A stretch of 64,000 nucleotides of DNA from Lactiplantibacillus pingfangensis (GTDB lineage Bacteria; Bacillota; Bacilli; Lactobacillales; Lactobacillaceae), in contig NZ_BJDG01000005.1 in assembly GCF_005404945.1 (NCBI RefSeq), forward strand, positions 62,001-126,000, in the 5' to 3' direction. Each line of letters starts with the position of its first letter. The first letter of the stretch is position 1. Positions 1 through 64,000 of this stretch are shown in pieces. The notes under the pieces are model-generated. The model did not search any database. It was not told the DNA's origin and saw nothing but the letters and a program-made list of their open reading frames with translations. Made by a program: the position numbers and the translations under genes.

Positions 1-98
1 TCCGCTATGATGCTGCTGGTCTAATCGTGTTACTAATTGCTGTTTTGGTGATTGTTCTAGAGTTAACCTCAACGCAAATTAGGAGGGCTATTGCATGA
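1..98 (+). CDS. phnE: Phosphonate ABC transporter permease, C-terminal fragment
   Basis: Only the last 31 codons are in the window; the reading frame begins at base 3. They encode a hydrophobic helix followed by ELTSTQIRRAIA and a TGA stop at 96-98. This is the typical C-terminus of a PhnE-type integral membrane permease that forms the channel of a phosphonate importer. The stop overlaps the ATG of the next permease gene (ATGA), so the two are translationally coupled. Function is inferred from this tail and from the following PhnE, PhnX and PhnW genes; the rest of the gene lies outside the window. Confidence 0.7.
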   Translation, partial: RYDAAGLIVLLIAVLVIVLELTSTQIRRAIA

Positions 99-949
99 TT
101 GAAAATTCATCTTCGCAACCAAACACGATTAAACCCAAGGTTCCCAATACTGAACGAATCTCACTCATGACCAAGCCTCGGCTAATTTTAAGAGCTGTGC
201 TGGCTGTGCTAGGGTTAGTCACCGTCTATTCATTGGTGACGATTGATACCGCTGGTTTAAAGTTGGGCGATGCCTTTCATAGTTTAGGCATCAATTTAAA
301 GGCCATGTTCCTTCAACCCAATGTTGGTCAAGATTCTTGGGGCGTCTTGTTAAAGGCACTTTCAACCAGTATCGCACTAACAATTTTAACAACCCTGCTC
401 GGTGCCTTGATTGCCTTTTTCATTGCAGTTTTTACTGCCCGCAACTTATCACCAAATTGGCTCGCTAACACGTTAAAAGCTGTCATGGCCTTTATTCGGT
501 CAATTCCAACGATCATCTGGGTACTGATCTACTCCGCAGTGATGGGGCTAGGTGCAAACGCAGCTGTCGTTGGACTGACTTTCCATAGTATTGCCTACTT
601 GGTTAAAGCTTACTCAGAAAGTATTGAAGAAACGCCTCAAGCAACGATTGAAGCTTTAAAAGCTAGTGGTGTGCGCTTTTGGCCAATTATTTTTCAAGCA
701 ATATTGCCTTCGATCGTCCCTGCACTGCTAAGTTGGACCTTCATTCGTTTTGAAATCAACTTTGCGAATGCAGTGGCGGTTGGTGCAGCTGCTGGTGCGG
801 ACGACATTGGTTACTATCTCTTTATGGCAAGTGGTTTTTACTTCAACTTCCATGAAGTCGGCTTGATTGTCTACCTGTTATTAGGATTTGCAATCATTCT
901 CGAATTGATTTCGATGCGCTTGCGCGGACATTATTTAAAGCAAAATTAG
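95..949 (+). CDS. phnE: Phosphonate ABC transporter permease PhnE
   Basis: The 284-residue protein is an inner-membrane permease of the binding-protein-dependent type that imports phosphonates with a PhnC ATPase and PhnD binding protein, neither of which is in the window. After a short polar N-terminus there are about six hydrophobic segments. The EAA-type cytoplasmic loop that contacts the ATPase is seen as ETPQATIEALKASG near residues 180-193. The length is normal for PhnE. AGGAGGG at 81-87 is a good ribosome site. The start overlaps the stop of an upstream permease, giving two tandem permeases. Downstream PhnX and PhnW imply that the main substrate is 2-aminoethylphosphonate (inference). 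Confidence 0.88.
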   Translation: MIENSSSQPNTIKPKVPNTERISLMTKPRLILRAVLAVLGLVTVYSLVTIDTAGLKLGDAFHSLGINLKAMFLQPNVGQDSWGVLLKALSTSIALTILTTLLGALIAFFIAVFTARNLSPNWLANTLKAVMAFIRSIPTIIWVLIYSAVMGLGANAAVVGLTFHSIAYLVKAYSESIEETPQATIEALKASGVRFWPIIFQAILPSIVPALLSWTFIRFEINFANAVAVGAAAGADDIGYYLFMASGFYFNFHEVGLIVYLLLGFAIILELISMRLRGHYLKQN

Positions 950-976
950 TTTGCTAAGTTTAAAGGAGTTTTTTTA

Positions 977-1774
977 ATGACAATTCAAGCAGTTATTTTT
1001 GACTGGGCCGGCACGACAATTGATTACGGCAGTCGTGCACCAATCGTTGCTTTCCAACAAGCTTTTGCAAACGTTGGAATCGAAATTACCGCAGCTGAAA
1101 TTCGACAGGATATGGGGTTAGACAAGTATACTCATATTCAAAAAATTATTAGCCTTCCAGCGGTTCAAAATGATTGGCAAGCACGTTTTCAAGTTTTACC
1201 CACAGCTGATGACTGTGACCGAATTTTCCAAGATTTCAAATCAATTTTATTAGCAACTTTAACTGACTTTGCCCGGTTAAAACCCGGCATGGATGCCGTT
1301 ATTGCTTACTTAACGGAACAACATATTCCTTACGGTTCAACCACTGGTTATGACGAAGAAATGTTAGCAACTGTCTTGCCAATTGCGGCAAATCAAGGCT
1401 ACTGCCCGACGGTTAACATTACTTCGGCTCAAACAAACGGTATCGGTCGCCCAGCTTCAGCCATGCTGGAACTGGCTTGTGATCAACTGGAAGTCACTGA
1501 CTATGCCAACGTGGTTAAAGTGGGTGATTCAATCAATGACATTCTTGAAGCACAAAACGCGGATGCCATTAGTGTTGGACTCATTGACGGTAGTAATCTC
1601 ATGGGACTATCTCAAGCAGAATTCGATGCGTTAACCAACACTGAACAAACCGAATTGCGGACTAAAGTTGCCATGCAATACGAAACTGTTGGCGCAGATT
1701 ATATTCTTCAGTCAATGGCCGATCTACCAACACTCTTAACAACGTTGAGTCAACCAGTTACCGACTCGGAATAA
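977..1774 (+). CDS. phnX: Phosphonoacetaldehyde hydrolase (phosphonatase)
   Basis: This 265-residue HAD-superfamily enzyme cleaves the C-P bond of phosphonoacetaldehyde to acetaldehyde and phosphate in the cytoplasm. The nucleophile motif FDWAGTTIDYG (Asp9) is typical of PhnX, where a tryptophan follows the first aspartate. Lys50 in MGLDKYTHI aligns with the Schiff-base lysine unique to phosphonatases. The C-terminal HAD motif VKVGDSINDILEA binds magnesium. An AAAGGAG ribosome site precedes the ATG. The gene is 27 bp after phnE and 18 bp before phnW, so they form one operon. The residue between L and K of the lysine motif differs from the common MGLLK form. Confidence 0.92.
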   Translation: MTIQAVIFDWAGTTIDYGSRAPIVAFQQAFANVGIEITAAEIRQDMGLDKYTHIQKIISLPAVQNDWQARFQVLPTADDCDRIFQDFKSILLATLTDFARLKPGMDAVIAYLTEQHIPYGSTTGYDEEMLATVLPIAANQGYCPTVNITSAQTNGIGRPASAMLELACDQLEVTDYANVVKVGDSINDILEAQNADAISVGLIDGSNLMGLSQAEFDALTNTEQTELRTKVAMQYETVGADYILQSMADLPTLLTTLSQPVTDSE

Positions 1775-1792
1775 TCAGTTAAAGGAGATTTT

Positions 1793-2893
1793 ATGAAACA
1801 ACCTTATTTATTACTCACACCGGGCCCATTAAGTACCACGCCAACCGTGAAAGCTGCCATGCAGATTGACTACTGTACATGGGACAGTGATTATCGTCAA
1901 GTTACTGAAACCATCCGGCAACAAATCTTAACCCTGGCGAACGCGAGTGCTGATAATTACACGACCGTCTTATTACAAGGGAGTGGCAGCTACGGGGTAG
2001 AAGCCACGATTGGCACGGCAATTCCTCGTAAAGACGCCGTTTTAATGGTAGCTATCAATGGGGCTTATGGTCACCGGATCAGTGAAATTGCAGATTATTA
2101 TGCCATTCCACATGTTGACGTCGTCTTCGGTGAAGATGAGATTGTTGACCCCGACCGGATTGCGGACGCCTTAACCGCTCATCCTGAAGTCACCCACTTT
2201 GCGACGGTGCATAGTGAAACGACGACCGGTATTCTTAATCCGATTGAACAACTCGTGCCACTGTTAAAAGCTCGCGGCATCATTTCAATCATTGATGCGA
2301 TGTCCAGCCTCGGTGGCGTCCCAATTGACGTCGATCAATTGGATTGCGACTACTTGGTCAGCAGTGCCAACAAATGTGTTCAAGGGGTCCCCGGCTTTGC
2401 ATTCATTATCGCTAAGCAAGCTGAACTAGCTAAAACTGCTGGCAATGCGCGTTCACTGAGCTTAGACCTTTATGCGCAGTGGCAGGCCATGACATCGCAA
2501 CCAGGTAAGTGGCGATTTACATCCCCTACTCACGTGGTCCATGCCTTCGCACAAGCATTAAATGAACTTGATTTAGAAGGTGGCGTTGCGCCACGCTATC
2601 AGCGCTATCACGAGAGTCAATCCCGGTTAAGTGCTGGTATGCAAGCATTAGGTTTTGACCTAGTCATTAACCCAGCCTTTCAGGGGCCAATCATCACGTC
2701 CTTTAAATATCCAAACGACAGTTTTGATTTTGCTGACTTCTATCAGTTCATTAAGGAACGTGGCTTCGTGATTTATCCTGGGAAAGTTTCCAACATTCCA
2801 AGTTTCCGCATTGGGACGATTGGTGACGTTGACACCACTGACATTAATCGGTTACTTGCGATTATCAGTGACTACCGCCAACTAAACCCATAA
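1793..2893 (+). CDS. phnW: 2-aminoethylphosphonate:pyruvate aminotransferase
   Basis: This 366-residue PLP enzyme of fold type I transfers the amino group of 2-aminoethylphosphonate to pyruvate, giving phosphonoacetaldehyde for PhnX and alanine. The N-terminal LLLTPGPLSTT and the GSGSYGVEA loop near residues 63-71 bind the substrate and PLP phosphate. The PLP lysine is Lys194 in SSANKCVQGVPGF, matching the family sequence closely. Length is normal. AAAGGAG lies upstream of the ATG. It is the last gene of the phn operon and is followed by a strong terminator hairpin at 2907-2960. Together with PhnX it allows use of aminoethylphosphonate as a phosphorus, and perhaps nitrogen, source. Confidence 0.93.
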   Translation: MKQPYLLLTPGPLSTTPTVKAAMQIDYCTWDSDYRQVTETIRQQILTLANASADNYTTVLLQGSGSYGVEATIGTAIPRKDAVLMVAINGAYGHRISEIADYYAIPHVDVVFGEDEIVDPDRIADALTAHPEVTHFATVHSETTTGILNPIEQLVPLLKARGIISIIDAMSSLGGVPIDVDQLDCDYLVSSANKCVQGVPGFAFIIAKQAELAKTAGNARSLSLDLYAQWQAMTSQPGKWRFTSPTHVVHAFAQALNELDLEGGVAPRYQRYHESQSRLSAGMQALGFDLVINPAFQGPIITSFKYPNDSFDFADFYQFIKERGFVIYPGKVSNIPSFRIGTIGDVDTTDINRLLAIISDYRQLNP

Positions 2894-2906
2894 CTCAATT
2901 GTAATC

Positions 2907-2960
2907 AAAAAGGTCCTTATCAACTGACAGTGAAATTGTCAGTTGATGAGGACCTTTTTT
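2907..2960. terminator. Bidirectional intrinsic terminator between phnW and galE
   Basis: A long near-perfect hairpin (AAAGGTCCTTATCAACTGAC pairing with its complement around a 7-nt loop) has A and T runs on both sides. It separates convergent phnW and galE and should end transcription in both directions. Confidence 0.9.
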
Positions 2961-2965
2961 AGACT

Positions 2966-3961
2966 TTATTTACGATCATCATAGCCGTTTGGATGCTTTT
3001 GAGTCCAAGTCCAAGCAGTTTTGATAATTTCAGTCACATCATCATAATTAGGCTTCCAGCCAAGTACTTCGCGGGCTTTGTCACTCGCAGCGACCAATGA
3101 ATCTGGGTCACCAGGACGCCGTGGGGCAATTGCCGCCGGAATCGGTTGACCAGTGACCTTGCGAGCAGCCGTCAACATTTCTCGATTAGAGAAGCCGGTA
3201 GATGAGCCGAGATTAAAGGCATTGCTATCATGACCCTCAGCCAAATATTTCAAAGCTAAGATATGAGCATCTGCTAAGTCCAACACATGGACATAATCAC
3301 GCACATTGGTCCCATCAGCGGTGTTGTAATCATCACCGAAGATCTTCAATTCATCGCGTTTGCCTTGAGCGACTTGCAAAATAATTGGAACAAGATGTGT
3401 TTCAGGGCCATGGTCTTCACCAATACTCCCGTCTGGTTTTGCACCAGCCACGTTAAAGTAACGTAGTGCGACAAACTTGATGCCATAAGCCACATCAGCC
3501 CAGTGCATGATCTGTTCCATCATTAATTTGCTAGCACCGTAAGGGTTAATCGGTTCTTGTGGATCAGTTTCTTTAATTGGAATTTGCTTAGGCGTGCCAT
3601 AAGTTGCAGCAGTTGATGAAAAGACAATTCGTTTAACATCATGTGCCTGCATAACTTCTAACAGTGTAATCATGCCACCCGTGTTATTATCGAAATATTT
3701 CAATGGTTTAGCCATCGATTCTGGCACAATTGAAAAGGCGGCAAAGTGGACAACCGCTTCAATCGTTTCTTGATCGAAGACCTGCGTTAAAAAGGTTTTA
3801 TCGCGTACATCACCCTGATAAAATTTAGCAGCACGATTGATAGCAGCCAAATGACCAGTTACCAAACTATCAACGACCACGACGTCTTGGCCCTGTTCAA
3901 CCAACCGATCGACCATATGCGAACCGATGTAGCCGGCTCCACCCAAAACAAGAATTGACAT
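2966..3961 (-). CDS. galE: UDP-glucose 4-epimerase
   Basis: The 331-residue extended short-chain dehydrogenase interconverts UDP-glucose and UDP-galactose, serving galactose use and cell-surface polysaccharide synthesis. The NAD-binding GGAGYIGS motif is at residues 7-14, the catalytic Tyr141-x3-Lys145 is in PYGASK, and FSSTAATYG near 114-122 supplies the catalytic serine/threonine. Length is typical. AAGGGAGG precedes the ATG. It stands alone, not in a gal operon: the neighbour downstream is convergent phnW, and the gene behind it has its own terminator. This suggests a housekeeping role rather than galactose-specific induction. Confidence 0.95.
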
Positions 3962-4030
3962 AATGAACCTCCCTTTGATTATGCTCTAATCATAGCATAA
4001 TCGACTGAACTTTCGGCTTAAAATTTACCC

Positions 4031-4057
4031 AAAAAAGGCTGAGTTTGGATACTCAGC
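4031..4057 (-). terminator. Intrinsic terminator of the thioesterase transcript
   Basis: On the minus strand GCTGAGT-ATCCAA-ACTCAGC is followed by CTTTTTT. It lies just after the stop of the acyl-ACP thioesterase gene and ends the holB-to-thioesterase unit before galE. Confidence 0.8.
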
Positions 4058-4067
4058 ACTAATTAAG

Positions 4068-4865
4068 TTATTTAATTGGCGCAGCTAACGTCTGCCATTG
4101 AATCGACACTTCACAACATTTTTCGTCCCCTAAACGAATCCGGTGACTCGTCGTGACTTCTGCGTCACTCGTCGCGGGCAAGATATTAACTTCAGCCGTA
4201 ACGACGTGACCATACTGCACTTCATTTTCATAGCGCACATCGACGTGCTTTAAGTTATGTTGCAATAAAAACTCGGCCGGTAACGTATCTAATAACCAGT
4301 CAAAATAATGGGCATTATTGACATGCCGATTAGGGTCAATATCAAAAAAGCGGACTTGATAAGGTTTACTAATAGTCGTTGGTGTCGTTTCAAAACTTAT
4401 CGGTCGTGGCAAACGTGGAATCCGTTTGGTAACCTCAGAATTGTATGGCGCTACTAAAGCGGGATCAATTTTGACAATGCGCCGCGTGGTTTGACTCATG
4501 GTGACCCAAATACTCGTAATATAGGCCAAGTCATTCCCGGCATCGTCACGAATCCAGAATTCCCGGAAAGCAAAGTAGGGATTGTAGGCTGACCCCCGGA
4601 CTGCAATGGTCACCACTTCATCTAAACGTGGCATCCGTGTAATCTCAATGGCGTACTGGGTAACGACCCAGCCAACCCCATGTTGTTGAACAAAGGCAGT
4701 CGTCAACCCGAGATCATCACTTTGATCTTGAGAGCCCAAAATGGCGATATTGATCAAAGTGGTCAAGGTTGCGCGTCCGGTTCGATCACATTCATAATAA
4801 GTTAAGCGGTGTTTTTCAGTAAAAACTTTTGCTTGCGCACCTAAAGCTGCCATTGAACGCTTCAC
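4068..4865 (-). CDS. Acyl-ACP thioesterase (FAT family)
   Basis: The protein of about 265 residues has two hotdog-fold repeats and resembles bacterial and plant Fat thioesterases that release fatty acids from acyl carrier protein. The N-terminal repeat contains YYECDRTGRATLTTLIN and the C-terminal repeat contains RFFDIDPNRHVNNAHYFDWLLD, where the N-x-H-x-N-N pattern marks the catalytic region. The gene is 5 bp after rsmI. The start is uncertain: GTG at 4865 is very close to AGAGG, and an in-frame ATG at 4853 is farther away. Its role in lactic acid bacteria is probably membrane lipid turnover or fatty-acid supply (inference). Confidence 0.85.
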   Translation of the reverse strand: MKRSMAALGAQAKVFTEKHRLTYYECDRTGRATLTTLINIAILGSQDQSDDLGLTTAFVQQHGVGWVVTQYAIEITRMPRLDEVVTIAVRGSAYNPYFAFREFWIRDDAGNDLAYITSIWVTMSQTTRRIVKIDPALVAPYNSEVTKRIPRLPRPISFETTPTTISKPYQVRFFDIDPNRHVNNAHYFDWLLDTLPAEFLLQHNLKHVDVRYENEVQYGHVVTAEVNILPATSDAEVTTSHRIRLGDEKCCEVSIQWQTLAAPIK

Positions 4866-4870
4866 ATCCT

Positions 4871-5749
4871 CTAGTTAATATCGTGAAACTCGTTGTAAAC
4901 ATCCTGACGTTGTCGCTGCCGCCGTTTAGCAATTTCTTTGATCGCGGCATTGGGTTTACTCCCGGCCGCGATTAACGCCTCTACTTGGGCTTTAATTGGT
5001 AACTCCGCGAGTTCATCCGTACTTTTTGGTTCTGGATCATTCGGGTTGCCACTAATTAAGAGAACAAATTCACCCTTTAATTGATGATCATGCGACCAGA
5101 CGACCATTTCAGCCAGTGTGCCGCGCGCAAATTCTTCATAACGTTTTGTTAACTCACGACAAGCGACAATTTGGCGGGTCGGTTCACAGACTTTTGCTAA
5201 GGCGGTTAAGGTCTTAGCAACGCGAAATGGCGATTCATACAAAATTACCGTTTCACGATGCTGTGCTAAGGCGGTTAATGCGTCAGCTTGGTCATGCTTC
5301 TTACGTGGCAAGAAGCCATAAAAATAAAATGGCTGTGGCACTAAGCCAGACGCAATCAGTGCAGTTAGCCCCGCATTGGCCCCTGGCAGTGGCACAACCG
5401 GGATTTGAGCCGCGACACAAGCGGCCACTAATTCCGTCCCAGGATCACTAATGGAAGGCATCCCAGCATCGCTCACTTGGGCTAAATTAGTTCCTGCTTG
5501 CAATTTGGCGATTAATTGGGGCAGCCGTTCCTGTGTATTATGTTCATGGAAGCTAATCTGCTTCGTTTCAATTTCAAAATGATTCAATAATTTTTGGGTA
5601 TTACGCGTATCTTCGGCCGCAATTAAGTCCACGGCTTTTAACGTTGCGACGGCCCGGTAAGTCATATCTTGCAAATTACCAATCGGTGTTGGGACAAGAT
5701 AGAGTGTGCCAATGCCACCGTGTTCGGCAAAACTTTGTTGCGTCTCCAA
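4871..5749 (-). CDS. rsmI: 16S rRNA (cytidine1402-2'-O)-methyltransferase
   Basis: The 292-residue protein methylates the 2'-O of C1402 in the decoding centre of 16S rRNA, using SAM. It is a tetrapyrrole-methylase-fold enzyme. LYLVPTPIGNLQDMT near residues 16-30 and AAEDTRNTQKLL near 44-55 are family signatures, and SDAGMPSISDPG near 93-104 forms the SAM pocket. The start is a TTG at 5747-5749 behind a GGGGGG ribosome site. It follows yabA by about 20 bp in the usual Firmicute order holB-yabA-rsmI. Length is normal. Confidence 0.94.
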   Translation of the reverse strand: METQQSFAEHGGIGTLYLVPTPIGNLQDMTYRAVATLKAVDLIAAEDTRNTQKLLNHFEIETKQISFHEHNTQERLPQLIAKLQAGTNLAQVSDAGMPSISDPGTELVAACVAAQIPVVPLPGANAGLTALIASGLVPQPFYFYGFLPRKKHDQADALTALAQHRETVILYESPFRVAKTLTALAKVCEPTRQIVACRELTKRYEEFARGTLAEMVVWSHDHQLKGEFVLLISGNPNDPEPKSTDELAELPIKAQVEALIAAGSKPNAAIKEIAKRRQRQRQDVYNEFHDIN

Positions 5750-5770
5750 TGAACTGTTCCCCCCTCGTTT

Positions 5771-6118
5771 TTAGGCCCGCTCACGGTCGCCATAAATCAC
5801 TTCCAAGCAAAACACACATGATTCATCATCATCGCGCCGCTTGCCGTAAAACTGATTACAGACATGGAAGCCCTCATCATAGAGTTTTTCTAAATTTTGA
5901 CGTGACTTAGAAAGGGGAGCGGTACCAGCTGGTTTTTTAGGCAATTCATTTTCAATTTCAACCATATGCTCACGCAAGTGTTCATTTTCAATCACGAGTT
6001 CAGCATTTTTTTCCAGCACAGTCGTCATATCGGCTCTTAGTTGCGCCATTTTTTCGAGCATTTGTTGCATCTGTTGTTCCATGTCACCGAAACTATCATA
6101 TAAATCACGCTTATCCAC
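5771..6118 (-). CDS. yabA: Replication initiation control protein YabA
   Basis: The 115-residue protein limits re-initiation of replication by binding DnaA and the DnaN clamp. Residues about 8-65 form a leucine-zipper-like coiled coil (heptads rich in L, M and E) for tetramerisation. The C-terminus carries a zinc-binding HVC...CVFC motif. The start is GTG at 6118 after GAGGGTG. It lies between holB and rsmI, the standard location. Confidence 0.92.
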   Translation of the reverse strand: MDKRDLYDSFGDMEQQMQQMLEKMAQLRADMTTVLEKNAELVIENEHLREHMVEIENELPKKPAGTAPLSKSRQNLEKLYDEGFHVCNQFYGKRRDDDESCVFCLEVIYGDRERA

Positions 6119-6143
6119 ACGCTCACCCTCTGCTTTCTATTAA

Positions 6144-7163
6144 TTAAGCGTTTTTAAAAATCGGCCATAACTTTAAGGTCAGGCCTTCTAACACATTTTG
6201 AAAGCTGACATTACTAGCCAGTTGGCGTTTGGCGGTCAACGCTAATTCCGTCGCCTGCACCAACTGCTGATCCGTTAACCGGTCAGTCATCGTTTGTAAT
6301 TGTTGTTGATATTGGCCAAAGCTGAGTTCTTCAACCGCATCCACTTGAAAATGTAATTGGAGTAAATCTTGAAATAGTGCCGCAATGAGATCCAATAACA
6401 CTAATTGCTGGCCACTTTCCTTACCCAAACTAACCAAATTTGTCTGCACCGCGACGAAACTGCGGGGATCGCCTTTGACAACCTGTTCAAACCAACGCCA
6501 CAGTTGTTCTACCGCATTGGGTAACCAATCGTCCACTAGCAACATCTGTGCCTGGCTGACACTATTGGTTAACTGTCGTAAAGTTTGCGCCGCCTGTGGC
6601 TTAATTCCGGCCGCTTCGAAGTTTTTCTGCAGTTCAGCAGCTCCCAAGGGCGGAAACTCGATAACTTGCGTTCGGGAAATGATGGTCGGTAGCATTAACT
6701 GCTTATTCGTTGTTAGTAAGAGCGCCGTCACATTACCACTAGGCTCCTCAATAAATTTAAGTAAACTATTGGCCGCACTCGCCGTCATCTTTTCAGCATC
6801 CGAAATGATAAATAGTTTGCGATTTCCTTCGACAGCACTTTTAGAAAATTCCGCTTTTAAATAGCGCACCTGATCAACATGAATGCTCTGACCCGTGGGT
6901 GCCACCGTGACAATATCTGGATGCTGGCCGTTGGCAATCCGCACGCACTCTTCACAAGTGCCATCCGGTTCACCATCAACCACATGTAGACAGAATAGCC
7001 GTTGGGCAATCCAGTGAGCCAGCTCAGTTTGGCCTGCGCCTTCCATACCCGTGAACAAGTAGGCATGTGCCAAGTGTTGCTGGGCAATAATATGTTTGAA
7101 CGCGGCTAACAAACGCGGTTGTTTGGTCGTTAAAGTTGTTGTTAACGGCGCCGTTGCTGACAT
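6144..7163 (-). CDS. holB: DNA polymerase III delta' subunit
   Basis: The protein of about 339 residues is the delta' subunit of the clamp loader. It works with DnaX and HolA to load the DnaN clamp. It has an AAA+ domain, a zinc module CLHVVDGEPDGTCEEC and a C-terminal collar domain. The Walker A region reads GMEGAGQTEL: the lysine is replaced by glutamine, so it should not hydrolyse ATP, as is usual for delta'. I place the start at the ATG at 7163, because the frame's earlier GTG lies inside the ribosome site GAGGTGG. It is 18 bp after darA and 25 bp before yabA. Confidence 0.92.
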   Translation of the reverse strand: MSATAPLTTTLTTKQPRLLAAFKHIIAQQHLAHAYLFTGMEGAGQTELAHWIAQRLFCLHVVDGEPDGTCEECVRIANGQHPDIVTVAPTGQSIHVDQVRYLKAEFSKSAVEGNRKLFIISDAEKMTASAANSLLKFIEEPSGNVTALLLTTNKQLMLPTIISRTQVIEFPPLGAAELQKNFEAAGIKPQAAQTLRQLTNSVSQAQMLLVDDWLPNAVEQLWRWFEQVVKGDPRSFVAVQTNLVSLGKESGQQLVLLDLIAALFQDLLQLHFQVDAVEELSFGQYQQQLQTMTDRLTDQQLVQATELALTAKRQLASNVSFQNVLEGLTLKLWPIFKNA

Positions 7164-7181
7164 CTTAACCACCTCGGCTCA

Positions 7182-7514
7182 TTAAAATTGATGGAACTGT
7201 TCAATTGGCAAAACAAAGACCGTCGCACCGCCGACTTGAACCTCAACTGGATATGCCGAAGCACCATCCATGGTGACATCCAAATTGACCGGTGGTGTCA
7301 TAAATTGGTCGCGCGCATGACTGGTACTTTTAATCATTTCAAGTACCTCATCAACCCGATCATCATCAATACCAATCATAAATGTGGTATTCCCAGAGCG
7401 TAAAAAGCCCCCGGTTGTCGATAATTTTGTCGCGCGGACATTAGCTTCAATAAACTGACTGCTCAGCCGATTACTATCTTTATCTTGAACAATGGCAATA
7501 ATTAATTTCATCAT
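7182..7514 (-). CDS. darA: Cyclic di-AMP-binding PII-like protein
   Basis: The 110-residue protein is the DarA/PstA (YaaQ, DUF970) family of trimeric PII-like proteins that bind cyclic di-AMP. The conserved GGFLRSGNTTFMIGIDDDRV stretch (residues 36-55) is the family hallmark, with N-terminal KLIIAIVQDKD forming the first strand. It overlaps the tmk stop (ATGA), so translation is coupled; an adjacent second ATG at 7511 is an alternative start. The tmk-darA-holB order is conserved in Firmicutes. The downstream target of the sensor is unknown. Confidence 0.93.
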   Translation of the reverse strand: MMKLIIAIVQDKDSNRLSSQFIEANVRATKLSTTGGFLRSGNTTFMIGIDDDRVDEVLEMIKSTSHARDQFMTPPVNLDVTMDGASAYPVEVQVGGATVFVLPIEQFHQF

Positions 7515-8185
7515 TTCGACTTCCCCTCGGTTGCGAAATACTGTGGTAACTGGGCTGTCATGACCGCAATGGCCTGGGCGACAACTTGATCCAGTGGTTG
7601 ACTGGCATCTAAGCGCTTGATTCGTTCCGGATAGGCCGCCAAGAGTCTCAAGTAAGCCGCCTGGACACGATGATGGAAGCTCAATGCTTCCACATCTAAG
7701 CGGTTAATTTCATCTTGACGGTGCGTTTGGATTCGCTGAAGGCCAACTTCAGCATCAACGTCAAAATACAAGGTCAAATCCGGATTTAACCCTTCCGTCG
7801 CAAATTGATTCATTTCATACACCGCTTGTTCACCGATCCCACGACCAGCGCCTTGATAAGCAATTGAGCTGTCAATGTAACGATCACAAAGCACGAGTTT
7901 GTCCTGCGCCAAGGCTGGCAAAATTTTTTGGACGATGTGCTGACGTCGGGCTGCGGCGTATAACAACGCCTCAGTACGATCATCCATCGCGGTATTTTTT
8001 CGATCTAAAATAATTTTACGAATAGCTTCTGAGATTTGATTGCCACCCGGTTCGCGAGTCACAATTAATTGATCGCCTAATCGTGGCGCAATTTGAGCCA
8101 CAATGGCATTCAAGGCGGACGTTTTACCAGCGCCGTCAGGTCCTTCAAAAGTAATTAATTTTCCAGTCAAAATTCCCAATCCCAT
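7511..8185 (-). CDS. tmk: Thymidylate kinase
   Basis: This enzyme phosphorylates dTMP to dTDP. The P-loop FEGPDGAGKTSALNA, the dTMP-binding TREPGGNQISE motif and the LID region are present, and length is normal for the family. The frame opens at ATG 8185 (224 residues), but no clear ribosome site precedes it. A TTG five codons later (8170) is preceded by GGGATTGGGA and would give a 219-residue protein starting directly before GKLITFEG. That second start is plausible. The gene heads tmk-darA-holB-yabA-rsmI. Confidence 0.94.
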   Translation of the reverse strand: MGLGILTGKLITFEGPDGAGKTSALNAIVAQIAPRLGDQLIVTREPGGNQISEAIRKIILDRKNTAMDDRTEALLYAAARRQHIVQKILPALAQDKLVLCDRYIDSSIAYQGAGRGIGEQAVYEMNQFATEGLNPDLTLYFDVDAEVGLQRIQTHRQDEINRLDVEALSFHHRVQAAYLRLLAAYPERIKRLDASQPLDQVVAQAIAVMTAQLPQYFATEGKSK

Positions 8186-8364
8186 CTAAAATACATAGTT
8201 GTCATAATTGTACTTGATTGTCTCGACCATGTCTAATGCGTTCACCACTAGTGAAGGTAGCCGGTCTTCTTATTTTACCGCATTCACCACTACCAATTGT
8301 GTTTTTTGATTGATTCAAAAAAACTTTACTAACGAAAAATGACGCCTAACCACACTTTTAGCAC

Positions 8365-8397
8365 AAAAAAACTGCTGTCAATTTTCAGACAACAGTT
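8365..8397 (-). terminator. Intrinsic terminator downstream of yaaL
   Basis: On the minus strand AACTGTTGTC pairs with GACAGCAGTT around an 8-nt loop and is followed by a run of T. It ends the dnaX-ebfC-recR-yaaL unit. The rest of the 8186-8406 gap should hold the tmk promoter; two copies of GC(A/G)TTCACCACTA at about 8231 and 8280 are seen but have no known role. Confidence 0.85.
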
Positions 8398-8406
8398 AGG
8401 TCATTA

Positions 8407-8670
8407 CTATTTATCAATCACAGAACGTTGGATTTCATTACCATGAACTTGTCGCAACCGGGCTTCTCGATATAAATACAAATACTTAACCCGCGCTAAC
8501 GCTGTTTGTGTGACTAACTCGCTGGTGTTATTATCATAAATCGCTTTTTCGTTTTGTTTCGCACGATCCCAATCGACCTTGGCAGCATTCAGCGACTGTA
8601 AGAGTTGTTCATCATAAGTTGCTTTGGGTTGCTTGATCTTCTGGTGCCGCTTAAATAATCCTCTCGCCAT
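8407..8670 (-). CDS. yaaL: YaaL-family protein (DUF2508)
   Basis: The 87-residue protein matches the small YaaL family by size, charged helical composition and location directly after recR (3 bp). It starts MARGLFKRHQKIK and has the DWDRAKQNEKAI and ARVKYLYLYREAR segments. It is predicted to be helical, cytoplasmic and without known catalytic residues. Its function is unknown; conserved linkage to recR suggests a link to recombination or to the bofA/sigK region of sporulating relatives. Confidence 0.85.
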   Translation of the reverse strand: MARGLFKRHQKIKQPKATYDEQLLQSLNAAKVDWDRAKQNEKAIYDNNTSELVTQTALARVKYLYLYREARLRQVHGNEIQRSVIDK

Positions 8671-8673
8671 GAC

Positions 8674-9273
8674 TTACATCTCCTGACGGCCTTCAACCGC
8701 CTTGAATAAGGTCATCTCATCCGCATACTGAATATCACTACCAACCGATAACCCATGTGCCAACCGGGTCACTTTGATGCCCGCTGGTTTCACCAACCGC
8801 GAAATGTACATCGCGGTCGCTTCACCTTCTGGCGTGGCATTTGTCGCAATAATCACTTCTTTGATCGCATCATTTCGTTGCAATCGTTTCAATAAGCTTG
8901 CGATGTTGATATCTTCCGGACCTTTGCCATCTACCGGAGACAAAACACCATGTAAGACGTGATAGAGGCCTTGATATTCTTTGATTTTTTCCATCGCCAT
9001 CACATCTTTAGCCTCTTCAACGACCAAGACGGTACTTTGATCCCGAGACTTATCCTTACAAATCACGCAAGGATCATCTTCGGTAATATTTCCACAGATG
9101 CTACAAAAATGTAGATCACGCTTGGCGGCCACGAGTGACTTGGCAAATTCCGTCACATCGTCACCGGCCATATCAATGGTATAAAAGGCTAGCCGGGTAG
9201 CGGTCTTACCACCGATACCGGGCAATTTCATATAACTATCAATTAATTTTGCAATTGGTTCTGGATATTGCAT
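8674..9273 (-). CDS. recR: Recombination mediator RecR
   Basis: The 199-residue protein helps RecO load RecA at single-stranded gaps. It has the N-terminal helix-hairpin-helix [15 protein letters not shown] (residues 18-32), the four-cysteine zinc finger CSIC...CVIC (about 57-71), and a Toprim domain with [11 protein letters not shown] and [14 protein letters not shown]. Length is normal. GAGG precedes the ATG. It sits in the dnaX-ebfC-recR-yaaL operon. Confidence 0.96.
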
Positions 9274-9296
9274 CTCACTACCTCACGACCGTTTTT

Positions 9297-9605
9297 TTAC
9301 TGTAACCCCTTAGTATACTTACCCATTGTACTTTGCGTTTGGGTATCAATTTGTGCTAAAGCGTCATTAACCGCTGCCACTACAAGATCTTGGAGCATGT
9401 CAACGTCATCTGGATCAACCGCTTCTGGTTTAATGGCGATATCTTGCATCTTTTTATCACCAGTAAACGTGACGGTCACCATGTCATCTGGTGCTTTACC
9501 AGTGAAGGTCTCCTCGTTTAAAGCAGCTTGCTCCGTTGTCATTTGTTGCTGCATCTTTTTCATTTGTTTCATCATATTTTGCATATTTCCCATACCACGC
9601 ATCAT
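9297..9605 (-). CDS. ebfC: Nucleoid-associated protein YbaB/EbfC
   Basis: The 102-residue protein belongs to the YbaB/EbfC family of small dimeric DNA-binding proteins. The methionine-rich [18 protein letters not shown] helix at residues 5-22 and the AVNDALAQ C-terminal helix are typical. AAGGGA precedes the adjacent ATGs. It is 21 bp after dnaX and 23 bp before recR, the conserved order. It probably affects nucleoid structure or RecR-associated repair. Confidence 0.93.
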
Positions 9606-9626
9606 TAGTCATCAAATCCCTTCAAC

Positions 9627-11324
9627 TTAATCTGGTTTTACTTCTACTAAATCACCGAAACGCTTTTCGGCTTCATCAACCACTGGGGCCTTTTGTGGCG
9701 CTTGCTGCGTTGCTGCCCCTTCAGGTTGATGAGTTGTTAAATAATCTTTACGCAATTCTGGCCACTGTTCTTTGGGAACACAAACGATTTTTGGTGCCTG
9801 ACCCATCAACCGGTCTAAACCATTACCAAGTGCATCCATTAAGACTTGATCATCAATCGCCTTTTGATATAAGAAAGCATAATCAAAGGCGACGACCACG
9901 CCTTCACCACTCGCGGCAACCGGTTTAGCAACATGCATTAAGGCCCGTTGCGTCACACTCAAGATCGACATTAAGTCTGCCCAGACGTCGCGCACCTTCA
10001 GCAAATCATCTTTAGTCGCTGCACCCAAAATCGGATAAATTTGGCTGACATTGACTTTTTTAACGACCGGTCCAGTTGTCGAGCGTGCCCGTGCCGGCTT
10101 CGCTACCGCCGCTGACCCACCAGTTGTTTTGAGCGTCGTTAACTCACTCTGCAACTGATCGACCTTGGCGGCCAGCTTTTGAATTGTTGGATCATCCGGA
10201 TTAGTTGCAGCCGTGGCTTCCGTCCTAGTAATCGGCTTAGCCGTCTCCAATTGAGAAAGCTTGACTGTCAGCACTTCCAAATAGACATCTGGGTGGGTCG
10301 TAAACCGCATCTGCTGTTGAACGTCATTCAATGTTTTAATCATCTGATACAAAACTTCCGCGTCAATCTGTTTTGCAAAGTCTGCAAAGCGCTGGTCATC
10401 TTCACCCATCGCCACGCTATCGACCATTTCAGGGGCTTGTTGATAGAGTAACACATCTCGCATATAGCTAATCAAATCTTCGATGAAACGGTTGGCATCT
10501 TTACCTTCTTGTAAAATTTGACGCATCGTTTCAAGTGCCGGCTTAGTCACATGACTCGTGACTTCTTCGACATAATCAGCCAACAGTTTTTTCGTCACAC
10601 TTCCCGTTACCATCAAGGCATCTTCGAGCGTCACCGTATTATCACCAAAGGAAATGACCTGATCCAAAATGCTCAACGCATCCCGCATCCCACCTTCTGC
10701 CGCTTGCGCAATCACGCGTAAGGCCTTCTCATCATAATCAACATTTTTCTGCTGCAAAATGTAAACCATCCGCTCGTAACTATCTTTAGCGGTGATCCGG
10801 CGAAAATCAAAACGTTGTGTTCGCGAAATAATCGTTAACGGAATCTTATGTGGCTCGGTTGTCGCTAAAATAAAAATAACGTTAGCTGGTGGTTCTTCCA
10901 ACGTCTTCAATAAGGCATTAAAAGCTCCTGTCGACAACATATGAACTTCATCAATAATGTAGACCTTGTAATCGGCCTGAGTTGGTGCATATTTGGCCTT
11001 ATCACGGATGTCACGAATTTCTTCGACGCCATTATTCGACGCCGCATCAATTTCGATCACGTCATTCATTTGGCCCTTAGTGATGGCCTGGCAACTCTCA
11101 CACTCATTACAAGGCTCACCGTCGACCAAATGATGGCAGTTAATCGCCTTCGCAAAAATCTTAGCCGCGGAAGTTTTCCCAGTTCCCCGTGGGCCAGTGA
11201 ATAAATACGCATGACTCGTTTGGTGGGTCATGATGGCATTTTTCAAGGTCTGTGTAATCATCTGTTGCCCGACAATTTCATCAAAACGTTGGGGTCGCCA
11301 AACCCGATATAGTGCCCGATACAT
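9627..11324 (-). CDS. dnaX: DNA polymerase III gamma/tau subunit
   Basis: The 565-residue clamp-loader ATPase assembles with HolA and HolB to load the sliding clamp and, through its C-terminal tau region, links polymerases. It has the Walker A motif TGPRGTGKTSAAKIF (about 43-57), a four-cysteine zinc module (C63...C79), Walker B DEVHML, sensor motif ATTEPHK and a lower-complexity C-terminal third. The ATG follows AAAGGAAG. The upstream SRP RNA gene is on the same strand. I did not find a clear slippery heptamer for a programmed gamma frameshift. Confidence 0.96.
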   Translation of the reverse strand: MYRALYRVWRPQRFDEIVGQQMITQTLKNAIMTHQTSHAYLFTGPRGTGKTSAAKIFAKAINCHHLVDGEPCNECESCQAITKGQMNDVIEIDAASNNGVEEIRDIRDKAKYAPTQADYKVYIIDEVHMLSTGAFNALLKTLEEPPANVIFILATTEPHKIPLTIISRTQRFDFRRITAKDSYERMVYILQQKNVDYDEKALRVIAQAAEGGMRDALSILDQVISFGDNTVTLEDALMVTGSVTKKLLADYVEEVTSHVTKPALETMRQILQEGKDANRFIEDLISYMRDVLLYQQAPEMVDSVAMGEDDQRFADFAKQIDAEVLYQMIKTLNDVQQQMRFTTHPDVYLEVLTVKLSQLETAKPITRTEATAATNPDDPTIQKLAAKVDQLQSELTTLKTTGGSAAVAKPARARSTTGPVVKKVNVSQIYPILGAATKDDLLKVRDVWADLMSILSVTQRALMHVAKPVAASGEGVVVAFDYAFLYQKAIDDQVLMDALGNGLDRLMGQAPKIVCVPKEQWPELRKDYLTTHQPEGAATQQAPQKAPVVDEAEKRFGDLVEVKPD

Positions 11325-11449
11325 GCGAATCTTCCTTTCTATGGTTCAAAGTTATGTATAAGTCTGGTCCCACGACCAACCCCGCCCAGAAATAACAATT
11401 ATGGCACAATTTTTGTCTTTTAAACGCTGGTTATAAACATTTACTTAAA

Positions 11450-11480
11450 TAAAAAGCTCTCAACCGAATGGCTAAGAGCT
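11450..11480 (-). terminator. Intrinsic terminator after the SRP RNA
   Basis: On the minus strand AGCTCT...AGAGCT is followed by TTTTATTT about 20 nt beyond the expected 3' end of the SRP RNA. It separates the RNA from dnaX. Confidence 0.7.
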
Positions 11481-11499
11481 GTTACATTTCATAAAAACA

Positions 11500-11585
11500 A
11501 AAGGCACAAGATGAAGCAAACTTAGTGCTGCTTCCTTCCGGACCTGACACGATTCGTAAATCCACCCTTGCCTTAAGGCCTTGCG
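11500..11585 (-). ncRNA. ffs: Signal recognition particle RNA, small bacterial type
   Basis: The minus strand carries GTCAGGTCCGGAAGGAAGCAGC at about 11529-11550, the invariant apical tetraloop and internal-loop domain that binds Ffh. The flanks (GGCAAGGGTGGA and TCATCTTGTGCC) pair to close the rod. A TATTAT/TATAGT -10 box lies just upstream (about 11590-11600) and a terminator downstream. The tadA-SRP RNA-dnaX order is standard in Lactobacillaceae. The ends are approximate, within about 10 nt. Confidence 0.93.
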
Positions 11586-11632
11586 GCAAATACTATAATA
11601 CATGATTTATTAGTAGAATGCTAGCCATCAGC

Positions 11633-12139
11633 CTAATTTTTTTCAGCGGCAGCTCGGCGGGCTTTCTTTTCGGCCTTTTTACGCTTGCGAATTTCACGGA
11701 AGAAGTTTTCAAGCATTTCACCAGCAGGTCGGGCAAGCACCCGTTCATGTACGGCCACTTGGTGATTAAGCCGATTATCGCTCAACAATTGATACAAACT
11801 TCGCACCGCCCCGGCCTTTGGATCACGGGCACCGTAATAAATTTCTGGAATTCGGGCGTTAATAATTGCACCACAGCACATGATACACGGTTCCAAGGTG
11901 ACATAAATCTGACAATCTTCTAGGCGCCAGCTGTGCAAATATTCGCAGGCTTCTTGAATTGCCACGATTTCGGCATGCAAAGTCGCGTCTTGACCATGTT
12001 CACGTAAATTGTGTCCGCGACCAATGATTTCACCATCATGCACAATCACGGCGCCAATCGGGACTTCACCAATCACGTTTGCCATTCTAGCCTCATGCAA
12101 GGCTTCAAGCATCCAAGTTTCAGCTTCTGTTGGTTTCAA
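11633..12139 (-). CDS. tadA: tRNA-specific adenosine deaminase
   Basis: The 168-residue zinc enzyme converts A34 to inosine in the tRNA-Arg(ACG) anticodon. The catalytic motif LHAEIVAIQEA (His-Ala-Glu) and the zinc ligands in TLEPCIMCCGAI are intact. The C-terminus is long, basic and alanine-rich (RKRKKAEKKARRAAAEKN), probably binding RNA. The start is TTG at 12137-12139 behind AGGAGGG. It is 1 bp from the methyltransferase stop, so the two are cotranscribed. Confidence 0.94.
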   Translation of the reverse strand: MKPTEAETWMLEALHEARMANVIGEVPIGAVIVHDGEIIGRGHNLREHGQDATLHAEIVAIQEACEYLHSWRLEDCQIYVTLEPCIMCCGAIINARIPEIYYGARDPKAGAVRSLYQLLSDNRLNHQVAVHERVLARPAGEMLENFFREIRKRKKAEKKARRAAAEKN

Positions 12140-12140
12140 A

Positions 12141-12749
12141 CTATCCCTCCTTCACACTTTGCAAAATATAGTAGCCTTTATCCTTTTTAATAATGGTACA
12201 ATTGCCAAATGTTGTAGTCATTAATTTCTTGGCCGAAGGGGCGCCTTGTTTCTTTTGCAGGACGACCGTTAACGTCCCGCCAACCGTCAAATGTGATTGC
12301 GCCCCAGTTAGCATCGCGTCAACCACTGCTTTGCCGGCCCGAACAGGTGGATTAGTCACAATGGCAGCATAGTCAGTCTTCGTGACGCCATCATAACAGT
12401 CCGACGTAAAAATGGTCACATTTGAAATTTGGTTTAAGTTCGTATTTTTACGTGCCAAGCTTAACGCCAACTCATTCACATCAACCATATCGACTTGACG
12501 GTCTGGCGACTGGTAAGCCAATGCCATGCCAATTGGCCCATATCCGGTGCCTAAATCTAGCAGATCTCCAGCCGGGAGTGCTGTCGGATCAAATGCCGAT
12601 AACAATGTCCGCGAGCCGTAATCTAATGTTCGTTTGGAGAAAACCCCGTTATCCGTAGTGAATTTAAAGTCGTGATTAAAAATTTCAAAATTCCATTGCT
12701 TTTCGTCATGCACAACGTCTGGATTGTGTGTATAATAATAGTTGGTCAT
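12141..12749 (-). CDS. Class I SAM-dependent methyltransferase, RsmC-like
   Basis: The 202-residue protein has the Rossmann SAM motif DLLDLGTGYGPIGMALA and the catalytic VTNPPVRAGK (NPPx) motif used by N-methylating enzymes acting on guanine or adenine. It matches the short YbxB-type relatives of 16S rRNA G1207 methyltransferase RsmC. It lies immediately before tadA, consistent with an RNA-modification role. GAGG precedes the ATG. The exact substrate is not proven. Confidence 0.85.
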   Translation of the reverse strand: MTNYYYTHNPDVVHDEKQWNFEIFNHDFKFTTDNGVFSKRTLDYGSRTLLSAFDPTALPAGDLLDLGTGYGPIGMALAYQSPDRQVDMVDVNELALSLARKNTNLNQISNVTIFTSDCYDGVTKTDYAAIVTNPPVRAGKAVVDAMLTGAQSHLTVGGTLTVVLQKKQGAPSAKKLMTTTFGNCTIIKKDKGYYILQSVKEG

Positions 12750-12852
12750 ATTTATTTTCCTCTGAATTTATAGGCTAGTTCTATGATAACTGATTCCGAG
12801 AAATAACGACAATTTATTTAAAAAATTTAATTACGGTTAAAGGCCGTCACTA

Positions 12853-12900
12853 ACACAATATCTTGTATTTCGGATTCATTCGACCTACAAGATGTTGTGT
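12853..12900 (+). promoter_or_regulatory. Tandem NrdR-box-like operators upstream of nrdH
   Basis: ACACAATATCTTGTAT at 12853-12868 and CTACAAGATGTTGTGT at 12885-12900 both resemble the 16-bp NrdR box (ACACWATATATWGTGT type). Their starts are 32 bp apart, about three helical turns, the usual arrangement. They also form an inverted repeat, so an RNA hairpin is possible. NrdR would repress nrdHEF when dATP is high (family knowledge). Confidence 0.7.
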
Positions 12901-12907
12901 TTTTTGA

Positions 12908-12935
12908 TTGTATTTTCCACATCTTGTTGTATACT
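12908..12935 (+). promoter_or_regulatory. Putative sigma-A promoter of nrdHEF
   Basis: TTGTAT at 12908-12913 and TATACT at 12930-12935 are separated by 16 bp, directly downstream of the second NrdR-like box and about 30 bp before the nrdH ribosome site. Overlap with the operator fits repression. Confidence 0.5.
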
Positions 12936-12969
12936 AAATTTATCGATAAAAACGAATTAAGGGTGATCA

Positions 12970-13203
12970 ATGATGAAAAAAGTAACCGTATTTACGAAGA
13001 ATAATTGTATGCAATGCAAAATGACCAAGAAGTTTTTGACTGCTCATAACATTGCGTTTGAAGAAAAGAATATCAACACCAATCCTGAATATGTTGACTA
13101 TTTAAAGAATCAAGGTTTCCAAGCGGTCCCCGTTGTCGAAATCAATGGCGAAAGCGCAATTGCTGGTTTCCGTCCTGATGCTTTAAAGCAGCTCGCTGTA
13201 TAG
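12970..13203 (+). CDS. nrdH: Glutaredoxin-like protein NrdH
   Basis: The 77-residue thioredoxin-fold protein is the electron donor of class Ib ribonucleotide reductase. The redox motif is CMQC (residues about 14-17), matching the NrdH CMQCK signature, and the C-terminal AIAGFRPDAL segment forms the thioredoxin-reductase interaction surface. AAGGGTGATC precedes two adjacent ATGs. A 140-bp gap with a strong hairpin separates it from nrdE, so the operon may be attenuated there. Confidence 0.95.
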   Translation: MMKKVTVFTKNNCMQCKMTKKFLTAHNIAFEEKNINTNPEYVDYLKNQGFQAVPVVEINGESAIAGFRPDALKQLAV

Positions 13204-13258
13204 TACCACCGCGCTTTTTTGCGTGGTTACATAGTTGCGATTCAACACTTATTTATAA

Positions 13259-13298
13259 GCGACCCACAATCAATAGGACCCTACTGATTGTGGGTCGC
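13259..13298 (+). terminator. Hairpin between nrdH and nrdE (attenuator or processing site)
   Basis: GCGACCCACAATCA pairs perfectly with TGATTGTGGGTCGC around a 12-nt loop (13273-13284) and is followed only by ACTTTTAACC, a weak U-tract. It may partly terminate transcription or stabilise the nrdH mRNA. A smaller imperfect hairpin lies at 13203-13228. Confidence 0.6.
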
Positions 13299-13343
13299 AC
13301 TTTTAACCACAACTTTCAACACTAGATAGAAAGAGGAGTACTC

Positions 13344-15509
13344 ATGACCCTAAAAAATTTAAAAGACGTCACGTATTACGATTTGAACAACGAAATTAAT
13401 ATTCCAGTTGATAATCAAATTCCGTTGAACAAAGATCAAGAAGCCCTAGCAGCTTTCTTGGATCAAAATGTGCGTCCTAACACAAAACGATTCGACAACT
13501 TAAAGGCCCGTTTTGATTACTTGATGGCTCACGATTATCTTGAAGAAGGTTTTGTCGAAAAATACGACTTTAGCTTCATCGAAGCCATCTATGACTATTT
13601 AAAATCACAAGACTTCCACTTTAAAACGTTTATGGCCGCTTATAAATTTTATGCTCAATATGCGTTGAAGACCGATAATGGCGATTACTATCTTGAAAAC
13701 TATATTGACCGTGTCGCCATGAATGCCCTCTACTTTGCCGATGGTGACGAAAAGCTCGCCATGTCCTTAGCTGATGAAATGATTCACCAACGCTACCAAC
13801 CAGCCACACCTAGTTTCTTAAACGCGGGGCGGGCACGCCGAGGCGAACTCATCTCATGTTTCTTAATTCAGTCAACCGATGATATGAATGCCATCGGTCG
13901 GACCATTAATTCAGCCTTACAATTGTCACGAATCGGTGGCGGTGTTGGGATCAACTTGAGCAACTTACGTGGCGCGGGTGATCCAATCAAGCATATTGAC
14001 GGTGCTGCCAGTGGGGTGGTTCCGGTCATGAAATTATTAGAGGATAGTTTTTCCTATTCTAACCAATTAGGTCAACGTCAAGGTGCCGGCGTCGTTTATT
14101 TGAGTGTTTTCCATCCAGATATCATTGCTTTCTTGTCTGCTAAAAAGGAAAACGCTGACGAAAAGATTCGTTTAAAGACCTTGTCACTTGGTGTGACGGT
14201 TCCCGACAAATTTTATGAACTCATCAAGGAAGATGCCGACATGTATTTATTCAGTCCTTACGGGGTTGAACGTGAATACGGCGAACCATTCTCATACGTT
14301 GACATTACTAAAGAATATGACAATATGGTCAAGAATCCGAACATTAAAAAGACCAAGATTAAAGCCCGTGATTTGGAAAATGAAATCAGTAAGCTGCAAC
14401 AAGAATCTGGCTACCCTTACGTGGTCAACATTGATACAGCTAACCGTGCCAATCCGATTGATGGCAAAATTGTCATGAGTAACTTATGTTCTGAAGTCAT
14501 GCAAGTCCAAACACCATCACTGATCAATGATCAACAAGAATACGAAAAGCTAGGAACCGATATTAGCTGTAACCTCGGGTCAACGAACATCGTGAATTTG
14601 ATGCAATCACCAGATTTCGGACATTCTGTTGAGGCCATGGTTCGTGCCTTGACCTTTGTGACCGACAACTCCAACGTTGACGTGGTCCCTTCTATTCAAA
14701 AGGGTAATCACCAAGCACATACGATTGGCCTAGGCGCAATGGGCTTACATGCCTTCTTTGCCAAGAACCAAATGGCTTACGGCAGTAAAGAAGCGGTTGA
14801 TTTTACAAACATCTACTTCTTACTCTTAAACTATTGGACCTTAAAAGCTTCCAATGAAATTGCGCGTGAACGTCAGACCACCTTCGTTAACTTTGACAAA
14901 TCAAAGTATGCAGATGGGTCATATTTCGATAAATATACTGAAAAAGCTTGGCAACCAAAGTTTGAAAAAACACAAGAACTTTTTGACGGTATTTTTATTC
15001 CAACTCAAGCAGACTGGGACGCTTTAAAAACAGCCGTCATGCGTGACGGTCTCTACCATCAAAACCGCATGGCTGTCGCACCGAACGGGTCAATTTCATA
15101 CATCAATGATACGACCGCAAGTCTGCATCCAATCATTAATCGGGTTGAAGAACGGCAAGAAAAGAAAATTGGTAAGATTTATTATCCCGCTCCTTACCTA
15201 TCTAATGATACAATAAACTATTATAAGTCGGCTTACGATACTGATATGCGGAAAGTTATTGACGTCTATGCGGCTGCACAACAGCATGTGGATCAAGGCA
15301 TGAGTTTAACCCTCTTCATGCGTTCCACTATTCCAGCTGGCTTATACGAATGGAAAGACGGTCGCACAGATAAAATGACAACGCGGGACTTAAACATCCT
15401 CCGGAACTATGCTTATCGGAAAGGCATCAAATCCATCTACTACATTCGGACCTTTACGGATGATGATGGTGAAGTTGGTGTCAACGAATGTGAAAGCTGT
15501 GTAATTTAG
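13344..15509 (+). CDS. nrdE: Class Ib ribonucleoside-diphosphate reductase, alpha subunit
   Basis: The 721-residue catalytic subunit reduces ribonucleoside diphosphates to deoxyribonucleotides. It lacks an N-terminal ATP-cone, typical of class Ib. Visible features are the RRGELISCFL active-site cysteine region, SRIGGGVGINLSNLRG, the NLCSEVMQ loop, the MAVAPNGSISYIND motif, and the C-terminal redox pair CESC in ECESCVI that NrdH reduces. AGAGGAG precedes the ATG. It is followed 30 bp later by nrdF. Length is normal. Confidence 0.97.
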   Translation: MTLKNLKDVTYYDLNNEINIPVDNQIPLNKDQEALAAFLDQNVRPNTKRFDNLKARFDYLMAHDYLEEGFVEKYDFSFIEAIYDYLKSQDFHFKTFMAAYKFYAQYALKTDNGDYYLENYIDRVAMNALYFADGDEKLAMSLADEMIHQRYQPATPSFLNAGRARRGELISCFLIQSTDDMNAIGRTINSALQLSRIGGGVGINLSNLRGAGDPIKHIDGAASGVVPVMKLLEDSFSYSNQLGQRQGAGVVYLSVFHPDIIAFLSAKKENADEKIRLKTLSLGVTVPDKFYELIKEDADMYLFSPYGVEREYGEPFSYVDITKEYDNMVKNPNIKKTKIKARDLENEISKLQQESGYPYVVNIDTANRANPIDGKIVMSNLCSEVMQVQTPSLINDQQEYEKLGTDISCNLGSTNIVNLMQSPDFGHSVEAMVRALTFVTDNSNVDVVPSIQKGNHQAHTIGLGAMGLHAFFAKNQMAYGSKEAVDFTNIYFLLLNYWTLKASNEIARERQTTFVNFDKSKYADGSYFDKYTEKAWQPKFEKTQELFDGIFIPTQADWDALKTAVMRDGLYHQNRMAVAPNGSISYINDTTASLHPIINRVEERQEKKIGKIYYPAPYLSNDTINYYKSAYDTDMRKVIDVYAAAQQHVDQGMSLTLFMRSTIPAGLYEWKDGRTDKMTTRDLNILRNYAYRKGIKSIYYIRTFTDDDGEVGVNECESCVI

Positions 15510-15539
15510 AACATTAGATCACTAGGAGGACAACTGGTT

Positions 15540-16550
15540 ATGGCAACAGACTTGGCTTATTACCAAAAACTTCTCAGTAATGGCAACTATAAAGCAATTA
15601 ACTGGGATCGCGTTTCAGATGCAATTGACAAAAGTACTTGGGAAAAATTAACTGAACAATTTTGGTTAGATACCCGAATTCCCGTTTCTAATGATATGTC
15701 AGATTGGCGTAACTTGGATGACGATCATCGTTGGGTCGTTGGTCACGTGTTCGGTGGCTTGACGCTACTTGATACCTTGCAATCACAAGATGGCTTACAA
15801 TCATTACGGCGACACGTGGTCACTTCACATGAAACGGCTGTTTTAAACAACATCCAATTTATGGAATCTGTCCACGCGAAGAGTTATTCAACAATTTTTG
15901 AAACTTTGAATACTCCCGATGAAATTAACGAAATCTTCGACTGGAGTGACAGTGAAGAATATTTGCAAAATAAGGCTAAATGGATTTACAAATTATATGA
16001 TAATTTGGATGAAGACCCATTGAAACAAAAAGTTGCAAACGTCTTTCTAGAAACTTTCTTATTCTATTCTGGTTTCTACACGCCACTCTTCTACTTGGGA
16101 CATAACCAATTACCAAACGTCGCTGAAATCATCAAATTGATTCTTAGAGATGAAAGTGTGCATGGAACTTATATTGGTTATAAATTCCAAATTGGCTTTA
16201 AAGACCGTTCTGAAAAGCAACAAGCAGAATTCAAAGACTGGATGTTCGACTTCTTGTATAAGTTATATGAGAACGAAGAAAACTATATTCATTTAGTTTA
16301 CGATCAAGTTGGCTGGTCCGACGAAGTCTTAACTTTCAGTCGCTACAATGCGAATAAAGCTTTGATGAACTTAGGGCAAGACGCCCTCTTCCCAGATACA
16401 GCTGAAGATGTTAATCCAGTTGTCATGAACGGGATTTCAACTGGGACTTCAAACCATGACTTCTTCTCACAAGTTGGGAATGGTTATCGTTTAGGCCAAG
16501 TTGAAGCCATGCAGGATACTGATTACGATATTGGTGAACCTGACGATTAA
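15540..16550 (+). CDS. nrdF: Class Ib ribonucleoside-diphosphate reductase, beta subunit
   Basis: The 336-residue ferritin-like subunit holds the dimetal-tyrosyl radical cofactor needed by NrdE. Helices with carboxylate and histidine ligands are seen in NIQFMESVHAKSYS and in LILRDESVHGTYIGYKF. The C-terminal acidic tail binds NrdE. AGGAGG precedes the ATG. No nrdI flavodoxin is found next to it; if present it must be encoded elsewhere. The gene ends the operon and is followed by a structured 3' element with a terminator. Confidence 0.96.
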   Translation: MATDLAYYQKLLSNGNYKAINWDRVSDAIDKSTWEKLTEQFWLDTRIPVSNDMSDWRNLDDDHRWVVGHVFGGLTLLDTLQSQDGLQSLRRHVVTSHETAVLNNIQFMESVHAKSYSTIFETLNTPDEINEIFDWSDSEEYLQNKAKWIYKLYDNLDEDPLKQKVANVFLETFLFYSGFYTPLFYLGHNQLPNVAEIIKLILRDESVHGTYIGYKFQIGFKDRSEKQQAEFKDWMFDFLYKLYENEENYIHLVYDQVGWSDEVLTFSRYNANKALMNLGQDALFPDTAEDVNPVVMNGISTGTSNHDFFSQVGNGYRLGQVEAMQDTDYDIGEPDD

Positions 16551-16566
16551 TTAAGCTTAATTTTAG

Positions 16567-16743
16567 AGAGTGGGACAAAAGGCGGGTTGCTACCGAGCAT
16601 AGCCTAGGAAACCGAATGATTGGGGTTTTCAATCGTTCGGTTTCCGTAGCTAAGCGGAGGTCGCAGTCTTTTGTTCCACGTTTCGACTGTAAATATTCGG
16701 AGCTACAAAAGCGGCTGGCGCAATGTGTGCCAGCCGTTTTTTT
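16567..16743 (+). repeat. Structured 3'-UTR repeat with terminator, family E copy 1
   Basis: GTGGGACAAAAG (16570-16581) pairs with CTTTTGTTCCAC (16668-16679). Inside, a 15-bp stem runs from GGAAACCGAA to TTCGGTTTCC (16606-16645). After a conserved single-stranded stretch containing TAAATATTCGGAGCTAC comes CGGCTGGC/GCCAGCCG and a run of T, an intrinsic terminator. A second copy follows another gene at 48131-48254 (minus). Both follow a stop codon within 20 bp and point the same way as the gene. Confidence 0.8.
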
Positions 16744-16751
16744 ACTAATAA

Positions 16752-17208
16752 CTGAAGGTTGAAAGGACAAAAGGGCTCGTAGACACTGTCAGATAGGCAA
16801 CAAGCATTTTCAAATTAGTGACACTCCCGCTCCGGCAGGCAGAATCACTGTGCTATGGTGGGACAGCCGCAGCCATAGTACGGTCTGCGACTTCGATTCA
16901 AAGCCGACAACCCACGTCTTAGAATCGCCCTGTAAGATTAGGCGGCCAAGCCCCGCCGACCAATCTTACCGACACAGCACAACGATTCTGCCTGCCTGCG
17001 CTAAACCCTAACCTAAAAAACAGTTAAATTGGCTGGAAGTCGCCGCTGATAGTATCGGTGGTAAAGGTCAAGACGTTCCTTATGCTTGAACCGGTCCCAC
17101 GGCCGTATGCTATCAGTGGCGACTGGAAGCGACCATGTCAACTAATTTTCATACCATAATCATTGACATGGCAGTAATTGTTAGCGATTTTGATCTTTCA
17201 ACCTTTAG
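16752..17208. mobile_element. Non-coding structured mobile repeat, family M copy A
   Basis: This 457-bp element starts CTGAAGGTTGAAAG and ends CTTTCAACCTTTAG, imperfect 14-bp terminal inverted repeats. CTAATAA directly flanks it on both sides (16745-16751 and 17209-17215), an apparent target duplication. The inside folds into nested hairpins: GCAGGCAGAATC/GATTCTGCCTGC; GTAAGATT/AATCTTAC; a 15-bp stem 17038-17052/17110-17124; and CCATGTCAA/TTGACATGG. No credible coding frame is present. The rest of the nrdF to 17532 gap (17216-17532) shows only AT-rich sequence, presumably the promoter of the next gene. Confidence 0.8.
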
Positions 17209-17532
17209 CTAATAAGATAAAATCATTTGAGCACTAAAATAATGTGACTCACGTTGATTGTGAGTGGTAATTTTATTCTGCAGGTTTTCTACAGGTTTGT
17301 TGCAGAATACCTGCAGCAAATTAATCCTTGGAATCACTAAAACTAAAAATACTCATCAGCTCTCAAGTAACAATTATTAAATTTAATGTGTATGGAGCTG
17401 ACGATAAAGATAAACCAGTATATATCAAGAATGATTCCTGAATTATTGCGCCGTTTTATTAACAGTTCTCAAAATTAATGATAATAAGTCTATACAAGAT
17501 TAAGTGTTAGCCAATTAGAAAGGTGATTATTA

Positions 17533-18108
17533 ATGGCAATTCATAATATTTGCGTCTTCTGTGGTTCAAATTCTGGTTTAGATCCCAAGTTCGCCGATAA
17601 GACCCGAGCACTGGGCACTTATTTGGCCCAAAACGATTATCAACTCATTTATGGTGGTGGTAATCATGGTCTCATGGCCGACGTTGCCGAAGCGACTTTA
17701 GCAGCTAACGGTCGCGTCATTGGCATTATCCCCCACTTTTTAGCTGCCAAGGGCTTAGCACTAAAAACCGTGACGACATTTGTAGAAACCCAAACGATGA
17801 GTGACCGAAAAGAAAAAATGCTGCACCTTGCAGATGCCTTCATCGTTTTACCAGGTGGCTTCGGCACTTTTGAAGAATTTATTCAAATGCTCTCATGGAG
17901 TCAAATGGATATCCATCAAAAGCCAATTGCGCTTTATAACATCGACGGTTTTTACGATCCAATGGTAACGATGATGCAAACCGCCACCAAATACGGGTTT
18001 GCCCCGCAGGAAAACCTTGACCTCTTCATTGACGGTCATAACTTGGACGAAATCTTTAGTGGATTCCAAACCTTTAAACACATTTTACCGCCCAAATATA
18101 CTAACTAA
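17533..18108 (+). CDS. LOG-family (TIGR00730) Rossmann-fold protein
   Basis: The 191-residue protein has the N-terminal VFCGSNSG motif, YGGGNHGLMADVAEA and the signature LPGGFGTFEEFIQMLSW (PGGxGTxxE). LOG enzymes hydrolyse nucleoside 5'-monophosphates, including cytokinin riboside monophosphates, releasing the base. The usual bacterial role is nucleotide salvage or clean-up. AAAGGTG precedes the ATG. It stands alone between two structured repeats and is followed by hairpins at 18117-18152 and 18181-18218. Confidence 0.9.
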   Translation: MAIHNICVFCGSNSGLDPKFADKTRALGTYLAQNDYQLIYGGGNHGLMADVAEATLAANGRVIGIIPHFLAAKGLALKTVTTFVETQTMSDRKEKMLHLADAFIVLPGGFGTFEEFIQMLSWSQMDIHQKPIALYNIDGFYDPMVTMMQTATKYGFAPQENLDLFIDGHNLDEIFSGFQTFKHILPPKYTN

Positions 18109-18180
18109 TGCCCCCCATCCGGGATAGCAGGTAAGATTGACTGCTTCCGGATAGTTGGTCAGACAATTGAAAGGCAACCC

Positions 18181-18218
18181 AAATAACGCCGACACGTAAA
18201 ATTGTGTCGGCGTTATTT
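18181..18218. terminator. Bidirectional terminator between LOG gene and menA-like gene
   Basis: AAATAACGCCGACAC pairs perfectly with GTGTCGGCGTTATTT around GTAAAATT. The A/T flanks allow termination from either convergent gene. Confidence 0.8.
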
Positions 18219-18320
18219 AGTGCGCTTGAGAAACTTAAAAAGGACCACTACCCTATGTCAGTATCAGATGCGCCTAAATGAGCCACGTGCTATCAGTCAA
18301 AATTCTTGTGCCACATTAGC

Positions 18321-19238
18321 TTAAATAACCCAGACGCCAACGGCAAATAGGAGCGGATAAGCAATGAAAAATAACGAGGCACTCTTCACCGTAGTCATGA
18401 AAGTTTGCCGCTTATTTTGAACAGCGAAGAACGGCCGCATGCCTAACCACATCAACGGCAATAATAAGCTGACAAGCCCGGTAATCGCCGGCGCCAATTG
18501 TAACCACCAGTTAACTAACGGCCACAAGCTCCCAATCACTAAGAAAGCTTGGATCAACTTAACCGAACCAGGCTTCCCTAAATAGTAAGCCAGCGTGTAA
18601 CGCTGATTTAGAATATCTTCATCGCGATCAGCAGTATTATTCGCCAATTGAATGGTGAAGAAAATCAAGGTCAGCGGTAGACAGAGTAAAAACGTCACCC
18701 CCACCGTCGCCCAAGTTAACGGCTGCACCCCATAAGTCGAAACGACCACACAGGTTAATTGAATTAGGAACGCAATCGACAACGCCACCACCGTTTCACA
18801 CCACGGCGTCGCGTTGATTGGATGCGGACCAGCCGTATAAAAAATACCAATCACATAGCCGATTAGACCTAATACTAAAACGAGCCAGCCAGTGCGTAAG
18901 ACGAGCCAGATTCCAGGTAACAATGACAGCCCGTATAATGCCAGGGCCAAACGTCCCACGCCAGCCACTGGCAAAGCTAAACGGCCAATCGGATTTGTTT
19001 TAGCCGCGTAACCAGCCCGGTCATGCGCATGTAAATAGTCATAATAATTATCAGACACATTCACTGCCAGATCGAAAATAAAGACCGCCACTAAACACAA
19101 GCCCACATTCAGCCAATTAACGACCCCGACTCGATACTGCGCAATTGCCACACCTAACACAAACCACATGATATTTAGTGGTGCCGTGTAAATCTCCGTT
19201 AACTCATAAAATACGGACCAAGTTAACCAACGTCGCAT
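18321..19238 (-). CDS. menA: UbiA-family prenyltransferase, MenA-like
   Basis: The protein of about 305 residues is an integral membrane enzyme with about eight to nine hydrophobic segments. The first aspartate-rich motif appears as NVSDNYYDYLHAHD and the second as NNTADRDEDILN, as in 1,4-dihydroxy-2-naphthoate prenyltransferases that make demethylmenaquinone. I place the start at ATG 19238 behind TGGGGGAA; a longer frame to 19271 lacks a ribosome site. No other men genes are nearby. Some Lactobacillaceae keep only part of the pathway and need external precursor (family knowledge), so the substrate is inferred. Confidence 0.82.
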   Translation of the reverse strand: MRRWLTWSVFYELTEIYTAPLNIMWFVLGVAIAQYRVGVVNWLNVGLCLVAVFIFDLAVNVSDNYYDYLHAHDRAGYAAKTNPIGRLALPVAGVGRLALALYGLSLLPGIWLVLRTGWLVLVLGLIGYVIGIFYTAGPHPINATPWCETVVALSIAFLIQLTCVVVSTYGVQPLTWATVGVTFLLCLPLTLIFFTIQLANNTADRDEDILNQRYTLAYYLGKPGSVKLIQAFLVIGSLWPLVNWWLQLAPAITGLVSLLLPLMWLGMRPFFAVQNKRQTFMTTVKSASLFFIAYPLLFAVGVWVI

Positions 19239-19320
19239 TTCAAATTCCCCCAATTCAACACTAATTAACATTTATCCTACACGATTTAATAACAGTTGAC
19301 GATTATTTTGAAACTTTATC

Positions 19321-19889
19321 CTAAAGGTTAAAAGACGAACAGTAGCTATCAATCCCAATTTAACAATGGTTATAAGTGAAATACTAATTCAGTAGTAGTC
19401 GCTTCTAAGCTAAACTCATGGTGAACGCTCCGTCAGCCAGAATCGTTGTGCTCTGGGGGACAGTCCCAGCCAAAGGAAGGTCTGTGACTTCGATTTAAAG
19501 CCGATAACCTACGTCTTTGAATCGCCCTGTAAGATTGGGCGGTCAGGAACGCCGGCCAATCTTACCGACACAGCACAACGATTCTGCCCGTCTCCGCTAA
19601 AGCCTAACCTAACACTGTTAAATTAGCTGGAAGTCGCCGCTGATCCCATCGGTCGTGACCGTGGCGTTGGGTCGGCATGTTTCTTGCCGGCGTTACGCCA
19701 CGGACGGTCCGGGACACTTGCGATTTTGGCAAGCGTTCCGGGCGAGGACCAAGACGGTTCTCAGGCTTGATCCGGTCCCACGGCCGCATGTTATCAGTGG
19801 CGACTGGAAGCGGCCATGTCAACTAATCTTCATGGCCTAATCATTAACATGGCAGTAGTTATTAGTCATTTTCATCTTTCAACCTTTAG
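19321..19889. mobile_element. Non-coding structured mobile repeat, family M copy B
   Basis: This 569-bp element starts CTAAAGGTTAAAAG and ends CTTTCAACCTTTAG, 14-bp terminal inverted repeats with one mismatch. ACTTTATC and ACTTTGTC directly flank it (19313-19320, 19890-19897), a likely 8-bp target duplication with one change. Compared with copy A it has extra inner arms: CCGTGGCGT/ACGCCACGG (19659-19667/19695-19703) and CCGGGACACTTGC/GCAAGCGTTCCGG. Other stems are CAGAATCGTTGTGCT/AGCACAACGATTCTG and AGTCGCCGCTGAT/ATCAGTGGCGACT. It fills most of the gap between menA and mprF. No coding frame is supported. Confidence 0.8.
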
Positions 19890-19900
19890 ACTTTGTCCGC

Positions 19901-19940
19901 AAAAAAAAACGGTTAGAACCGTTGTCAGGCCCTAACCGTT
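19901..19940 (-). terminator. Intrinsic terminator of mprF
   Basis: On the minus strand AACGGTTAG pairs with CTAACCGTT and is followed by nine T, just after the mprF stop. Confidence 0.88.
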
Positions 19941-19954
19941 TTATTGACACTTAA

Positions 19955-22573
19955 TTAGTGACGGATCGTATTTTGAATCCATTTGGGTAGCAAAATACTG
20001 TGGTGACTACCATGTTTTTTCGTCCGCGTATTCACAACTTGGAGCAACTGTAAAATCGTAAAGATTAACGAATTGCGTTTGCGATAAGCAATATACTTCG
20101 GCGCCCAATCCGTGACGTATTTTTCTTTGTATGACCGCAGTCCTTGGAACCCATATAACTGATAGCCATATTCATAAATTAAATGCGCAATCTTTTCTTG
20201 AATGAAACTGTATCGTGAAATCCCGACACCGGCTAACGGGGCCATCCCCATATTGAAGTAGGCATAGCCTTGGTCCCGCGCATCTTCAAACAAATGGACG
20301 AAGACCGTATCCATAATACCAGATGGCGCCTCATCACTGGAACGCATCAAATCAATTGAGGCCACCTGATCATTGCCTTGTGGCATCAAATTCGCAAAGG
20401 CCACAATTTTGTGTTGCGGATCGTAAACCACGGCGATCGGCGCCTGATTCAAATACGTTTCATCGAAAAAGCCTAGCGAGAAGCCTTTCTCAGATTCACC
20501 ATGCAACCAGCTCTCAGAAACCGCGCGTAATTCTGCCATCGTCTCGGTCGAAAATGGTGGCTTGATCACAGCAAACTCATAATGATCCCGAGTAAATTTA
20601 TTCATCAAGGCCCGCTCACCACGGAGGCGTTTCCCCGCTAAGCTAAACTCAGCTAATCTAACGTGACCTTCCTCGCCAGTTTTAATGAAGTCAAATCCCA
20701 TTTCATGCAATCGCATCGTTAACGTCTCATTGATTTCATAAAAGACTAACGAACAGCCATCACTGTCAGCATCGTCCATCAGCTGTTCTAAGGCCGGCTG
20801 CAAATAAGCCTGGTTACCAAACGGCTCGCCCATTAAAATCAATTTATCGGCCTTCTGTTGGTATAGAAAAGCTAACTGATCAACCCCATCGACTTGATAG
20901 TAATAAACCAACTTGTCATTTAAAAAGGCCAAATGTGAAATCTCATTGCCACCAAATGTCGAAATTAGCGTTTTAATCCGATCAGTATCCAGCTTACCGC
21001 GCAAGCGTGGATTATGCCCGCGCGCTAAATACCCGTACATGGCGACCAAAATTAACGCCGCCAATACTAAGCCAATGACGCCAAAGAGCCATAATTTTTG
21101 CGATGGAAAGAATAAGGCTTCCGGGACCGCATGCCGATGATGAATTTGGGGGGCATTATAGACCCCGACAATGGTATACAAGACGAAGGTCACCACATAC
21201 ACGCAACCGACCCAGAGTGTCTGTCCCCATGAAAAGGCCAAACGCTCACGATAATAGGCGCGATGCGACAAGGGCACTAAGGCCAAGATGACCACTAAGA
21301 AAATAATGAACTTCATCGAAATCGCATCATACACCACTAACCAGCGAATCGTATTCAAAATAGCTACCAACAGAATAATCACCGTTGGCCAAAACGCCCG
21401 CTTAACGCGGCCAGCGGTTCCTAACCCGGCCCCAATTAAGAGAAACGCCATCACAATACTACTTGCTTGATTAATAAAAAAGAACGTAAACGGATAAACT
21501 TGTAAAAATAACTTATTGTTATAAGCAAAGTTAGGCACGGTCGACATCAACAACATCATGAACCCTGATAAATATAAAAACAAGGTTAACGCCAGCTGTG
21601 CAACCCGTTGCAGCGCAATTTTAGGTAGTCCCTCTAAACGGACATTTAGCCGATGACCCGTATCATGAATAAATAAGGTCAGGCCGATGGCGAACGGAAT
21701 AATATAATAGAATAGTCGGTAGAACAACAACCAGGCCACAGCATCCGGACGCGACACGCCCACGGCTCCGAGACCAAAAATCATGAACACATCAAATGAC
21801 CCAATCCCACCAGGAACCATCGAAACTTCCCCGACTACTGAGGCAATCACGAATAACGGCACCACGGCAGCGAAGTCGATTGGCAATTGCATAAAGTTCC
21901 CAATCAAGAGGAAGAACAAGACACAGCCCGTCCATTCCCCAAAGGAACCACTCAATAGCCGCACCACATTATTTAAAGTCAGGCCTTCAAAAAATTCTGA
22001 ATCATTGACGCGCGTGAAAATAAATATCGCTGGAAAGTATAAGGCGCCACCAACTAACCAAATCCAGTAACTATCATAGACGCCACCAATTCGGAAAACA
22101 TAAACTAAGACTAATGAAATCATGCAATACAGCGATAGACCAGAAACTAAGAACAGCGCAATTTTAGAGATTGCAAACACGATCTGCTTTTTAGTCGCTT
22201 CTTTATTATAAAAGTTCGCCCGCAATGACGCGCCCAGCACACCACCAAAGCCACCAATATTAGTGAAGGTGTTCGTAATCCAGCCGGCCTTTAAAATATA
22301 AGCCAGTGAGTAATGATTAGGCAGAAATTTAGTGATCATCACGTCGTAAGTGAGCATAGGCGTCACCGCCACAATCCCAATAATCACCATACTTAATAAA
22401 TGCCACCAAGATTGTGACGCCAAGGCAGTGGCTAATTCAGCGCCACTAACTTCCTTCGCAATTTTGCCGACTTCAGTAATGACGAATAGCAGGACTGAAA
22501 AAATAAACAGCGCTTTAATGAGCCCCATTCGTTTAGTCAATACCGCCCCCATTTTTCGTAAGGTCGCCTTCAA
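19955..22573 (-). CDS. mprF: Phosphatidylglycerol lysyltransferase / flippase MprF
   Basis: The protein of about 872 residues transfers lysine from lysyl-tRNA to phosphatidylglycerol and flips the product outward, lowering surface charge and raising resistance to cationic peptides. The N-terminal two-thirds (to about residue 530) has roughly 14 membrane segments, including the flippase region with VPGGIGSFDVFM. The C-terminal third is the soluble DUF2156 GNAT-like synthase with FNMGMAPLAGVG and LRSYKEKYVTDWAPKYIAY. I favour the TTG at 22573, which follows TTGGGGGAA, over an ATG 33 bp upstream. The amino acid transferred (lysine or alanine) cannot be read from sequence. Confidence 0.93.
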   Translation of the reverse strand: MKATLRKMGAVLTKRMGLIKALFIFSVLLFVITEVGKIAKEVSGAELATALASQSWWHLLSMVIIGIVAVTPMLTYDVMITKFLPNHYSLAYILKAGWITNTFTNIGGFGGVLGASLRANFYNKEATKKQIVFAISKIALFLVSGLSLYCMISLVLVYVFRIGGVYDSYWIWLVGGALYFPAIFIFTRVNDSEFFEGLTLNNVVRLLSGSFGEWTGCVLFFLLIGNFMQLPIDFAAVVPLFVIASVVGEVSMVPGGIGSFDVFMIFGLGAVGVSRPDAVAWLLFYRLFYYIIPFAIGLTLFIHDTGHRLNVRLEGLPKIALQRVAQLALTLFLYLSGFMMLLMSTVPNFAYNNKLFLQVYPFTFFFINQASSIVMAFLLIGAGLGTAGRVKRAFWPTVIILLVAILNTIRWLVVYDAISMKFIIFLVVILALVPLSHRAYYRERLAFSWGQTLWVGCVYVVTFVLYTIVGVYNAPQIHHRHAVPEALFFPSQKLWLFGVIGLVLAALILVAMYGYLARGHNPRLRGKLDTDRIKTLISTFGGNEISHLAFLNDKLVYYYQVDGVDQLAFLYQQKADKLILMGEPFGNQAYLQPALEQLMDDADSDGCSLVFYEINETLTMRLHEMGFDFIKTGEEGHVRLAEFSLAGKRLRGERALMNKFTRDHYEFAVIKPPFSTETMAELRAVSESWLHGESEKGFSLGFFDETYLNQAPIAVVYDPQHKIVAFANLMPQGNDQVASIDLMRSSDEAPSGIMDTVFVHLFEDARDQGYAYFNMGMAPLAGVGISRYSFIQEKIAHLIYEYGYQLYGFQGLRSYKEKYVTDWAPKYIAYRKRNSLIFTILQLLQVVNTRTKKHGSHHSILLPKWIQNTIRH

Positions 22574-22826
22574 AAAACATTCCCCCAATAATCTAATTAG
22601 TCCCATTATCGCAAGCTTTCACCATTTATACAACCACTCACGGTTTGAGCTTAGGGTACTTAATTATCTTTCGTTAGCCCCGTCATGCTTATCAACATCA
22701 GCCTGACGCTCATTCGCGTCTATCATTAAAAACTAATTATTATCAGCAAATTTATTTTAAAATAGTCTTTACCATTCGCTTTCCATGCTTGTATAATTTA
22801 GTTATTACTTATTGGAGGGGAATCAT

Positions 22827-23444
22827 ATGCATCTCAAGAAAAGCGCGCTACTGGTGCTATTAGGCGTCACACTACTCGGGGGTTGTAGTCAAACGACCAC
22901 GCAAGCACCTAAATCAGTCGTCAAACAACAAGTGACGACGGTCAACAAGCGAACCAAAGCGGATGCCAACGCTTGGTCAGCAGCAAAGGCGGAGAGCCGG
23001 GCTAACGCGGCTTCGGCTAAAAAGTTAAGTGAACAGTCGTCCACATTAACTAAAGCAGACGATGAAGCCAGTTCACAAGCTAACGAACTCAGCGAGAGTC
23101 GTGAATCGGCCAGCTCTGCATCCGCCAAGGCGGCTAGCTCAGCTGCTGAAGCAGCTTCATCAACAGCCGCTTCACAATCCGAAGCCAATTCAAAGGCCGC
23201 TGCTAGTTCCGCCAAGGCCGCTTCAACGGCGGCAGCTGACACTCAGACGAGTTCTGCCAATCACGCCAACAATTTCTCGGGTGATACAGATACCGCTCAA
23301 ACCGGACGGATCATTGGTAATAGCCGTTCCAAAATTTATCACGTTGAAACGCAACACAATTATCATATGGCCGGCAAAAATGTGGTCCAATTCAACACTG
23401 AGGCCGAGGCCCAGGCCTCTGGTTACCGCAAGTCAATGCGTTAA
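22827..23444 (+). CDS. Ala/Ser-rich lipoprotein with nuclease-associated C-terminal domain
   Basis: The protein of about 205 residues begins MHLKKSALLVLLGVTLLGGC, a lipoprotein signal peptide with lipobox LGGC. Residues about 45-145 are rich in Ala, Ser and Lys and predicted to be an extended helix. The last 45 residues (IGNSRSKIYHVETQHNYHM...VVQFNTEAEAQASGYRKS) resemble the small module often attached to secreted nucleases in Firmicutes. The start is ATG 22827 behind GGAGGGG. The gene lies 21 bp before a nuclease gene, so the pair probably acts together at the cell surface. No function is assigned to the lipoprotein. Confidence 0.75.
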   Translation: MHLKKSALLVLLGVTLLGGCSQTTTQAPKSVVKQQVTTVNKRTKADANAWSAAKAESRANAASAKKLSEQSSTLTKADDEASSQANELSESRESASSASAKAASSAAEAASSTAASQSEANSKAAASSAKAASTAAADTQTSSANHANNFSGDTDTAQTGRIIGNSRSKIYHVETQHNYHMAGKNVVQFNTEAEAQASGYRKSMR

Positions 23445-23465
23445 AACAATTTGGAGGAGTTATCA

Positions 23466-24608
23466 ATGAAAGTATTTTTTGGACTAATCTTTTTCATCGC
23501 CGCGGCCTATTGGTCTTGGCACCTGACTCACGGCAAATCCTATCAAGGCCTTAACTGGCTCCGCCATAATTGGCAAGCTCTGATCTTGCTGTTGATCAGC
23601 TTTAGCTTACTAGGCGGTGTCATCAGTGGTTGGTTCTTACTGGGGCTCACGGGTTATTGGGGCTGGCACTTATTTAAACGACAAAACTATCGTGGTCTTC
23701 AGCTTGTTAAGCATGGTTGGCCAATCATCGTGCTACTTTTTACTATTTTAATCATGTTCGCGATACCTGGCACGGCAGACGCCACGCCAAAACCAACCGT
23801 TAAAGTTGAAACGGTTAAAAAGACGCATGCGATTACCGTCAAAAATGATCACAAGTTACAAGCCCTACAAAAGGCCAACGCAAGTTCTGCCAGTAGTTTA
23901 AAAACAGAAGCAAGCGATTTAACCAAAGAAAAATCAAAAGTTGATCAAAAGAAAGCGCAAAACCAAAAGGATGGCGCAACTAAGGCAACCGCGACCACGG
24001 CCGTTAAAGTTGGCGATAATCCGAGTGCCACTGACCTAGCCGATCGGACGTATGCGGGGGAACAAACGATTACCGTCAATGATAATCATCCGGCTTTCAG
24101 TCAAGATGACTTGTCAACCAGTCAAGGTGCTTGGCAACGTTATGGTAATTTGGATCAACTAAACCGTGTCACCGCGGCGAATGCACTCTTGAATCAATCC
24201 TTGATGCCGAAAAGCAAACGCGAACCACTCAACGTCGATCCAACTGGCTGGCGCAACAAAAAAATTGCCAGTGGTTGGTTATACAACCGCAGTCATTTAA
24301 TCGGTTATCAATTGACTGGGCAAAATAACAACTTTAAAAACTTGATGACCGGGACGCGATCATTAAACGCCCCAGAAATGGTCACCTACGAAAATCAAGT
24401 GGCGGAATACTTAAAGGCTGATCCTAAGCACTATGTCCGCTATCAAGTGACCCCAATCTTTAAAGGCAACGACTTGCTTGCTCGCGGCGTCCAAATGCGT
24501 GGTCAATCCATTGGCGATGATACCGTTAGTTTCAATATTTATATTTTTAACGTTCAAGCCGGGATGACGCTGAACTATAGCGACGGGACTAGTCGGGTGG
24601 CTAATTAA
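23466..24608 (+). CDS. Membrane-anchored DNA/RNA non-specific endonuclease
   Basis: The protein of about 380 residues has two or three N-terminal hydrophobic segments (residues 1-90) with an internal duplication (YWSWHLTHGKSYQGLNWLRH and YWGWHLFKRQNYRGLQLVKH), a lysine-rich linker, and a C-terminal EndA-type nuclease domain. The active-site region GWLYNRSHLIGYQLTG has the catalytic His in NRSHLI, and NNNFKNLMTGTRSLN carries the metal-binding Asn. It likely degrades extracellular DNA for nutrition or uptake. The start is ATG 23466 after GGAGGAG. A strong terminator follows. Confidence 0.85.
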   Translation: MKVFFGLIFFIAAAYWSWHLTHGKSYQGLNWLRHNWQALILLLISFSLLGGVISGWFLLGLTGYWGWHLFKRQNYRGLQLVKHGWPIIVLLFTILIMFAIPGTADATPKPTVKVETVKKTHAITVKNDHKLQALQKANASSASSLKTEASDLTKEKSKVDQKKAQNQKDGATKATATTAVKVGDNPSATDLADRTYAGEQTITVNDNHPAFSQDDLSTSQGAWQRYGNLDQLNRVTAANALLNQSLMPKSKREPLNVDPTGWRNKKIASGWLYNRSHLIGYQLTGQNNNFKNLMTGTRSLNAPEMVTYENQVAEYLKADPKHYVRYQVTPIFKGNDLLARGVQMRGQSIGDDTVSFNIYIFNVQAGMTLNYSDGTSRVAN

Positions 24609-24644
24609 GTCCGTTTTTTACTAACGAAGTGACTAAATGATCGT

Positions 24645-24702
24645 AAAAAAGCAGTTGTTGATGACTTGAGATAATTTTCAAGTCATCAACAACTGCTTTT
24701 AT
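24645..24702. terminator. Bidirectional terminator between nuclease and UvrA-like genes
   Basis: AAGCAGTTGTTGATGACTTG pairs perfectly with its complement around a short AT loop, with A and T runs on both sides, between convergent genes. Confidence 0.9.
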
Positions 24703-24725
24703 TATTATCCAGATTTGGCAAGTGC

Positions 24726-27020
24726 CTAAGCCTCACCGGTTATTCCCGCTTGATTTTCAGCAATCCAAGCCTTCAATGCCACACCAGTTCGTGACTTGGC
24801 AACATTAATGGCCTTACGCGGTGTGCCACTATATTGAATCTGCCCACCATAACGACCGGCGTCCGGACCAACATCAATTAACCAATCGGCTTGCCCAATG
24901 ACCGCTAAATTGTGTTCAATAATAATCAACGAGTTACCAGCCGCCACGAGTTCGTTGAATAAGGTCAATAACCGATCGGTATCCTTGAGATGTAAGCCGG
25001 CGGTCGGTTCATCTAATAAATAAATGGTACCCTTTTTACCGAGTTCAACGGCGAGTTTCAAGCGTTGACGCTCACCGCCAGACAAGGTCGTTAGCGGTTG
25101 CGCCAACGTGAGGTAGCCTAGCCCAACGCGATCCAAATTCGTTAATGGGGTGGCTAATTTAGGGACGGCTTGAAAGAATTTCATCGCCTGCTTGACGGAT
25201 AGTTGAAGCACCTCTGCAATATTTTTACCTTGGTACAGATATTGTAAGGCCGTCTCACTATATCGTTGCCCATGACACAGCTCACAAGTTTGCACCACCG
25301 GATCCATAAAGGCCATGTTCGTGATGGTGACACCCTTACCTTTGCATCGTGGACAAGCGCCTTTGCCGTTATAGCTAAACAAGCTAGTCCCAACCCGCTG
25401 ATTGTCCCGGCTAAATAACTGCCGAATCTCGTCTAAAATACCCAGATAGGTCGCCGGTGTGGAACGAATATTTATCCCAATTGGGGTCTGGGCTAAATCA
25501 ATATAATCGCCGGCTAGCTGACCTTTCAAAGCCGTGACTAAGGAAGATTTACCAGAACCAGCAACGCCTGAGATTACAGTCATGATTCCAAGTGGCACGG
25601 TCACATCAACTGCCTTTAAATTGTTTTGCGTCACATTTCGTAGCGCTAGTTCACCGGTTGGTTGCCGCTCAGCCCCCCAATGGTGCGGTTGCCGTAACCA
25701 CTTACCGGTCAGCGAATCCGAGGCTAACAGTTCTGGATAAGTCCCGGTGAACGTAATTTTACCGCCACCTTGTCCAGCTAATGGCCCCATTTCGACCACG
25801 TAATCGGCAAAGGCAATCATCGCCGGATTGTGTTCAACAACCAAAATGGTATTCCCCTTTGCCTTTAACCGCGTTAACGCACGTTTGACCAGCTGAATAT
25901 CATGCGGATGTAAGCCGACACTTGGTTCATCTAAAATGTAAACCATATCAACTAAGGCACTCGTCAAATACTTCGCAATTTTAATCCGCTGAGCCTCCCC
26001 ACCGGACAATGAGCTCGTCCCACGATCAAGGGTCAAATACCCCAACCCAATATCGACCAACGACTGTAGCTTGGTACGCAATTCACGGACGACTTCCGTC
26101 GCTAAAGGTGCCGTAATCTGCTGTAAGAATATCAAGACATGGCGTAAATCCATCGCGGCGACTTCTGCAATATTTTGACCGTTGATACGATTCGTCAAAA
26201 CTTCCGGCTTCAACCGCGTGCCATGACAGGCCGGACAAGCCTTGCGTGTCACGATCTCTGCAATGGCGTCACGATGGTGTTCTGCTTCCTTTTTACCAAT
26301 CACCGAGCGCCGAATCCGTGGCACTACCCCTTCATATAAAGCTGTCCGGGGAAAGCCCTCACCAGGATGTGACAGCTTCTGTTGTGGTGCGTGCATCAGT
26401 AAGTCGTATTCGTCAGCAGTATAATCCTTGATTGGTTTGTCATCGTCAAATAGCCCGCTGGTGGCATACCGCCGCCAACGCCAAGTGTCAGGACCAAAGC
26501 TAACAAATGTGATGGCGCCTTGATTCAATGATTTATTTGGATCAATTAATTTTTTCTCATCGATGTCATCGACATAGCCTAGGCCCTGACAAGTTGGACA
26601 CATTCCTTGTGGCAAATTAAATGAAAACGTATCGGAATAACCAATAAAAGGTTTCCCAATCCGCGAAAATAGTAACCGTAGTAACGAATAACTGCCCGTA
26701 TATGTCGCCAGCGTCGAGCGGGCATTTTTACCTAAACGTTGCTGTTCAATCACAATCGCAACCGGGAGTTGTTCAATCTGACCAACATGTGGTTGCCCAT
26801 ATTTAGGCAAATATTGTTGTGTGAAACTAGGAAAAGTTTCATTTAACTCCCGTCGTGAAGCAGCCGCGATGGTATCGAATACGAGTGATGACTTACCCGA
26901 ACCTGATAACCCAACAAATACCGTTGTTTCGTGTTTAGGTACTCGTAGATTGACGTGTTGTAAATTATTCTGTGTAGCATCCTTAATTTCAATGAAGCCC
27001 TGTTTGAAAGTTGGTTGCAT
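24726..27020 (-). CDS. UvrA-like ABC ATPase (orphan paralogue)
   Basis: The 764-residue protein has two ABC modules in the UvrA arrangement. Walker A motifs are GLSGSGKSSLVFDT (about 33-46) and GVAGSGKSSLVTAL (about 485-498); signatures are LSGGEAQRIKIAK and LSGGERQRLKLAVEL. Zinc-type CxxC pairs appear in CPTCQGLG, CPACHGTR, CPRCKGKG and CELCHGQR. It is about 180 residues shorter than housekeeping UvrA, consistent with loss of the UvrB-interacting and insertion domains. Such paralogues are often linked to antibiotic tolerance, but that role is inference. GAGAGGAG precedes the ATG. It stands alone. Confidence 0.88.
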   Translation of the reverse strand: MQPTFKQGFIEIKDATQNNLQHVNLRVPKHETTVFVGLSGSGKSSLVFDTIAAASRRELNETFPSFTQQYLPKYGQPHVGQIEQLPVAIVIEQQRLGKNARSTLATYTGSYSLLRLLFSRIGKPFIGYSDTFSFNLPQGMCPTCQGLGYVDDIDEKKLIDPNKSLNQGAITFVSFGPDTWRWRRYATSGLFDDDKPIKDYTADEYDLLMHAPQQKLSHPGEGFPRTALYEGVVPRIRRSVIGKKEAEHHRDAIAEIVTRKACPACHGTRLKPEVLTNRINGQNIAEVAAMDLRHVLIFLQQITAPLATEVVRELRTKLQSLVDIGLGYLTLDRGTSSLSGGEAQRIKIAKYLTSALVDMVYILDEPSVGLHPHDIQLVKRALTRLKAKGNTILVVEHNPAMIAFADYVVEMGPLAGQGGGKITFTGTYPELLASDSLTGKWLRQPHHWGAERQPTGELALRNVTQNNLKAVDVTVPLGIMTVISGVAGSGKSSLVTALKGQLAGDYIDLAQTPIGINIRSTPATYLGILDEIRQLFSRDNQRVGTSLFSYNGKGACPRCKGKGVTITNMAFMDPVVQTCELCHGQRYSETALQYLYQGKNIAEVLQLSVKQAMKFFQAVPKLATPLTNLDRVGLGYLTLAQPLTTLSGGERQRLKLAVELGKKGTIYLLDEPTAGLHLKDTDRLLTLFNELVAAGNSLIIIEHNLAVIGQADWLIDVGPDAGRYGGQIQYSGTPRKAINVAKSRTGVALKAWIAENQAGITGEA

Positions 27021-27409
27021 CTCAACACTGCTCCTCTCATTACCTCGTCCAAAAACAGCTCTATTTCACCATACCACACTCTAAAATTTTTGGGTTATTC
27101 CGAATTCTGAGTCGGTGGCAGACTGCGGCACAGCTTAATCATTGATTCCAATTAAATGCCGTGAAAGCGATTGGTAGTTTTTTCACCGTCGGGCTTCGAA
27201 ACGTCAGTTAACAAATATAACCCGATCACTAGCGGCACGACCACAACTATTTTACAAACCATTATCGGCAAACGTCCGAGTTAGCAGCCTTTGAACAGTC
27301 TCAGGTTTTGTTCGCTTTCATCAACTTTACAAAAGTAAACAAAATCAGAGGCATAATGAAACCATTTTTTTACATTGGCGCCCTATGATGTGTCAAAAAG
27401 GAGGAATGA
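27021..27409. other. Intergenic region between divergent UvrA-like and PAP2 genes
   Basis: No coding frame or RNA gene is supported here. It should hold two divergent promoters. A small palindrome TTTAC-AAAA-GTAAA at 27326-27339 lies about 70 bp before the PAP2 start and could be an operator; evidence is weak. Confidence 0.4.
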
Positions 27410-28318
27410 ATGATGAGTAAAAGATCTAAGACCCAACTATTCTTAGCAGCAGTTCTAATTGGGGGTGGCCTGCTAATCCTGGCACTATTTGCGGATTTGC
27501 CTATCAGCAATGCGGTCATTAATTACAACAGTCTCTTCGGTACACTTTTTCAAACTTTTGGTGAATTTGCCGTCTATCTTATTTTTGTCTTATGTGGTCA
27601 AATTGCCATGGCTTACGCTAGTCGCCACTTGGATGAGCCCTTATTCGCGGGAGGCTTATTTTTAGGTGGCCTTGGCCTATCCGCTTGGCAACTCAAACAA
27701 TATTTGAACGAAATTGCCAGTTACGCTTTAACCGCTTTGCATAACAGCCACGTGGGCAAGCCAATCGGTCTAGCTAACAGCGATGCGGCCACCGCGGCGT
27801 TACCGGTCGGACAAGCACTAGCATTGTGGCTTGTCATCTACTTATTGATCACCGCTTTATGTCAATATTGGCTGCACCAACAAGATAATCAGCAGTTAAC
27901 TAAATACTTGATTGTGGCAATCTTTGCGTCACTGACTGTCTGGTTTGCGCTCGAAGTTAACCTCGCCTTAAAAGATTTCTGGGGGCGCGTTCGTCCTTAT
28001 GAACTCAACCACAGCCAGAACAATTTTACAGTTTGGACTCATCCTAACGGCGTCAATGGTCACAAATCATTTCCATCAGGCCATGCAATGGCGGGAACAC
28101 TCAGCATCTTGTTTTCTTGGTTTGCTGTAAAACCAAAGACTAAAAAGATTCTTTGGATTGCTGGTGTGGTTTATGCCATCACCTTGGCTATTAGCCGGAT
28201 CATCATTGGCGCTCATTTTCTATCCGATGTCACCTTCTCATTTCTATTGACCGCTGCCATTATCTTCGTCATGTCCGAATGCTACCATCATTTGGTCAGT
28301 GACGAGCAACAACTATAA
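27410..28318 (+). CDS. PAP2-family membrane phosphatase
   Basis: The 302-residue protein has about six membrane segments and the three-part PAP2 catalytic signature: KDFWGRVRP (about 186-194), PSGHAMAGT (about 222-230) and SRIIIGAHFLSDV (about 262-274). Such enzymes dephosphorylate phosphatidic acid, phosphatidylglycerol phosphate or undecaprenyl diphosphate at the outer face of the membrane. Which substrate is used cannot be told. AAAGGAGG precedes two adjacent ATGs. Its 302 residues, against about 200-230 in minimal PAP2 enzymes, reflect a longer N-terminal membrane part. Confidence 0.88.
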   Translation: MMSKRSKTQLFLAAVLIGGGLLILALFADLPISNAVINYNSLFGTLFQTFGEFAVYLIFVLCGQIAMAYASRHLDEPLFAGGLFLGGLGLSAWQLKQYLNEIASYALTALHNSHVGKPIGLANSDAATAALPVGQALALWLVIYLLITALCQYWLHQQDNQQLTKYLIVAIFASLTVWFALEVNLALKDFWGRVRPYELNHSQNNFTVWTHPNGVNGHKSFPSGHAMAGTLSILFSWFAVKPKTKKILWIAGVVYAITLAISRIIIGAHFLSDVTFSFLLTAAIIFVMSECYHHLVSDEQQL

Positions 28319-28374
28319 CGCAGCTCAACGATGAGCTAACGGTCCGTTACTTTTCAATCAGCCGGATATTGGCA

Positions 28375-28426
28375 CAAAAAAAACAGCACCGCTGCAATCA
28401 TCTTAAATGACTGCAACGATGCTGTT
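28375..28426 (-). terminator. Intrinsic terminator of rplJL
   Basis: On the minus strand AACAGCATCGTTGCAGTCA pairs with TGATTGCAGCGGTGCTGTT and is followed by a run of T, just after rplL. Confidence 0.9.
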
Positions 28427-28447
28427 AATTTTTCAGAAAGGGGTGAA

Positions 28448-28816
28448 TTACTTAAGCGTAACCACGCCACCAACTTCTTCAAGTTTAGCCTTGATGTCGT
28501 TAGCTTCGTCTTCTGAAACGCCTTCTTTAACGATTGAAGGAACGTTATCAACAAGACCCTTGGCATCTTTCAAGCCAAGACCAGTGATATCGCGAACGGC
28601 CTTAATAGCCTTAACCTTTTGGTCGCCAGATTCAGTTAATTCAACATCGTATGAATCCTTAGCTGCAGCAGCGTCGCCACCAGCAGCGCCAGCAACAGCA
28701 ACTGGTGCTGAAGCTGAGACATCGAATTCTTCTTCGATAGCCTTAACTAAATCGTTTAAATCTGAAATTGATGCTTCTTTTAATGAAGCAATAATACTAT
28801 CTTTATCAAAAGCCAT
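28448..28816 (-). CDS. rplL: Ribosomal protein L7/L12
   Basis: The 122-residue stalk protein recruits translation GTPases. It has the N-terminal dimerisation helix, an alanine-rich hinge ([17 protein letters not shown]) and the C-terminal factor-binding domain with [20 protein letters not shown]. The true start is ATG 28816 with GGAGG 10 nt upstream; an earlier in-frame ATG overlaps that ribosome site. It follows rplJ by 54 bp and is controlled through the L10 leader. Confidence 0.97.
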
Positions 28817-28870
28817 TTTATGTTCCTCCATTTTTAGGTGAAAATTATTTTTTTGGTTGACACCAACAGC

Positions 28871-29374
28871 CTAAGCTGCGTCTTCGTCGCCCTTTTCAGC
28901 AACCGCCTTAACAGCGTATGCCACGTTACGAACAGGTGCTTGTAACAAGTTAGCGATAGTAGCCAATAATTCTTCACGTGATGGCATTGTAGCGTATTCT
29001 TGAATTTCGTCAAGCGTAGCGACTTTACCTTCAACCATCCCACCCTTTAATTGTAGGGCATCGGCAGTCTTTGCGAAGTTAGCTAAAATCTTTGCTGGAG
29101 CAATTGGATCTTCTTCAGAGAAGGCCACAGCAGTTGGGCCAGAAAAAACATCATTCATGTCAGCGTAACCAGCTTTTTCAGCGGCACGGACCATAACTTT
29201 GTTTTTAATGACTTCCATCTTAACACCAGCCTCACGTAATTGCTTACGTAAGTCAGTGACTTGTTCAACTGTCAAACCACGATAATCAACCACAATGGCA
29301 GATACGGATTTGTTCAATTGTTCTGTGACTTCTTCAACTTTTTGTGCTTTTACAGCAACAGTTTCTTTACTCAA
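28871..29374 (-). CDS. rplJ: Ribosomal protein L10
   Basis: The protein of about 167 residues anchors L7/L12 dimers to the 50S subunit and represses its own operon by binding the leader. N-terminal [19 protein letters not shown] and central [20 protein letters not shown] are L10 signatures. I choose a TTG start at 29374, with GGGAGGTG 7 nt upstream; the earlier GTG lies within the ribosome site. The C-terminal helix that binds L7/L12 is present. Confidence 0.96.
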
Positions 29375-29394
29375 ATGATTCACCTCCCGGAATT

Positions 29395-29545
29395 TTTGTT
29401 CAGGGATTTATAAAAAAATCCCTATGTCCACCAAGACATAGAGAAAAAACAATGTCCTCGGCAGGTAGATTAAGGCCATATTGGCCGCCTGAGTCTTAGG
29501 TAGAGATATTACTTAACCTCTAGTAATCTATCACAGATCACCCAC
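29395..29545 (-). promoter_or_regulatory. L10 leader with attenuator upstream of rplJ
   Basis: The minus-strand leader contains CCTTAATCTACCTGCCGAGG, resembling the L10-binding kink-turn element of Firmicute rplJL leaders, preceded by GGCGGCCAATATGGCC. It ends in CTATGTC-TTGGTG-GACATAG (29422-29441) followed by GGATTTTTTT, an attenuator-like terminator. L10(L12)4 binding would favour termination (family knowledge). Boundaries are approximate. Confidence 0.8.
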
Positions 29546-29573
29546 GGGGTCAATTGTTTTCAGAAACTAGTCC

Positions 29574-30263
29574 CTAAAATGATGCTAAGTCAACCCGTAC
29601 AGCTGGTGTAAAGGTTGAAGTAACGACCAAGTTTTGGACGAAAGTCCCACGTACTGAGGCTGGACGAGCTTTAGTGATGGTTTCTTCAATGGTCTTGAAG
29701 TTACCAACCAACTTGTCAGTATCAAATGATACCTTGCCAACAGGAACGTGCACATTACCATCACGGTCGGTCCGGTAAGTCACCTTACCAGCTTTTGAAT
29801 CGTTAACCGCTTTAGCAACATCCATTGTAACCGTCCCAGTCTTAGGGTTAGGCATTAATCCTTTAGGACCAAGTACCCGACCTAAACGACCAACTTGGGC
29901 CATCATGTCTGGGGTTGCGATTGCAACGTCAAAGTCTAACCAGCCATCTTGAATCCGGCTAACTAAGTCGGCTTCACCAACTACGTCAGCACCGGCTTCT
30001 TCAGCTTCTTTGGCTTTGTCGCCTTTAGCAAATACGATAACGGTTTGTTCTTTACCGGTACCATTTGGTAAGACAACTGCACCACGAAGTTGTTGGTCAG
30101 CTTGCTTTGTATCAACGTTTAATTTGAAAGCAACTTCAACAGTTGCATCAAATTTTGCGAAATCCATCTTTTTGACCAAGTCTACCGCTTCAGTTACATC
30201 GTAAGCTTTGTCACGATCAACTAGCTTAGCGGCTTCTTGGTATTGTTTACTTTTCTTTGCCAT
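29574..30263 (-). CDS. rplA: Ribosomal protein L1
   Basis: The 229-residue protein binds 23S rRNA at the L1 stalk and helps deacylated tRNA leave the E site. [17 protein letters not shown] at the N-terminus, [22 protein letters not shown] in the middle and [12 protein letters not shown] near the end are L1 signatures. AAGGAGG precedes the ATG. It follows rplK by 99 bp in the standard order rplK-rplA-rplJ-rplL. Confidence 0.97.
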
Positions 30264-30362
30264 CTAAGTGTTTTCCTCCTTGCAAATGTGGTTCAAACGG
30301 AGATTTCCTCCCACTTGACACATCCATTTTGATGAAGTGTCCGACATACTCTCAGTACTGAA

Positions 30363-30788
30363 TTAGCCTTCGACAGTGAATCCCATACTCCGAGCAGTAC
30401 CTTCGATCATGCGCATAGCTGCTTCAACGTCAGCTGCGTTTAGATCTTGCATTTTAGTTTCAGCGATTTCTTTAACTTGAGCTGAAGTTACCGTAGCAAC
30501 TTTGTTCGTGTTAGGTTCGCCAGAACCATGTTCAACACCGGCAGCTTTCTTTAAAAGAACGGCAGCAGGTGGGGTCTTGGTAATGAAGTCGAATGAACGA
30601 TCCTCATAAACCGTAATCACAACGGGAATGATCATACCTGCTTGATCAGCGGTACGTGCATTGAAATCCTTTGTGAAGCCCATGATATTGATACCTGCTT
30701 GACCTAATGCTGGGCCAACTGGCGGAGCTGGTGTTGCCTTGCCCGCAGGAATTTGTAATTTAACAACGTTAGCTACTTTTTTAGCCAC
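30363..30788 (-). CDS. rplK: Ribosomal protein L11
   Basis: The 141-residue protein forms the GTPase-associated centre and is needed for RelA-type stringent sensing. [25 protein letters not shown] and the C-terminal [12 protein letters not shown] are L11 signatures. The start is GTG 30788 behind AAGGAGG, which gives exactly the family's usual length; a longer frame upstream has no support. Confidence 0.97.
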
Positions 30789-30889
30789 GAGACATTCCTC
30801 CTTAGTCCGTGATGTGGTAAATGGAGCTGAGTTTTTGCTCCTCCCACGTGAACGTGCATACGTGACGCACAAACGATATTCTACCACAT

Positions 30890-31777
30890 CTATTTTTTAT
30901 CAGCAACCGTTTTTGTCGGTTCTGGGTATAAAAATTGAACGATTTGTCGATCTACTTCATAGTTTTCATGTAACCTTGAGTGCCGTGCATTCTTGCCATG
31001 GACCACAAATTCATGATACCGATCCACAACTGGCCGCAATAAAAATCTTAACGACAGCGCACTATTTAACGCCACCACACCATCACTCTGAACGTCATCG
31101 CCGACATCCCCAGCAATATTCAAATAAGAAATCGTATTTGGCAATCGCTGTAGTGTCCGCAAAAAATAGTTATAGACTGGCGTCGTCTTAGTTGGTCCCA
31201 TGGTTGTCAAAGGATGATTTTCAATGGGATACGTGTTCTGCGCGACTTCACTATCATTAAACGGTGCGCCAATCGTCACAACTTTGCGAACTTCTGGCAA
31301 ATTAACGAATTGTGCGGCCGTCGTCAAATATTGAAATAACACAACGCCACCCATTGAGTGCGCCACTAAATTGATGGTTTGCACGTGTTCATGGGCCAGT
31401 AAATACTTCACGACCGCTAAAACGCCCGCCGCTTGTTGCCGCACGGACACCCGGGGCGTTGCAAAAATCAACTGTACCATCGGTCGATAAGCATCTAGTT
31501 GCCCAGTCACGTGTGGTTGATTATGCCGATCAATCAGTACGACCAATGATTTATTCGCGACTTCGCAGCGCACGAAGCGTTGCAGCATCCCGCCAAAGGA
31601 AAAGCGATTGCCGGCATATCCGGGAATAAACAACGTTACCGCACTATCATCCGCGGTTTGTGGCTGCGGTGACTGCGCCAAATGCTTAGGTTGACCATAC
31701 TGGCTAAATTTGTAGGCAATCCGCCCCAAAATGCCAATAATGATGACCCCAATGATGATCAACACTAGTTGTGCCAC
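30890..31777 (-). CDS. Cell-surface alpha/beta hydrolase (DUF915)
   Basis: The 295-residue protein begins with a hydrophobic anchor (residues 3-22) and then an alpha/beta hydrolase domain. [19 protein letters not shown] near 48-66 provides the oxyanion loop, AHSMGGVV near 137-144 the nucleophile serine, and [13 protein letters not shown] the acidic residue region. This pattern matches the DUF915 family of Lactobacillus surface hydrolases of unknown substrate. The start is GTG 31777. It lies between nusG (24 bp) and rplK (101 bp), an insertion into a normally contiguous pair. Confidence 0.85.
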
Positions 31778-31801
31778 AGTTGCCCACCAGCTTACTTATA
31801 A

Positions 31802-32350
31802 TTATTGAATTTGATCAACTTGGTCGAAATCTAATTCCGTACTTGTTTCACGACCGAACATGTTAATGTTAACTTTCAACTTCAGTTTTTCATTATCAAT
31901 TTCTGTAATTTCACCTGAAAGACCTGAAAAGGCCCCATCAATAATCGTGACATGTTCGCCAACTTCGACATTCAATTCAGTATGGCGTGCGCTCATGCCT
32001 AATTGATGTAAAATATTTTCGGCTTCTTCTGGTAACAGTGGCGTTGGCTTACTACCTTGACCATGTGAGCCCAAGAAACCAGTAACACCAGGCGTGTTCC
32101 GGACAATATACCAAGCTTGATCGGTCATCACCATTTCAACTAATACGTAGCCAGGGAAAACTTTTTTCATTTCAACTTTGTCTTTCCCATTTTTAACTTC
32201 ATGGGCTTCTTCTTCCGGCACAACCACCCGAAAAATATTATCTTCCATACCCATTGATTGGGCCCGAGATTCCAAGTTTGAACTAACTTTGTTTTCATAA
32301 CCAGCATAAGTGTGCAACACGTACCACTTTTTTTCAACAGATTCGACCAT
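31802..32350 (-). CDS. nusG: Transcription elongation and antitermination factor NusG
   Basis: The 182-residue protein binds RNA polymerase and couples it to ribosomes or Rho. The NGN domain begins KKWYVLHTYAGYENKV and includes FPGYVLVEMVMTD; the KOW motif GEHVTIIDGAFSGLSGEI is near 126-143. AAAGGAG precedes the ATG. A terminator-like hairpin lies between secE and nusG, so some transcripts may start or be attenuated there. Confidence 0.97.
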   Translation of the reverse strand: MVESVEKKWYVLHTYAGYENKVSSNLESRAQSMGMEDNIFRVVVPEEEAHEVKNGKDKVEMKKVFPGYVLVEMVMTDQAWYIVRNTPGVTGFLGSHGQGSKPTPLLPEEAENILHQLGMSARHTELNVEVGEHVTIIDGAFSGLSGEITEIDNEKLKLKVNINMFGRETSTELDFDQVDQIQ

Positions 32351-32387
32351 GATTAAACTCCTTTAAGAATGTCTTTTAGGTAAAATA

Positions 32388-32416
32388 AAAAAACCTCGTC
32401 GCAACGAAGTTTTTTC
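32388..32416 (-). terminator. Terminator-like hairpin between secE and nusG
   Basis: On the minus strand AACTTCGT-TGCG-ACGAGGTT is followed by seven T, 42 bp after secE. It may be a partial terminator. Confidence 0.75.
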
Positions 32417-32457
32417 TCCAATAACCATATTATAACAAATTTTTAGCTAAAACGCCA

Positions 32458-32643
32458 TTAGTGCCAAGCCATCAATAGTTTTAATAACAATTGGATGACC
32501 CAATCAAACAGGGCGAAAAAGGCCACGAAGAACAATGAGGTCGAAATTACGGTCCAAGAATCGCGCCGATTTTCAGCCCAAGTTGGCCAAGTAACCTTTT
32601 TCATTTCGTGTCCGACTGAACCAAAGAACTTAAATAATCGCAT
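32458..32643 (-). CDS. secE: Preprotein translocase subunit SecE
   Basis: The 61-residue protein has an amphipathic N-terminal helix (FFGSVGHEMKKVTWPTWAENRRDS) and one membrane segment, the short Gram-positive SecE form. It stabilises SecY in the SecYEG channel. AGGGGG precedes the ATG. It sits 11 bp after rpmG and before nusG, the standard order. Confidence 0.95.
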   Translation of the reverse strand: MRLFKFFGSVGHEMKKVTWPTWAENRRDSWTVISTSLFFVAFFALFDWVIQLLLKLLMAWH

Positions 32644-32654
32644 AATTAATCCCC

Positions 32655-32804
32655 CTACCGCGTTTCACGATGAAGTGTATGTTTACCACAAAATTTACAA
32701 AATTTGTTTACTTCTAAGCGGTGAGTTCGATTAGGATTGGCGTCAATCGTGTAGTTACGGGAACCACAAACGGTACAAGCCAACGCAATTTTTTTCTGTG
32801 CCAT
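32655..32804 (-). CDS. rpmG: Ribosomal protein L33
   Basis: The 49-residue protein [10 protein letters not shown]... has two CxxC pairs (CTVC and CKFC), the zinc-binding L33 form. The start is ATG 32804 after GGAGG, 13 codons into a longer frame. The rpmG-secE-nusG order is conserved. Confidence 0.95.
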
Positions 32805-32924
32805 CGAGTCTACCTCCATAATTATCAGGTCTAACATTATCATGGACCGTTTCGAATGTCAATTTAAGCCATTGCGCTGTAAGTATCAAGTTTTTCTCGG
32901 TTTTCTCTAAATTCATTATCGAGT

Positions 32925-33095
32925 GACTCGATTCCCGCCTGTCGGGGGCTTCGTTTGGGGCTGGAACGCCATGAACCATTTTTGAGCCAAAAAGCGGTCT
33001 CAAAAGCTGGTTTTTGACTAACCGCGGCACCCCACTGTGCTAAGTCAAATGCCACGGCTGAGCCCCAAACGAAGCTCCCTCACGGCTAGAGACAT
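32925..33095 (+). repeat. Structured intergenic element, family D copy 1
   Basis: A 19-bp stem joins GGGGGCTTCGTTTGGGGCT (32944-32962) with AGCCCCAAACGAAGCTCCC (33061-33079), with one G-T pair. The 98-nt interior has TTTTGAG/CTCAAAA around CCAAAAAGCGGT, then TTTGACT/AGTCAAA enclosing GCAC/GTGC. A related element at 42600-42760 (minus) keeps the fold but changes much of the stem sequence. It lies between rpmG and sigH; the 33096-33211 remainder shows nothing recognisable. Orientation is assigned by the conserved GGCTGGAACG 5' segment. Confidence 0.78.
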
Positions 33096-33211
33096 GCATT
33101 ATTTTGGATCGCAGCAGCCACCAATAAAACTAACCAGATGCCAACCGAACTAATCAGCGTTTAAACGTAATCGTCTCCAATAGACCAGGCACCTTTCACA
33201 CTAACTCCAGA

Positions 33212-33769
33212 TCAAGCTAACAACAGTGCTCGCAGTTTACGTCGACAACGATCTATGGCGTTCAACACCGGGGCCAATTCAAGTTGTAGCTTCAACGCAA
33301 TACCTTGTGGCGTCAAGCCGTTTAACAAAGCCTTAAACACTTGATTTTCAAAATTAGAACACTCAATCACAAACTGTTTAATGATTTCGTGAACGAATAA
33401 AATGTCAATTGCCAATTGTTCTGGGCCAACTAACTCTTCTAAAATCATTGCTGCTTCATAATCTAACGAGAGTACATCTTGATCGGGCTGCCTTTTCTTG
33501 GCCTGGGTCCGTCGAATCAAATCAATGACCCGATTATTCAATAACAGCCGGTAAAACGCGCCAAAACTACTTGCTTGCCGGTGATCATACTGTTGCGCTG
33601 CATGGTGCATCACAATCAGGGCTTCTTGCGCCCAGTCATCAGTATCATAATTTCGGATAAAGTATTGGCGCTGTAGTTTATGAGCCACGGGAACATAACG
33701 CTTGGAAAGTTGTAACAAGGCATCTGTATCACCTGAACCGGCTAATCTAATCAAATGCTGTTCATCCAA
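33212..33769 (-). CDS. sigH: RNA polymerase sigma factor, SigH/ComX-like
   Basis: The 185-residue sigma-70-family protein has region 2 (YFIRNYDTDDWAQEALIVMHHAAQQYDHRQASSFGAFYRLLLNNRVIDLIRR, about 36-86) and a C-terminal region-4-like helix-turn-helix (LNGLTPQGIALKLQLELAPVLNAIDRCRRKLR). Its position between rae1 and rpmG is that of sigH in Firmicutes. In non-sporulating lactobacilli SigH is linked to competence genes (family knowledge). The start is TTG 33769 after GGAGAAA. Region 4 is more divergent than region 2. Confidence 0.85.
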   Translation of the reverse strand: MDEQHLIRLAGSGDTDALLQLSKRYVPVAHKLQRQYFIRNYDTDDWAQEALIVMHHAAQQYDHRQASSFGAFYRLLLNNRVIDLIRRTQAKKRQPDQDVLSLDYEAAMILEELVGPEQLAIDILFVHEIIKQFVIECSNFENQVFKALLNGLTPQGIALKLQLELAPVLNAIDRCRRKLRALLLA

Positions 33770-33957
33770 AGTATTTTCTCCACTAAACTGTATTCAGACC
33801 ACCCCGTTGAATCTGTAAAGCCTAATATACAGACGGTTTAGCAGGTATACAAGCGAACAAGCATTCTTATTTCACACTAGAAACTAATCCATCAATTAAC
33901 TAGTTTTGGGAATTCAACTAATTGATCAAAAAAAATACTTTTATTGATATCGCCAGA

Positions 33958-34500
33958 TTAATGATGGCGTTTAGTATGTTCTCGCTCTAACTGTTGCCGA
34001 TACTGATCAAGTGCCGACAATTGATGGTCATTCCAGGGCGATTTACGCACCGAGCCGCGGTCTTGACTCTGCAAAGCAGTATGCCGCACTTCTTTAAGAT
34101 CAGCATGCACACGCTTGCGTAACTCAAGTGCGGGAATTCGTAAGGCTCCCTCCGAAAAGATCACCCATTGTTCAGCCTGGTCACTAGTCGCAACCGTTAC
34201 TTGCAACACCCGCGACTGTTTATCTGCCGCTAACTTTTCAATATAACTATCCGCCGTCTGGTCCTTGCTCGTCCAAACGATTTCCAAATCAGCCTGCCGA
34301 TAACTTTTAGAATTACCGGGCACATACATCGCATCAAAAACAACCGTAATATTGAGACCACTAATTTTTTTATACTCGGTCAAAACATTTAAAAGTTCAT
34401 CCCGGGCTTCCGGTAGTCGATCGGTTTGTTTTAACTGAGCGAGTTCTGGCCAATTACCAATCATATTATATGCATCCACAATTAATAATTGTTGTTTCAT
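33958..34500 (-). CDS. rae1: NYN-domain ribosome-associated endoribonuclease (Rae1/YacP)
   Basis: The 180-residue protein has the NYN/PIN-like fold: LLIVDAYNMIGNW at residues 4-16, VVFDAMYVPG near 54-63 and TVATSDQAEQW near 101-111 supply the acidic catalytic residues. Rae1 in Bacillus cleaves mRNA in the ribosomal A site. It starts 2 bp after rlmB in the order cysS-mrnC-rlmB-rae1-sigH. The C-terminus is basic. The ribosome site is weak, so it probably depends on coupling to rlmB. Confidence 0.9.
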   Translation of the reverse strand: MKQQLLIVDAYNMIGNWPELAQLKQTDRLPEARDELLNVLTEYKKISGLNITVVFDAMYVPGNSKSYRQADLEIVWTSKDQTADSYIEKLAADKQSRVLQVTVATSDQAEQWVIFSEGALRIPALELRKRVHADLKEVRHTALQSQDRGSVRKSPWNDHQLSALDQYRQQLEREHTKRHH

Positions 34501-34502
34501 AA

Positions 34503-35276
34503 TTAATTTCCAAGTGGATGGCGCGACGTATAGCCCTGATAAATCAATAAGCTGGCTGCGACGCTGGCATTCAAACTCTGCACATGACCAACCATCGGAA
34601 TCGTCAACATCTCATCGACGCTCTTTTTCAGCAACGGCGAAATGCCTTTGCCTTCGTTTCCGATAATTAAGCCGACCGCGCCACTCGCATCCCAACGCCG
34701 ATAATCCGTGCCGGCCATATCCGTGCCAAAGATCCACAAGCCTTGTTCCTGTAACTGTTTCACAGCCTGAACAAGATTAGTTACTCGGGCCACCTTGACG
34801 TGTTCGATCGCGCCAGTAGACGTCTTTGCGACCGTGCTAGTCAACCCAACTGCCCGCCGCTTCGGGATAATGATCCCATGAGCGCCCGCCGCATCCGCTG
34901 TTCGCATGATTGACCCCAAGTTATGGGGATCTTCAATATTATCCAAAATCAAGAAAAATGGGGGTTCATTCTTAGCCTTCGCCACTGCAAATAAGTCGGC
35001 AATGGTACTGTATTCAAATGCAGCCACACCAACCGCAACACCTTGATGGTTACCATTATTCGTCAAGCGGTCTAATTTTTGCTTAGGGACATATTGGACA
35101 ATCAAATTGCGCTTTTTAGCAATCTTGGCAATATCATTGAGCACATCCGCTTGTAGCCCACTTTGAATAAACACCTTATTAATTTGTTGCTCACTTTTAA
35201 TTGCGGCCATCGCTGGATGACGCCCAATCACAAAATCAGCTGGTTCCGGAGTCGTTTGTTGTTCATCAGTTGACAT
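34503..35276 (-). CDS. rlmB: 23S rRNA (guanosine2251-2'-O)-methyltransferase
   Basis: The protein of about 257 residues is a SPOUT-class TrmH-family enzyme. An N-terminal substrate-binding domain ([13 protein letters not shown]) is followed by the knotted catalytic domain with [31 protein letters not shown] and [19 protein letters not shown], which are the three SPOUT motifs. The start is ATG 35276 behind GGGAGGG, overlapping the mrnC stop by 11 bp. A longer frame begins within the ribosome site. Confidence 0.94.
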
Positions 35277-35676
35277 TTGAAACCCTCCCTTCATCTACTT
35301 GTTCAATACACCAATTTGCCAGTTCAGCAATCCGTTCTGGCTGTTGTGTGAGTTGTAAATACCCAAAAATCGCTTCGAAGCCCGTGGAAATTCGGTAGGT
35401 CACAACATCCGTATGCTTAGCCGATGTATGACTTTTCGCATTACGACCATGCTTGAAAACGTCAACTTCGGTATCGGTCAACACATCTTCGGCCTGCATG
35501 CGTGCAATTAAAGCCGCCTGGGCCTTAGCGGAAACGTAGTGCGTGGCGTGGTGATGTAACTTGGTTGGTTTCGTATACCCAAGTTCAATCATGTGTTGCC
35601 GGATAAATGGTTCATACACCGCATCGCCTAAGTAGGCGAGTGCAATGCCATTCAATTGTTGATAATCGACTGTCAT
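35266..35676 (-). CDS. mrnC: Mini-ribonuclease III
   Basis: The 136-residue protein is the catalytic domain of RNase III without a double-stranded RNA-binding domain and trims 23S rRNA ends. [18 protein letters not shown] is the RNase III signature with the acidic residues. It lies 1 bp after cysS and overlaps rlmB, the usual Firmicute layout. Confidence 0.94.
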
Positions 35677-35677
35677 A

Positions 35678-37090
35678 TTAATCCTTTCTGAAACGAACCC
35701 CTTGAGGTGTGTCTTCTAAAACAATCCCCTGGGCCTTTAAGTCATCGCGAATTTGATCCGCCTTCGCGAAATCTTTATTTTTTCGAGCGGCTTCCCGTTC
35801 ATCAATCATCGCTTGGATGTCATCGTCCGCTAATTCCGGTGTATTGGCCGCTAACTTGACACCAAACACACTCACCAAAGTCGCCAGCGTCTGTTGTAGC
35901 GCTTGGATGGTCGTCGTCTGAACAGTCGTTTGACTCGCATAGACATTCGCCAGCTTGGCAAGTTCATACACTGCTGCAATCCCATTCTGAACGTTAAAAT
36001 CATCATCCATGGCCGTGACAAAACGGTCAATCAGGGCTTGGCGTTGTCCTTGCACAGCTGTATCGTCCCCGGCTTGGGCATCCTTCAAGCGATAAGCCAA
36101 GTTACGATAAGCATTTTGTAGCTTGCTCAGATTGTTCGCCGCTTCATCCAAATTTTTTTGACTGTACTGAATTGGCCGCCGATATTGCGTCGTCGCCATG
36201 AAAAAACGTAAAATTTGGGGATCGATTTGTTTAATAATATCATGAACCGTCACAAAGTTACCTAAAGACTTACTCATTTTTTCATTTTCGTCACCGACCG
36301 TGACAAAGCCGTTATGCAGCCAATAGTTGGCAAACTTCTGCCCCGTCTTCGCTTCACTCTGGGCAATTTCATTTTCATGATGTGGAAACTCTAAGTCTTG
36401 ACCGCCACCATGAATGTCAAAATTGTCTCCTAAATACTTTGTCGACATCACCGAGCATTCAATGTGCCAGCCTGGACGACCAGCCCCCCAAGGAGACGGC
36501 CAAGCGATTTCATTTGGTTTGGCCGACTTCCACAAGGCAAAATCAATTGGATCTTCCTTACGGTCCGTTTCTTCATCCGCCGTATGTTGGCTCGCACCAA
36601 CCTCCAAATCATCAATACGTTGATCGGATAGTTGCCCATACGCTTTAAACTTGCGGGTTCGGTAATACACATCCCCATCGGACTCGTAAGCATAACCTTT
36701 TTCAATCAATATTTTAATAAAGTCGATAATTTCTGGAATATTCTCAGAAGCACGCGGGTGGGCAGTTGCCGGTTCGATATTGACTGCTTCAGTATCGGCC
36801 ATAAAAGCCTTAATAAACCGATCAGCAATTGCTGGTACCGTCGTTTGATCTTCCTTGGCTCGTTTGATCATTTTATCGTCCACGTCGGTAAAGTTCGACA
36901 CATAGTCAACTTTAAAGCCGCGATATTCAAAATAGCGCCGAATCGTATCAAACGCAATCGCAGACCGGGCATTGCCAATATGAATATAGTTATAGACAGT
37001 TGGGCCACACACGTACATCTTCACTTCACCCGGCGTAATTGGCTTAAAGGGTTCTTTGGTTCGCGTTAAGGTATTAAAAACTTGTAGCAT
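35678..37090 (-). CDS. cysS: Cysteinyl-tRNA synthetase
   Basis: The 470-residue class I enzyme charges tRNA-Cys. It has the zinc-site [16 protein letters not shown] region (HIGN motif), [21 protein letters not shown] and KMSKSLGNF. The start is ATG 37090 behind GAGAGGAG; a longer frame enters the leader. The T-box leader upstream should allow expression when uncharged tRNA-Cys accumulates. It is followed by mrnC. Confidence 0.96.
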
Positions 37091-37171
37091 CGTTTTCGCT
37101 CCTCTCAAAGTACAATCGTTAATTTTCTCATTCATGTCAAGGTAGTATGAATATTTTCACACGACCCTATC

Positions 37172-37375
37172 AAAAAAGCGACTCTTATATCAGAGGATTA
37201 CTCCTCAAATACAAAAGACGCTTTCGCGTGCTTCCACTCTTGCTTCACCGTTGACCGGTCTCATTGTAGGGATAACGGCCACCCGATAACCATCGTGATA
37301 ATTGCACTTCAACTTGGGTCGCCGCGGCGTTCCAGTCCCCGTCGCTTCCTGAAGACATCTCCAAGTTTACTCTTA
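37172..37375 (-). promoter_or_regulatory. T-box riboswitch (tRNA-Cys) upstream of cysS
   Basis: The minus-strand leader holds a long stem I with candidate specifier TGC (Cys) at 37314-37316 in GAAGTGCAATT. A T-box-like segment AGAGTGGAAGCACGCG lies at about 37225-37240, where TGGA can pair with the tRNA-Cys end. It is followed by a terminator stem AAAGCG...CGCTTT with T run (37172-37224) containing GAGGA-GTAA-TCCTC. The T-box core differs somewhat from the usual GGGTGGNACCRCG. Confidence 0.78.
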
Positions 37376-37382
37376 TTATCGT

Positions 37383-38873
37383 TTATTTAGCTAATTCCGC
37401 AATCATGGCATCTAAGTGTTTCATGGTTGTTTCACGGCCTAATAATTCAATTGTTTCTGGCAATTCAGGACCATGCATTTCGTGAGAAACCGCAATCCGA
37501 ATTGGCATATACAATTGACGACCTTTGATCTTAGTATCTTTTTGAATTGACTTGATCGTCTTTTGAATTTCCGTTGCTTCGAAGACATCAACCGATTCAA
37601 TCCGTTGACGGAATTCTTTCAAGACCGTTGGTGCGGTCTCAACAGCTAATTCAGCCTTAGCTTCATCATTGATCTCCGCTGGGCCGTTAAAGAACAAGTC
37701 CGCCAATTCCACGATTTGACCCGTGTAACTCATTTGGTTCTTGTAGAGTGAGACTAACGTCCGCGTCCATTCAATTTGAGCTTGGGTTGGCCGTTTAGGT
37801 AAGCGTCCGGCCTTGATCAATTGACGAATTGACATCGCAAAGACTTCATTTTCATCGGACTTCTTGATGTATTGGTTATTAACCCATTCAAGTTTCTTCC
37901 CATCAAATGAAGCTGGCGATTTGCTCAAACGTTTTTCATCGTACATCTTGATGAATTCACGCTTAGTAAACAATTCATTCTCACCAACTGGCGACCAGCC
38001 GAGTAAGATGATGAAATTCAACATGGCTTCTGGTAAGTAGCCCAATTCCCGATATTGTTCGATAAATTGGAGCACCGTTTCATCACGTTTACTTAACTTC
38101 TTACCCGTTTCGGTATTGATGATCAAGCTCATGTGACCAAACTTTGGTGGATTCCAACCAAAGGCTTCATAAATCATTAATTGTTTTGGCGTATTGGCAA
38201 CATGATCGTCCCCACGGAAAACATGGCTGATTTGCATCATGTGGTCATCAACGACAACGGCAAAGTTATAGGTTGGCATCCCATCGCGCTTCTTGATGAC
38301 AAAATCGCCACCAACAGTCTTCGATTCAAATGACACATTACCCTTGACCATGTCGTCCCAAGCATAAGTTTGACCTTCTGGGACGTGGAAACGAATGACA
38401 GGTGTGATCCCAGCCGCTTTAGCAGCCGCAATCTTCGCTTGTTTTTCGTCTTCGCTCATGCCAGCAAATTCGTAGACGTAATGTGGCATTTCTTTGCGAG
38501 CCTTTTGCGCATCGCGTTGAGCCGTCAATTCGTCTTCCGTCATGTATGATTCATAGGCTTTGCCTTCATCAACTAATTGTTGAATCAATGGATCATAAAT
38601 TGCTTTCCGTTCTGATTGCCGATAAGGACCAAAGTCGCCACCCTTATCAGGACCTTCATCCCAGTCAATTCCTAACCAGGCTAAGTTATCCATCTGGCTC
38701 TTTTCACCGTCAGCGACGTTCCGCTTTAAATCGGTGTCTTCAATCCGTAAGATAAACTTTCCCTTATTATGCCGGGCAAACAAATAATTAAATAACGCTG
38801 TCCGAGCATTACCAATGTGTAAATGGCCAGTTGGACTTGGTGCGTAACGCACACGAATCTTGCTCTTTGCCAA
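37383..38873 (-). CDS. gltX: Glutamyl-tRNA synthetase
   Basis: The 496-residue class I enzyme charges tRNA-Glu and, in organisms without GlnRS, also tRNA-Gln for the GatCAB pathway. [20 protein letters not shown] (HIGH motif) and [12 protein letters not shown] (KLSKR form of KMSKS) are clear. I place the start at TTG 38873, giving [13 protein letters not shown]; the upstream in-frame ATG has no ribosome site, whereas AAAGAGG precedes the TTG. The preceding 180 bp has no recognisable leader. Confidence 0.96.
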
Positions 38874-39053
38874 TGTGATTAACGCCTCTTTCATTTTTTA
38901 TCAAAACTTATTCGACAGACTCATCGTGCCGAAACGTGGTTGGTCAAGCGACCGCTGCTAGTAATGACATCAGCACGCCACTTGTCCGCACACACTTGCT
39001 AGTCCAGTTTACAATTTTTAGCACTAAAAATAAAGGACTCAGCGACATTCCGG

Positions 39054-40223
39054 CTATTTATTCCGATGATTATTATTATTGTTATTGTGATGCGTGTTAT
39101 TCTGGTTCTCATGCTCCGGCTTGTCCGAAATACCACGATTAGCGTGTGCCAAGCGTGCAAAAATCATGCGGCCAGCATCCGTCTGTAAAGCACTCGTCAC
39201 GACAACATCCACTTTTTCATTAATATAGAACTTACCATCTTCGACAACGACCATCGTCCCGTCATCCAAATAGCCGACCCCTTGTTGGCGCTCGCTCCCA
39301 TTTTTAACGACCATAATGTTCATCTCTTCACCAGGAATAACCCGTGGCTTGAGCGATTTAGCGAGTTGGTTAATATTCAGCACTTGGACGTTTTGGAATT
39401 CGATCACTTTATTCAAGTTATAGTCGTTGGTCACAATGACCCCGTTGACTTTTTTCGCCAACTGAATCAATTTGGTATCAACTTCTGGAATGTCTTCAAA
39501 ATCACCTTTATACATTTCGACCGGGATAATATTCTCACTCTGTAACTTGTTTAAAATATCCAACCCACGCCGACCACGAACTCGTTTGATACTATCCGCC
39601 GAATCCGCGATGTACTGTAGTTCGTACAAGACGAAGTTTGGCACTAATAAGGTCCCTTCAAGAAAACCAGTTTTGACCAAATCATAAATACGACCATCAA
39701 TCAAAATGTTAGTATCCAAAATTTTATAGTGATGATAATTTTGATCCGGTTGCGCATCCGTAATTTCCGGCGAAGTTTCTTTTTCACGCCGACGGAAGTT
39801 AAAGACCTTACGCCATTCATCAATTCGAGTGGTCCCAACACGGGCACCAATATAACCAAAGAACAGCATCAAGATAATCGGGACGACCGTGTTCAATAAG
39901 AATAATGGACTGCGATTGAATAATTGCGAAATCAGAACCGCGATCAGTAACCCAATAATGAACCCGACACTTCCGAATAATAAAGTCATCGGATTTTGTT
40001 TTGACAGATTTTTTTCAACACGATCAACTAATCGCATCGCCGCATTCGCTAAAAATAGTGACAGCACCCATAAAACAAGTGCCCCCAACAAAAAGTTGGT
40101 CAAAATATTATTTAACAACGGATTCGGTTGCGTCCAAATCGTGTTCCATAAAAATGGCAGGTAAGTTAATCCCAACGTCCCACCAACGACAATGAACACG
40201 AGTCGCACCGTTAATTTCTTCAT
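39054..40223 (-). CDS. PIN/TRAM-domain membrane protein YacL
   Basis: The 389-residue protein has four N-terminal membrane segments (residues 5-130), then a PIN nuclease-like domain starting YKILDTNILIDGRIYDLVKTG with acidic residues in VNGVIVTNDYNLN, and a TRAM domain GEEMNIMVVKNGSERQQGVGYLDDGTMVVVEDG. It is the conserved Firmicute YacL, adjacent to radA, of uncertain function, probably RNA-binding or nuclease. Unusually, the last 18 residues are almost only His and Asn, encoded by a short AAT/AAC-type repeat. GGGG precedes the ATG. Confidence 0.88.
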   Translation of the reverse strand: MKKLTVRLVFIVVGGTLGLTYLPFLWNTIWTQPNPLLNNILTNFLLGALVLWVLSLFLANAAMRLVDRVEKNLSKQNPMTLLFGSVGFIIGLLIAVLISQLFNRSPLFLLNTVVPIILMLFFGYIGARVGTTRIDEWRKVFNFRRREKETSPEITDAQPDQNYHHYKILDTNILIDGRIYDLVKTGFLEGTLLVPNFVLYELQYIADSADSIKRVRGRRGLDILNKLQSENIIPVEMYKGDFEDIPEVDTKLIQLAKKVNGVIVTNDYNLNKVIEFQNVQVLNINQLAKSLKPRVIPGEEMNIMVVKNGSERQQGVGYLDDGTMVVVEDGKFYINEKVDVVVTSALQTDAGRMIFARLAHANRGISDKPEHENQNNTHHNNNNNNHRNK

Positions 40224-40244
40224 GGCGTCAGCCCCTTTTTAAGT

Positions 40245-41621
40245 TTATTTTGGTTGTTGTAAAGCTAATTTAAGGGCCTCTTTCAAGGTGGCCACTCCAA
40301 CCACATCAATCCCTTTAGGAATATCCCAGCCTTGCAGATTATTCTTTGGGACAAAGATCCGTTTGAATCCTAACTTGGCAGCCTCACCAACACGCTGTTC
40401 AATCCGGTTAACCCGGCGAATTTCACCGGTCAGGCCAACTTCACCGACAAAGCAATCGCTTGGCCGCGTTTGTTGATCGCGGTAACTTGACGCGACACTG
40501 ACTGCAATCGCCAAGTCAATTGCCGGTTCATCCAGCTTCACGCCGCCAGCTGCCTTCAAATAAGCATCTTGATTTTGTAGCATTAAACTCGCACGCTTTT
40601 CAAGCACGGCCATCAACAAGGATACCCGATTGTGGTCGAGGCCACTAGCGGTTCGTTTGGCATTGCCGAAGACGGTTGGTGTCACTAATGCTTGGACTTC
40701 AACCAAGATTGGCCGCGTACCTTCCATCGAGACCACAATCGCCGAACCGGTCGCATCCTTCAAGCGTTCTTCTAAAAAGATTTCAGAAGGATTCGCGACT
40801 TCGTACAACCCACCCGTCCGCATTTCAAAAATACCGAGTTCATTAGTTGAGCCAAACCGATTTTTGACCGCGCGTAAAATCCGGTACGTATGGTGTAAAT
40901 CGCCTTCAAAATAAAGCACCGTATCCACCATATGTTCCAGAATCTTCGGCCCGGCAATGGCACCGCCCTTGGTCACATGACCCACGATAAAAATTGTAAT
41001 GCCATTAGTCTTCGAAATCTGCAACAACTCCGCGGTGATTTCACGAATTTGAGAAACAGAGCCAATCGCCGAATCGACATCGGGTTCTTGCATGGTTTGA
41101 ACTGAATCAATCACCACGTACTGCGGTTTGGTTGCTTCAATGGTTGCCCGAATATTACTCATATCCGTTTCTGGATATAAATAAAATTCTTCACTTTCAA
41201 CTTTTAGCCGTTCAGCACGCATTTTGACTTGTGCCGCACTTTCTTCACCAGTGACGTACAAGACAGAGCCACCAGTTTCAGCCAACTGACCGGAAACTTG
41301 TAGCAGTAAGGTTGACTTCCCAATCCCAGGATCCCCACCGATCAACACCAGCGACCCCGGTACCACACCACCGCCAAGCACCCGATTGAATTCCTGTAAC
41401 TTCGTCTTGACCCGTGGCGTTTTCGTCAAAGAAACTTCCTTGAGTCGTTGTGGCTTAGCCTGTTTACCGGCAAAGCTAACGCGTGATTTACGGTTCGGCG
41501 TTTTGTCGAAGTGTTCTTCAACCAAGGTATTCCATTCGCCACAATTAGGACAACGCCCTAAGTAACGTGGTGTTGAATACCCACAATTAGAACAAACAAA
41601 TTGTGTTTTAACTTTTGCCAC
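40245..41621 (-). CDS. radA: DNA repair protein RadA
   Basis: The 458-residue RecA-like helicase promotes branch migration in recombination. It has the N-terminal zinc finger [19 protein letters not shown], Walker [13 protein letters not shown] (about 94-105), the RadA-specific KNRFGSTNE motif and a C-terminal Lon-protease-like domain. The start is GTG 41621 after GGAGG. It lies 21 bp before yacL, cotranscribed. Confidence 0.96.
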
Positions 41622-41735
41622 TAATCATTTCCTCCAATCTACGCTCTTAGCCTAATGATTAAATATAGTCACCTTTTATTCTACCATTAATGGCCTTGAA
41701 AGCAGTGAAATTACCTTGGTTTAAGGTATTTTTAG

Positions 41736-42278
41736 TTATTTTCCACTCGAACCAAAACCGCCAGAACGGGTCGCCTTAATTTCAGTTTCATCGGTGGCCG
41801 TTAAATACTGCGTAAAAATACCTTGCCCAATCCGCTCGCCCTTTTTGATCTGGACATCACGAATCCCCATATTAACTAACTGAATAAAAATTTCGCCTTC
41901 ATTATTTTCATTATCATAATAGTCGGCATCAATGACACCAATCCCATTTGGCAAAATCAACCCGCGCTTCAGCGGGTTACTAGACCGGTTGGCGATCATT
42001 AAATATTCATCATCATTCATATAAGCCTTGATTCCAGTTGGTACCAAAAATGGTTTAAGCGTTTTGGCGGCTGCATCCAAGTCAGTAGCCGAGCTCGTCT
42101 CGCCATGGCGAAGTTGCCAGAGCACCTTAATAAAGTTCAACTTCCAAATTGACGGTAAAGTAAAATCCACTGCGGCTTCAAAATCATAGCCAGCAGCCTT
42201 TTTGGTCGTCCGATAAGGAATGGTTAATCCCGCTTTTTCATATTTGCTCACAATCTTAAATCCACGTGCCATTTTCAT
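41736..42278 (-). CDS. dut: dUTP diphosphatase
   Basis: The 180-residue trimeric enzyme converts dUTP to dUMP and limits uracil in DNA. RSSNPLKRGLILPNGIGVIDADYYDN holds motifs 2 and 3; GERIGQGIF motif 4 and the glycine-rich GGFGSSGK C-terminus motif 5. It has an insert of about 30 residues after motif 1 compared with minimal dUTPases, as seen in related lactic acid bacteria. The start may be either ATG at 42278 or the ATG two codons later, which has better spacing from GTGGG. Confidence 0.9.
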   Translation of the reverse strand: MKMARGFKIVSKYEKAGLTIPYRTTKKAAGYDFEAAVDFTLPSIWKLNFIKVLWQLRHGETSSATDLDAAAKTLKPFLVPTGIKAYMNDDEYLMIANRSSNPLKRGLILPNGIGVIDADYYDNENNEGEIFIQLVNMGIRDVQIKKGERIGQGIFTQYLTATDETEIKATRSGGFGSSGK

Positions 42279-42599
42279 TTCCCACTTTCTTTAGCTGTTT
42301 AGTTTTTTTTACGACATCTAAGCTGAAATATGCCAAGCACGATTGTGCCACCATGTCGCTGTTTAGAGATAGGTAGTATTGTCACCTTTTATAATGAAAT
42401 CAAGAATAGCTGATGACATCGAGCGATGAGCTGACCACTATCATCTCAAATTTTTATCATTTATTACAAGAATTGCTTGTCGTTATTATTTCGTCTATAA
42501 GTCGCACTGTAACAATCTAAATGCATGCTTTTTTTACTTGCGTCACAATCAAGACCATTGCTTGTCAGAGCTAGTCACCTCAAATAGACAGCACATTTA

Positions 42600-42760
42600 G
42601 CCGTGAGGTCGAGGAAATTTAGGGCTCAGTGGTGAAATTTTACTTAGCTGGCGGTGATTTACCGGCAGTTTAGTAAAAGGCTGGCTTTCGAGACCGCTTT
42701 TTGGCTCGAAAACGGCCCACCACGTTCCAGCCCTAAATTTCCTCGACCGGCAGGCGGCAA
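42600..42760 (-). repeat. Structured intergenic element, family D copy 2
   Basis: On the minus strand GTCGAGGAAATTTAGGGCT (42729-42747) pairs perfectly with AGCCCTAAATTTCCTCGAC (42608-42626) over 19 bp. The 102-nt interior repeats the copy 1 layout: TTTTCGAG/CTCGAAA around CCAAAAAGCGGT, TTTTACT/AGTAAAA enclosing CGGT/ACCG. Copy 1 is at 32925-33095. It lies in the 720-bp gap between divergent dut and GNAT genes. The segment 42279-42599 next to dut has no recognised feature beyond a presumed dut promoter. Confidence 0.78.
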
Positions 42761-42870
42761 CCACGCACTAGCTCCAGACCACTTTTGACCCGAAACCAAC
42801 TCACCACGTTCCAGTCCTAAATCTTCTCGACCGGTAGACGGCAACTTCGCACTAGTTTCAGGCCGCTTTA
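42761..42870 (-). repeat. Truncated tandem copy of the family D element
   Basis: On the minus strand this repeats the 5' half of copy 2: CCGGTCGAGAAGATTTAGG, ACTGGAACGTGG, a degraded TTTCGGGTCAAAAGTGGTCT hairpin, and GCGxxGTTGCCG. It lacks the 3' half. It looks like a decayed duplication directly upstream (in element orientation) of the intact copy. Confidence 0.65.
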
Positions 42871-43000
42871 AGCTATCATCGAACACACCCGATAATGTTA
42901 ATATTTTACCATACTTCAGCTAGATGTATCGTTGACAAATCAGGCATTTATCGGTTTAATTACCTTGAGAGTTAAAACCCTTTACAAGGTGGTGACAGCA

Positions 43001-43285
43001 ATGGAATTCACGCGTGAACCAAATCGATTTTTCTTTAATGATGCCACCGGAAAATTAGCCGGTGAGATTACCTTTCCCGCTAGTCAAGATGGTCAAGTCT
43101 GGGTGATCGAACATACTTTTGTGCGCGACGACTTTGGTCATCAAGGAATTGCCGGACAATTAGTCACGGCCGTCATTGACGCCGCGCGGGCAGAGCACAA
43201 GCAAATTAAGCCGCTTTGCACCTACGCTAAAGCATTCTTTGATCGTCACCCCGACGCAGCAGACGTTTTAGCCAATCAAAATTAA
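43001..43285 (+). CDS. Small GNAT-family N-acetyltransferase (YidJ-like)
   Basis: The 94-residue protein resembles the compact DUF/GNAT type: FFFNDATGKLAGEITFP, VIEHTFVRDDFGHQGIAGQLV (acetyl-CoA-binding loop RDDFGHQGIAGQL) and KPLCTYAKAFFDRHPD. It is about two-thirds the length of a normal GNAT domain, as in this subfamily. The start is ATG 43001 after GGTGG. It is 15 bp before rpiA and probably cotranscribed. The substrate is unknown. Confidence 0.85.
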   Translation: MEFTREPNRFFFNDATGKLAGEITFPASQDGQVWVIEHTFVRDDFGHQGIAGQLVTAVIDAARAEHKQIKPLCTYAKAFFDRHPDAADVLANQN

Positions 43286-43299
43286 GGAGCTAGCTGATT

Positions 43300-43983
43300 A
43301 TGACTCAAGATCAATTGAAACAACTTGTCGGCCAAAAAGCCGTTGAATATATCAAAGACGGCATGCAGGTCGGTCTCGGAACTGGTTCAACCGTTAAATT
43401 CATGGTTGATGCCCTTGGTGAACGTGTCAAGAATGAGCACCTAAATATTGTTGGTGTCTCCACTTCTGAACGGACCGCCGCCCAAGCTAAAAGTTTGGGT
43501 ATCCCTATGAAGTCCGTTGATGAAGTCGACCACCTTGATTTGACGATTGATGGTGCCGATGAAATTTCTGCAGACTATCAAGGCGTTAAAGGCGGCGGGG
43601 CCGCATTACTATTTGAAAAAATTGTCGCGATCAACTCAGATAAGATCATGTGGATTGTTGACGAAAGTAAACTCGTTGATCAACTTGGCGCCTTTGGGTT
43701 ACCAGTTGAAGTTATTCCTTATGGTAGCCAACATATTTTTGAAAAATTGGCGGCTAAAGGCTACCAGCCCGTCTTCCGTAAGGTTGATGGTGACTTCGTC
43801 CGCACAGATTCTAATAATTATCTCATTGACCTTCACTTAAACCCAATTGTTGATCCTCATGCCCTCGCTGAAGAACTCATTCATATGGTTGGCGTGGTCG
43901 AACATGGTCTATTTTTAGATATGGTCAATACTGTCATTGTCGGTCATGAAAACGGTCCCGAAGTCATTGAAGCCCGACCTTAA
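43300..43983 (+). CDS. rpiA: Ribose-5-phosphate isomerase A
   Basis: The 227-residue enzyme interconverts ribose 5-phosphate and ribulose 5-phosphate in the pentose phosphate and phosphoketolase routes. [15 protein letters not shown], the catalytic-loop [10 protein letters not shown] with [11 protein letters not shown], and the C-terminal [11 protein letters not shown] are RpiA signatures. AAGGAG precedes the ATG. The GNAT-rpiA-pepC order shows a small operon or close neighbours. Confidence 0.97.
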
Positions 43984-44060
43984 TTTTAAAAATTCCGGAA
44001 CACTTGCCGGAAAGTCGATTTACCGATACAATTAAAATAAGATTAAAGGAGTGTGATTTT

Positions 44061-45392
44061 TTGAGTAAAGCAATTAGTATGGATCAAATCGCTAATTTCC
44101 AAGCTGATTTAGATCAACGCGCTGAAGCGAAAGTCATTGAACGCGCCGTCACCAAAAATGGGATCCTGGCTAGCAGCCAAGATATCCAAGCAATGAGTCA
44201 AACAACCCCAGTATTCTCGATTGATTTGGATACCGGTGGTGTAGCTAACCAAAAACAAAGTGGTCGTTGCTGGATGTTTGCCGCCTTGAACACAATGCGT
44301 CATTCATTAGCGGACCGTTTTAAATTAAAAGATTTCGAACTCTCACAAAACTATACCTTCTTCTGGGACAAATTCGAAAAAGCAAACTACTTCTACGAAA
44401 ACGTCTTAGCCACTGCTGATCAACCAACCAGCAGTCGTAAAGTGGCTTGGTTGATGACTACCCCACAACAAGATGGTGGTCAATGGGATATGCTCGTGGC
44501 CATTATCCAAAAATATGGGATCGTGCCTAAGAGTGTGATGCCCGAAACTTACAACAGTTCAAAGTCCGCTGAAATCAACAGCACTTTAAACTTAAAGCTA
44601 CGTAAAGACGCCGTTGAATTGCGTGAATTAGTTGCATCAAAAGCAACTGACGACCAAATTCAAGATCGTAAAGAAAAAATGTTAAATGAAGTTTACCGGA
44701 TGTTAGCTTATGCATTTGGCGAACCCGTTAACCAATTCGATTGGGAATATCGTGATGATGATAAAAATTATCATATCGACCAAGGCTTAACCCCTCAAAG
44801 CTTCTTCAAGAAGTATATTGGCTGGAACTTGGACGATTACGTTTCAATCATCAATGCCCCAACCGATGACAAGCCATACAACCACACTTACACCATTGAA
44901 ATGTTAGGCAACGTCTTAGGCGGCCGCGAAGTTAAGCATTTGAACGTCACAATGGCTGACTTCAAGCAACTTGCGATTAACCAACTTCAAGCTGGTCAAT
45001 CAGTCTGGTTCGGTTGTGATGTTGGTAAATCATCTGATCGTCAAAAAGGTGTGATGGCAACCGACGTTTACGGGACTGACGAATTATTCGATGTTGATCT
45101 CGCAATGTCTAAAGCTGAACGCTTGGATTACGGTCAAAGCTTAATGACCCATGCCATGGTTATCACCGGTGTTGACTTGGTCAACGGCCAACCAACTAAA
45201 TGGAAGGTCGAAAATAGCTGGGGTGACAAAGTCGGCGAAAAGGGCTTCTTCGTCATGAGTGATGCCTGGATGGACGAGTATTGCTACCAAGTTGTTGTAA
45301 ACAAACAATTCTTACCTGATGAACTCAAAGCTGCTCAAGCTGAAAAACCAACAGTCTTAGCACCTTGGGATCCAATGGGTGCCTTAGCTTAA
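44061..45392 (+). CDS. pepC: Aminopeptidase C (bleomycin hydrolase family C1B)
   Basis: The 443-residue cytoplasmic cysteine peptidase removes N-terminal residues from peptides and is part of the lactic acid bacterial proteolytic system. The catalytic Cys70 in QSGRCWMFAALN, His in MTHAMVITGV and Asn in KVENSWGDK are all present. The start is TTG 44061 behind AAAGGAG; the frame extends farther upstream without a ribosome site. A terminator follows. No signal peptide is seen, as expected. Confidence 0.96.
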   Translation: MSKAISMDQIANFQADLDQRAEAKVIERAVTKNGILASSQDIQAMSQTTPVFSIDLDTGGVANQKQSGRCWMFAALNTMRHSLADRFKLKDFELSQNYTFFWDKFEKANYFYENVLATADQPTSSRKVAWLMTTPQQDGGQWDMLVAIIQKYGIVPKSVMPETYNSSKSAEINSTLNLKLRKDAVELRELVASKATDDQIQDRKEKMLNEVYRMLAYAFGEPVNQFDWEYRDDDKNYHIDQGLTPQSFFKKYIGWNLDDYVSIINAPTDDKPYNHTYTIEMLGNVLGGREVKHLNVTMADFKQLAINQLQAGQSVWFGCDVGKSSDRQKGVMATDVYGTDELFDVDLAMSKAERLDYGQSLMTHAMVITGVDLVNGQPTKWKVENSWGDKVGEKGFFVMSDAWMDEYCYQVVVNKQFLPDELKAAQAEKPTVLAPWDPMGALA

Positions 45393-45405
45393 TCGCTGAG
45401 CGTTT

Positions 45406-45457
45406 AAAAATCCAATCATCGTTAATCAGTTTCTGATTGACTGTGATTGGATTTTTT
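45406..45457. terminator. Bidirectional terminator between pepC and multicopper oxidase
   Basis: AAAAATCCAATCA pairs with TGATTGGATTTTT, with a second inner stem GTTAATCAG/CTGATTGAC, and T runs on both sides between convergent genes. Confidence 0.88.
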
Positions 45458-45460
45458 TGT

Positions 45461-46924
45461 TTAACTCACTTTGATTTGCCCCATCATGCCCTGTTCTTCA
45501 TGTTCCAAGTTGTGACAATGATACATATAAATGCCCCGATTTTTAAACGTGAAGGCAATTTTGACAGACTGCCCTGATTTCAAATCAACCGTATCCTTCC
45601 AACCACGCTCGTTTGCTGGTGGCTGTTGCCCATCAATGCTCAGGATTCGGAATTGAACCCCGTGTAAATGAAATGGATGGCTACGACCGCTCATCATCCC
45701 CTGCGCATTTTTTAACGTCCAGACTTGCGGCTGTCCGACTTTAGCTGTCAAATCAATCCGCTTAGCACTGTAAGTTTTACCATTAATCGCAACCATATGT
45801 CCCATCCCACTAAAGGTTAAGGATTGTTGCTGGGCGCCTTCAGTCTTCGGCGTCGGTAACGAGCTCAAATTTGCAGGTAACCGACCACTTGTCTGTCGAT
45901 GTTTCGCCAATCGCAAGTTTAAGACGGCTTGTTTCCCGACCATGACGGCAAGCGGCTGTCCGGCTGCCAACTTAGTTGTATCAACGACGACTTCCGCCCT
46001 TTCGCCAGGCGCTAGCGCTAACTTTTTGACCGCCACTGGTTTTGCCAGCAAGCCACCATCATCCGCAATCTGTTGCATCGCCTGCTGATTACTCAACGTC
46101 AATTGATAATGACGCGCATTGGACCCGTTGACTAGCCGCAGCCGAACCAGTTTCGTCTTAACGTTGATGTAGGGATTGAGCGTCCCATTCATCAATAGTG
46201 TCGGTCCAGTTGTGCCATCAGACGAATAAGCTTTATCGTAATTGAGCTGATTCTGCGCATCAAACTGGCGATCCTGAATAATCACCGGAAAGTCATCTTT
46301 ACCATAGTCATGCGGCAACTTGAGCTTCTGACTAGCCGTATCGCTGACATAAATTAATCCCGCTAGACCTTGGTAGACTTGTTTGGCCGTGCTCCCCATG
46401 ACATGGGGATGAAACCACAGTGTGGCGGCTGGTTGGGTGACTTTAAACTTCACCCGCTTAGTCGCACCAGCGGCAACTGGCTCATGTGGACCGCCATCCA
46501 CTTTTCCTGGGACAACTGCCCCATGCCAATGAAAACTCGTCGCTTCACTGAGATCGTTTTTAGTCGTAATCGTGACAGTCTGCCCTTGCTTAACTTGTAA
46601 AACCGGGCCTAAATAATTACCATTATAGCCTAAGGTCCGTGTCTTTCGCCCGGCTTTAAAGGCCATGGTTCCCGACTGTGCGACCACGGTATAGGCAACC
46701 GACTGCGCATTCGATTGATCTGGCTTTAGCAGTGGTGGTAATGCTAACTTGTGACTAGCCGTTTTTGTGGCAACCAACTTTGTTGCTGAACTCCCATGTG
46801 ACATCATTCCGCTGTGACGTGCGGATTGTCCCATCATCGTTGGTCGTGATTGACCAATCGCAATGCCCACACCGAGTATGCCTAGACTGACGACCCCAAT
46901 CAAGCCCCAACTTTTTGCCTGCAT
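45461..46924 (-). CDS. Secreted multicopper oxidase (laccase/CueO-like)
   Basis: The 487-residue protein has an N-terminal hydrophobic segment (residues 7-24) acting as signal or anchor, then three cupredoxin domains. Copper-binding motifs are FHWHGAVV (about 131-138), WFHPHVMGS, HPFHLHGVQF near 418 and YHCHNLEHEEQGMMG near 468, covering type 1, 2 and 3 sites. A Met/His-rich stretch (MMGQSARHSGMMSHG, about 30-44) precedes the first domain and may bind copper. Likely roles are oxidation of Cu(I), phenolics or amines at the cell surface. The ribosome site (GGGGG) is spaced 9-10 nt from the ATG. Confidence 0.9.
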   Translation of the reverse strand: MQAKSWGLIGVVSLGILGVGIAIGQSRPTMMGQSARHSGMMSHGSSATKLVATKTASHKLALPPLLKPDQSNAQSVAYTVVAQSGTMAFKAGRKTRTLGYNGNYLGPVLQVKQGQTVTITTKNDLSEATSFHWHGAVVPGKVDGGPHEPVAAGATKRVKFKVTQPAATLWFHPHVMGSTAKQVYQGLAGLIYVSDTASQKLKLPHDYGKDDFPVIIQDRQFDAQNQLNYDKAYSSDGTTGPTLLMNGTLNPYINVKTKLVRLRLVNGSNARHYQLTLSNQQAMQQIADDGGLLAKPVAVKKLALAPGERAEVVVDTTKLAAGQPLAVMVGKQAVLNLRLAKHRQTSGRLPANLSSLPTPKTEGAQQQSLTFSGMGHMVAINGKTYSAKRIDLTAKVGQPQVWTLKNAQGMMSGRSHPFHLHGVQFRILSIDGQQPPANERGWKDTVDLKSGQSVKIAFTFKNRGIYMYHCHNLEHEEQGMMGQIKVS

Positions 46925-47108
46925 TATCCCGAACCCCCGTTAGCTTTTCTTGATTACAAGTGTAAACGAATTGACTGCAATTTACAACTGTAAACAATTT
47001 AAAACACAAAAAATGGTTTATGGGGTCCTCTCCGTAACAGATACCGCTAAATTAAGCTTGTGTTGCCACTTCTCAATACTCAGAATTGTTATGCCCTGTC
47101 GATTTCGA

Positions 47109-47318
47109 TGGTCTCCGCTAAGCTTAATTTGCTGAAGGTTGGAACTGATAACATCGGTCGTGATGGTGGTGTTAATCGGCGCTCTTTGCCGATTTTACAC
47201 CACGGACGGTCCGAGACACTTGCGCATCTTGCAAGCGTTTCGGGCGAGGGCCAAGACGTCCTTTGGCTTGGCCAGGTCCCACGGCCGCATGTTATCAATT
47301 CCAACCGGAAGCGATATT
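47109..47318. mobile_element. Partial structured repeat, family M copy C
   Basis: This segment matches the 3' half of copies A and B from TCTCCGCTAA onwards and shares CAAGACG and GGTCCCACGGCCGCATG. An 18-bp basal stem GGTTGGAACTGATAACAT (47137-47154) pairs with 47289-47306, with one C-A mismatch, although the base sequence differs from copies A and B. Inner arms GTGGTGT/ACACCAC and CCGAGACACTTGC/GCAAGCGTTTCGG are kept. No terminal inverted repeats are found, so it is probably a decayed or alternative form. Flanks 46925-47108 and 47319-47374 show no feature except a likely MCO promoter. Confidence 0.7.
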
Positions 47319-47374
47319 TTTCGCTCTAAACTAAAAAAAGCTACCGTCAGCAACCCGCCAACAATAACTTTGAG

Positions 47375-48052
47375 CTAAATTTCATCTTTACCTAACACAT
47401 GTAACTGGCGATCTAAATGGTATTGGATTGGCACCCCATTGGCGACTTCCACACCATCAATACCCGTATCACTAATTTGTTCCAAATACTTGATTAGTGC
47501 CCGTAACGTACTGCCATGGGCCACAATGAGTTGATTTTCACCAGCAAGTAAGCGTGGGGCAATCATGTCAATCCAATAAGGCATAATCCGATCATAGGCC
47601 ATTTTCAAGCTCTCACCACGGGGTTCAACCGCCGGCCCATATTTCGTATAACGCCGATCATGGCTTAACTCAGTGGACTGTAATAACGGTGGCACCGTTT
47701 CAAAACTTCGCCGCCATTGCTGAACTTGCGCCTTACCATACAGTCGTCTCGTCTCGTCCTTATTTTGACCACGCAACGCGCCGTAATGCCGCTCATTCAG
47801 CCGCCACGTTTTATATTCCGGCAACCACAATTGGTCGATTTCGTCCAAAATCACATTTGCCGTCACAATCGCCCGTTTTAAGACTGACGTATGAACCGCG
47901 CCAAACTGCAAGCCAGCTTCGCGGAGTCGTTTACCCGCATGATGCGCTTGCTGGAGTCCCACATCAGTTAGCGGCACGTCGCTCCAACCCGTATACGTGT
48001 TATCACGGTTGGCCGTGCTTTCACCATGTCGGACAATTACCAATTCTGCCAT
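47375..48052 (-). CDS. gpmA: 2,3-bisphosphoglycerate-dependent phosphoglycerate mutase
   Basis: The 225-residue histidine phosphatase-fold enzyme interconverts 3- and 2-phosphoglycerate. [24 protein letters not shown] holds the catalytic RHG motif, [18 protein letters not shown] the substrate-binding region and [17 protein letters not shown] the second His. The start is ATG 48052 after GGAGAGAG; an extension of 50 residues has no support. Several paralogues exist in lactobacilli, so this may not be the main glycolytic copy. Confidence 0.9.
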
Positions 48053-48130
48053 AATTTCTCTCTCTCCACCTGTCAGCTTGAATGACTCTATCATAATCGA
48101 TTTTGCAGGACGAACGCAAGCTGTCCCTAA

Positions 48131-48254
48131 ATAAAAGAGTCTGGGATAATGCCCCAGACTCGGTTTGTAGCTCCGAATATTTATAGTCGAAACGTGGCAC
48201 AAAAGTCTGCGACCTCCACTTAGCTACGGAAGCACCCGCCTTTTGTGCCACTCT
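48131..48254 (-). repeat. Structured 3'-UTR repeat with terminator, family E copy 2
   Basis: On the minus strand GTGGCACAAAAG (48240-48251) pairs with CTTTTGTGCCAC (48194-48205). CGTAGCTAAG, GGAGGTCGCAG and TAAATATTCGGAGCTAC are shared with copy 1 at 16567-16743. It ends with GAGTCTGGG/CCCAGACTC and TTTTATTT (48131-48161), the terminator of the EamA-type transporter gene. Copy 1's extra inner hairpin is absent. Confidence 0.8.
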
Positions 48255-48266
48255 TTAATATCAAAT

Positions 48267-49307
48267 TTAATCTTCTTGTTCTGAAATGGCATTGGAATGG
48301 GTTGCCATCTGTTCGCGTACCGAAGCTTTAATTTCAGCTTCCGCGGCTGCTTTAGCTTCCTTGCCCATCGTACTGTCGCGTTCCTTGAACCGGTTCCCAA
48401 CAAAGGTAACCACCGATCCAATTAAAATGACGACAATCCCAACAATTGTTGTTGGCAGAATTTTCTCATGCAAAATCAGTGCGGCTAAAATTGGTGCCAG
48501 CCCTGGTTTGATGAAAAAGACTAACGAAGCGGTTGAAACATCCGTCTGTTCCATGGCCAAGAAGTAGAAGGCAAAGCCACCACCCGTGACACAAACGCCG
48601 ATAAAGAATAATAGCCAAAAATAAGTCATATTAACGTTCGTCAACACTGGAATGGCCGCAAACTGACGTAACCCGATCGTCCGCAAGCCACTGGCAACGA
48701 CTGGAATTTTAGTGATTAAGGCAATAATCAATAATTCAAACGCGCCAGCAAAAAATGTGAAACAAGTCATGGTCAAGCCATTCAGTCCACGTTTAACCGA
48801 GCCGTAACGTGACACAATACTGTATAAGCCGAAAGTAATCGCTGAGGCAATCGCTAAGACTAGGCCTAAACCATTGGTCAGATGGGCTGGATTAACAATA
48901 ATGAGTAACCCAATCACCGAAATAACAACGGAAATCAAGTTTGAGCGACCTAATCGTTCATGGAGAATCAAATATGAAAACAGTAACGCAAAAACTGGGT
49001 TGCAGCTAAAGAGCACCGCGACAGTTGAAGCTTGGTCCACCGTAATCGCCAGTTGATAAAGTGACATACTAACAATGACACAGACCAAACCAGTGAGTGC
49101 AAATAAGCGCCAATCAGCCCCTACCAACTTTCGACCAGTTTGCTTTAACGCGCTCAAGGCAAATGGTAGTAAAACAACTGCCCCAATAAAGAACCGAATC
49201 AAGTTTAATTGAATCGGATTAAATGCGCTACCTGCCATCTTTAGGGCAATTTCCATTGAGCTAAACATCAACGTTGAAATTGCAATGTAAAGATATGCTT
49301 TCTTCAC
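48267..49307 (-). CDS. EamA/DMT-superfamily transporter
   Basis: The 346-residue protein has ten predicted membrane segments in two repeated EamA halves of about 140 residues (first starting KAYLYIAISTLMFSSMEIALKMAG; second near NGLGLVLAIASAITFGLYSI). Such drug/metabolite transporters move small molecules, often amino acids or metabolites, outward. The C-terminus has an unusual charged tail of about 40 residues (KEAKAAAEAEIKASVREQ) with helical character. The start is GTG 49307 after GAGGGAAG. The substrate is unknown. Confidence 0.88.
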   Translation of the reverse strand: MKKAYLYIAISTLMFSSMEIALKMAGSAFNPIQLNLIRFFIGAVVLLPFALSALKQTGRKLVGADWRLFALTGLVCVIVSMSLYQLAITVDQASTVAVLFSCNPVFALLFSYLILHERLGRSNLISVVISVIGLLIIVNPAHLTNGLGLVLAIASAITFGLYSIVSRYGSVKRGLNGLTMTCFTFFAGAFELLIIALITKIPVVASGLRTIGLRQFAAIPVLTNVNMTYFWLLFFIGVCVTGGGFAFYFLAMEQTDVSTASLVFFIKPGLAPILAALILHEKILPTTIVGIVVILIGSVVTFVGNRFKERDSTMGKEAKAAAEAEIKASVREQMATHSNAISEQED

Positions 49308-49386
49308 GAATCGTTCGCTTCCCTCTTAATAAAAATTTAATAGTCAACGGCGTCTAGTATAGCACCATTTTCAGTCAATTTTCAAA

Positions 49387-50340
49387 TTAATGAATTAAAT
49401 TCGACTGGACAATCATCATCAAAAACGGAATGACAATCAAACTGAGTAACGTCGTCTCAGTCACCATAACCGCAGCGTAGTCCGCATCAGCGCCATATAA
49501 TTTGGACACCACTGGGGCATTCGTCATGACCGGCATCGCCGATTGTAAAATGAAAACTTGTTTCATTTCGATTGGCATCGACATTGGTATCAGCATCAGC
49601 GTCATTAACACTGGGGCAAAGATGAATCGGCCGAGTAAGATACCGATGCTGTCCTTGTCAAAGCGCATACTGCTGAGACCCGCGTTGGCCATCGAAATCC
49701 CAATGAAAATCATCGATAATGGCACGGTTAGCCCACCGATATACGTGAAGTCTTGCATTAAGAAGTTCGGTAACTGAATGTGGCACAATACTAAAATAAC
49801 CCCAATAATGAATCCCAATAGTGGTGGTGAAAAAATTTTAGAGAGCGTTTGTTTCAAATTAAACTTGGCCGTTCCGACACCATCACGCTGAATCAGATAA
49901 ACGCCCAATGTCCAAAAAATCGTGGTATTCGCCATATAATAAACTAAAACGTATGGCAAAGCGCTATTACCGAATAGCGCTTCGTTGACGGGCAAACCAA
50001 TGAAGACCGTATTTGAATTAAGAAACATCGACGAAAATAGTCCCCGGTGTTCCTTTTTAATGTTCAGCGCCCGCATCACCCCGAAAGATAAGCCAAACAG
50101 AATCGCCATATTTAAAACTGGAAATCTCAGTCCCGGTAAGGTTGATAACAGTTTCTGTGCGGTAAAATCCTTTGTAATCGTGGCAATCATATAGGCTGGT
50201 AACGCAATTTGGGTCACCAACCGCGCGACTAATTTTGTCGAATCTTCACTAAACCAGCCCCATGAGGCTAACAGATACCCCAAGGCGATCATGACAATAA
50301 TAATGACGACGCCTTGAATACTATGTAAAAAGAGTGCCAT
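49387..50340 (-). CDS. Auxin efflux carrier (AEC) family transporter
   Basis: The 317-residue protein has about ten membrane segments and AEC features: YLLASWGWFSEDSTKLVARLVTQIALPAYMI at the N-terminus and FLNSNTVFIGLPVNEALFG near 125-143. In lactic acid bacteria some AEC members (MleP-type) carry malate or other carboxylates, but no malolactic genes are next to it. The start is ATG 50340 behind AAGGAGGAGGG. It is 79 bp from the adjacent EamA-type gene on the same strand, and could be cotranscribed. Confidence 0.88.
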   Translation of the reverse strand: MALFLHSIQGVVIIIVMIALGYLLASWGWFSEDSTKLVARLVTQIALPAYMIATITKDFTAQKLLSTLPGLRFPVLNMAILFGLSFGVMRALNIKKEHRGLFSSMFLNSNTVFIGLPVNEALFGNSALPYVLVYYMANTTIFWTLGVYLIQRDGVGTAKFNLKQTLSKIFSPPLLGFIIGVILVLCHIQLPNFLMQDFTYIGGLTVPLSMIFIGISMANAGLSSMRFDKDSIGILLGRFIFAPVLMTLMLIPMSMPIEMKQVFILQSAMPVMTNAPVVSKLYGADADYAAVMVTETTLLSLIVIPFLMMIVQSNLIH

Positions 50341-50438
50341 GCTGATCCCTCCTCCTTCAAAAATAACAATTCTATGAGAATTGGTCAAGTATACCACTGT
50401 TTTTCACTGGCTTATAGCCGCTTCTCATCGGCAAACGT

Positions 50439-50467
50439 TTGACACCGCCTACAAATTTACTTATAGT
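50439..50467 (+). promoter_or_regulatory. Sigma-A promoter of the LCP gene
   Basis: TTGACA (50439-50444) and TATAGT (50462-50467) are separated by 17 bp, close to consensus. The start site would be near 50475, leaving a leader of about 140 nt before the LCP ATG. Confidence 0.7.
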
Positions 50468-50615
50468 ATTCTATAATTGTGTTCCGGCTGATCAGAATGT
50501 ACTCAGTCAATCATTGATTATTAAAATCTTTTTAAATCAACCTGATTTTGGCACGATAATTTGAGTTTCGGCATAGAATGGGATAAGTGAAAATACGAGA
50601 TAACGAGGAACTAAA

Positions 50616-51815
50616 ATGTCAGAAAATAACAACGAACCAATGGGACCCCGAGAGACGCGCTATCGACGACGGCAACAACGTAATCCACACATCCGCCCAC
50701 ACAAACGGCGGCCATGGCTATTAATTTTATTACTAGTCATCGTCGCCCTCGGCTCTGGGGCAGCAATCTGGGGGATTAAAACTTGGAACGCCGCTCAAAA
50801 AACGATGGATACGACTTATGCCGGCACCGGTTCCGCGAAAATGCGGAATGTTGATGCCGTTTTAAAGAAGGGCAAGCCTTTCTCCATCCTATTGTTAGGA
50901 ACTGATACTGGTGCCTTAGGACGTGGCAAGACGTTTTCCGCTCGAACTGATACGATGATTGTCGCAACCATCAATCCGAAGAAGGAAAAAATGACCTTAA
51001 CGAGTATTCCGCGAGACACACTGGTTAATATTGATGGTCAATCCGAGAAGATTAATGCGGCTTATACTATTGGTGGTGCCAGTGGTGCGGTGAAGTCAGT
51101 CCAGAAGTTACTTAAGTTTCCAATTGACTTCTATGTGCTCATTAACATGGGTGGCTTGAAACAAATTGTTAATGCCATGGGTGGCGTGACGATTACCCCA
51201 ACCATGACCTTTAAATATGGCAACGCCGACGTCAAGAAAGGCGTCAAGATTAAGCTAAAAGGGGCCGCTGCTTTAGATTACTCACGGATGCGTTATGATG
51301 ATCCATTGGGTGACTACGGTCGGCAAAAACGGCAACGACAAGTTATCATGGCGATGGTCAGTCAATCGAACTCACTCGGCTCAATTGCAAACATTGAAAA
51401 AATCACCAAAGAACTTGCTTCTAATATGCGAACCGACTTAACTTGGAGCGATATGGTCGCCTTGGATACGAAGTATAAAAACGCTTCTCACCATGCCAAG
51501 GCCTATACATTACAAGGGACCGACGCAACTATTGATGGTCTTTCTTACCAAGTCGCCTCCGCCACGGAACGCTACAACACGTCCAAACGGATTCGGCAAG
51601 ATTTACAGCTTTCAACTAAAAATTTAACCTTGTCTTACTTTGAAACGACCGCGTCAACTACGACCGGTAATAGCAGTTCATCAACGTCGTCTTCAACAAC
51701 GACCACGACAACTGATGGCACAGGCACAGCTGGGACAACCACAGACTCGTCGCAGACTTACGATACAACAACGCAAGGCCAAGATACCACCACGACGACA
51801 CAACAAGGTTATTAA
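50616..51815 (+). CDS. LytR-CpsA-Psr (LCP) family cell-wall glycopolymer ligase
   Basis: The 399-residue protein has a basic cytoplasmic N-terminus (RETRYRRRQQRN), one membrane segment (about 34-55) and an extracellular LCP domain. LLLGTDTGALGRGKTFSARTDTMIVATINPKKEKMTLTSIPRDTLVNI holds the conserved Asp/Arg residues that bind polyprenyl pyrophosphate. These enzymes attach teichoic acids or polysaccharides to peptidoglycan. The last about 60 residues are almost only Ser, Thr, Asp and Gly (low-complexity wall-spanning tail). GAGGAA precedes the ATG. A strong terminator follows. Confidence 0.92.
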   Translation: MSENNNEPMGPRETRYRRRQQRNPHIRPHKRRPWLLILLLVIVALGSGAAIWGIKTWNAAQKTMDTTYAGTGSAKMRNVDAVLKKGKPFSILLLGTDTGALGRGKTFSARTDTMIVATINPKKEKMTLTSIPRDTLVNIDGQSEKINAAYTIGGASGAVKSVQKLLKFPIDFYVLINMGGLKQIVNAMGGVTITPTMTFKYGNADVKKGVKIKLKGAAALDYSRMRYDDPLGDYGRQKRQRQVIMAMVSQSNSLGSIANIEKITKELASNMRTDLTWSDMVALDTKYKNASHHAKAYTLQGTDATIDGLSYQVASATERYNTSKRIRQDLQLSTKNLTLSYFETTASTTTGNSSSSTSSSTTTTTTDGTGTAGTTTDSSQTYDTTTQGQDTTTTTQQGY

Positions 51816-51817
51816 AC

Positions 51818-51859
51818 AAATAGCGGCGTCGCCCATTAATTTGGGCGACGCCGCTATTT
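51818..51859. terminator. Bidirectional terminator between LCP gene and accA
   Basis: AAATAGCGGCGTCGCCCA pairs perfectly with TGGGCGACGCCGCTATTT around a 5-nt loop, followed by T on either side, between convergent genes. Confidence 0.9.
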
Positions 51860-51880
51860 TTGACCAAGTTGCTAGCTCAG

Positions 51881-52654
51881 TTACTGCACTGGCCACCAAT
51901 CCATAAACGTTTGGAACTTGGCTTCCCTTTGCGCAATCAACGCAGTCCCGGAAAGTCCTTGCAAATCAGTCACCCGTGTCAAAATTTGTTGACAGAGTAA
52001 CGCGACTAAATCGGGTCGCGTATGGTCGATCACATCATCTGCCAACCCACGTTTTTTTAATTGATCGGCGGTCATCGGCAGCAAATCAATCGCGTCGCTA
52101 ACGGTCTGTTGCCCATGTAAAATGGCAGCAACCGCTTCTGGTGATGCGACATTAAATAAACTATCATCTAACATCATCATGACATTTGCATTCGCAAAAG
52201 CTAACGCCCCACCACTATGCCCTTCACCAAGAAAAACCACCAGATTCGGGACGGTTAACTGTCCCATCGCCGCAATCAAATCGGCAATCGCTTGACTTTG
52301 ACCATAGCGCTCGGATTTCGGGCTGGCATCTGCCCCTGGCATATTGATTAAACTAATGACCGGCATGCCAAACTTTTCAGCATGGTTAACGACTCGCAAA
52401 GCCGTTCGATAACCAGCGACCGTTAAGGCGCCACCATTTTTCTGCCGTCGCGTCGCTAAATCATGCCCACGATCAACACCTAAAACTGCTAGCGCTTGTT
52501 GCTGCGCTGTTCGGCCAAAGCCAGCGGTTAACGCTTGGTCATCACCTAACACCCGATCGCCGCGTTGACGAATCATCGTCGGTAATAGCGCTTTGATCAC
52601 GGTTGGTGCACTAATTCGATCGGCAGCCCGTAAGCGCCGTAACCGTTCATCCAT
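51881..52654 (-). CDS. accA: Acetyl-CoA carboxylase carboxyltransferase alpha subunit
   Basis: The 257-residue crotonase-fold subunit pairs with AccD to transfer CO2 from biotin to acetyl-CoA. LINMPGADASPKSERYGQSQAIADLI and LVVFLGEGHSGGALAFANANVMMMLD are family signatures with the glycine pair for the oxyanion hole. It overlaps accD by 8 bp. It is shorter than E. coli AccA (about 319) because it lacks the N-terminal coiled coil, as usual in lactobacilli. Confidence 0.93.
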   Translation of the reverse strand: MDERLRRLRAADRISAPTVIKALLPTMIRQRGDRVLGDDQALTAGFGRTAQQQALAVLGVDRGHDLATRRQKNGGALTVAGYRTALRVVNHAEKFGMPVISLINMPGADASPKSERYGQSQAIADLIAAMGQLTVPNLVVFLGEGHSGGALAFANANVMMMLDDSLFNVASPEAVAAILHGQQTVSDAIDLLPMTADQLKKRGLADDVIDHTRPDLVALLCQQILTRVTDLQGLSGTALIAQREAKFQTFMDWWPVQ

Positions 52655-53453
52655 GAGTCGGTCCCCCTGACAGTTGGTAAGTCGCCAAAACCTGACTTAA
52701 ATAGGCCCGTAATTCTGGGCGCAAGACGACGGCATCGAGCTGACCATGTGCGAGTAAACTAGCCGCAGATTGAAAATCAGCCGGTAGCGTCGTCGGCATC
52801 GTCTGTTGAATGACACGGGCTCCAGCAAAACCAATGGTTGCACCCGCTTCCGCAATAACCACGTCACCTTTAAAGGCAAAACTTGCCGAAACGCCGCCCA
52901 TGGTCGGATCAGTTAAGACCGTAATCAAGGGTAACTTAGCCGCGGCTAAGCGCGCCACTTCCGCCAAGATTAAATTCATCCCAACTAACGCGTACAGCCC
53001 TTCTTGCATCCGAGCGCCGCCGGAAGCCGTGACGATAATCACGGGTAGCTTTTGCTTTCTCGCTTGTTGCATCGCCGCGATAATTAGCCGGGTCACACTC
53101 GTATTCAAGGTGCCCATCATAAAATATGAATCCATCACGATGACGATGGCTGGCCACTTCGCAAACGTTGCTTGTCCGGTGATGACCGCTTCGGTTTGCG
53201 CTGTTTTCAATTTAGCCTGCCTAAGCTTTTCATCATAGTTTGGAAAATCTAAACGATTCTGCGACTGTACCGTGGTCGTCAGCGCTGTGAAGCTGCCAGG
53301 ATCGACCAATTGTGTTATCCGGTCAACTGCTGGTAAACGTCGCCAATAATGGCAATATGGACATTGTTGCCAGCGTCCCCATTGACTTTGATGAACATGT
53401 CGGCCACAGGCAGGACAACTGGTCCAAGTGCCGGCTACTGGATAATGGCTCAT
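52647..53453 (-). CDS. accD: Acetyl-CoA carboxylase carboxyltransferase beta subunit
   Basis: The 268-residue subunit begins with a four-cysteine zinc ribbon (CPACGRHVHQSQWGRWQQCPYC, about 13-34) and then the crotonase-fold transferase domain with VTASGGARMQEGLYALVGMN and TDPTMGGVSASFAFKGDVVIAE. The start is ATG 53453 behind GGGAGGAC; the ATG overlaps the accC stop. It overlaps accA at its end, so AccA and AccD are translationally coupled. Confidence 0.94.
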   Translation of the reverse strand: MSHYPVAGTWTSCPACGRHVHQSQWGRWQQCPYCHYWRRLPAVDRITQLVDPGSFTALTTTVQSQNRLDFPNYDEKLRQAKLKTAQTEAVITGQATFAKWPAIVIVMDSYFMMGTLNTSVTRLIIAAMQQARKQKLPVIIVTASGGARMQEGLYALVGMNLILAEVARLAAAKLPLITVLTDPTMGGVSASFAFKGDVVIAEAGATIGFAGARVIQQTMPTTLPADFQSAASLLAHGQLDAVVLRPELRAYLSQVLATYQLSGGPTHG

Positions 53454-54772
53454 TGTTCGTCCTCCCATCGTGCTAAGCTGTGAATCGAATAAGTATCGGC
53501 CAAATAGGCTGGTCGCGCAACGGTTTGCCGCAAAAATGATAAATTAGTCGTAGGGCCGACTAGCGTGACTGCCGCTAAAGCGGTCTGCATTTTTTTGACC
53601 GCATCCGTACGTGTGGTCCCCGTGACCATGAGCTTCGCAATCAACCCATCATAGCGGGTTACAAAATGGTCGCCGGCCTGATAGCCAGTGTCAACCCGCA
53701 CATCAGTCGGCCAGTCGAGCTGTTGAATCAAAGTCTGTTTTAATGGCAAGCTGGCCGTAATCCGGGCCTCAATCGCCACACAGTGCGTCGGTTGTGTCGC
53801 CATTGCGGGCAGTGCCAAGGGTTCCCCCGCAGCCTGCTTCAATTGGGCACACACAATATCAATGCCCGTCGTTAACTCCGTCACCCCATGTTCCACCTGG
53901 AGACGTGTATTCATTTCCATGAAGTAGCACGCGCCATCGGCAACTAAATATTCGATAGTTCCCAAGCTTTGATAACCCAAATTAGTGAGTAATTGTCGCG
54001 ATAGCCGAGTCAATTCTTGGCGTTGTTCCGCGGTCAAACTACTAGCGGGACTCTCTTCTAAAACCTTTTGCTTATGTAACTGTAAACTGCAGTCCCGGTC
54101 ACCTAAAATGTACAGCTGGTTGCCAGTCCCCAACACCTGGACTTCAATATGCCGTGCCTGTGGTAAAAAATGTTCCAAATACATGGCGTCATTTAAAAAG
54201 GCCGCCGCCGCTTCTTGGCGGGCCGCTCGCAGTTGCTGATGAAGCGCATGTACATCTGACAGCACTCGAATACCCTTACCGCCACCACCATGACTGGCTT
54301 TCAAGACTAATGGAAAGCCCATTTTGGTCGCAAGTTGCTTAATCTGTGGCCAATTCAAGCCTTGAATCGAAGCGCCCGCCAAGACCGGAACCTGCTGTTT
54401 GCGAGCATAATCTTTCGCGCGCGACTTGTCCCCCATCAGCCTAATTTGGCTTGCCGTTGGTCCGACCCACGTAATCCCGCATTCTGCACACATTGCTGCA
54501 AAATCAGCATTTTCCGCCAAAAAGCCGTAGCCCGGATGGATGGCGTCAGCGTGAGTATTAATCGCCGCCATTAAAATGGCTTCGGCATTCAGATAAGAAT
54601 CCGCCGCGGGGGCTGGGCCAATACAGACCACTTCATCGGCCAATTGGGTATACCAAGCTTGACGGTCCACTGTGGAGCACACCGCCACTGTTTTAATATT
54701 CAGTTGTCGACAGGCTTTGATAATCCGGATGGCAATTTCGCCCCGGTTAGCAATAAGCAGCTTGTGAAACAT
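53450..54772 (-). CDS. accC: Biotin carboxylase subunit of acetyl-CoA carboxylase
   Basis: The 440-residue ATP-grasp enzyme carboxylates biotin on AccB. KLLIANRGEIAIRIIKACR, HPGYGFLAENADFA, KASHGGGGKGIRV and EMNTRLQVEHGVTE are the family signatures. The usual catalytic MNxRxQVEHxVTE is intact. It follows accB by 2 bp and overlaps accD. Length is normal. Confidence 0.96.
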   Translation of the reverse strand: MFHKLLIANRGEIAIRIIKACRQLNIKTVAVCSTVDRQAWYTQLADEVVCIGPAPAADSYLNAEAILMAAINTHADAIHPGYGFLAENADFAAMCAECGITWVGPTASQIRLMGDKSRAKDYARKQQVPVLAGASIQGLNWPQIKQLATKMGFPLVLKASHGGGGKGIRVLSDVHALHQQLRAARQEAAAAFLNDAMYLEHFLPQARHIEVQVLGTGNQLYILGDRDCSLQLHKQKVLEESPASSLTAEQRQELTRLSRQLLTNLGYQSLGTIEYLVADGACYFMEMNTRLQVEHGVTELTTGIDIVCAQLKQAAGEPLALPAMATQPTHCVAIEARITASLPLKQTLIQQLDWPTDVRVDTGYQAGDHFVTRYDGLIAKLMVTGTTRTDAVKKMQTALAAVTLVGPTTNLSFLRQTVARPAYLADTYSIHSLARWEDEQ

Positions 54773-54774
54773 TC

Positions 54775-55161
54775 CTACCGATCCTCTCGCATTTTAAATA
54801 AGGGTTGTCCAAACTCAACGGTTGCGCCATCCGCGACTAGAATCGTGGTTAACGTGCCAGTTTGTGGGCACACCAATGGATTAAATAATTTCATACTTTC
54901 AATTTGACCCAATTCTTGTCCTTTAGTGACCGCTTGATTAATCGCGAGGTCACTTGCTAAATGGATGACCCCAACCATTGGGCTGGTAATCGTTTGGTCG
55001 TCATCCGCAGCTGCTGCCGTCGTCGTTGGCAGTGGACTTGCAGTAGTTAACTGACGTGAAACTTCGATCTCTAAGTCACCGGCCTTGACGCGAATTTGTT
55101 GGTAGCCTTGCCGGTCGTATTTTTCAACTAAACGATCCAAATCTTTGATATCCATCGTCAT
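54775..55161 (-). CDS. accB: Biotin carboxyl carrier protein
   Basis: The 128-residue protein carries biotin on Lys91 in IESMKLFNPL. This is a variant of the EAMKM biotinylation motif (Ser for Ala, Leu for the second Met). An Ala/Thr-rich linker (about 38-58) joins an N-terminal helix to the swinging domain (TSPMVGVIHLA). AGGGG precedes the ATG. It is 5 bp after fabH and just before accC. Confidence 0.92.
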   Translation of the reverse strand: MTMDIKDLDRLVEKYDRQGYQQIRVKAGDLEIEVSRQLTTASPLPTTTAAAADDDQTITSPMVGVIHLASDLAINQAVTKGQELGQIESMKLFNPLVCPQTGTLTTILVADGATVEFGQPLFKMREDR

Positions 55162-55166
55162 TACCC

Positions 55167-56138
55167 CTATTTCTTGATTAAAATTGAGCCATAAGCCAGG
55201 CCACCGCCGAATGCAGTCAGTAAAACTGGCCCAGTCAACTGGTCAAACACCTCAGCCAGCGCCATCGCCACGCCGGCCGAAGACGTATTCCCAAATTTTT
55301 GCACATTATGTGGAAATTTGCGCATTGGTAACTGTAATTTTGCTGAAATTTGCTCAATAATTCGTAGGTTGGCCTGATGACAAATCACATATTGTAAGTC
55401 CTCAGCAGCCACATTGGCCGTCTTCAATAAGGTCTGCATCTGTTCTGGTACTACGTTGGTCGCAAATTGAAAGACCTCGCGACCGGCCTGATAAAAAGCA
55501 TCCGTTCGTGGATAATTATCGGCACTAATTTCGGTAATTGGTTGCACGCGGCCGGAGTGAATCACCGTCGCGTTACCTTGTGTCTGGAGCTTTTCCGCTA
55601 AAATACTATTTTCAGCTGGATCACTCGTCGGTTGCAACAACACGCCACCGGCACCATCACCAAAAAAAACAGCCGCAGTGCGATCTTTAAAATCCATCAT
55701 CTTGGAGTTAACTTCGGCACTGATAACCATCACATTTTGATATTGACCACTGCGAATAAATTTGTCAGCGGTTGATAAGCCAAACGTGAACCCCGCGCAA
55801 GCGGCGCTCATATCAAAGGCAAACGCATTGTCGGCACCAATGTTTGCTTGCACTAAACACGCGGTAGCCGGTGTGAGTGCATCGGGCGTAATCGTCGTCA
55901 CAATAATCAAATCAATGGCACTGGCGGTCAAACCACTGCGCTGCAATAACTGCTGGGCCACTTCGGTCGCTAGTGACGACGTATTTTCTTGCGCCATGGC
56001 AAAGTGACGCGTCACAATACCGGTATGTGACTGAATCCACTCATCCGTCGTATCCATAATTGTGGCTAATTCATTATTGGTAACCACCCGCTGTGGGACG
56101 TATTGCCCAGCGGCGGTGATCTTACTATAGATTGTCAT
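55167..56138 (-). CDS. fabH: 3-oxoacyl-ACP synthase III (FabH)
   Basis: The 323-residue condensing enzyme starts fatty-acid synthesis by joining acetyl-CoA to malonyl-ACP. The catalytic Cys114 is in DMSAACAGFTFG, His is in VICHQANLRI and Asn in FGNTSSAGVAMA. Length is normal. GGGGG precedes the ATG. It heads fabH-accBCDA, without fabD, fabG, fabF, fabZ or acpP nearby, so the rest of the pathway must be elsewhere. The next gene upstream on the same strand is the PTS IIB, 218 bp away. Confidence 0.94.
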   Translation of the reverse strand: MTIYSKITAAGQYVPQRVVTNNELATIMDTTDEWIQSHTGIVTRHFAMAQENTSSLATEVAQQLLQRSGLTASAIDLIIVTTITPDALTPATACLVQANIGADNAFAFDMSAACAGFTFGLSTADKFIRSGQYQNVMVISAEVNSKMMDFKDRTAAVFFGDGAGGVLLQPTSDPAENSILAEKLQTQGNATVIHSGRVQPITEISADNYPRTDAFYQAGREVFQFATNVVPEQMQTLLKTANVAAEDLQYVICHQANLRIIEQISAKLQLPMRKFPHNVQKFGNTSSAGVAMALAEVFDQLTGPVLLTAFGGGLAYGSILIKK

Positions 56139-56312
56139 CTGCTGACCCCCATGATTTCCGACTCAATATAATTATGTTTATTGCTTTAATTTTATCAATA
56201 AAATACGTCAGGTCAAAGTTTGCGCCTGAATTTTAGTCAAATCCTTAGACAAGCGCCACGGAACGCCCATTCAGCCGTCGACAAGTCTGATTCATTGAAA
56301 GTTAGCCATTAA

Positions 56313-56345
56313 ACAAAAAAGTACCGTCTAAAATCGACAGTACTG
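56313..56345 (-). terminator. Intrinsic terminator after the PTS IIB gene
   Basis: On the minus strand AGTACTGTC pairs with GACGGTACT around TTTAGAC-type loop, followed by six T, ending the IIA/IIB unit. Confidence 0.85.
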
Positions 56346-56356
56346 ATGTCACAAGT

Positions 56357-56872
56357 TTATTTACTCGTCGCTTCAAAGCCATTTTTGGCCAGTAACGGCA
56401 TGACATCGACCCGTTTGTCCGTGGGCACTTTTTGTGCAAAAATTGCTAATCCAGCCGCTTGCAGTTGATACAGTGCCGCGGCCTCGCTTGGCCCAACAGC
56501 AATCGCATTCGTGACCATCACCATGCCAGCTGAATAGGCCAAACTACCAATATCAATTCCGGTTGCCTTGAAGTCTAAGCCCCCCGCCACTAAACGCGCC
56601 ATATTCTGTGGTGTATCAGTGAGGATTAACGGCTTAACCCCATCAAACAACGGTTCATGATAAATCTGGATCATTTTATCGACAGTAATGACGTTCGCCT
56701 TAACACCCGGTGGCGCCGCCTGAACAATTAGCATTTTACGGAGTTCATCCTGTGCCACACTATCAGAAACGACTAAAATTCGGTTTGGCGCCACTGTCTT
56801 CGTCCAAACCGTGGCCACCTGACCATGTAATAGGCGACTATCAATCCGTGCTAACCGGATCATCATCGTCAT
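56357..56872 (-). CDS. PTS mannose-family EIIB subunit (separate)
   Basis: The 171-residue protein is a mannose-family EIIB with the phospho-accepting His16 in [15 protein letters not shown] and later signatures VVSDSVAQDELRK and AAPPGVKANVI. It receives phosphate from the EIIA encoded just upstream (4-bp overlap). No IIC or IID gene follows; a terminator does. It may work with the membrane complex of the manXMN operon or act in regulation of ManR (inference). Confidence 0.88.
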   Translation of the reverse strand: MTMMIRLARIDSRLLHGQVATVWTKTVAPNRILVVSDSVAQDELRKMLIVQAAPPGVKANVITVDKMIQIYHEPLFDGVKPLILTDTPQNMARLVAGGLDFKATGIDIGSLAYSAGMVMVTNAIAVGPSEAAALYQLQAAGLAIFAQKVPTDKRVDVMPLLAKNGFEATSK

Positions 56873-57288
56873 AACAAGTCATCTTCCCCGCCATCTTGCA
56901 ATAATTCCAAATGCTTGATACCGATTTTCCCAGTTTCTTCCAAATGTGCAATGACCTCGTCGATTGGCTTATCCCGAACCGTATAGGCTTCAATCAACAT
57001 TGGCAAATTAAGTCCCGTGATCAACCCCATCCGATCGGTATGTTCCGCAACGATGCGGCTAGCCGCATTAAACGGTGACCCGCCCCATAAATCAACCAAA
57101 AATAGCACTTGGTCTTCAGGATCAAAGGTGGCAATCGCAGCATCCAGCTTTTTAGCTAAATCTTCTGGTTCCTCATCCAAATTGAATGTGACCGTTTGAA
57201 CCTTTTCTTGTTGTCCAAAAATCATATAAGATGAATTGACCACCCCGTTGGCAAATTCACCATGACTCACAACGACAAACGCTAACAT
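56869..57288 (-). CDS. PTS mannose-family EIIA subunit (separate)
   Basis: The 139-residue protein is a mannose-family EIIA with phospho-His9 in FVVVSHGEFANGV and LVDLWGGSPFNAASR near 65-79. The start is ATG 57288 behind AAAAGGAGG; a longer frame has no ribosome site. A sigma-54-type promoter is about 50 bp upstream, immediately after manR. It overlaps the EIIB gene. Sequence similarity to the EIIA half of manX is clear. Confidence 0.88.
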   Translation of the reverse strand: MLAFVVVSHGEFANGVVNSSYMIFGQQEKVQTVTFNLDEEPEDLAKKLDAAIATFDPEDQVLFLVDLWGGSPFNAASRIVAEHTDRMGLITGLNLPMLIEAYTVRDKPIDEVIAHLEETGKIGIKHLELLQDGGEDDLL

Positions 57289-57336
57289 CTTAAAATAGCC
57301 TCCTTTTTTCTCTAAACATTTCCTCATTAGGATACA

Positions 57337-57352
57337 TGCAAGAAACATGCCA
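57337..57352 (-). promoter_or_regulatory. Sigma-54 promoter of the separate IIA/IIB unit
   Basis: On the minus strand TGGCAT-N5-TTGCA gives near-consensus -24/-12 elements (57347-57352 and 57337-57341). TGATACACTA lies just upstream, inside the end of manR. The start site would be near 57326. Confidence 0.8.
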
Positions 57353-57366
57353 AGTAGTGTATCACT

Positions 57367-60216
57367 TTAAGCCAATTTTGCTTGATGCGTTTCGAGTGAT
57401 TGCACAATATAATAATTTTCGGCTTCCGAGAACGTTAATTGCAATTGATCCGTTAATTGTTGATTGGCTTGCTGAACGATTGGGTACCATTTGGAAGTCG
57501 TCATCGTTGGCAATTCTTCCTCGGGCGCCGTAATCTGATCCTTGATGGCAGTTCGTTCCAACGCGCCAGCGAGATGCATAATTAAATCAATACGAAAGGC
57601 ATTCGACATTGGCGATTCCAAGCTCTGATTAATCACTTCACTGTATTGCCACAAAATAGTGGTCAACTTACGTGGGTTTAAAAAGGTGAAATAGTCACCC
57701 AAATACTTTTCACATAGCTCCGGCGTGAGTTCTTGGGTATCTGCTAGTTTACTTTGTGGGGCATTCAAGCCCATCGCCAATTGATCGATGAACTTTTCAC
57801 CACCGCCTTGCAATAACTCTTCTAACGAAATGAACGGTACATCCAGCTTAGGCTTAACAATGCCGGTTGCCGCAATGATCTGGTAGCTGCGACTAATTTG
57901 GTCCAAACGCGTTGCCATATCAACGACCGAAATTGGAAAGACCGTAATCCCTTCAATAAAGTTTTGCGCCAACAGACTGTCAAGAATCGTTTTAATCCGT
58001 TCCGCCGTCCCCACACCGGTTGCACAAATGGCAATGATTGCCCGATGATTACCATCCGGTTGCGTGGTTGCGGCCGGTTCAGCCGGTACCTCAGTTTGTT
58101 CCGTTGGTAAATTGCGTGAAATCCGCGAATAACCTTTGAAACCCACTAACTCACGGAAAATCGTTTCCAAGTCGCTATCAATTAATCCTGACTTACGAAC
58201 CGCTTCCAAAACAACCGGCGTCGTCACCATATCAATGGTCCGAATCGCAATGCCAGTTTCCTTTTGGATGCGCTTGCCAAATGTGGTCAATGAGCCCATG
58301 TCGACTAGCATCAAAACGCCGTTACCCGCATCCAATTTCTGAATCTGAGCTTTAACATGCCCATAAGCCACTTCTGGATCCATATCAAGTGGCATGTCAA
58401 AGGCATCCGCATCATAATCGTCCAACAATTGACCAACGACTTGTGTCATTGACGACGCCGTGCTCATCCCATGGGCTGCAACAAACACGCCCACTTTGCC
58501 ATCCAATTGCATTGACTTCAATGAAATTAATAAAATCGCTAAATAATAAACTTCTGATTGTGGAATTGGCAAGTGATACCGTTCGTCCAAACCTTGCTTC
58601 AAGACTTGAGCTGCCTTGATTTCAGCGGGATATTCTTTGACCATCGCCAACATATCCGCACTCATCTGCCGCATTGGCTTACCCGCCTGAATCCGCTTGA
58701 TAAACGAACTAATATGCAAACTCACGGCATAAATAAAATTATCTTTAAAGTTGTAACCGAGTAGTTCTTGAATCGTCGCCTGTGCGGTCTTCGTAAAGTC
58801 AATCACATCTTGATCCACGATCTCTGCAAGCTTGTTTTCCGGGGAGACATTCATCTGAGTCTGTTTATAAAATGACTTCAAGTGTAAATTAATATCCGTC
58901 GTAATGAACCGATTGATATGTTCTTTATCCAAACCTTCCCGTCGTAGTAAGGACGCCTTATCGCCAATAATTTCATACAAATTATAAGGTAATTCATAAT
59001 TATCATTCTTGTTGCGCAACGGGGTTGGCCCATCGTTAGGCTTCACAATCAGAACAGGGTCCAATAATTCGGAAATTGCCCCAAGTTCATGTCGATTAGA
59101 CGCCACCGTCATCAGACCACTCCGAATGTTCTGTGGTAAATCATCCATCGTGATATTAATTTCAGTATCATTTTCAATACTGTTCACGAAACCTTGCGCA
59201 CAGACTAACTGAATATTAGACTTCAATTGCCCAACATTCCCATAAGTGACCGAACCTAATAACGCTTGCACCACGTCTTCGGTGAGCCGAATCTGCTTGT
59301 TGATCCGTGCCGCTTCTAAGGACAACAATGCTTTAAGCAATGCCAAGCGTTCCTTTGCCGAACGTTGATTAAATGCCGGTAACTGAATCGTGATGGGAAT
59401 TCGACGCACGAAAGTTTGTAACAGTGAGCTCTTTGGATCTTCAGTCGTTGCACAAACTAACCGCACATTCGCATGGTGATTCTTAGCCGTCTCGCCCAGC
59501 CGTGAATATGTCCCATGATCCATGAAATAGAAAATCATTTCCTGGCCCTCTGGTGGCAGCCGGTGGACTTCATCCAGAAAGAGCATGCCGCCATCAGCTT
59601 CTTGAATCAACCCATCTTTATCTTCATTGGCGCCGGTAAATGATCCCTTGATATACCCGAATAAATGTGACATTAATAGTTCGGGGTTATGCGCGTAGTC
59701 CGCACAGTTAAACGTGATCAGCCCTTGTGGATTGGTCAGAACACCTTGGGTTTCAGCGAATTCATACATGGTATTGGCAAAATAAGTTTTCCCGGAACCC
59801 GTCGGTCCAATCACTAGCGTATTCAAGCCGCGTGGTGGGTATAAAATGGCGGCTTTCGCCTGTTCAACTTGATTTTGTAAACTCTCATGGGTTCCAATCA
59901 TGCTCTCAAAAATATCAGTTGCCCCAACTTTAGGTGCCATCGTCGTTGTGGCGGTGCTTTTTTGCTTTGGTCGTGCTGGTCGCGCCTGGGCGGGTGTTGC
60001 CGGACTCGTCGCGGCTAATTCTGGTTGTGTGTATCGCACTGGTCGCCCAGTTAGTTTGGTCAGCTGTCCGTCACGGACTAACGCATTGAGTTCCTTACTA
60101 ACATTCGAGCGCGCCAAGGCGAGTGCTTGCGCAACCATTTCCGTTGTGAGTCCCGTGGCATCACAATGATGGCGAACAAACTCAAATATTCGTGCTTTTC
60201 TTGTCAACCGTGCCAC
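57367..60216 (-). CDS. manR: Sigma-54-dependent PTS activator, LevR/ManR family
   Basis: The 949-residue regulator has an N-terminal winged helix-turn-helix (about 1-65), a sigma-54 AAA+ domain with Walker A GPTGSGKT (137-144) and GSFTGANEDKDG (GAFTGA loop), then PRD, EIIA-Man-like (VGVFVAAHGMSTASSMTQV) and EIIB-Gat-like (AIICATGVGTAERIKT) domains and a final PRD. Phosphorylation by HPr and EII proteins should tune activity. The GSFTGA substitution for GAFTGA is seen in this family. It likely activates manXMN and the IIA/IIB unit. The ribosome site upstream of the ATG is GGAGTG. Confidence 0.93.
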   Translation of the reverse strand: MARLTRKARIFEFVRHHCDATGLTTEMVAQALALARSNVSKELNALVRDGQLTKLTGRPVRYTQPELAATSPATPAQARPARPKQKSTATTTMAPKVGATDIFESMIGTHESLQNQVEQAKAAILYPPRGLNTLVIGPTGSGKTYFANTMYEFAETQGVLTNPQGLITFNCADYAHNPELLMSHLFGYIKGSFTGANEDKDGLIQEADGGMLFLDEVHRLPPEGQEMIFYFMDHGTYSRLGETAKNHHANVRLVCATTEDPKSSLLQTFVRRIPITIQLPAFNQRSAKERLALLKALLSLEAARINKQIRLTEDVVQALLGSVTYGNVGQLKSNIQLVCAQGFVNSIENDTEINITMDDLPQNIRSGLMTVASNRHELGAISELLDPVLIVKPNDGPTPLRNKNDNYELPYNLYEIIGDKASLLRREGLDKEHINRFITTDINLHLKSFYKQTQMNVSPENKLAEIVDQDVIDFTKTAQATIQELLGYNFKDNFIYAVSLHISSFIKRIQAGKPMRQMSADMLAMVKEYPAEIKAAQVLKQGLDERYHLPIPQSEVYYLAILLISLKSMQLDGKVGVFVAAHGMSTASSMTQVVGQLLDDYDADAFDMPLDMDPEVAYGHVKAQIQKLDAGNGVLMLVDMGSLTTFGKRIQKETGIAIRTIDMVTTPVVLEAVRKSGLIDSDLETIFRELVGFKGYSRISRNLPTEQTEVPAEPAATTQPDGNHRAIIAICATGVGTAERIKTILDSLLAQNFIEGITVFPISVVDMATRLDQISRSYQIIAATGIVKPKLDVPFISLEELLQGGGEKFIDQLAMGLNAPQSKLADTQELTPELCEKYLGDYFTFLNPRKLTTILWQYSEVINQSLESPMSNAFRIDLIMHLAGALERTAIKDQITAPEEELPTMTTSKWYPIVQQANQQLTDQLQLTFSEAENYYIVQSLETHQAKLA

Positions 60217-60279
60217 TCCTTTGGAATTACAGTCCTTACGTCTAGTAAACGCTTAATTATGTCTAATCTTAACACACAA

Positions 60280-60293
60280 GTGTATCAATACAC
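60280..60293. promoter_or_regulatory. Palindrome upstream of manR, shared with mannose PTS promoter region
   Basis: GTGTATCAATACAC is about 65 bp before the manR start. GTGTATCAAT recurs at 63964-63973 and inverted at 63922-63931 in the manX upstream region, suggesting a ManR binding site or autoregulation. Confidence 0.5.
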
Positions 60294-60417
60294 TACGGAT
60301 ATTCTTGGCTGGTTAATGGCTACTGTCATCTGGGCATGCCGGTTGTGATGAGCTAATTGGCCGCGACTCACTTTGCTGATCTGAGTCACTGTATTGGGTT
60401 AGTGTTTCAAGGCATGC

Positions 60418-60446
60418 AAAAAGGCGACCACAACTGATCGCCTTTT
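60418..60446 (-). terminator. Intrinsic terminator after manO
   Basis: On the minus strand AAAGGCGA pairs with TCGCCTTT and is followed by T, just after the manO stop and ahead of manR. The 60217-60417 stretch holds the manR promoter region. Confidence 0.85.
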
Positions 60447-60460
60447 CATTGAAATTAAGC

Positions 60461-60844
60461 TTATTTCAAATAACTACTCTGATTTTTGCCTTTGAAGGCG
60501 CGCTTCAAAACATCGAAGAACGTCAACGACCGCACAATATGGTCTGGTTTGATGTATTTCCGAACTTCTCGCAAAACTTTCCGTGGCTGTTTAGAAGAGA
60601 AGGTATAAGTCCCATTCTTCTTCGTCCGGAACCCATAGCGTGGAATCCAGCGGCCTTTGAACATGACCGAAACAATGACCACATCAACTTCCTTCCAAGG
60701 AATCTGAATGTAGTTTTTAGCATTGCGATTATCGTAAAATTCAAAACCATGATCACCAATCATGATTTTGCCGTAATCCGTTAGGCCTAAATGCGAGTTG
60801 CCGTCAACAACCATATCAACCTTGGTATTAAGCGATTGAACCAT
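60461..60844 (-). CDS. manO: ManO-like protein (DUF956)
   Basis: The 127-residue protein matches the DUF956 family found next to mannose PTS operons in lactic acid bacteria: NSHLGLTDYGKIMIGDHGFEFYDNRN and IQIPWKEVDVVIVSVMFKGRWIPRYGFRTKKNG are its conserved core. It has a pleckstrin-like predicted beta-rich fold and a basic C-terminus. Its function is not established; a regulatory role in PTS is suggested by linkage. A hairpin lies between manN and manO, so it may be read through at reduced level. Confidence 0.88.
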   Translation of the reverse strand: MVQSLNTKVDMVVDGNSHLGLTDYGKIMIGDHGFEFYDNRNAKNYIQIPWKEVDVVIVSVMFKGRWIPRYGFRTKKNGTYTFSSKQPRKVLREVRKYIKPDHIVRSLTFFDVLKRAFKGKNQSSYLK

Positions 60845-60922
60845 TTAAATGTCTCCATTTCTTTCTCTTGATAACACCGATTATACGGCGCCGACGCTTT
60901 TTTCGCAAAGCCTCGTTTTTAA

Positions 60923-60955
60923 CAAAAAGAGATGAACTCAGATGAGTCCATCTCT
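60923..60955 (-). terminator. Hairpin between manN and manO (partial terminator)
   Basis: On the minus strand AGAGATGGACTCA pairs with TGAGTTCATCTCT and is followed by four T, between manN (60996) and manO (60844). Confidence 0.75.
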
Positions 60956-60995
60956 TAAGACCTAAGTCAAAGACTCAGATTGAATCAAATCATCT

Positions 60996-61910
60996 CTACA
61001 TAACACCGATAACGTGCATGATAACACCAAAGGCGAATAAGCCGAAGATGATCCAGATTGGTGAAACTTTCTTCTTCAATAACCACATGCAAAGGAAAGT
61101 AATGCATAAGGCAGCTAAACCTGGAATTAATTGATTCAAGTTATCTTGCAAGGTCGTAACCTTGTACTTGTCCAATGATAAACCAGCTTTTTGTTCAACT
61201 AAAGCTTCCTTGACACCTTTGGCACCAGCTGGAAGACTGTTCCAGTCGATGTAAGCACCTTTAGCTTGCTTGATTGATGAAACTTTAACCGGACTGAAGT
61301 CAACGTTAACCCAACGTTCGATCAAGGCTGGTAAGATGAACATCCCTAAGATTGAAGCACCCTTAGTAATGTCTTGTAAGATACCACCTGATAAGTCATC
61401 GGTAATCGCAGAACCAGCTTTGTAGCCAAGTTCTTGAGTATACCACATGAAGGCCATCCGAATAACGTTCCAAACAACGAAGTACAAGATAGGACCCATG
61501 ATACTGCCACCCATAGCTAATGAAGCAGCTAAGGCACCAATAATTGGCTTAGCCGTGAACCAGAACACTGGATCACCAACACCGGCCAAAGGACCCATCA
61601 TCCCAACTTTAACCCCTTGAATGGTAACGTCGTCAATGGGAGCCCCATTTGAACGTTCTTCTTCAAGTGCCATGGTAACACCAATAATTGGTGAAGCCAC
61701 GTAAGGATGAGTGTTAAAGAATTCCATGTGACGCTTTAAAGCAGCGGCACGATCTTCTTTAGTCGTATATAACTTTTTCAAAGCTGGGATTAATGAGTAA
61801 GCCCAACCACCGTTTTGCATCCGTTCATAGTTCCAAGAACCTTGGAGGAACGTTGAACGCCACCAAACATGAATACGATCTGATTTGCTTAATTTAATTT
61901 GATCAGCCAT
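60996..61910 (-). CDS. manN: PTS mannose-family EIID subunit
   Basis: The 304-residue protein is the EIID part of the membrane permease. WWRSTFLQGSWNYERMQNGGWAYSLIPALK near 13-42 and GVKVGMMGPLAGVGDPVFW near 106-124 are family signatures. It has membrane segments near its C-terminus. With EIIC it forms the sugar channel for mannose, glucose and related hexoses. It is 18 bp after manM. AGGAGG precedes the ATG. Confidence 0.95.
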   Translation of the reverse strand: MADQIKLSKSDRIHVWWRSTFLQGSWNYERMQNGGWAYSLIPALKKLYTTKEDRAAALKRHMEFFNTHPYVASPIIGVTMALEEERSNGAPIDDVTIQGVKVGMMGPLAGVGDPVFWFTAKPIIGALAASLAMGGSIMGPILYFVVWNVIRMAFMWYTQELGYKAGSAITDDLSGGILQDITKGASILGMFILPALIERWVNVDFSPVKVSSIKQAKGAYIDWNSLPAGAKGVKEALVEQKAGLSLDKYKVTTLQDNLNQLIPGLAALCITFLCMWLLKKKVSPIWIIFGLFAFGVIMHVIGVM

Positions 61911-61928
61911 TTTAGTTTTCCTCCTTCG

Positions 61929-62735
61929 CTAATACTTGTCGATGATATCGCCGACAGGGTCACCGGTACCAGAACCGCCACCATTACCAGAACCACCCAT
62001 TTTAGAAAGGTTCAAGTAGATGAGGGCCATAGCAACACCGATACCACCTAAAGCGATCAGCGTCAATTCAGAAATCGCAGCTAAGACGAAACCTAAAACG
62101 AAGAATGGCCATACTTCACGAGTAGCCATCATGTTAATAACCATGGCATACCCAACGGCAACGACCATCCCACCACCGATTGACAAACCATCTGTCAACC
62201 AAGTAGGCATTGCGTTCAACATTGCTTTAACGGGACCAGCACCAACTGCTAAGATCAATGCAGCTGGAATAGCGATACGTAAGCCTTGCATTGCAATGGC
62301 AATCATTTGCCACATGTCAATTTTAGCAAAGCTACCTTCTTCAGCGGCACGGTCCATGATGTGGACAATAACCGTTGCTAAAGTACGAGCAAGGATGGTT
62401 AATAATAACCCAGCAACAGCCAAAGGTACGGCGATGGCAATGGCAGATGCCACTCCGGCACGGCCTTGGCCACCAAGTACTAAAATAATTGCAGATGCAA
62501 TAGCTGCTAATGCGGCATCAGGGGCAACAGCGGCACCAACGTTTGACCAGCCTAAGGCGATCATTTGAAGACTACCACCTAAAATAATACATGGGACTAA
62601 TTGTCCGGTAACTAAGCCGATTAATGCGCAGGCTACAACTGGCTGATGGAAATGGAATTCATCCAAAATACCTTCCATACCAGCTAAAAATGCGACTAAT
62701 ACGACTAAAATCATTTGAATCGCGTTCAAATTCAT
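61929..62735 (-). CDS. manM: PTS mannose-family EIIC subunit
   Basis: The 268-residue protein is the EIIC part of the permease, with about seven to eight hydrophobic segments and the signature GLVTGQLVPCIILGGSLQMIALGWSNVGAAVAPDAALA. The C-terminus ends in a glycine-rich tail (GGSGNGGGSGTGDPVGD) that is longer than in many homologues. GGAGG precedes the ATG. It lies between manX and manN. Confidence 0.95.
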   Translation of the reverse strand: MNLNAIQMILVVLVAFLAGMEGILDEFHFHQPVVACALIGLVTGQLVPCIILGGSLQMIALGWSNVGAAVAPDAALAAIASAIILVLGGQGRAGVASAIAIAVPLAVAGLLLTILARTLATVIVHIMDRAAEEGSFAKIDMWQMIAIAMQGLRIAIPAALILAVGAGPVKAMLNAMPTWLTDGLSIGGGMVVAVGYAMVINMMATREVWPFFVLGFVLAAISELTLIALGGIGVAMALIYLNLSKMGGSGNGGGSGTGDPVGDIIDKY

Positions 62736-62767
62736 GATTTAATCCTCCATTTTTCTCCGATAGTTAA

Positions 62768-63745
62768 TTAACTATTCGCTTGTTCTTTCAGCATCTTTTC
62801 AGCTTTATCCATGATGTGATCGAGATTATCCTGACCATCAGTTGGAACTTTACGAACATCCATCTTGATGCCCATCTTTTCCAATTCATGATAAGTGTCA
62901 ATATCATCTTGGTTAAACGCCAAAACTTTGTTTGGTTGAACTTTACCAACAGAATGCGCCATGGAACCAATGTTTAAGGTATCCAACGGCACGCCACCCT
63001 TGATTGCTTTCAAAGCATCTTGTGGGGTTTCGAATAATAGCAAAGCCTTTTGACCACCGAAGTGTTTGTCATCTTTAGCTAACTTGATCATTTGATCAAT
63101 TGGCACCACATGGGCTTTAACACCATTTGGCGCAGCTTGGATGATCATTTGAGTCCGCAAGTTGTCTTTGGCAACGTTATCTGAAACCACGATAATCCGA
63201 GTTGGGTTAACTGTTTTGCTCCAGGCAGTTGCAACTTGACCATGCAATAAACGTGAGTCGATCCGAGCAAGAACATAATCGAACTTACCAGGACGACCAG
63301 CGTTGGCACTATTGTCAGCAGCCGCTTTAGGCGCTTCCTTAGGTGCTAATGCTTCAGGACGAACCTTAACCCCATCCTTCGCCGTTTCAATAATATGAGT
63401 AGCGATTTCGTGAGCTGAGTCCATTGAAAGCCGTGATGCATAGGCTTCAATTAACATTGGTAGGTTCAAACCAGCAACGATCGCCCATTTGTCCTTATGT
63501 GCTTCAAACAAGCCGTTGACTTGGTTGAAAGGTGTGCCACCCCAAAGATCGACTAAGAACAAGACTTGGTCTTGATCGTCGAAAGAAGCAATGGCTTTTT
63601 CCAACTTAGCCTTAATGTCATCAGGGCCTTCGCTAGGCATCAACGTAACGGGTTGAACGTTTTCTTGTTCGCCGAAAATCATTGAACCAGATTGATAAAT
63701 GCCTTTGGCAAATTCGCCATGACTAGCAATGATAATGCTTACCAT
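62768..63745 (-). CDS. manX: PTS mannose-family EIIAB fusion
   Basis: The 325-residue protein fuses EIIA (phospho-His9 in [13 protein letters not shown]) to EIIB (phospho-His168 in [15 protein letters not shown]) by a linker at about 132-154 rich in Ala, Pro and Lys. It passes phosphate from HPr to the sugar. The start is ATG 63745 behind TAGGAGG; a long upstream frame has no support. A sigma-54 promoter is about 120 bp upstream. The manXMN operon is the main mannose/glucose uptake system in lactobacilli and a known sensitivity target of class IIa bacteriocins. Confidence 0.95.
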
Positions 63746-63865
63746 CTTTGTACCTCCTATTTTTTTGTTACAGTCATAGGAAATGAATAAATAAGTTCTA
63801 AATAGCCTGTAACCTAAGTTATTGTGATACTGTAAGCGCAATCTTTTAGCACTCACTAATATATA

Positions 63866-63881
63866 TGCAACTTCCGTGCCA
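63866..63881 (-). promoter_or_regulatory. Sigma-54 promoter of manXMN
   Basis: On the minus strand TGGCAC-N5-TTGCA (63876-63881 and 63866-63870) matches the -24/-12 consensus exactly. TAGTGTAT abuts the -24 box upstream. The start site would be near 63855, leaving a leader of about 110 nt. Confidence 0.9.
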
Positions 63882-63883
63882 AA

Positions 63884-63987
63884 ATACACTAAATGCGAAT
63901 TGCCGGTATTAGTGGCTTTAGATTGATACACTAATTATGATACAGTGGTCACTATTCCATTTTGTGTATCAATTTAGTGTATTTTTA
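63884..63987. promoter_or_regulatory. Repeated operator-like motifs upstream of the manX promoter
   Basis: Several copies of TAGTGTAT and GTGTATCAAT or their inverses occur: ATACACTAAA about 63885-63894, ATTGATACAC 63922-63931, GTGTATCAAT 63964-63973 and TAGTGTAT 63975-63982. They fit an upstream activating sequence for ManR. The last bases of the window (63988-64000) are AT-rich. Confidence 0.6.
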
Positions 63988-64000
63988 ATACAATTTTACG

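Follow-up and report, generated by a model that had tools for sequence, protein, structure and literature searches.

Two copies of one fold in the window

What are the two similar, foldable sequences that occupy separate intergenic places in the window, that is, the whole 64-kb stretch of Lactiplantibacillus pingfangensis DNA analysed here, and what maintains their fold? A preliminary description had taken them for a structured element of ~180 nt, and a covariance model (R1) recovered both where they had been placed. Copy 1, a structured arm belonging to this genome's main family, lies at 32937..33088 on the plus strand, on which it had been described (159.2 bits), and copy 2, a structured arm of a second subfamily, at 42598..42755 on the minus strand (149.3 bits). 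The length is rather about 150-160 nt plus flanks, and a multibranched fold is common to both. The 19-pair stem was confirmed: nine of its 19 pairs differ between the copies (5' arm positions 2, 3, 5-10 and 14), all nine being Watson-Crick in each, and position 4 of copy 1 is a G.T pair that had passed unmentioned. Likewise, the reported swaps in the inner hairpins (TTTGACT/AGTCAAA to TTTTACT/AGTAAAA; GCAC/GTGC to CGGT/ACCG) can be seen in the sequence. RNA folding gave z = -7.8 for copy 1 on the plus strand (-8.5 on the minus strand) and z = -10.4 for copy 2; none of 200 shuffles was as good in either case.

Copy 1 is borne by an insertion at 32871..33215 (no strand; right edge within ~13 bases) that is absent from the relatives G009, G013 and G020, where 3, 15 and 27 bases, respectively, separate the two flanks; there is no clear target duplication. 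The left terminal repeat of the main-family unit, TAAGTATCAAGTTTTTCTC, stands at 32880..32898 on the plus strand, as located by same-genome alignment and pattern search, and these same methods yielded no right-hand partner for it. A 590-base stretch containing copy 2 (42292..42881, no strand) is replaced by 89 bases in G009 and by 98 bases in G020, while copy 2 is also found at the same site in L. nangangensis (G013). Just before copy 2, at 42771..42839 on the minus strand, sequence and ortholog alignment place a second arm truncated to its 5' half, which is missing from the aligned G013 ortholog.

Distribution and database comparison

The two places had been regarded as unrelated; in fact, they are two of the 48 copies above 120 bits among 57 covariance-model matches in this genome. 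The search of the genus that had been suggested as a check was positive for 18 of 20 other Lactiplantibacillus genomes, so that 19 of the 21 searched in the genus carry matches (7 to >130 per genome), the two species without any being G001 and G002; 3 of 16 other genera of Lactobacillaceae searched also have them. The repeat is therefore not confined to this strain; such confinement would have counted against the proposal. No covariance-model match was obtained in 23 genomes of other families.

Candidate structured RNAs of the Lactobacillales, including Lacto-rpoB and Lacto-usp, have been published (PMC2864571), and the arms resemble them as structured RNA candidates of the same order. Nevertheless, no arm matches any of the 4227 families of Rfam 15 at gathering score, and a search relaxed to E of 5 brought only weak matches near arms, taken as chance, so that nothing convincing as a known RNA family covers the arms. 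Copy 1 was without a match in a plasmid search, and one strict pattern was without a match in viral contigs, which gave no sign of a plasmid- or phage-borne element. One first-pattern match (L045) looks like coding sequence, has no model match and was dropped, as were likenesses to the K-turn, attC, group II domain V and sso. None of the papers listed in searches of a largely open-access literature describes the repeat, as judged by titles and the start of abstracts, and the family appears to be undescribed so far.

Paired units, mobility and transposon ends

The copies are almost certainly a mobile repeat. In the fetched loci, 71 of 80 neighbouring full-length pairs less than 1500 bp apart are in convergent orientation, their two arms enclosing a spacer. 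Convergent neighbours are separated by up to 710 bp, except for two cases at 5.6 and 9.5 kb. An exact 11-bp duplication flanks one paired unit whose orthologous site is empty (L067 against L077), and in 10 of 71 pairs direct repeats of at least 8 bp flank the two arms at a distance of 23-28 nt; together with the empty sites of copy 1, these are the target duplications and empty sites expected of a MITE. The units are also intergenic and without transposase, as 131 of 138 overlap no kept ORF, a soft count since short unit-overlapping ORFs had been discarded beforehand. In the spacer of L229, the sole one listed ORF by ORF, only frames of up to 55 aa overlap. The 22 largest protein clusters from the fetched loci include, by our reading, a single transposon protein, an IS982 transposase, a cluster that had itself been fetched by terminal repeat. 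No autonomous element with arms around a gene was seen.

Terminal repeats shared with an autonomous IS are a further MITE character. In songbeiensis, dongliensis and nangangensis, the paired units do bear such a repeat, of the IS982 family; none was found for the main family here. The IS982-family element itself was found in nangangensis (G013), its transposase matching NF033520 at 219 bits (cut-off 130). These units thus resemble IS982-family MITEs in sharing the terminal repeat of a same-genome DDE element and in their target duplications, but differ from them in having structured arms absent from the IS. Moreover, the terminal repeats of the families in the window's own genome differ from the IS982 type, and no element joining the main-family terminal repeat to a transposase was recognised there.

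Recognition as part of a known transposon end had been named as grounds for setting the fold aside. In one lineage, the structured module does start ~24 nt inside the terminal repeats of the MITE-like unit, and its inverted pairing would also suit an outright part of a transposon end bound by transposase. Against this, the module is distinct from the terminal repeat, both intact IS982-family elements inspected in G013 have the matching terminal repeat without the module, and at least three dissimilar terminal repeats accompany the module or its relatives, so that we consider this explanation very improbable. What emerges is a superfamily of folded repeats, outside Rfam, in which an elaborate fold of nucleic acid is combined with transposon ends of several kinds.

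A hairpin of the form AGCC-loop-GCGGTCT is common to several families, with 96 matches in this genome versus 6 for the reversed pattern. In a second family, 6 of 9 aligned copies have a third family next to them in convergent orientation. REPIN/BIME elements consist of two inverted palindromic REP units and are dispersed, non-autonomous repeats moved by a RAYT. The present repeats are similarly dispersed, non-autonomous and built of inverted unit pairs; however, their units are ~150 nt long and multibranched, and some have terminal repeats as well as target duplications. The one Y1 transposase gene found in the genome (a 144-aa frame at C19:36693-37055) adjoins no detected copy; on its contig, the closest hairpin match lies ~13 kb away. 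Terminal repeats and duplications point instead to DDE transposition.

Covariation of the fold

Covariation was assessed in 149 distinct copies (150 aligned of 231 matches, representing 100 of 101 named loci), in an alignment fitted to the structure, whose figures therefore lean toward structure. Of all pair cells, 95.7% do pair, a figure that falls to 78.0% when columns are shuffled and to 33-50% when partners are slid; double changes occur at 31 of 48 pairs, and none of 500 shuffles attained any of five covariation measures. Helices covary, whereas several positions of the unpaired core are invariant or nearly so. With the z-scores and the matches across the genus, these controls support the conserved fold that had been proposed.

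The covariation, previously called strong evidence, beats its controls and yet is weaker than was claimed, because double changes tend to lie side by side in runs (12 observed versus 4.5 expected; 1 of 2000 permutations as high), and such runs can also be produced by replication template switching, a published mechanism (PMC8794818) that may thus inflate covariation. Where copy 2 occupies a shared site, four adjacent positions of the stem have been altered on both arms, one remaining C.A. Both observations would suit a mostly mutational origin, in which the arms of long quasi-palindromes are cross-copied by template switching and the repeats are inert MITEs with functionless covariation. We regard such an origin as unlikely, since it does not account for the near-invariant unpaired core, for bulges that persist in the fold rather than being corrected, for the strand asymmetry of wobble changes or for arms that are better conserved than spacers after insertion.

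The strand that folds

Covariation across many copies, by itself, neither gives the strand nor proves an RNA. Wobble changes suggest that the strand implied by the preliminary description is probably the wrong one: in 267 copies, pair changes to G.T and to A.C stand at 93:109 on the described strand and at 210:63 on the opposite strand, in counts that use nearest neighbours and are not independent, with the structure of a large cluster predicted from its first 60 rows for each strand separately. Subsets repeated this pattern, with 90:105 on the described and 228:73 on the opposite strand in 235 copies, and 13:20 and 24:8, respectively, in 31 main-family copies. For copy 1, it is the minus strand that the test favours as the folded molecule. 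In T-box leaders, used as a control and oriented by motif (29 of 30 loci), the ratio was 46:5 on the RNA strand and 19:18 on the other, so that the asymmetry of the arms (3:1) is weaker than that of T-boxes (9:1). Furthermore, the fold of the opposite strand is the more stable one in 217 of 267 copies. With a fixed set of 48 pairs read on the described strand, A.C exceeds G.T by 140:72, and by 75:57 without the six most skewed pairs; some columns run counter, with U.G in 94 and 70 of 149 copies at two pairs. Judged from these sequence patterns, the proposal that an RNA of the opposite strand is what folds is evenly balanced.

Gene context and promoters

By orientation of the neighbouring genes (--, ++, +-, -+), pairs number 23, 10, 10 and 7 and singles 17, 13, 10 and 13, against a baseline of 108, 88, 68 and 78; under crude ORF calls, this is no clear departure that would indicate a terminator or UTR role. 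Replication-strand bias was not observed for singles (22:20 and 17:17) or for pairs (24:16), in a test whose A/B typing was crude (21 pairs AA, 6 BB). Promoter-like sites are not enriched overall beside the arms (47 of 261, versus 58, 41 and 53 in three control directions), and internal promoters found no backing there. In three families, the opposite strand shows a -10-like peak 9-12 nt ahead of the arms. Read without a matched control, it is a weak lead; in one of the three it is tied with another offset, and it is absent in the G003/G005/G019 family.

The lack of promoter enrichment would fit an element that acts as DNA, without any RNA, its hairpin or cruciform serving transposition, replication or the binding of a nucleoid protein or gyrase, as for BIMEs. 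So would the mobility, indifference to position and paired, inverted arrangement of the units, as well as the near equality of G.T and A.C changes on the described strand. Nevertheless, a double-stranded fold should be strand-symmetric, and neither the wobble ratios nor the greater stability of the opposite strand is; we hold an element of this kind to be possible but improbable, and folding of one DNA strand is a conceivable version of it.

Conservation after insertion and a proposed role

At shared sites, the arms are overall more conserved than adjacent DNA: across 14 same-site comparisons, identity was 0.79 in arms, 0.67 in the adjacent 40 bp, 0.75 at 40-150 bp further out and 0.53 in spacers, and at some of these sites flank conservation equals that of the arms. 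Four of 18 pairs had been dropped as duplicates of one place; the totals keep all 14, including five in which arm identity is only 0.42-0.64 and which may represent separate insertions, as well as three that compare a single site across three species. In 14 of 20 comparisons, the ortholog was nearer than the best paralog fetched from the same species, with one tie and five cases in which it was not nearer; in two of the 14 the sole paralog was the unit's own other arm. Gene conversion may also have contributed. Since the fold of a mobile repeat is seemingly conserved after insertion, what selects for it becomes a testable question.

We somewhat favour a joint reading, in which both copies are arms of non-autonomous, transposon-type (MITE-like) repeats spread between the genes of Lactiplantibacillus and of a few related genera, mobilised in trans, with an opposite-strand RNA and a role through a host partner. 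IS transposases would move the units; in paired units, two RNAs would run outward from the spacer on the strand opposite to the described one, each arising from a weak internal promoter or within neighbouring transcripts. One host partner would bind the shared hairpin, and the folded RNA would stabilise or insulate transcripts where a unit has inserted; this would account for the conservation of the arms after insertion. That such binding and local stabilisation or insulation is the role of the repeats is offered tentatively. It is rather more doubtful that the pairs are mobile non-coding RNA units, firing two structured RNAs outward and sharing a hairpin, and so probably one protein partner, across different IS carriers; if so, they would be a bacterial counterpart of SINE-like RNA-gene amplification, moved by a DNA transposase and kept by the host after insertion.

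Comparable families are known in the Bacillus cereus group, where Bcr1 is a structured family of 147-167 bp (PMC2267715). There, bcr3 correlates with longer mRNA half-life, with a caution from its authors about small numbers, and 84 of 165 and 62 of 155 copies, counted over all bcr families, lie within mRNA in two strains (PMC3446304). Compared with bcr1-bcr3 by description, the present repeats are likewise intergenic and MITE-like, but are distinguished by their convergent arm pairs, a hairpin common across families and several terminal repeats.

Results and Discussion

Both copies of the folded repeat reported in the preliminary description (copy 1, 32937-33088, plus strand; copy 2, 42598-42755, minus strand) were found as described, and the compensated stem was confirmed: of the 19 positions in the 5' arm, 9 are changed between the copies, and all nine are Watson-Crick paired in each copy, with a single additional G.T pair in the copy 1 stem. 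Shuffled sequences fold far worse than both copies. In the fold model, the outer stem leads to an internal loop in which GGAAC faces CTGA; the fold also comprises two hairpins, a conserved one (GAG-CC-AAAAAGC-GG-T-CTC, with the T bulged) and another whose internal loop is TAA/TAA-like. No Rfam family was matched by any arm. Covariation was evaluated on an alignment of 150 of the 231 matches in 100 of 101 named loci, giving 149 distinct copies; for each of the five measures, the observed value was reached by none of 500 shuffles and by no slid version. Among otherwise near-identical copies in the window's own genome (loci L011, L015, L020, L025, L032, and L043), the bottom of the stem varies in multi-base blocks, sometimes on one arm only.

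Nearest neighbors were compared among 267 distinct copies, as events that are not independent; on the strand folded in the preliminary description, changed pairs became G.T 93 times and A.C 109 times, versus 210 and 63 times on the opposite strand. T-box leaders of the same genus, treated alike as a control (29 of 30 loci), gave G.T and A.C counts of 46 and 5 for their RNA strand, against 19 and 18 for its complement. Together, this asymmetry and the control point, not decisively, to a strand-specific folded molecule read from the strand opposite to that originally folded. Some wobble columns run against this reading, and a fixed-pair version of the test gave a weaker asymmetry. Furthermore, double changes were grouped in adjacent runs, a clustering expected under template switching (PMC8794818).

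The interior motif (up to 3 mismatches) occurred 49 times in the Lactiplantibacillus pingfangensis genome versus once for the reversed pattern, and a covariance model derived from 18 of the copies returned 57 matches there at E <= 0.001, 48 of them above 120 bits (best 150 of 973 candidates scored). Across 60 genomes, with at most 50 candidates scored in each, the model matched this genome, 18 of 20 others of the genus and, within the family, 3 of the 16 other genera; none of the 23 genomes from other families gave a match. Among the matches listed, the pattern was present in Lactiplantibacillus songbeiensis, L. nangangensis, L. dongliensis, L. daoliensis, and L. mudanjiangensis, as well as in Levilactobacillus. 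With 150 candidates scored per genome, matches numbered 132, 130, 67, and 52 in genomes G019, G014, G003, and G005, and zero in G001. The latter and G002, the same-genus genomes lacking a match, are useful for profiling a missing partner.

Copy 1 lies inside a stretch of ~345 bp missing from three relatives, and the left terminal repeat of its family, the main one of this genome, with matching right ends ~130-700 bp past the arm, is present in other copies. Copy 2, a member of a second subfamily, has a counterpart at the same site in L. nangangensis and none in two other genomes (G009 and G020); a truncated arm directly before copy 2 (42771-42839, minus strand) is lacking in the L. nangangensis ortholog. 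In loci L046-L187 plus the window, mostly from named relatives, 71 of 80 neighboring full-length pairs less than 1500 bp apart were convergent, and in many of these units both arms are flanked on the outside by a CGCTTGGTGCTAGTTG-like terminal repeat. The unit at L067 shows an 11-bp duplication, and its ortholog in L077 is empty. At up to 2 mismatches, the CGCTTGGTGCTAGTTG-like repeat occurred 198 times in G017, 192 in G008, 22 in L. nangangensis, and once in L. pingfangensis (reversed controls: 4, 2, 1, and 0). Two elements of ~960 bp in L. nangangensis have this repeat and a 289-aa frame each; both frames matched DDE domains, and one scored as an IS982-family transposase. A third IS982-type element of ~960 bp, with a broken frame, lies in L189 (three elements across L188 and L189).

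Over 14 same-site comparisons, of which 5 possibly do not involve true orthologs, identity was 0.79 for arms, 0.67 for the adjacent 40 bp, 0.75 for 40-150 bp beyond, and 0.53 for spacers, with flanks sometimes equal to or above arms at single sites. In 14 of 20 comparisons, the ortholog resembled a copy more than did the best same-species paralog fetched, and in one the two were tied. Purifying selection is the simplest reading of arm conservation after insertion; gene conversion may instead lie behind it.

The repeats form a superfamily. In L. pingfangensis, 96 occurrences of the hairpin AGCC-N3-6-GCGGTCT were counted, versus 6 of its reversed form. Two further structured repeat families with larger folds, carrying the hairpins AGCCTGAGGAGCGGTCT and AGCCATAGTGCGGTCT, occur together in this genome (loci L198-L217), often as convergent composites; for one of the two, 6 of the 9 copies aligned are followed by the other family in convergent orientation. 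A terminal repeat present at both has 51 occurrences in this genome (0 reversed). A diverged module form is present in G003, G005, and G019, with convergent arms separated, for example, by 419 bp in G019 and by 288 bp in G005. Thus, one kind of folded module is tied to several different transposon ends.

No clear signal came from gene orientation, replication strand, or promoter scans. The bcr repeats of Bacillus cereus, which are MITE-like and often transcribed, are the nearest published analog known to us; bcr3 is linked to longer mRNA half-life (PMC3446304). Given these scans and the bcr analogy, we adopt with low confidence a role as a folded transcript element, which would bind one partner, might affect transcript stability or insulation, and would be carried around by IS transposases.

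Other RNA features of the window, all on the minus strand, are an L10 leader (29404-29518) and a bacterial small SRP RNA (11488-11585), both above the Rfam gathering score, and a T-box-like leader (37211-37386) at 53.9 bits, under the gathering score of 93. The 3' end of an ORF at 33212-33769 (minus strand), whose orthologs in relatives resemble a sigma-H/ComX-type factor, adjoins the insertion of copy 1; since its frame stops near the edge of the inserted stretch, its last codons may differ from those of relatives.
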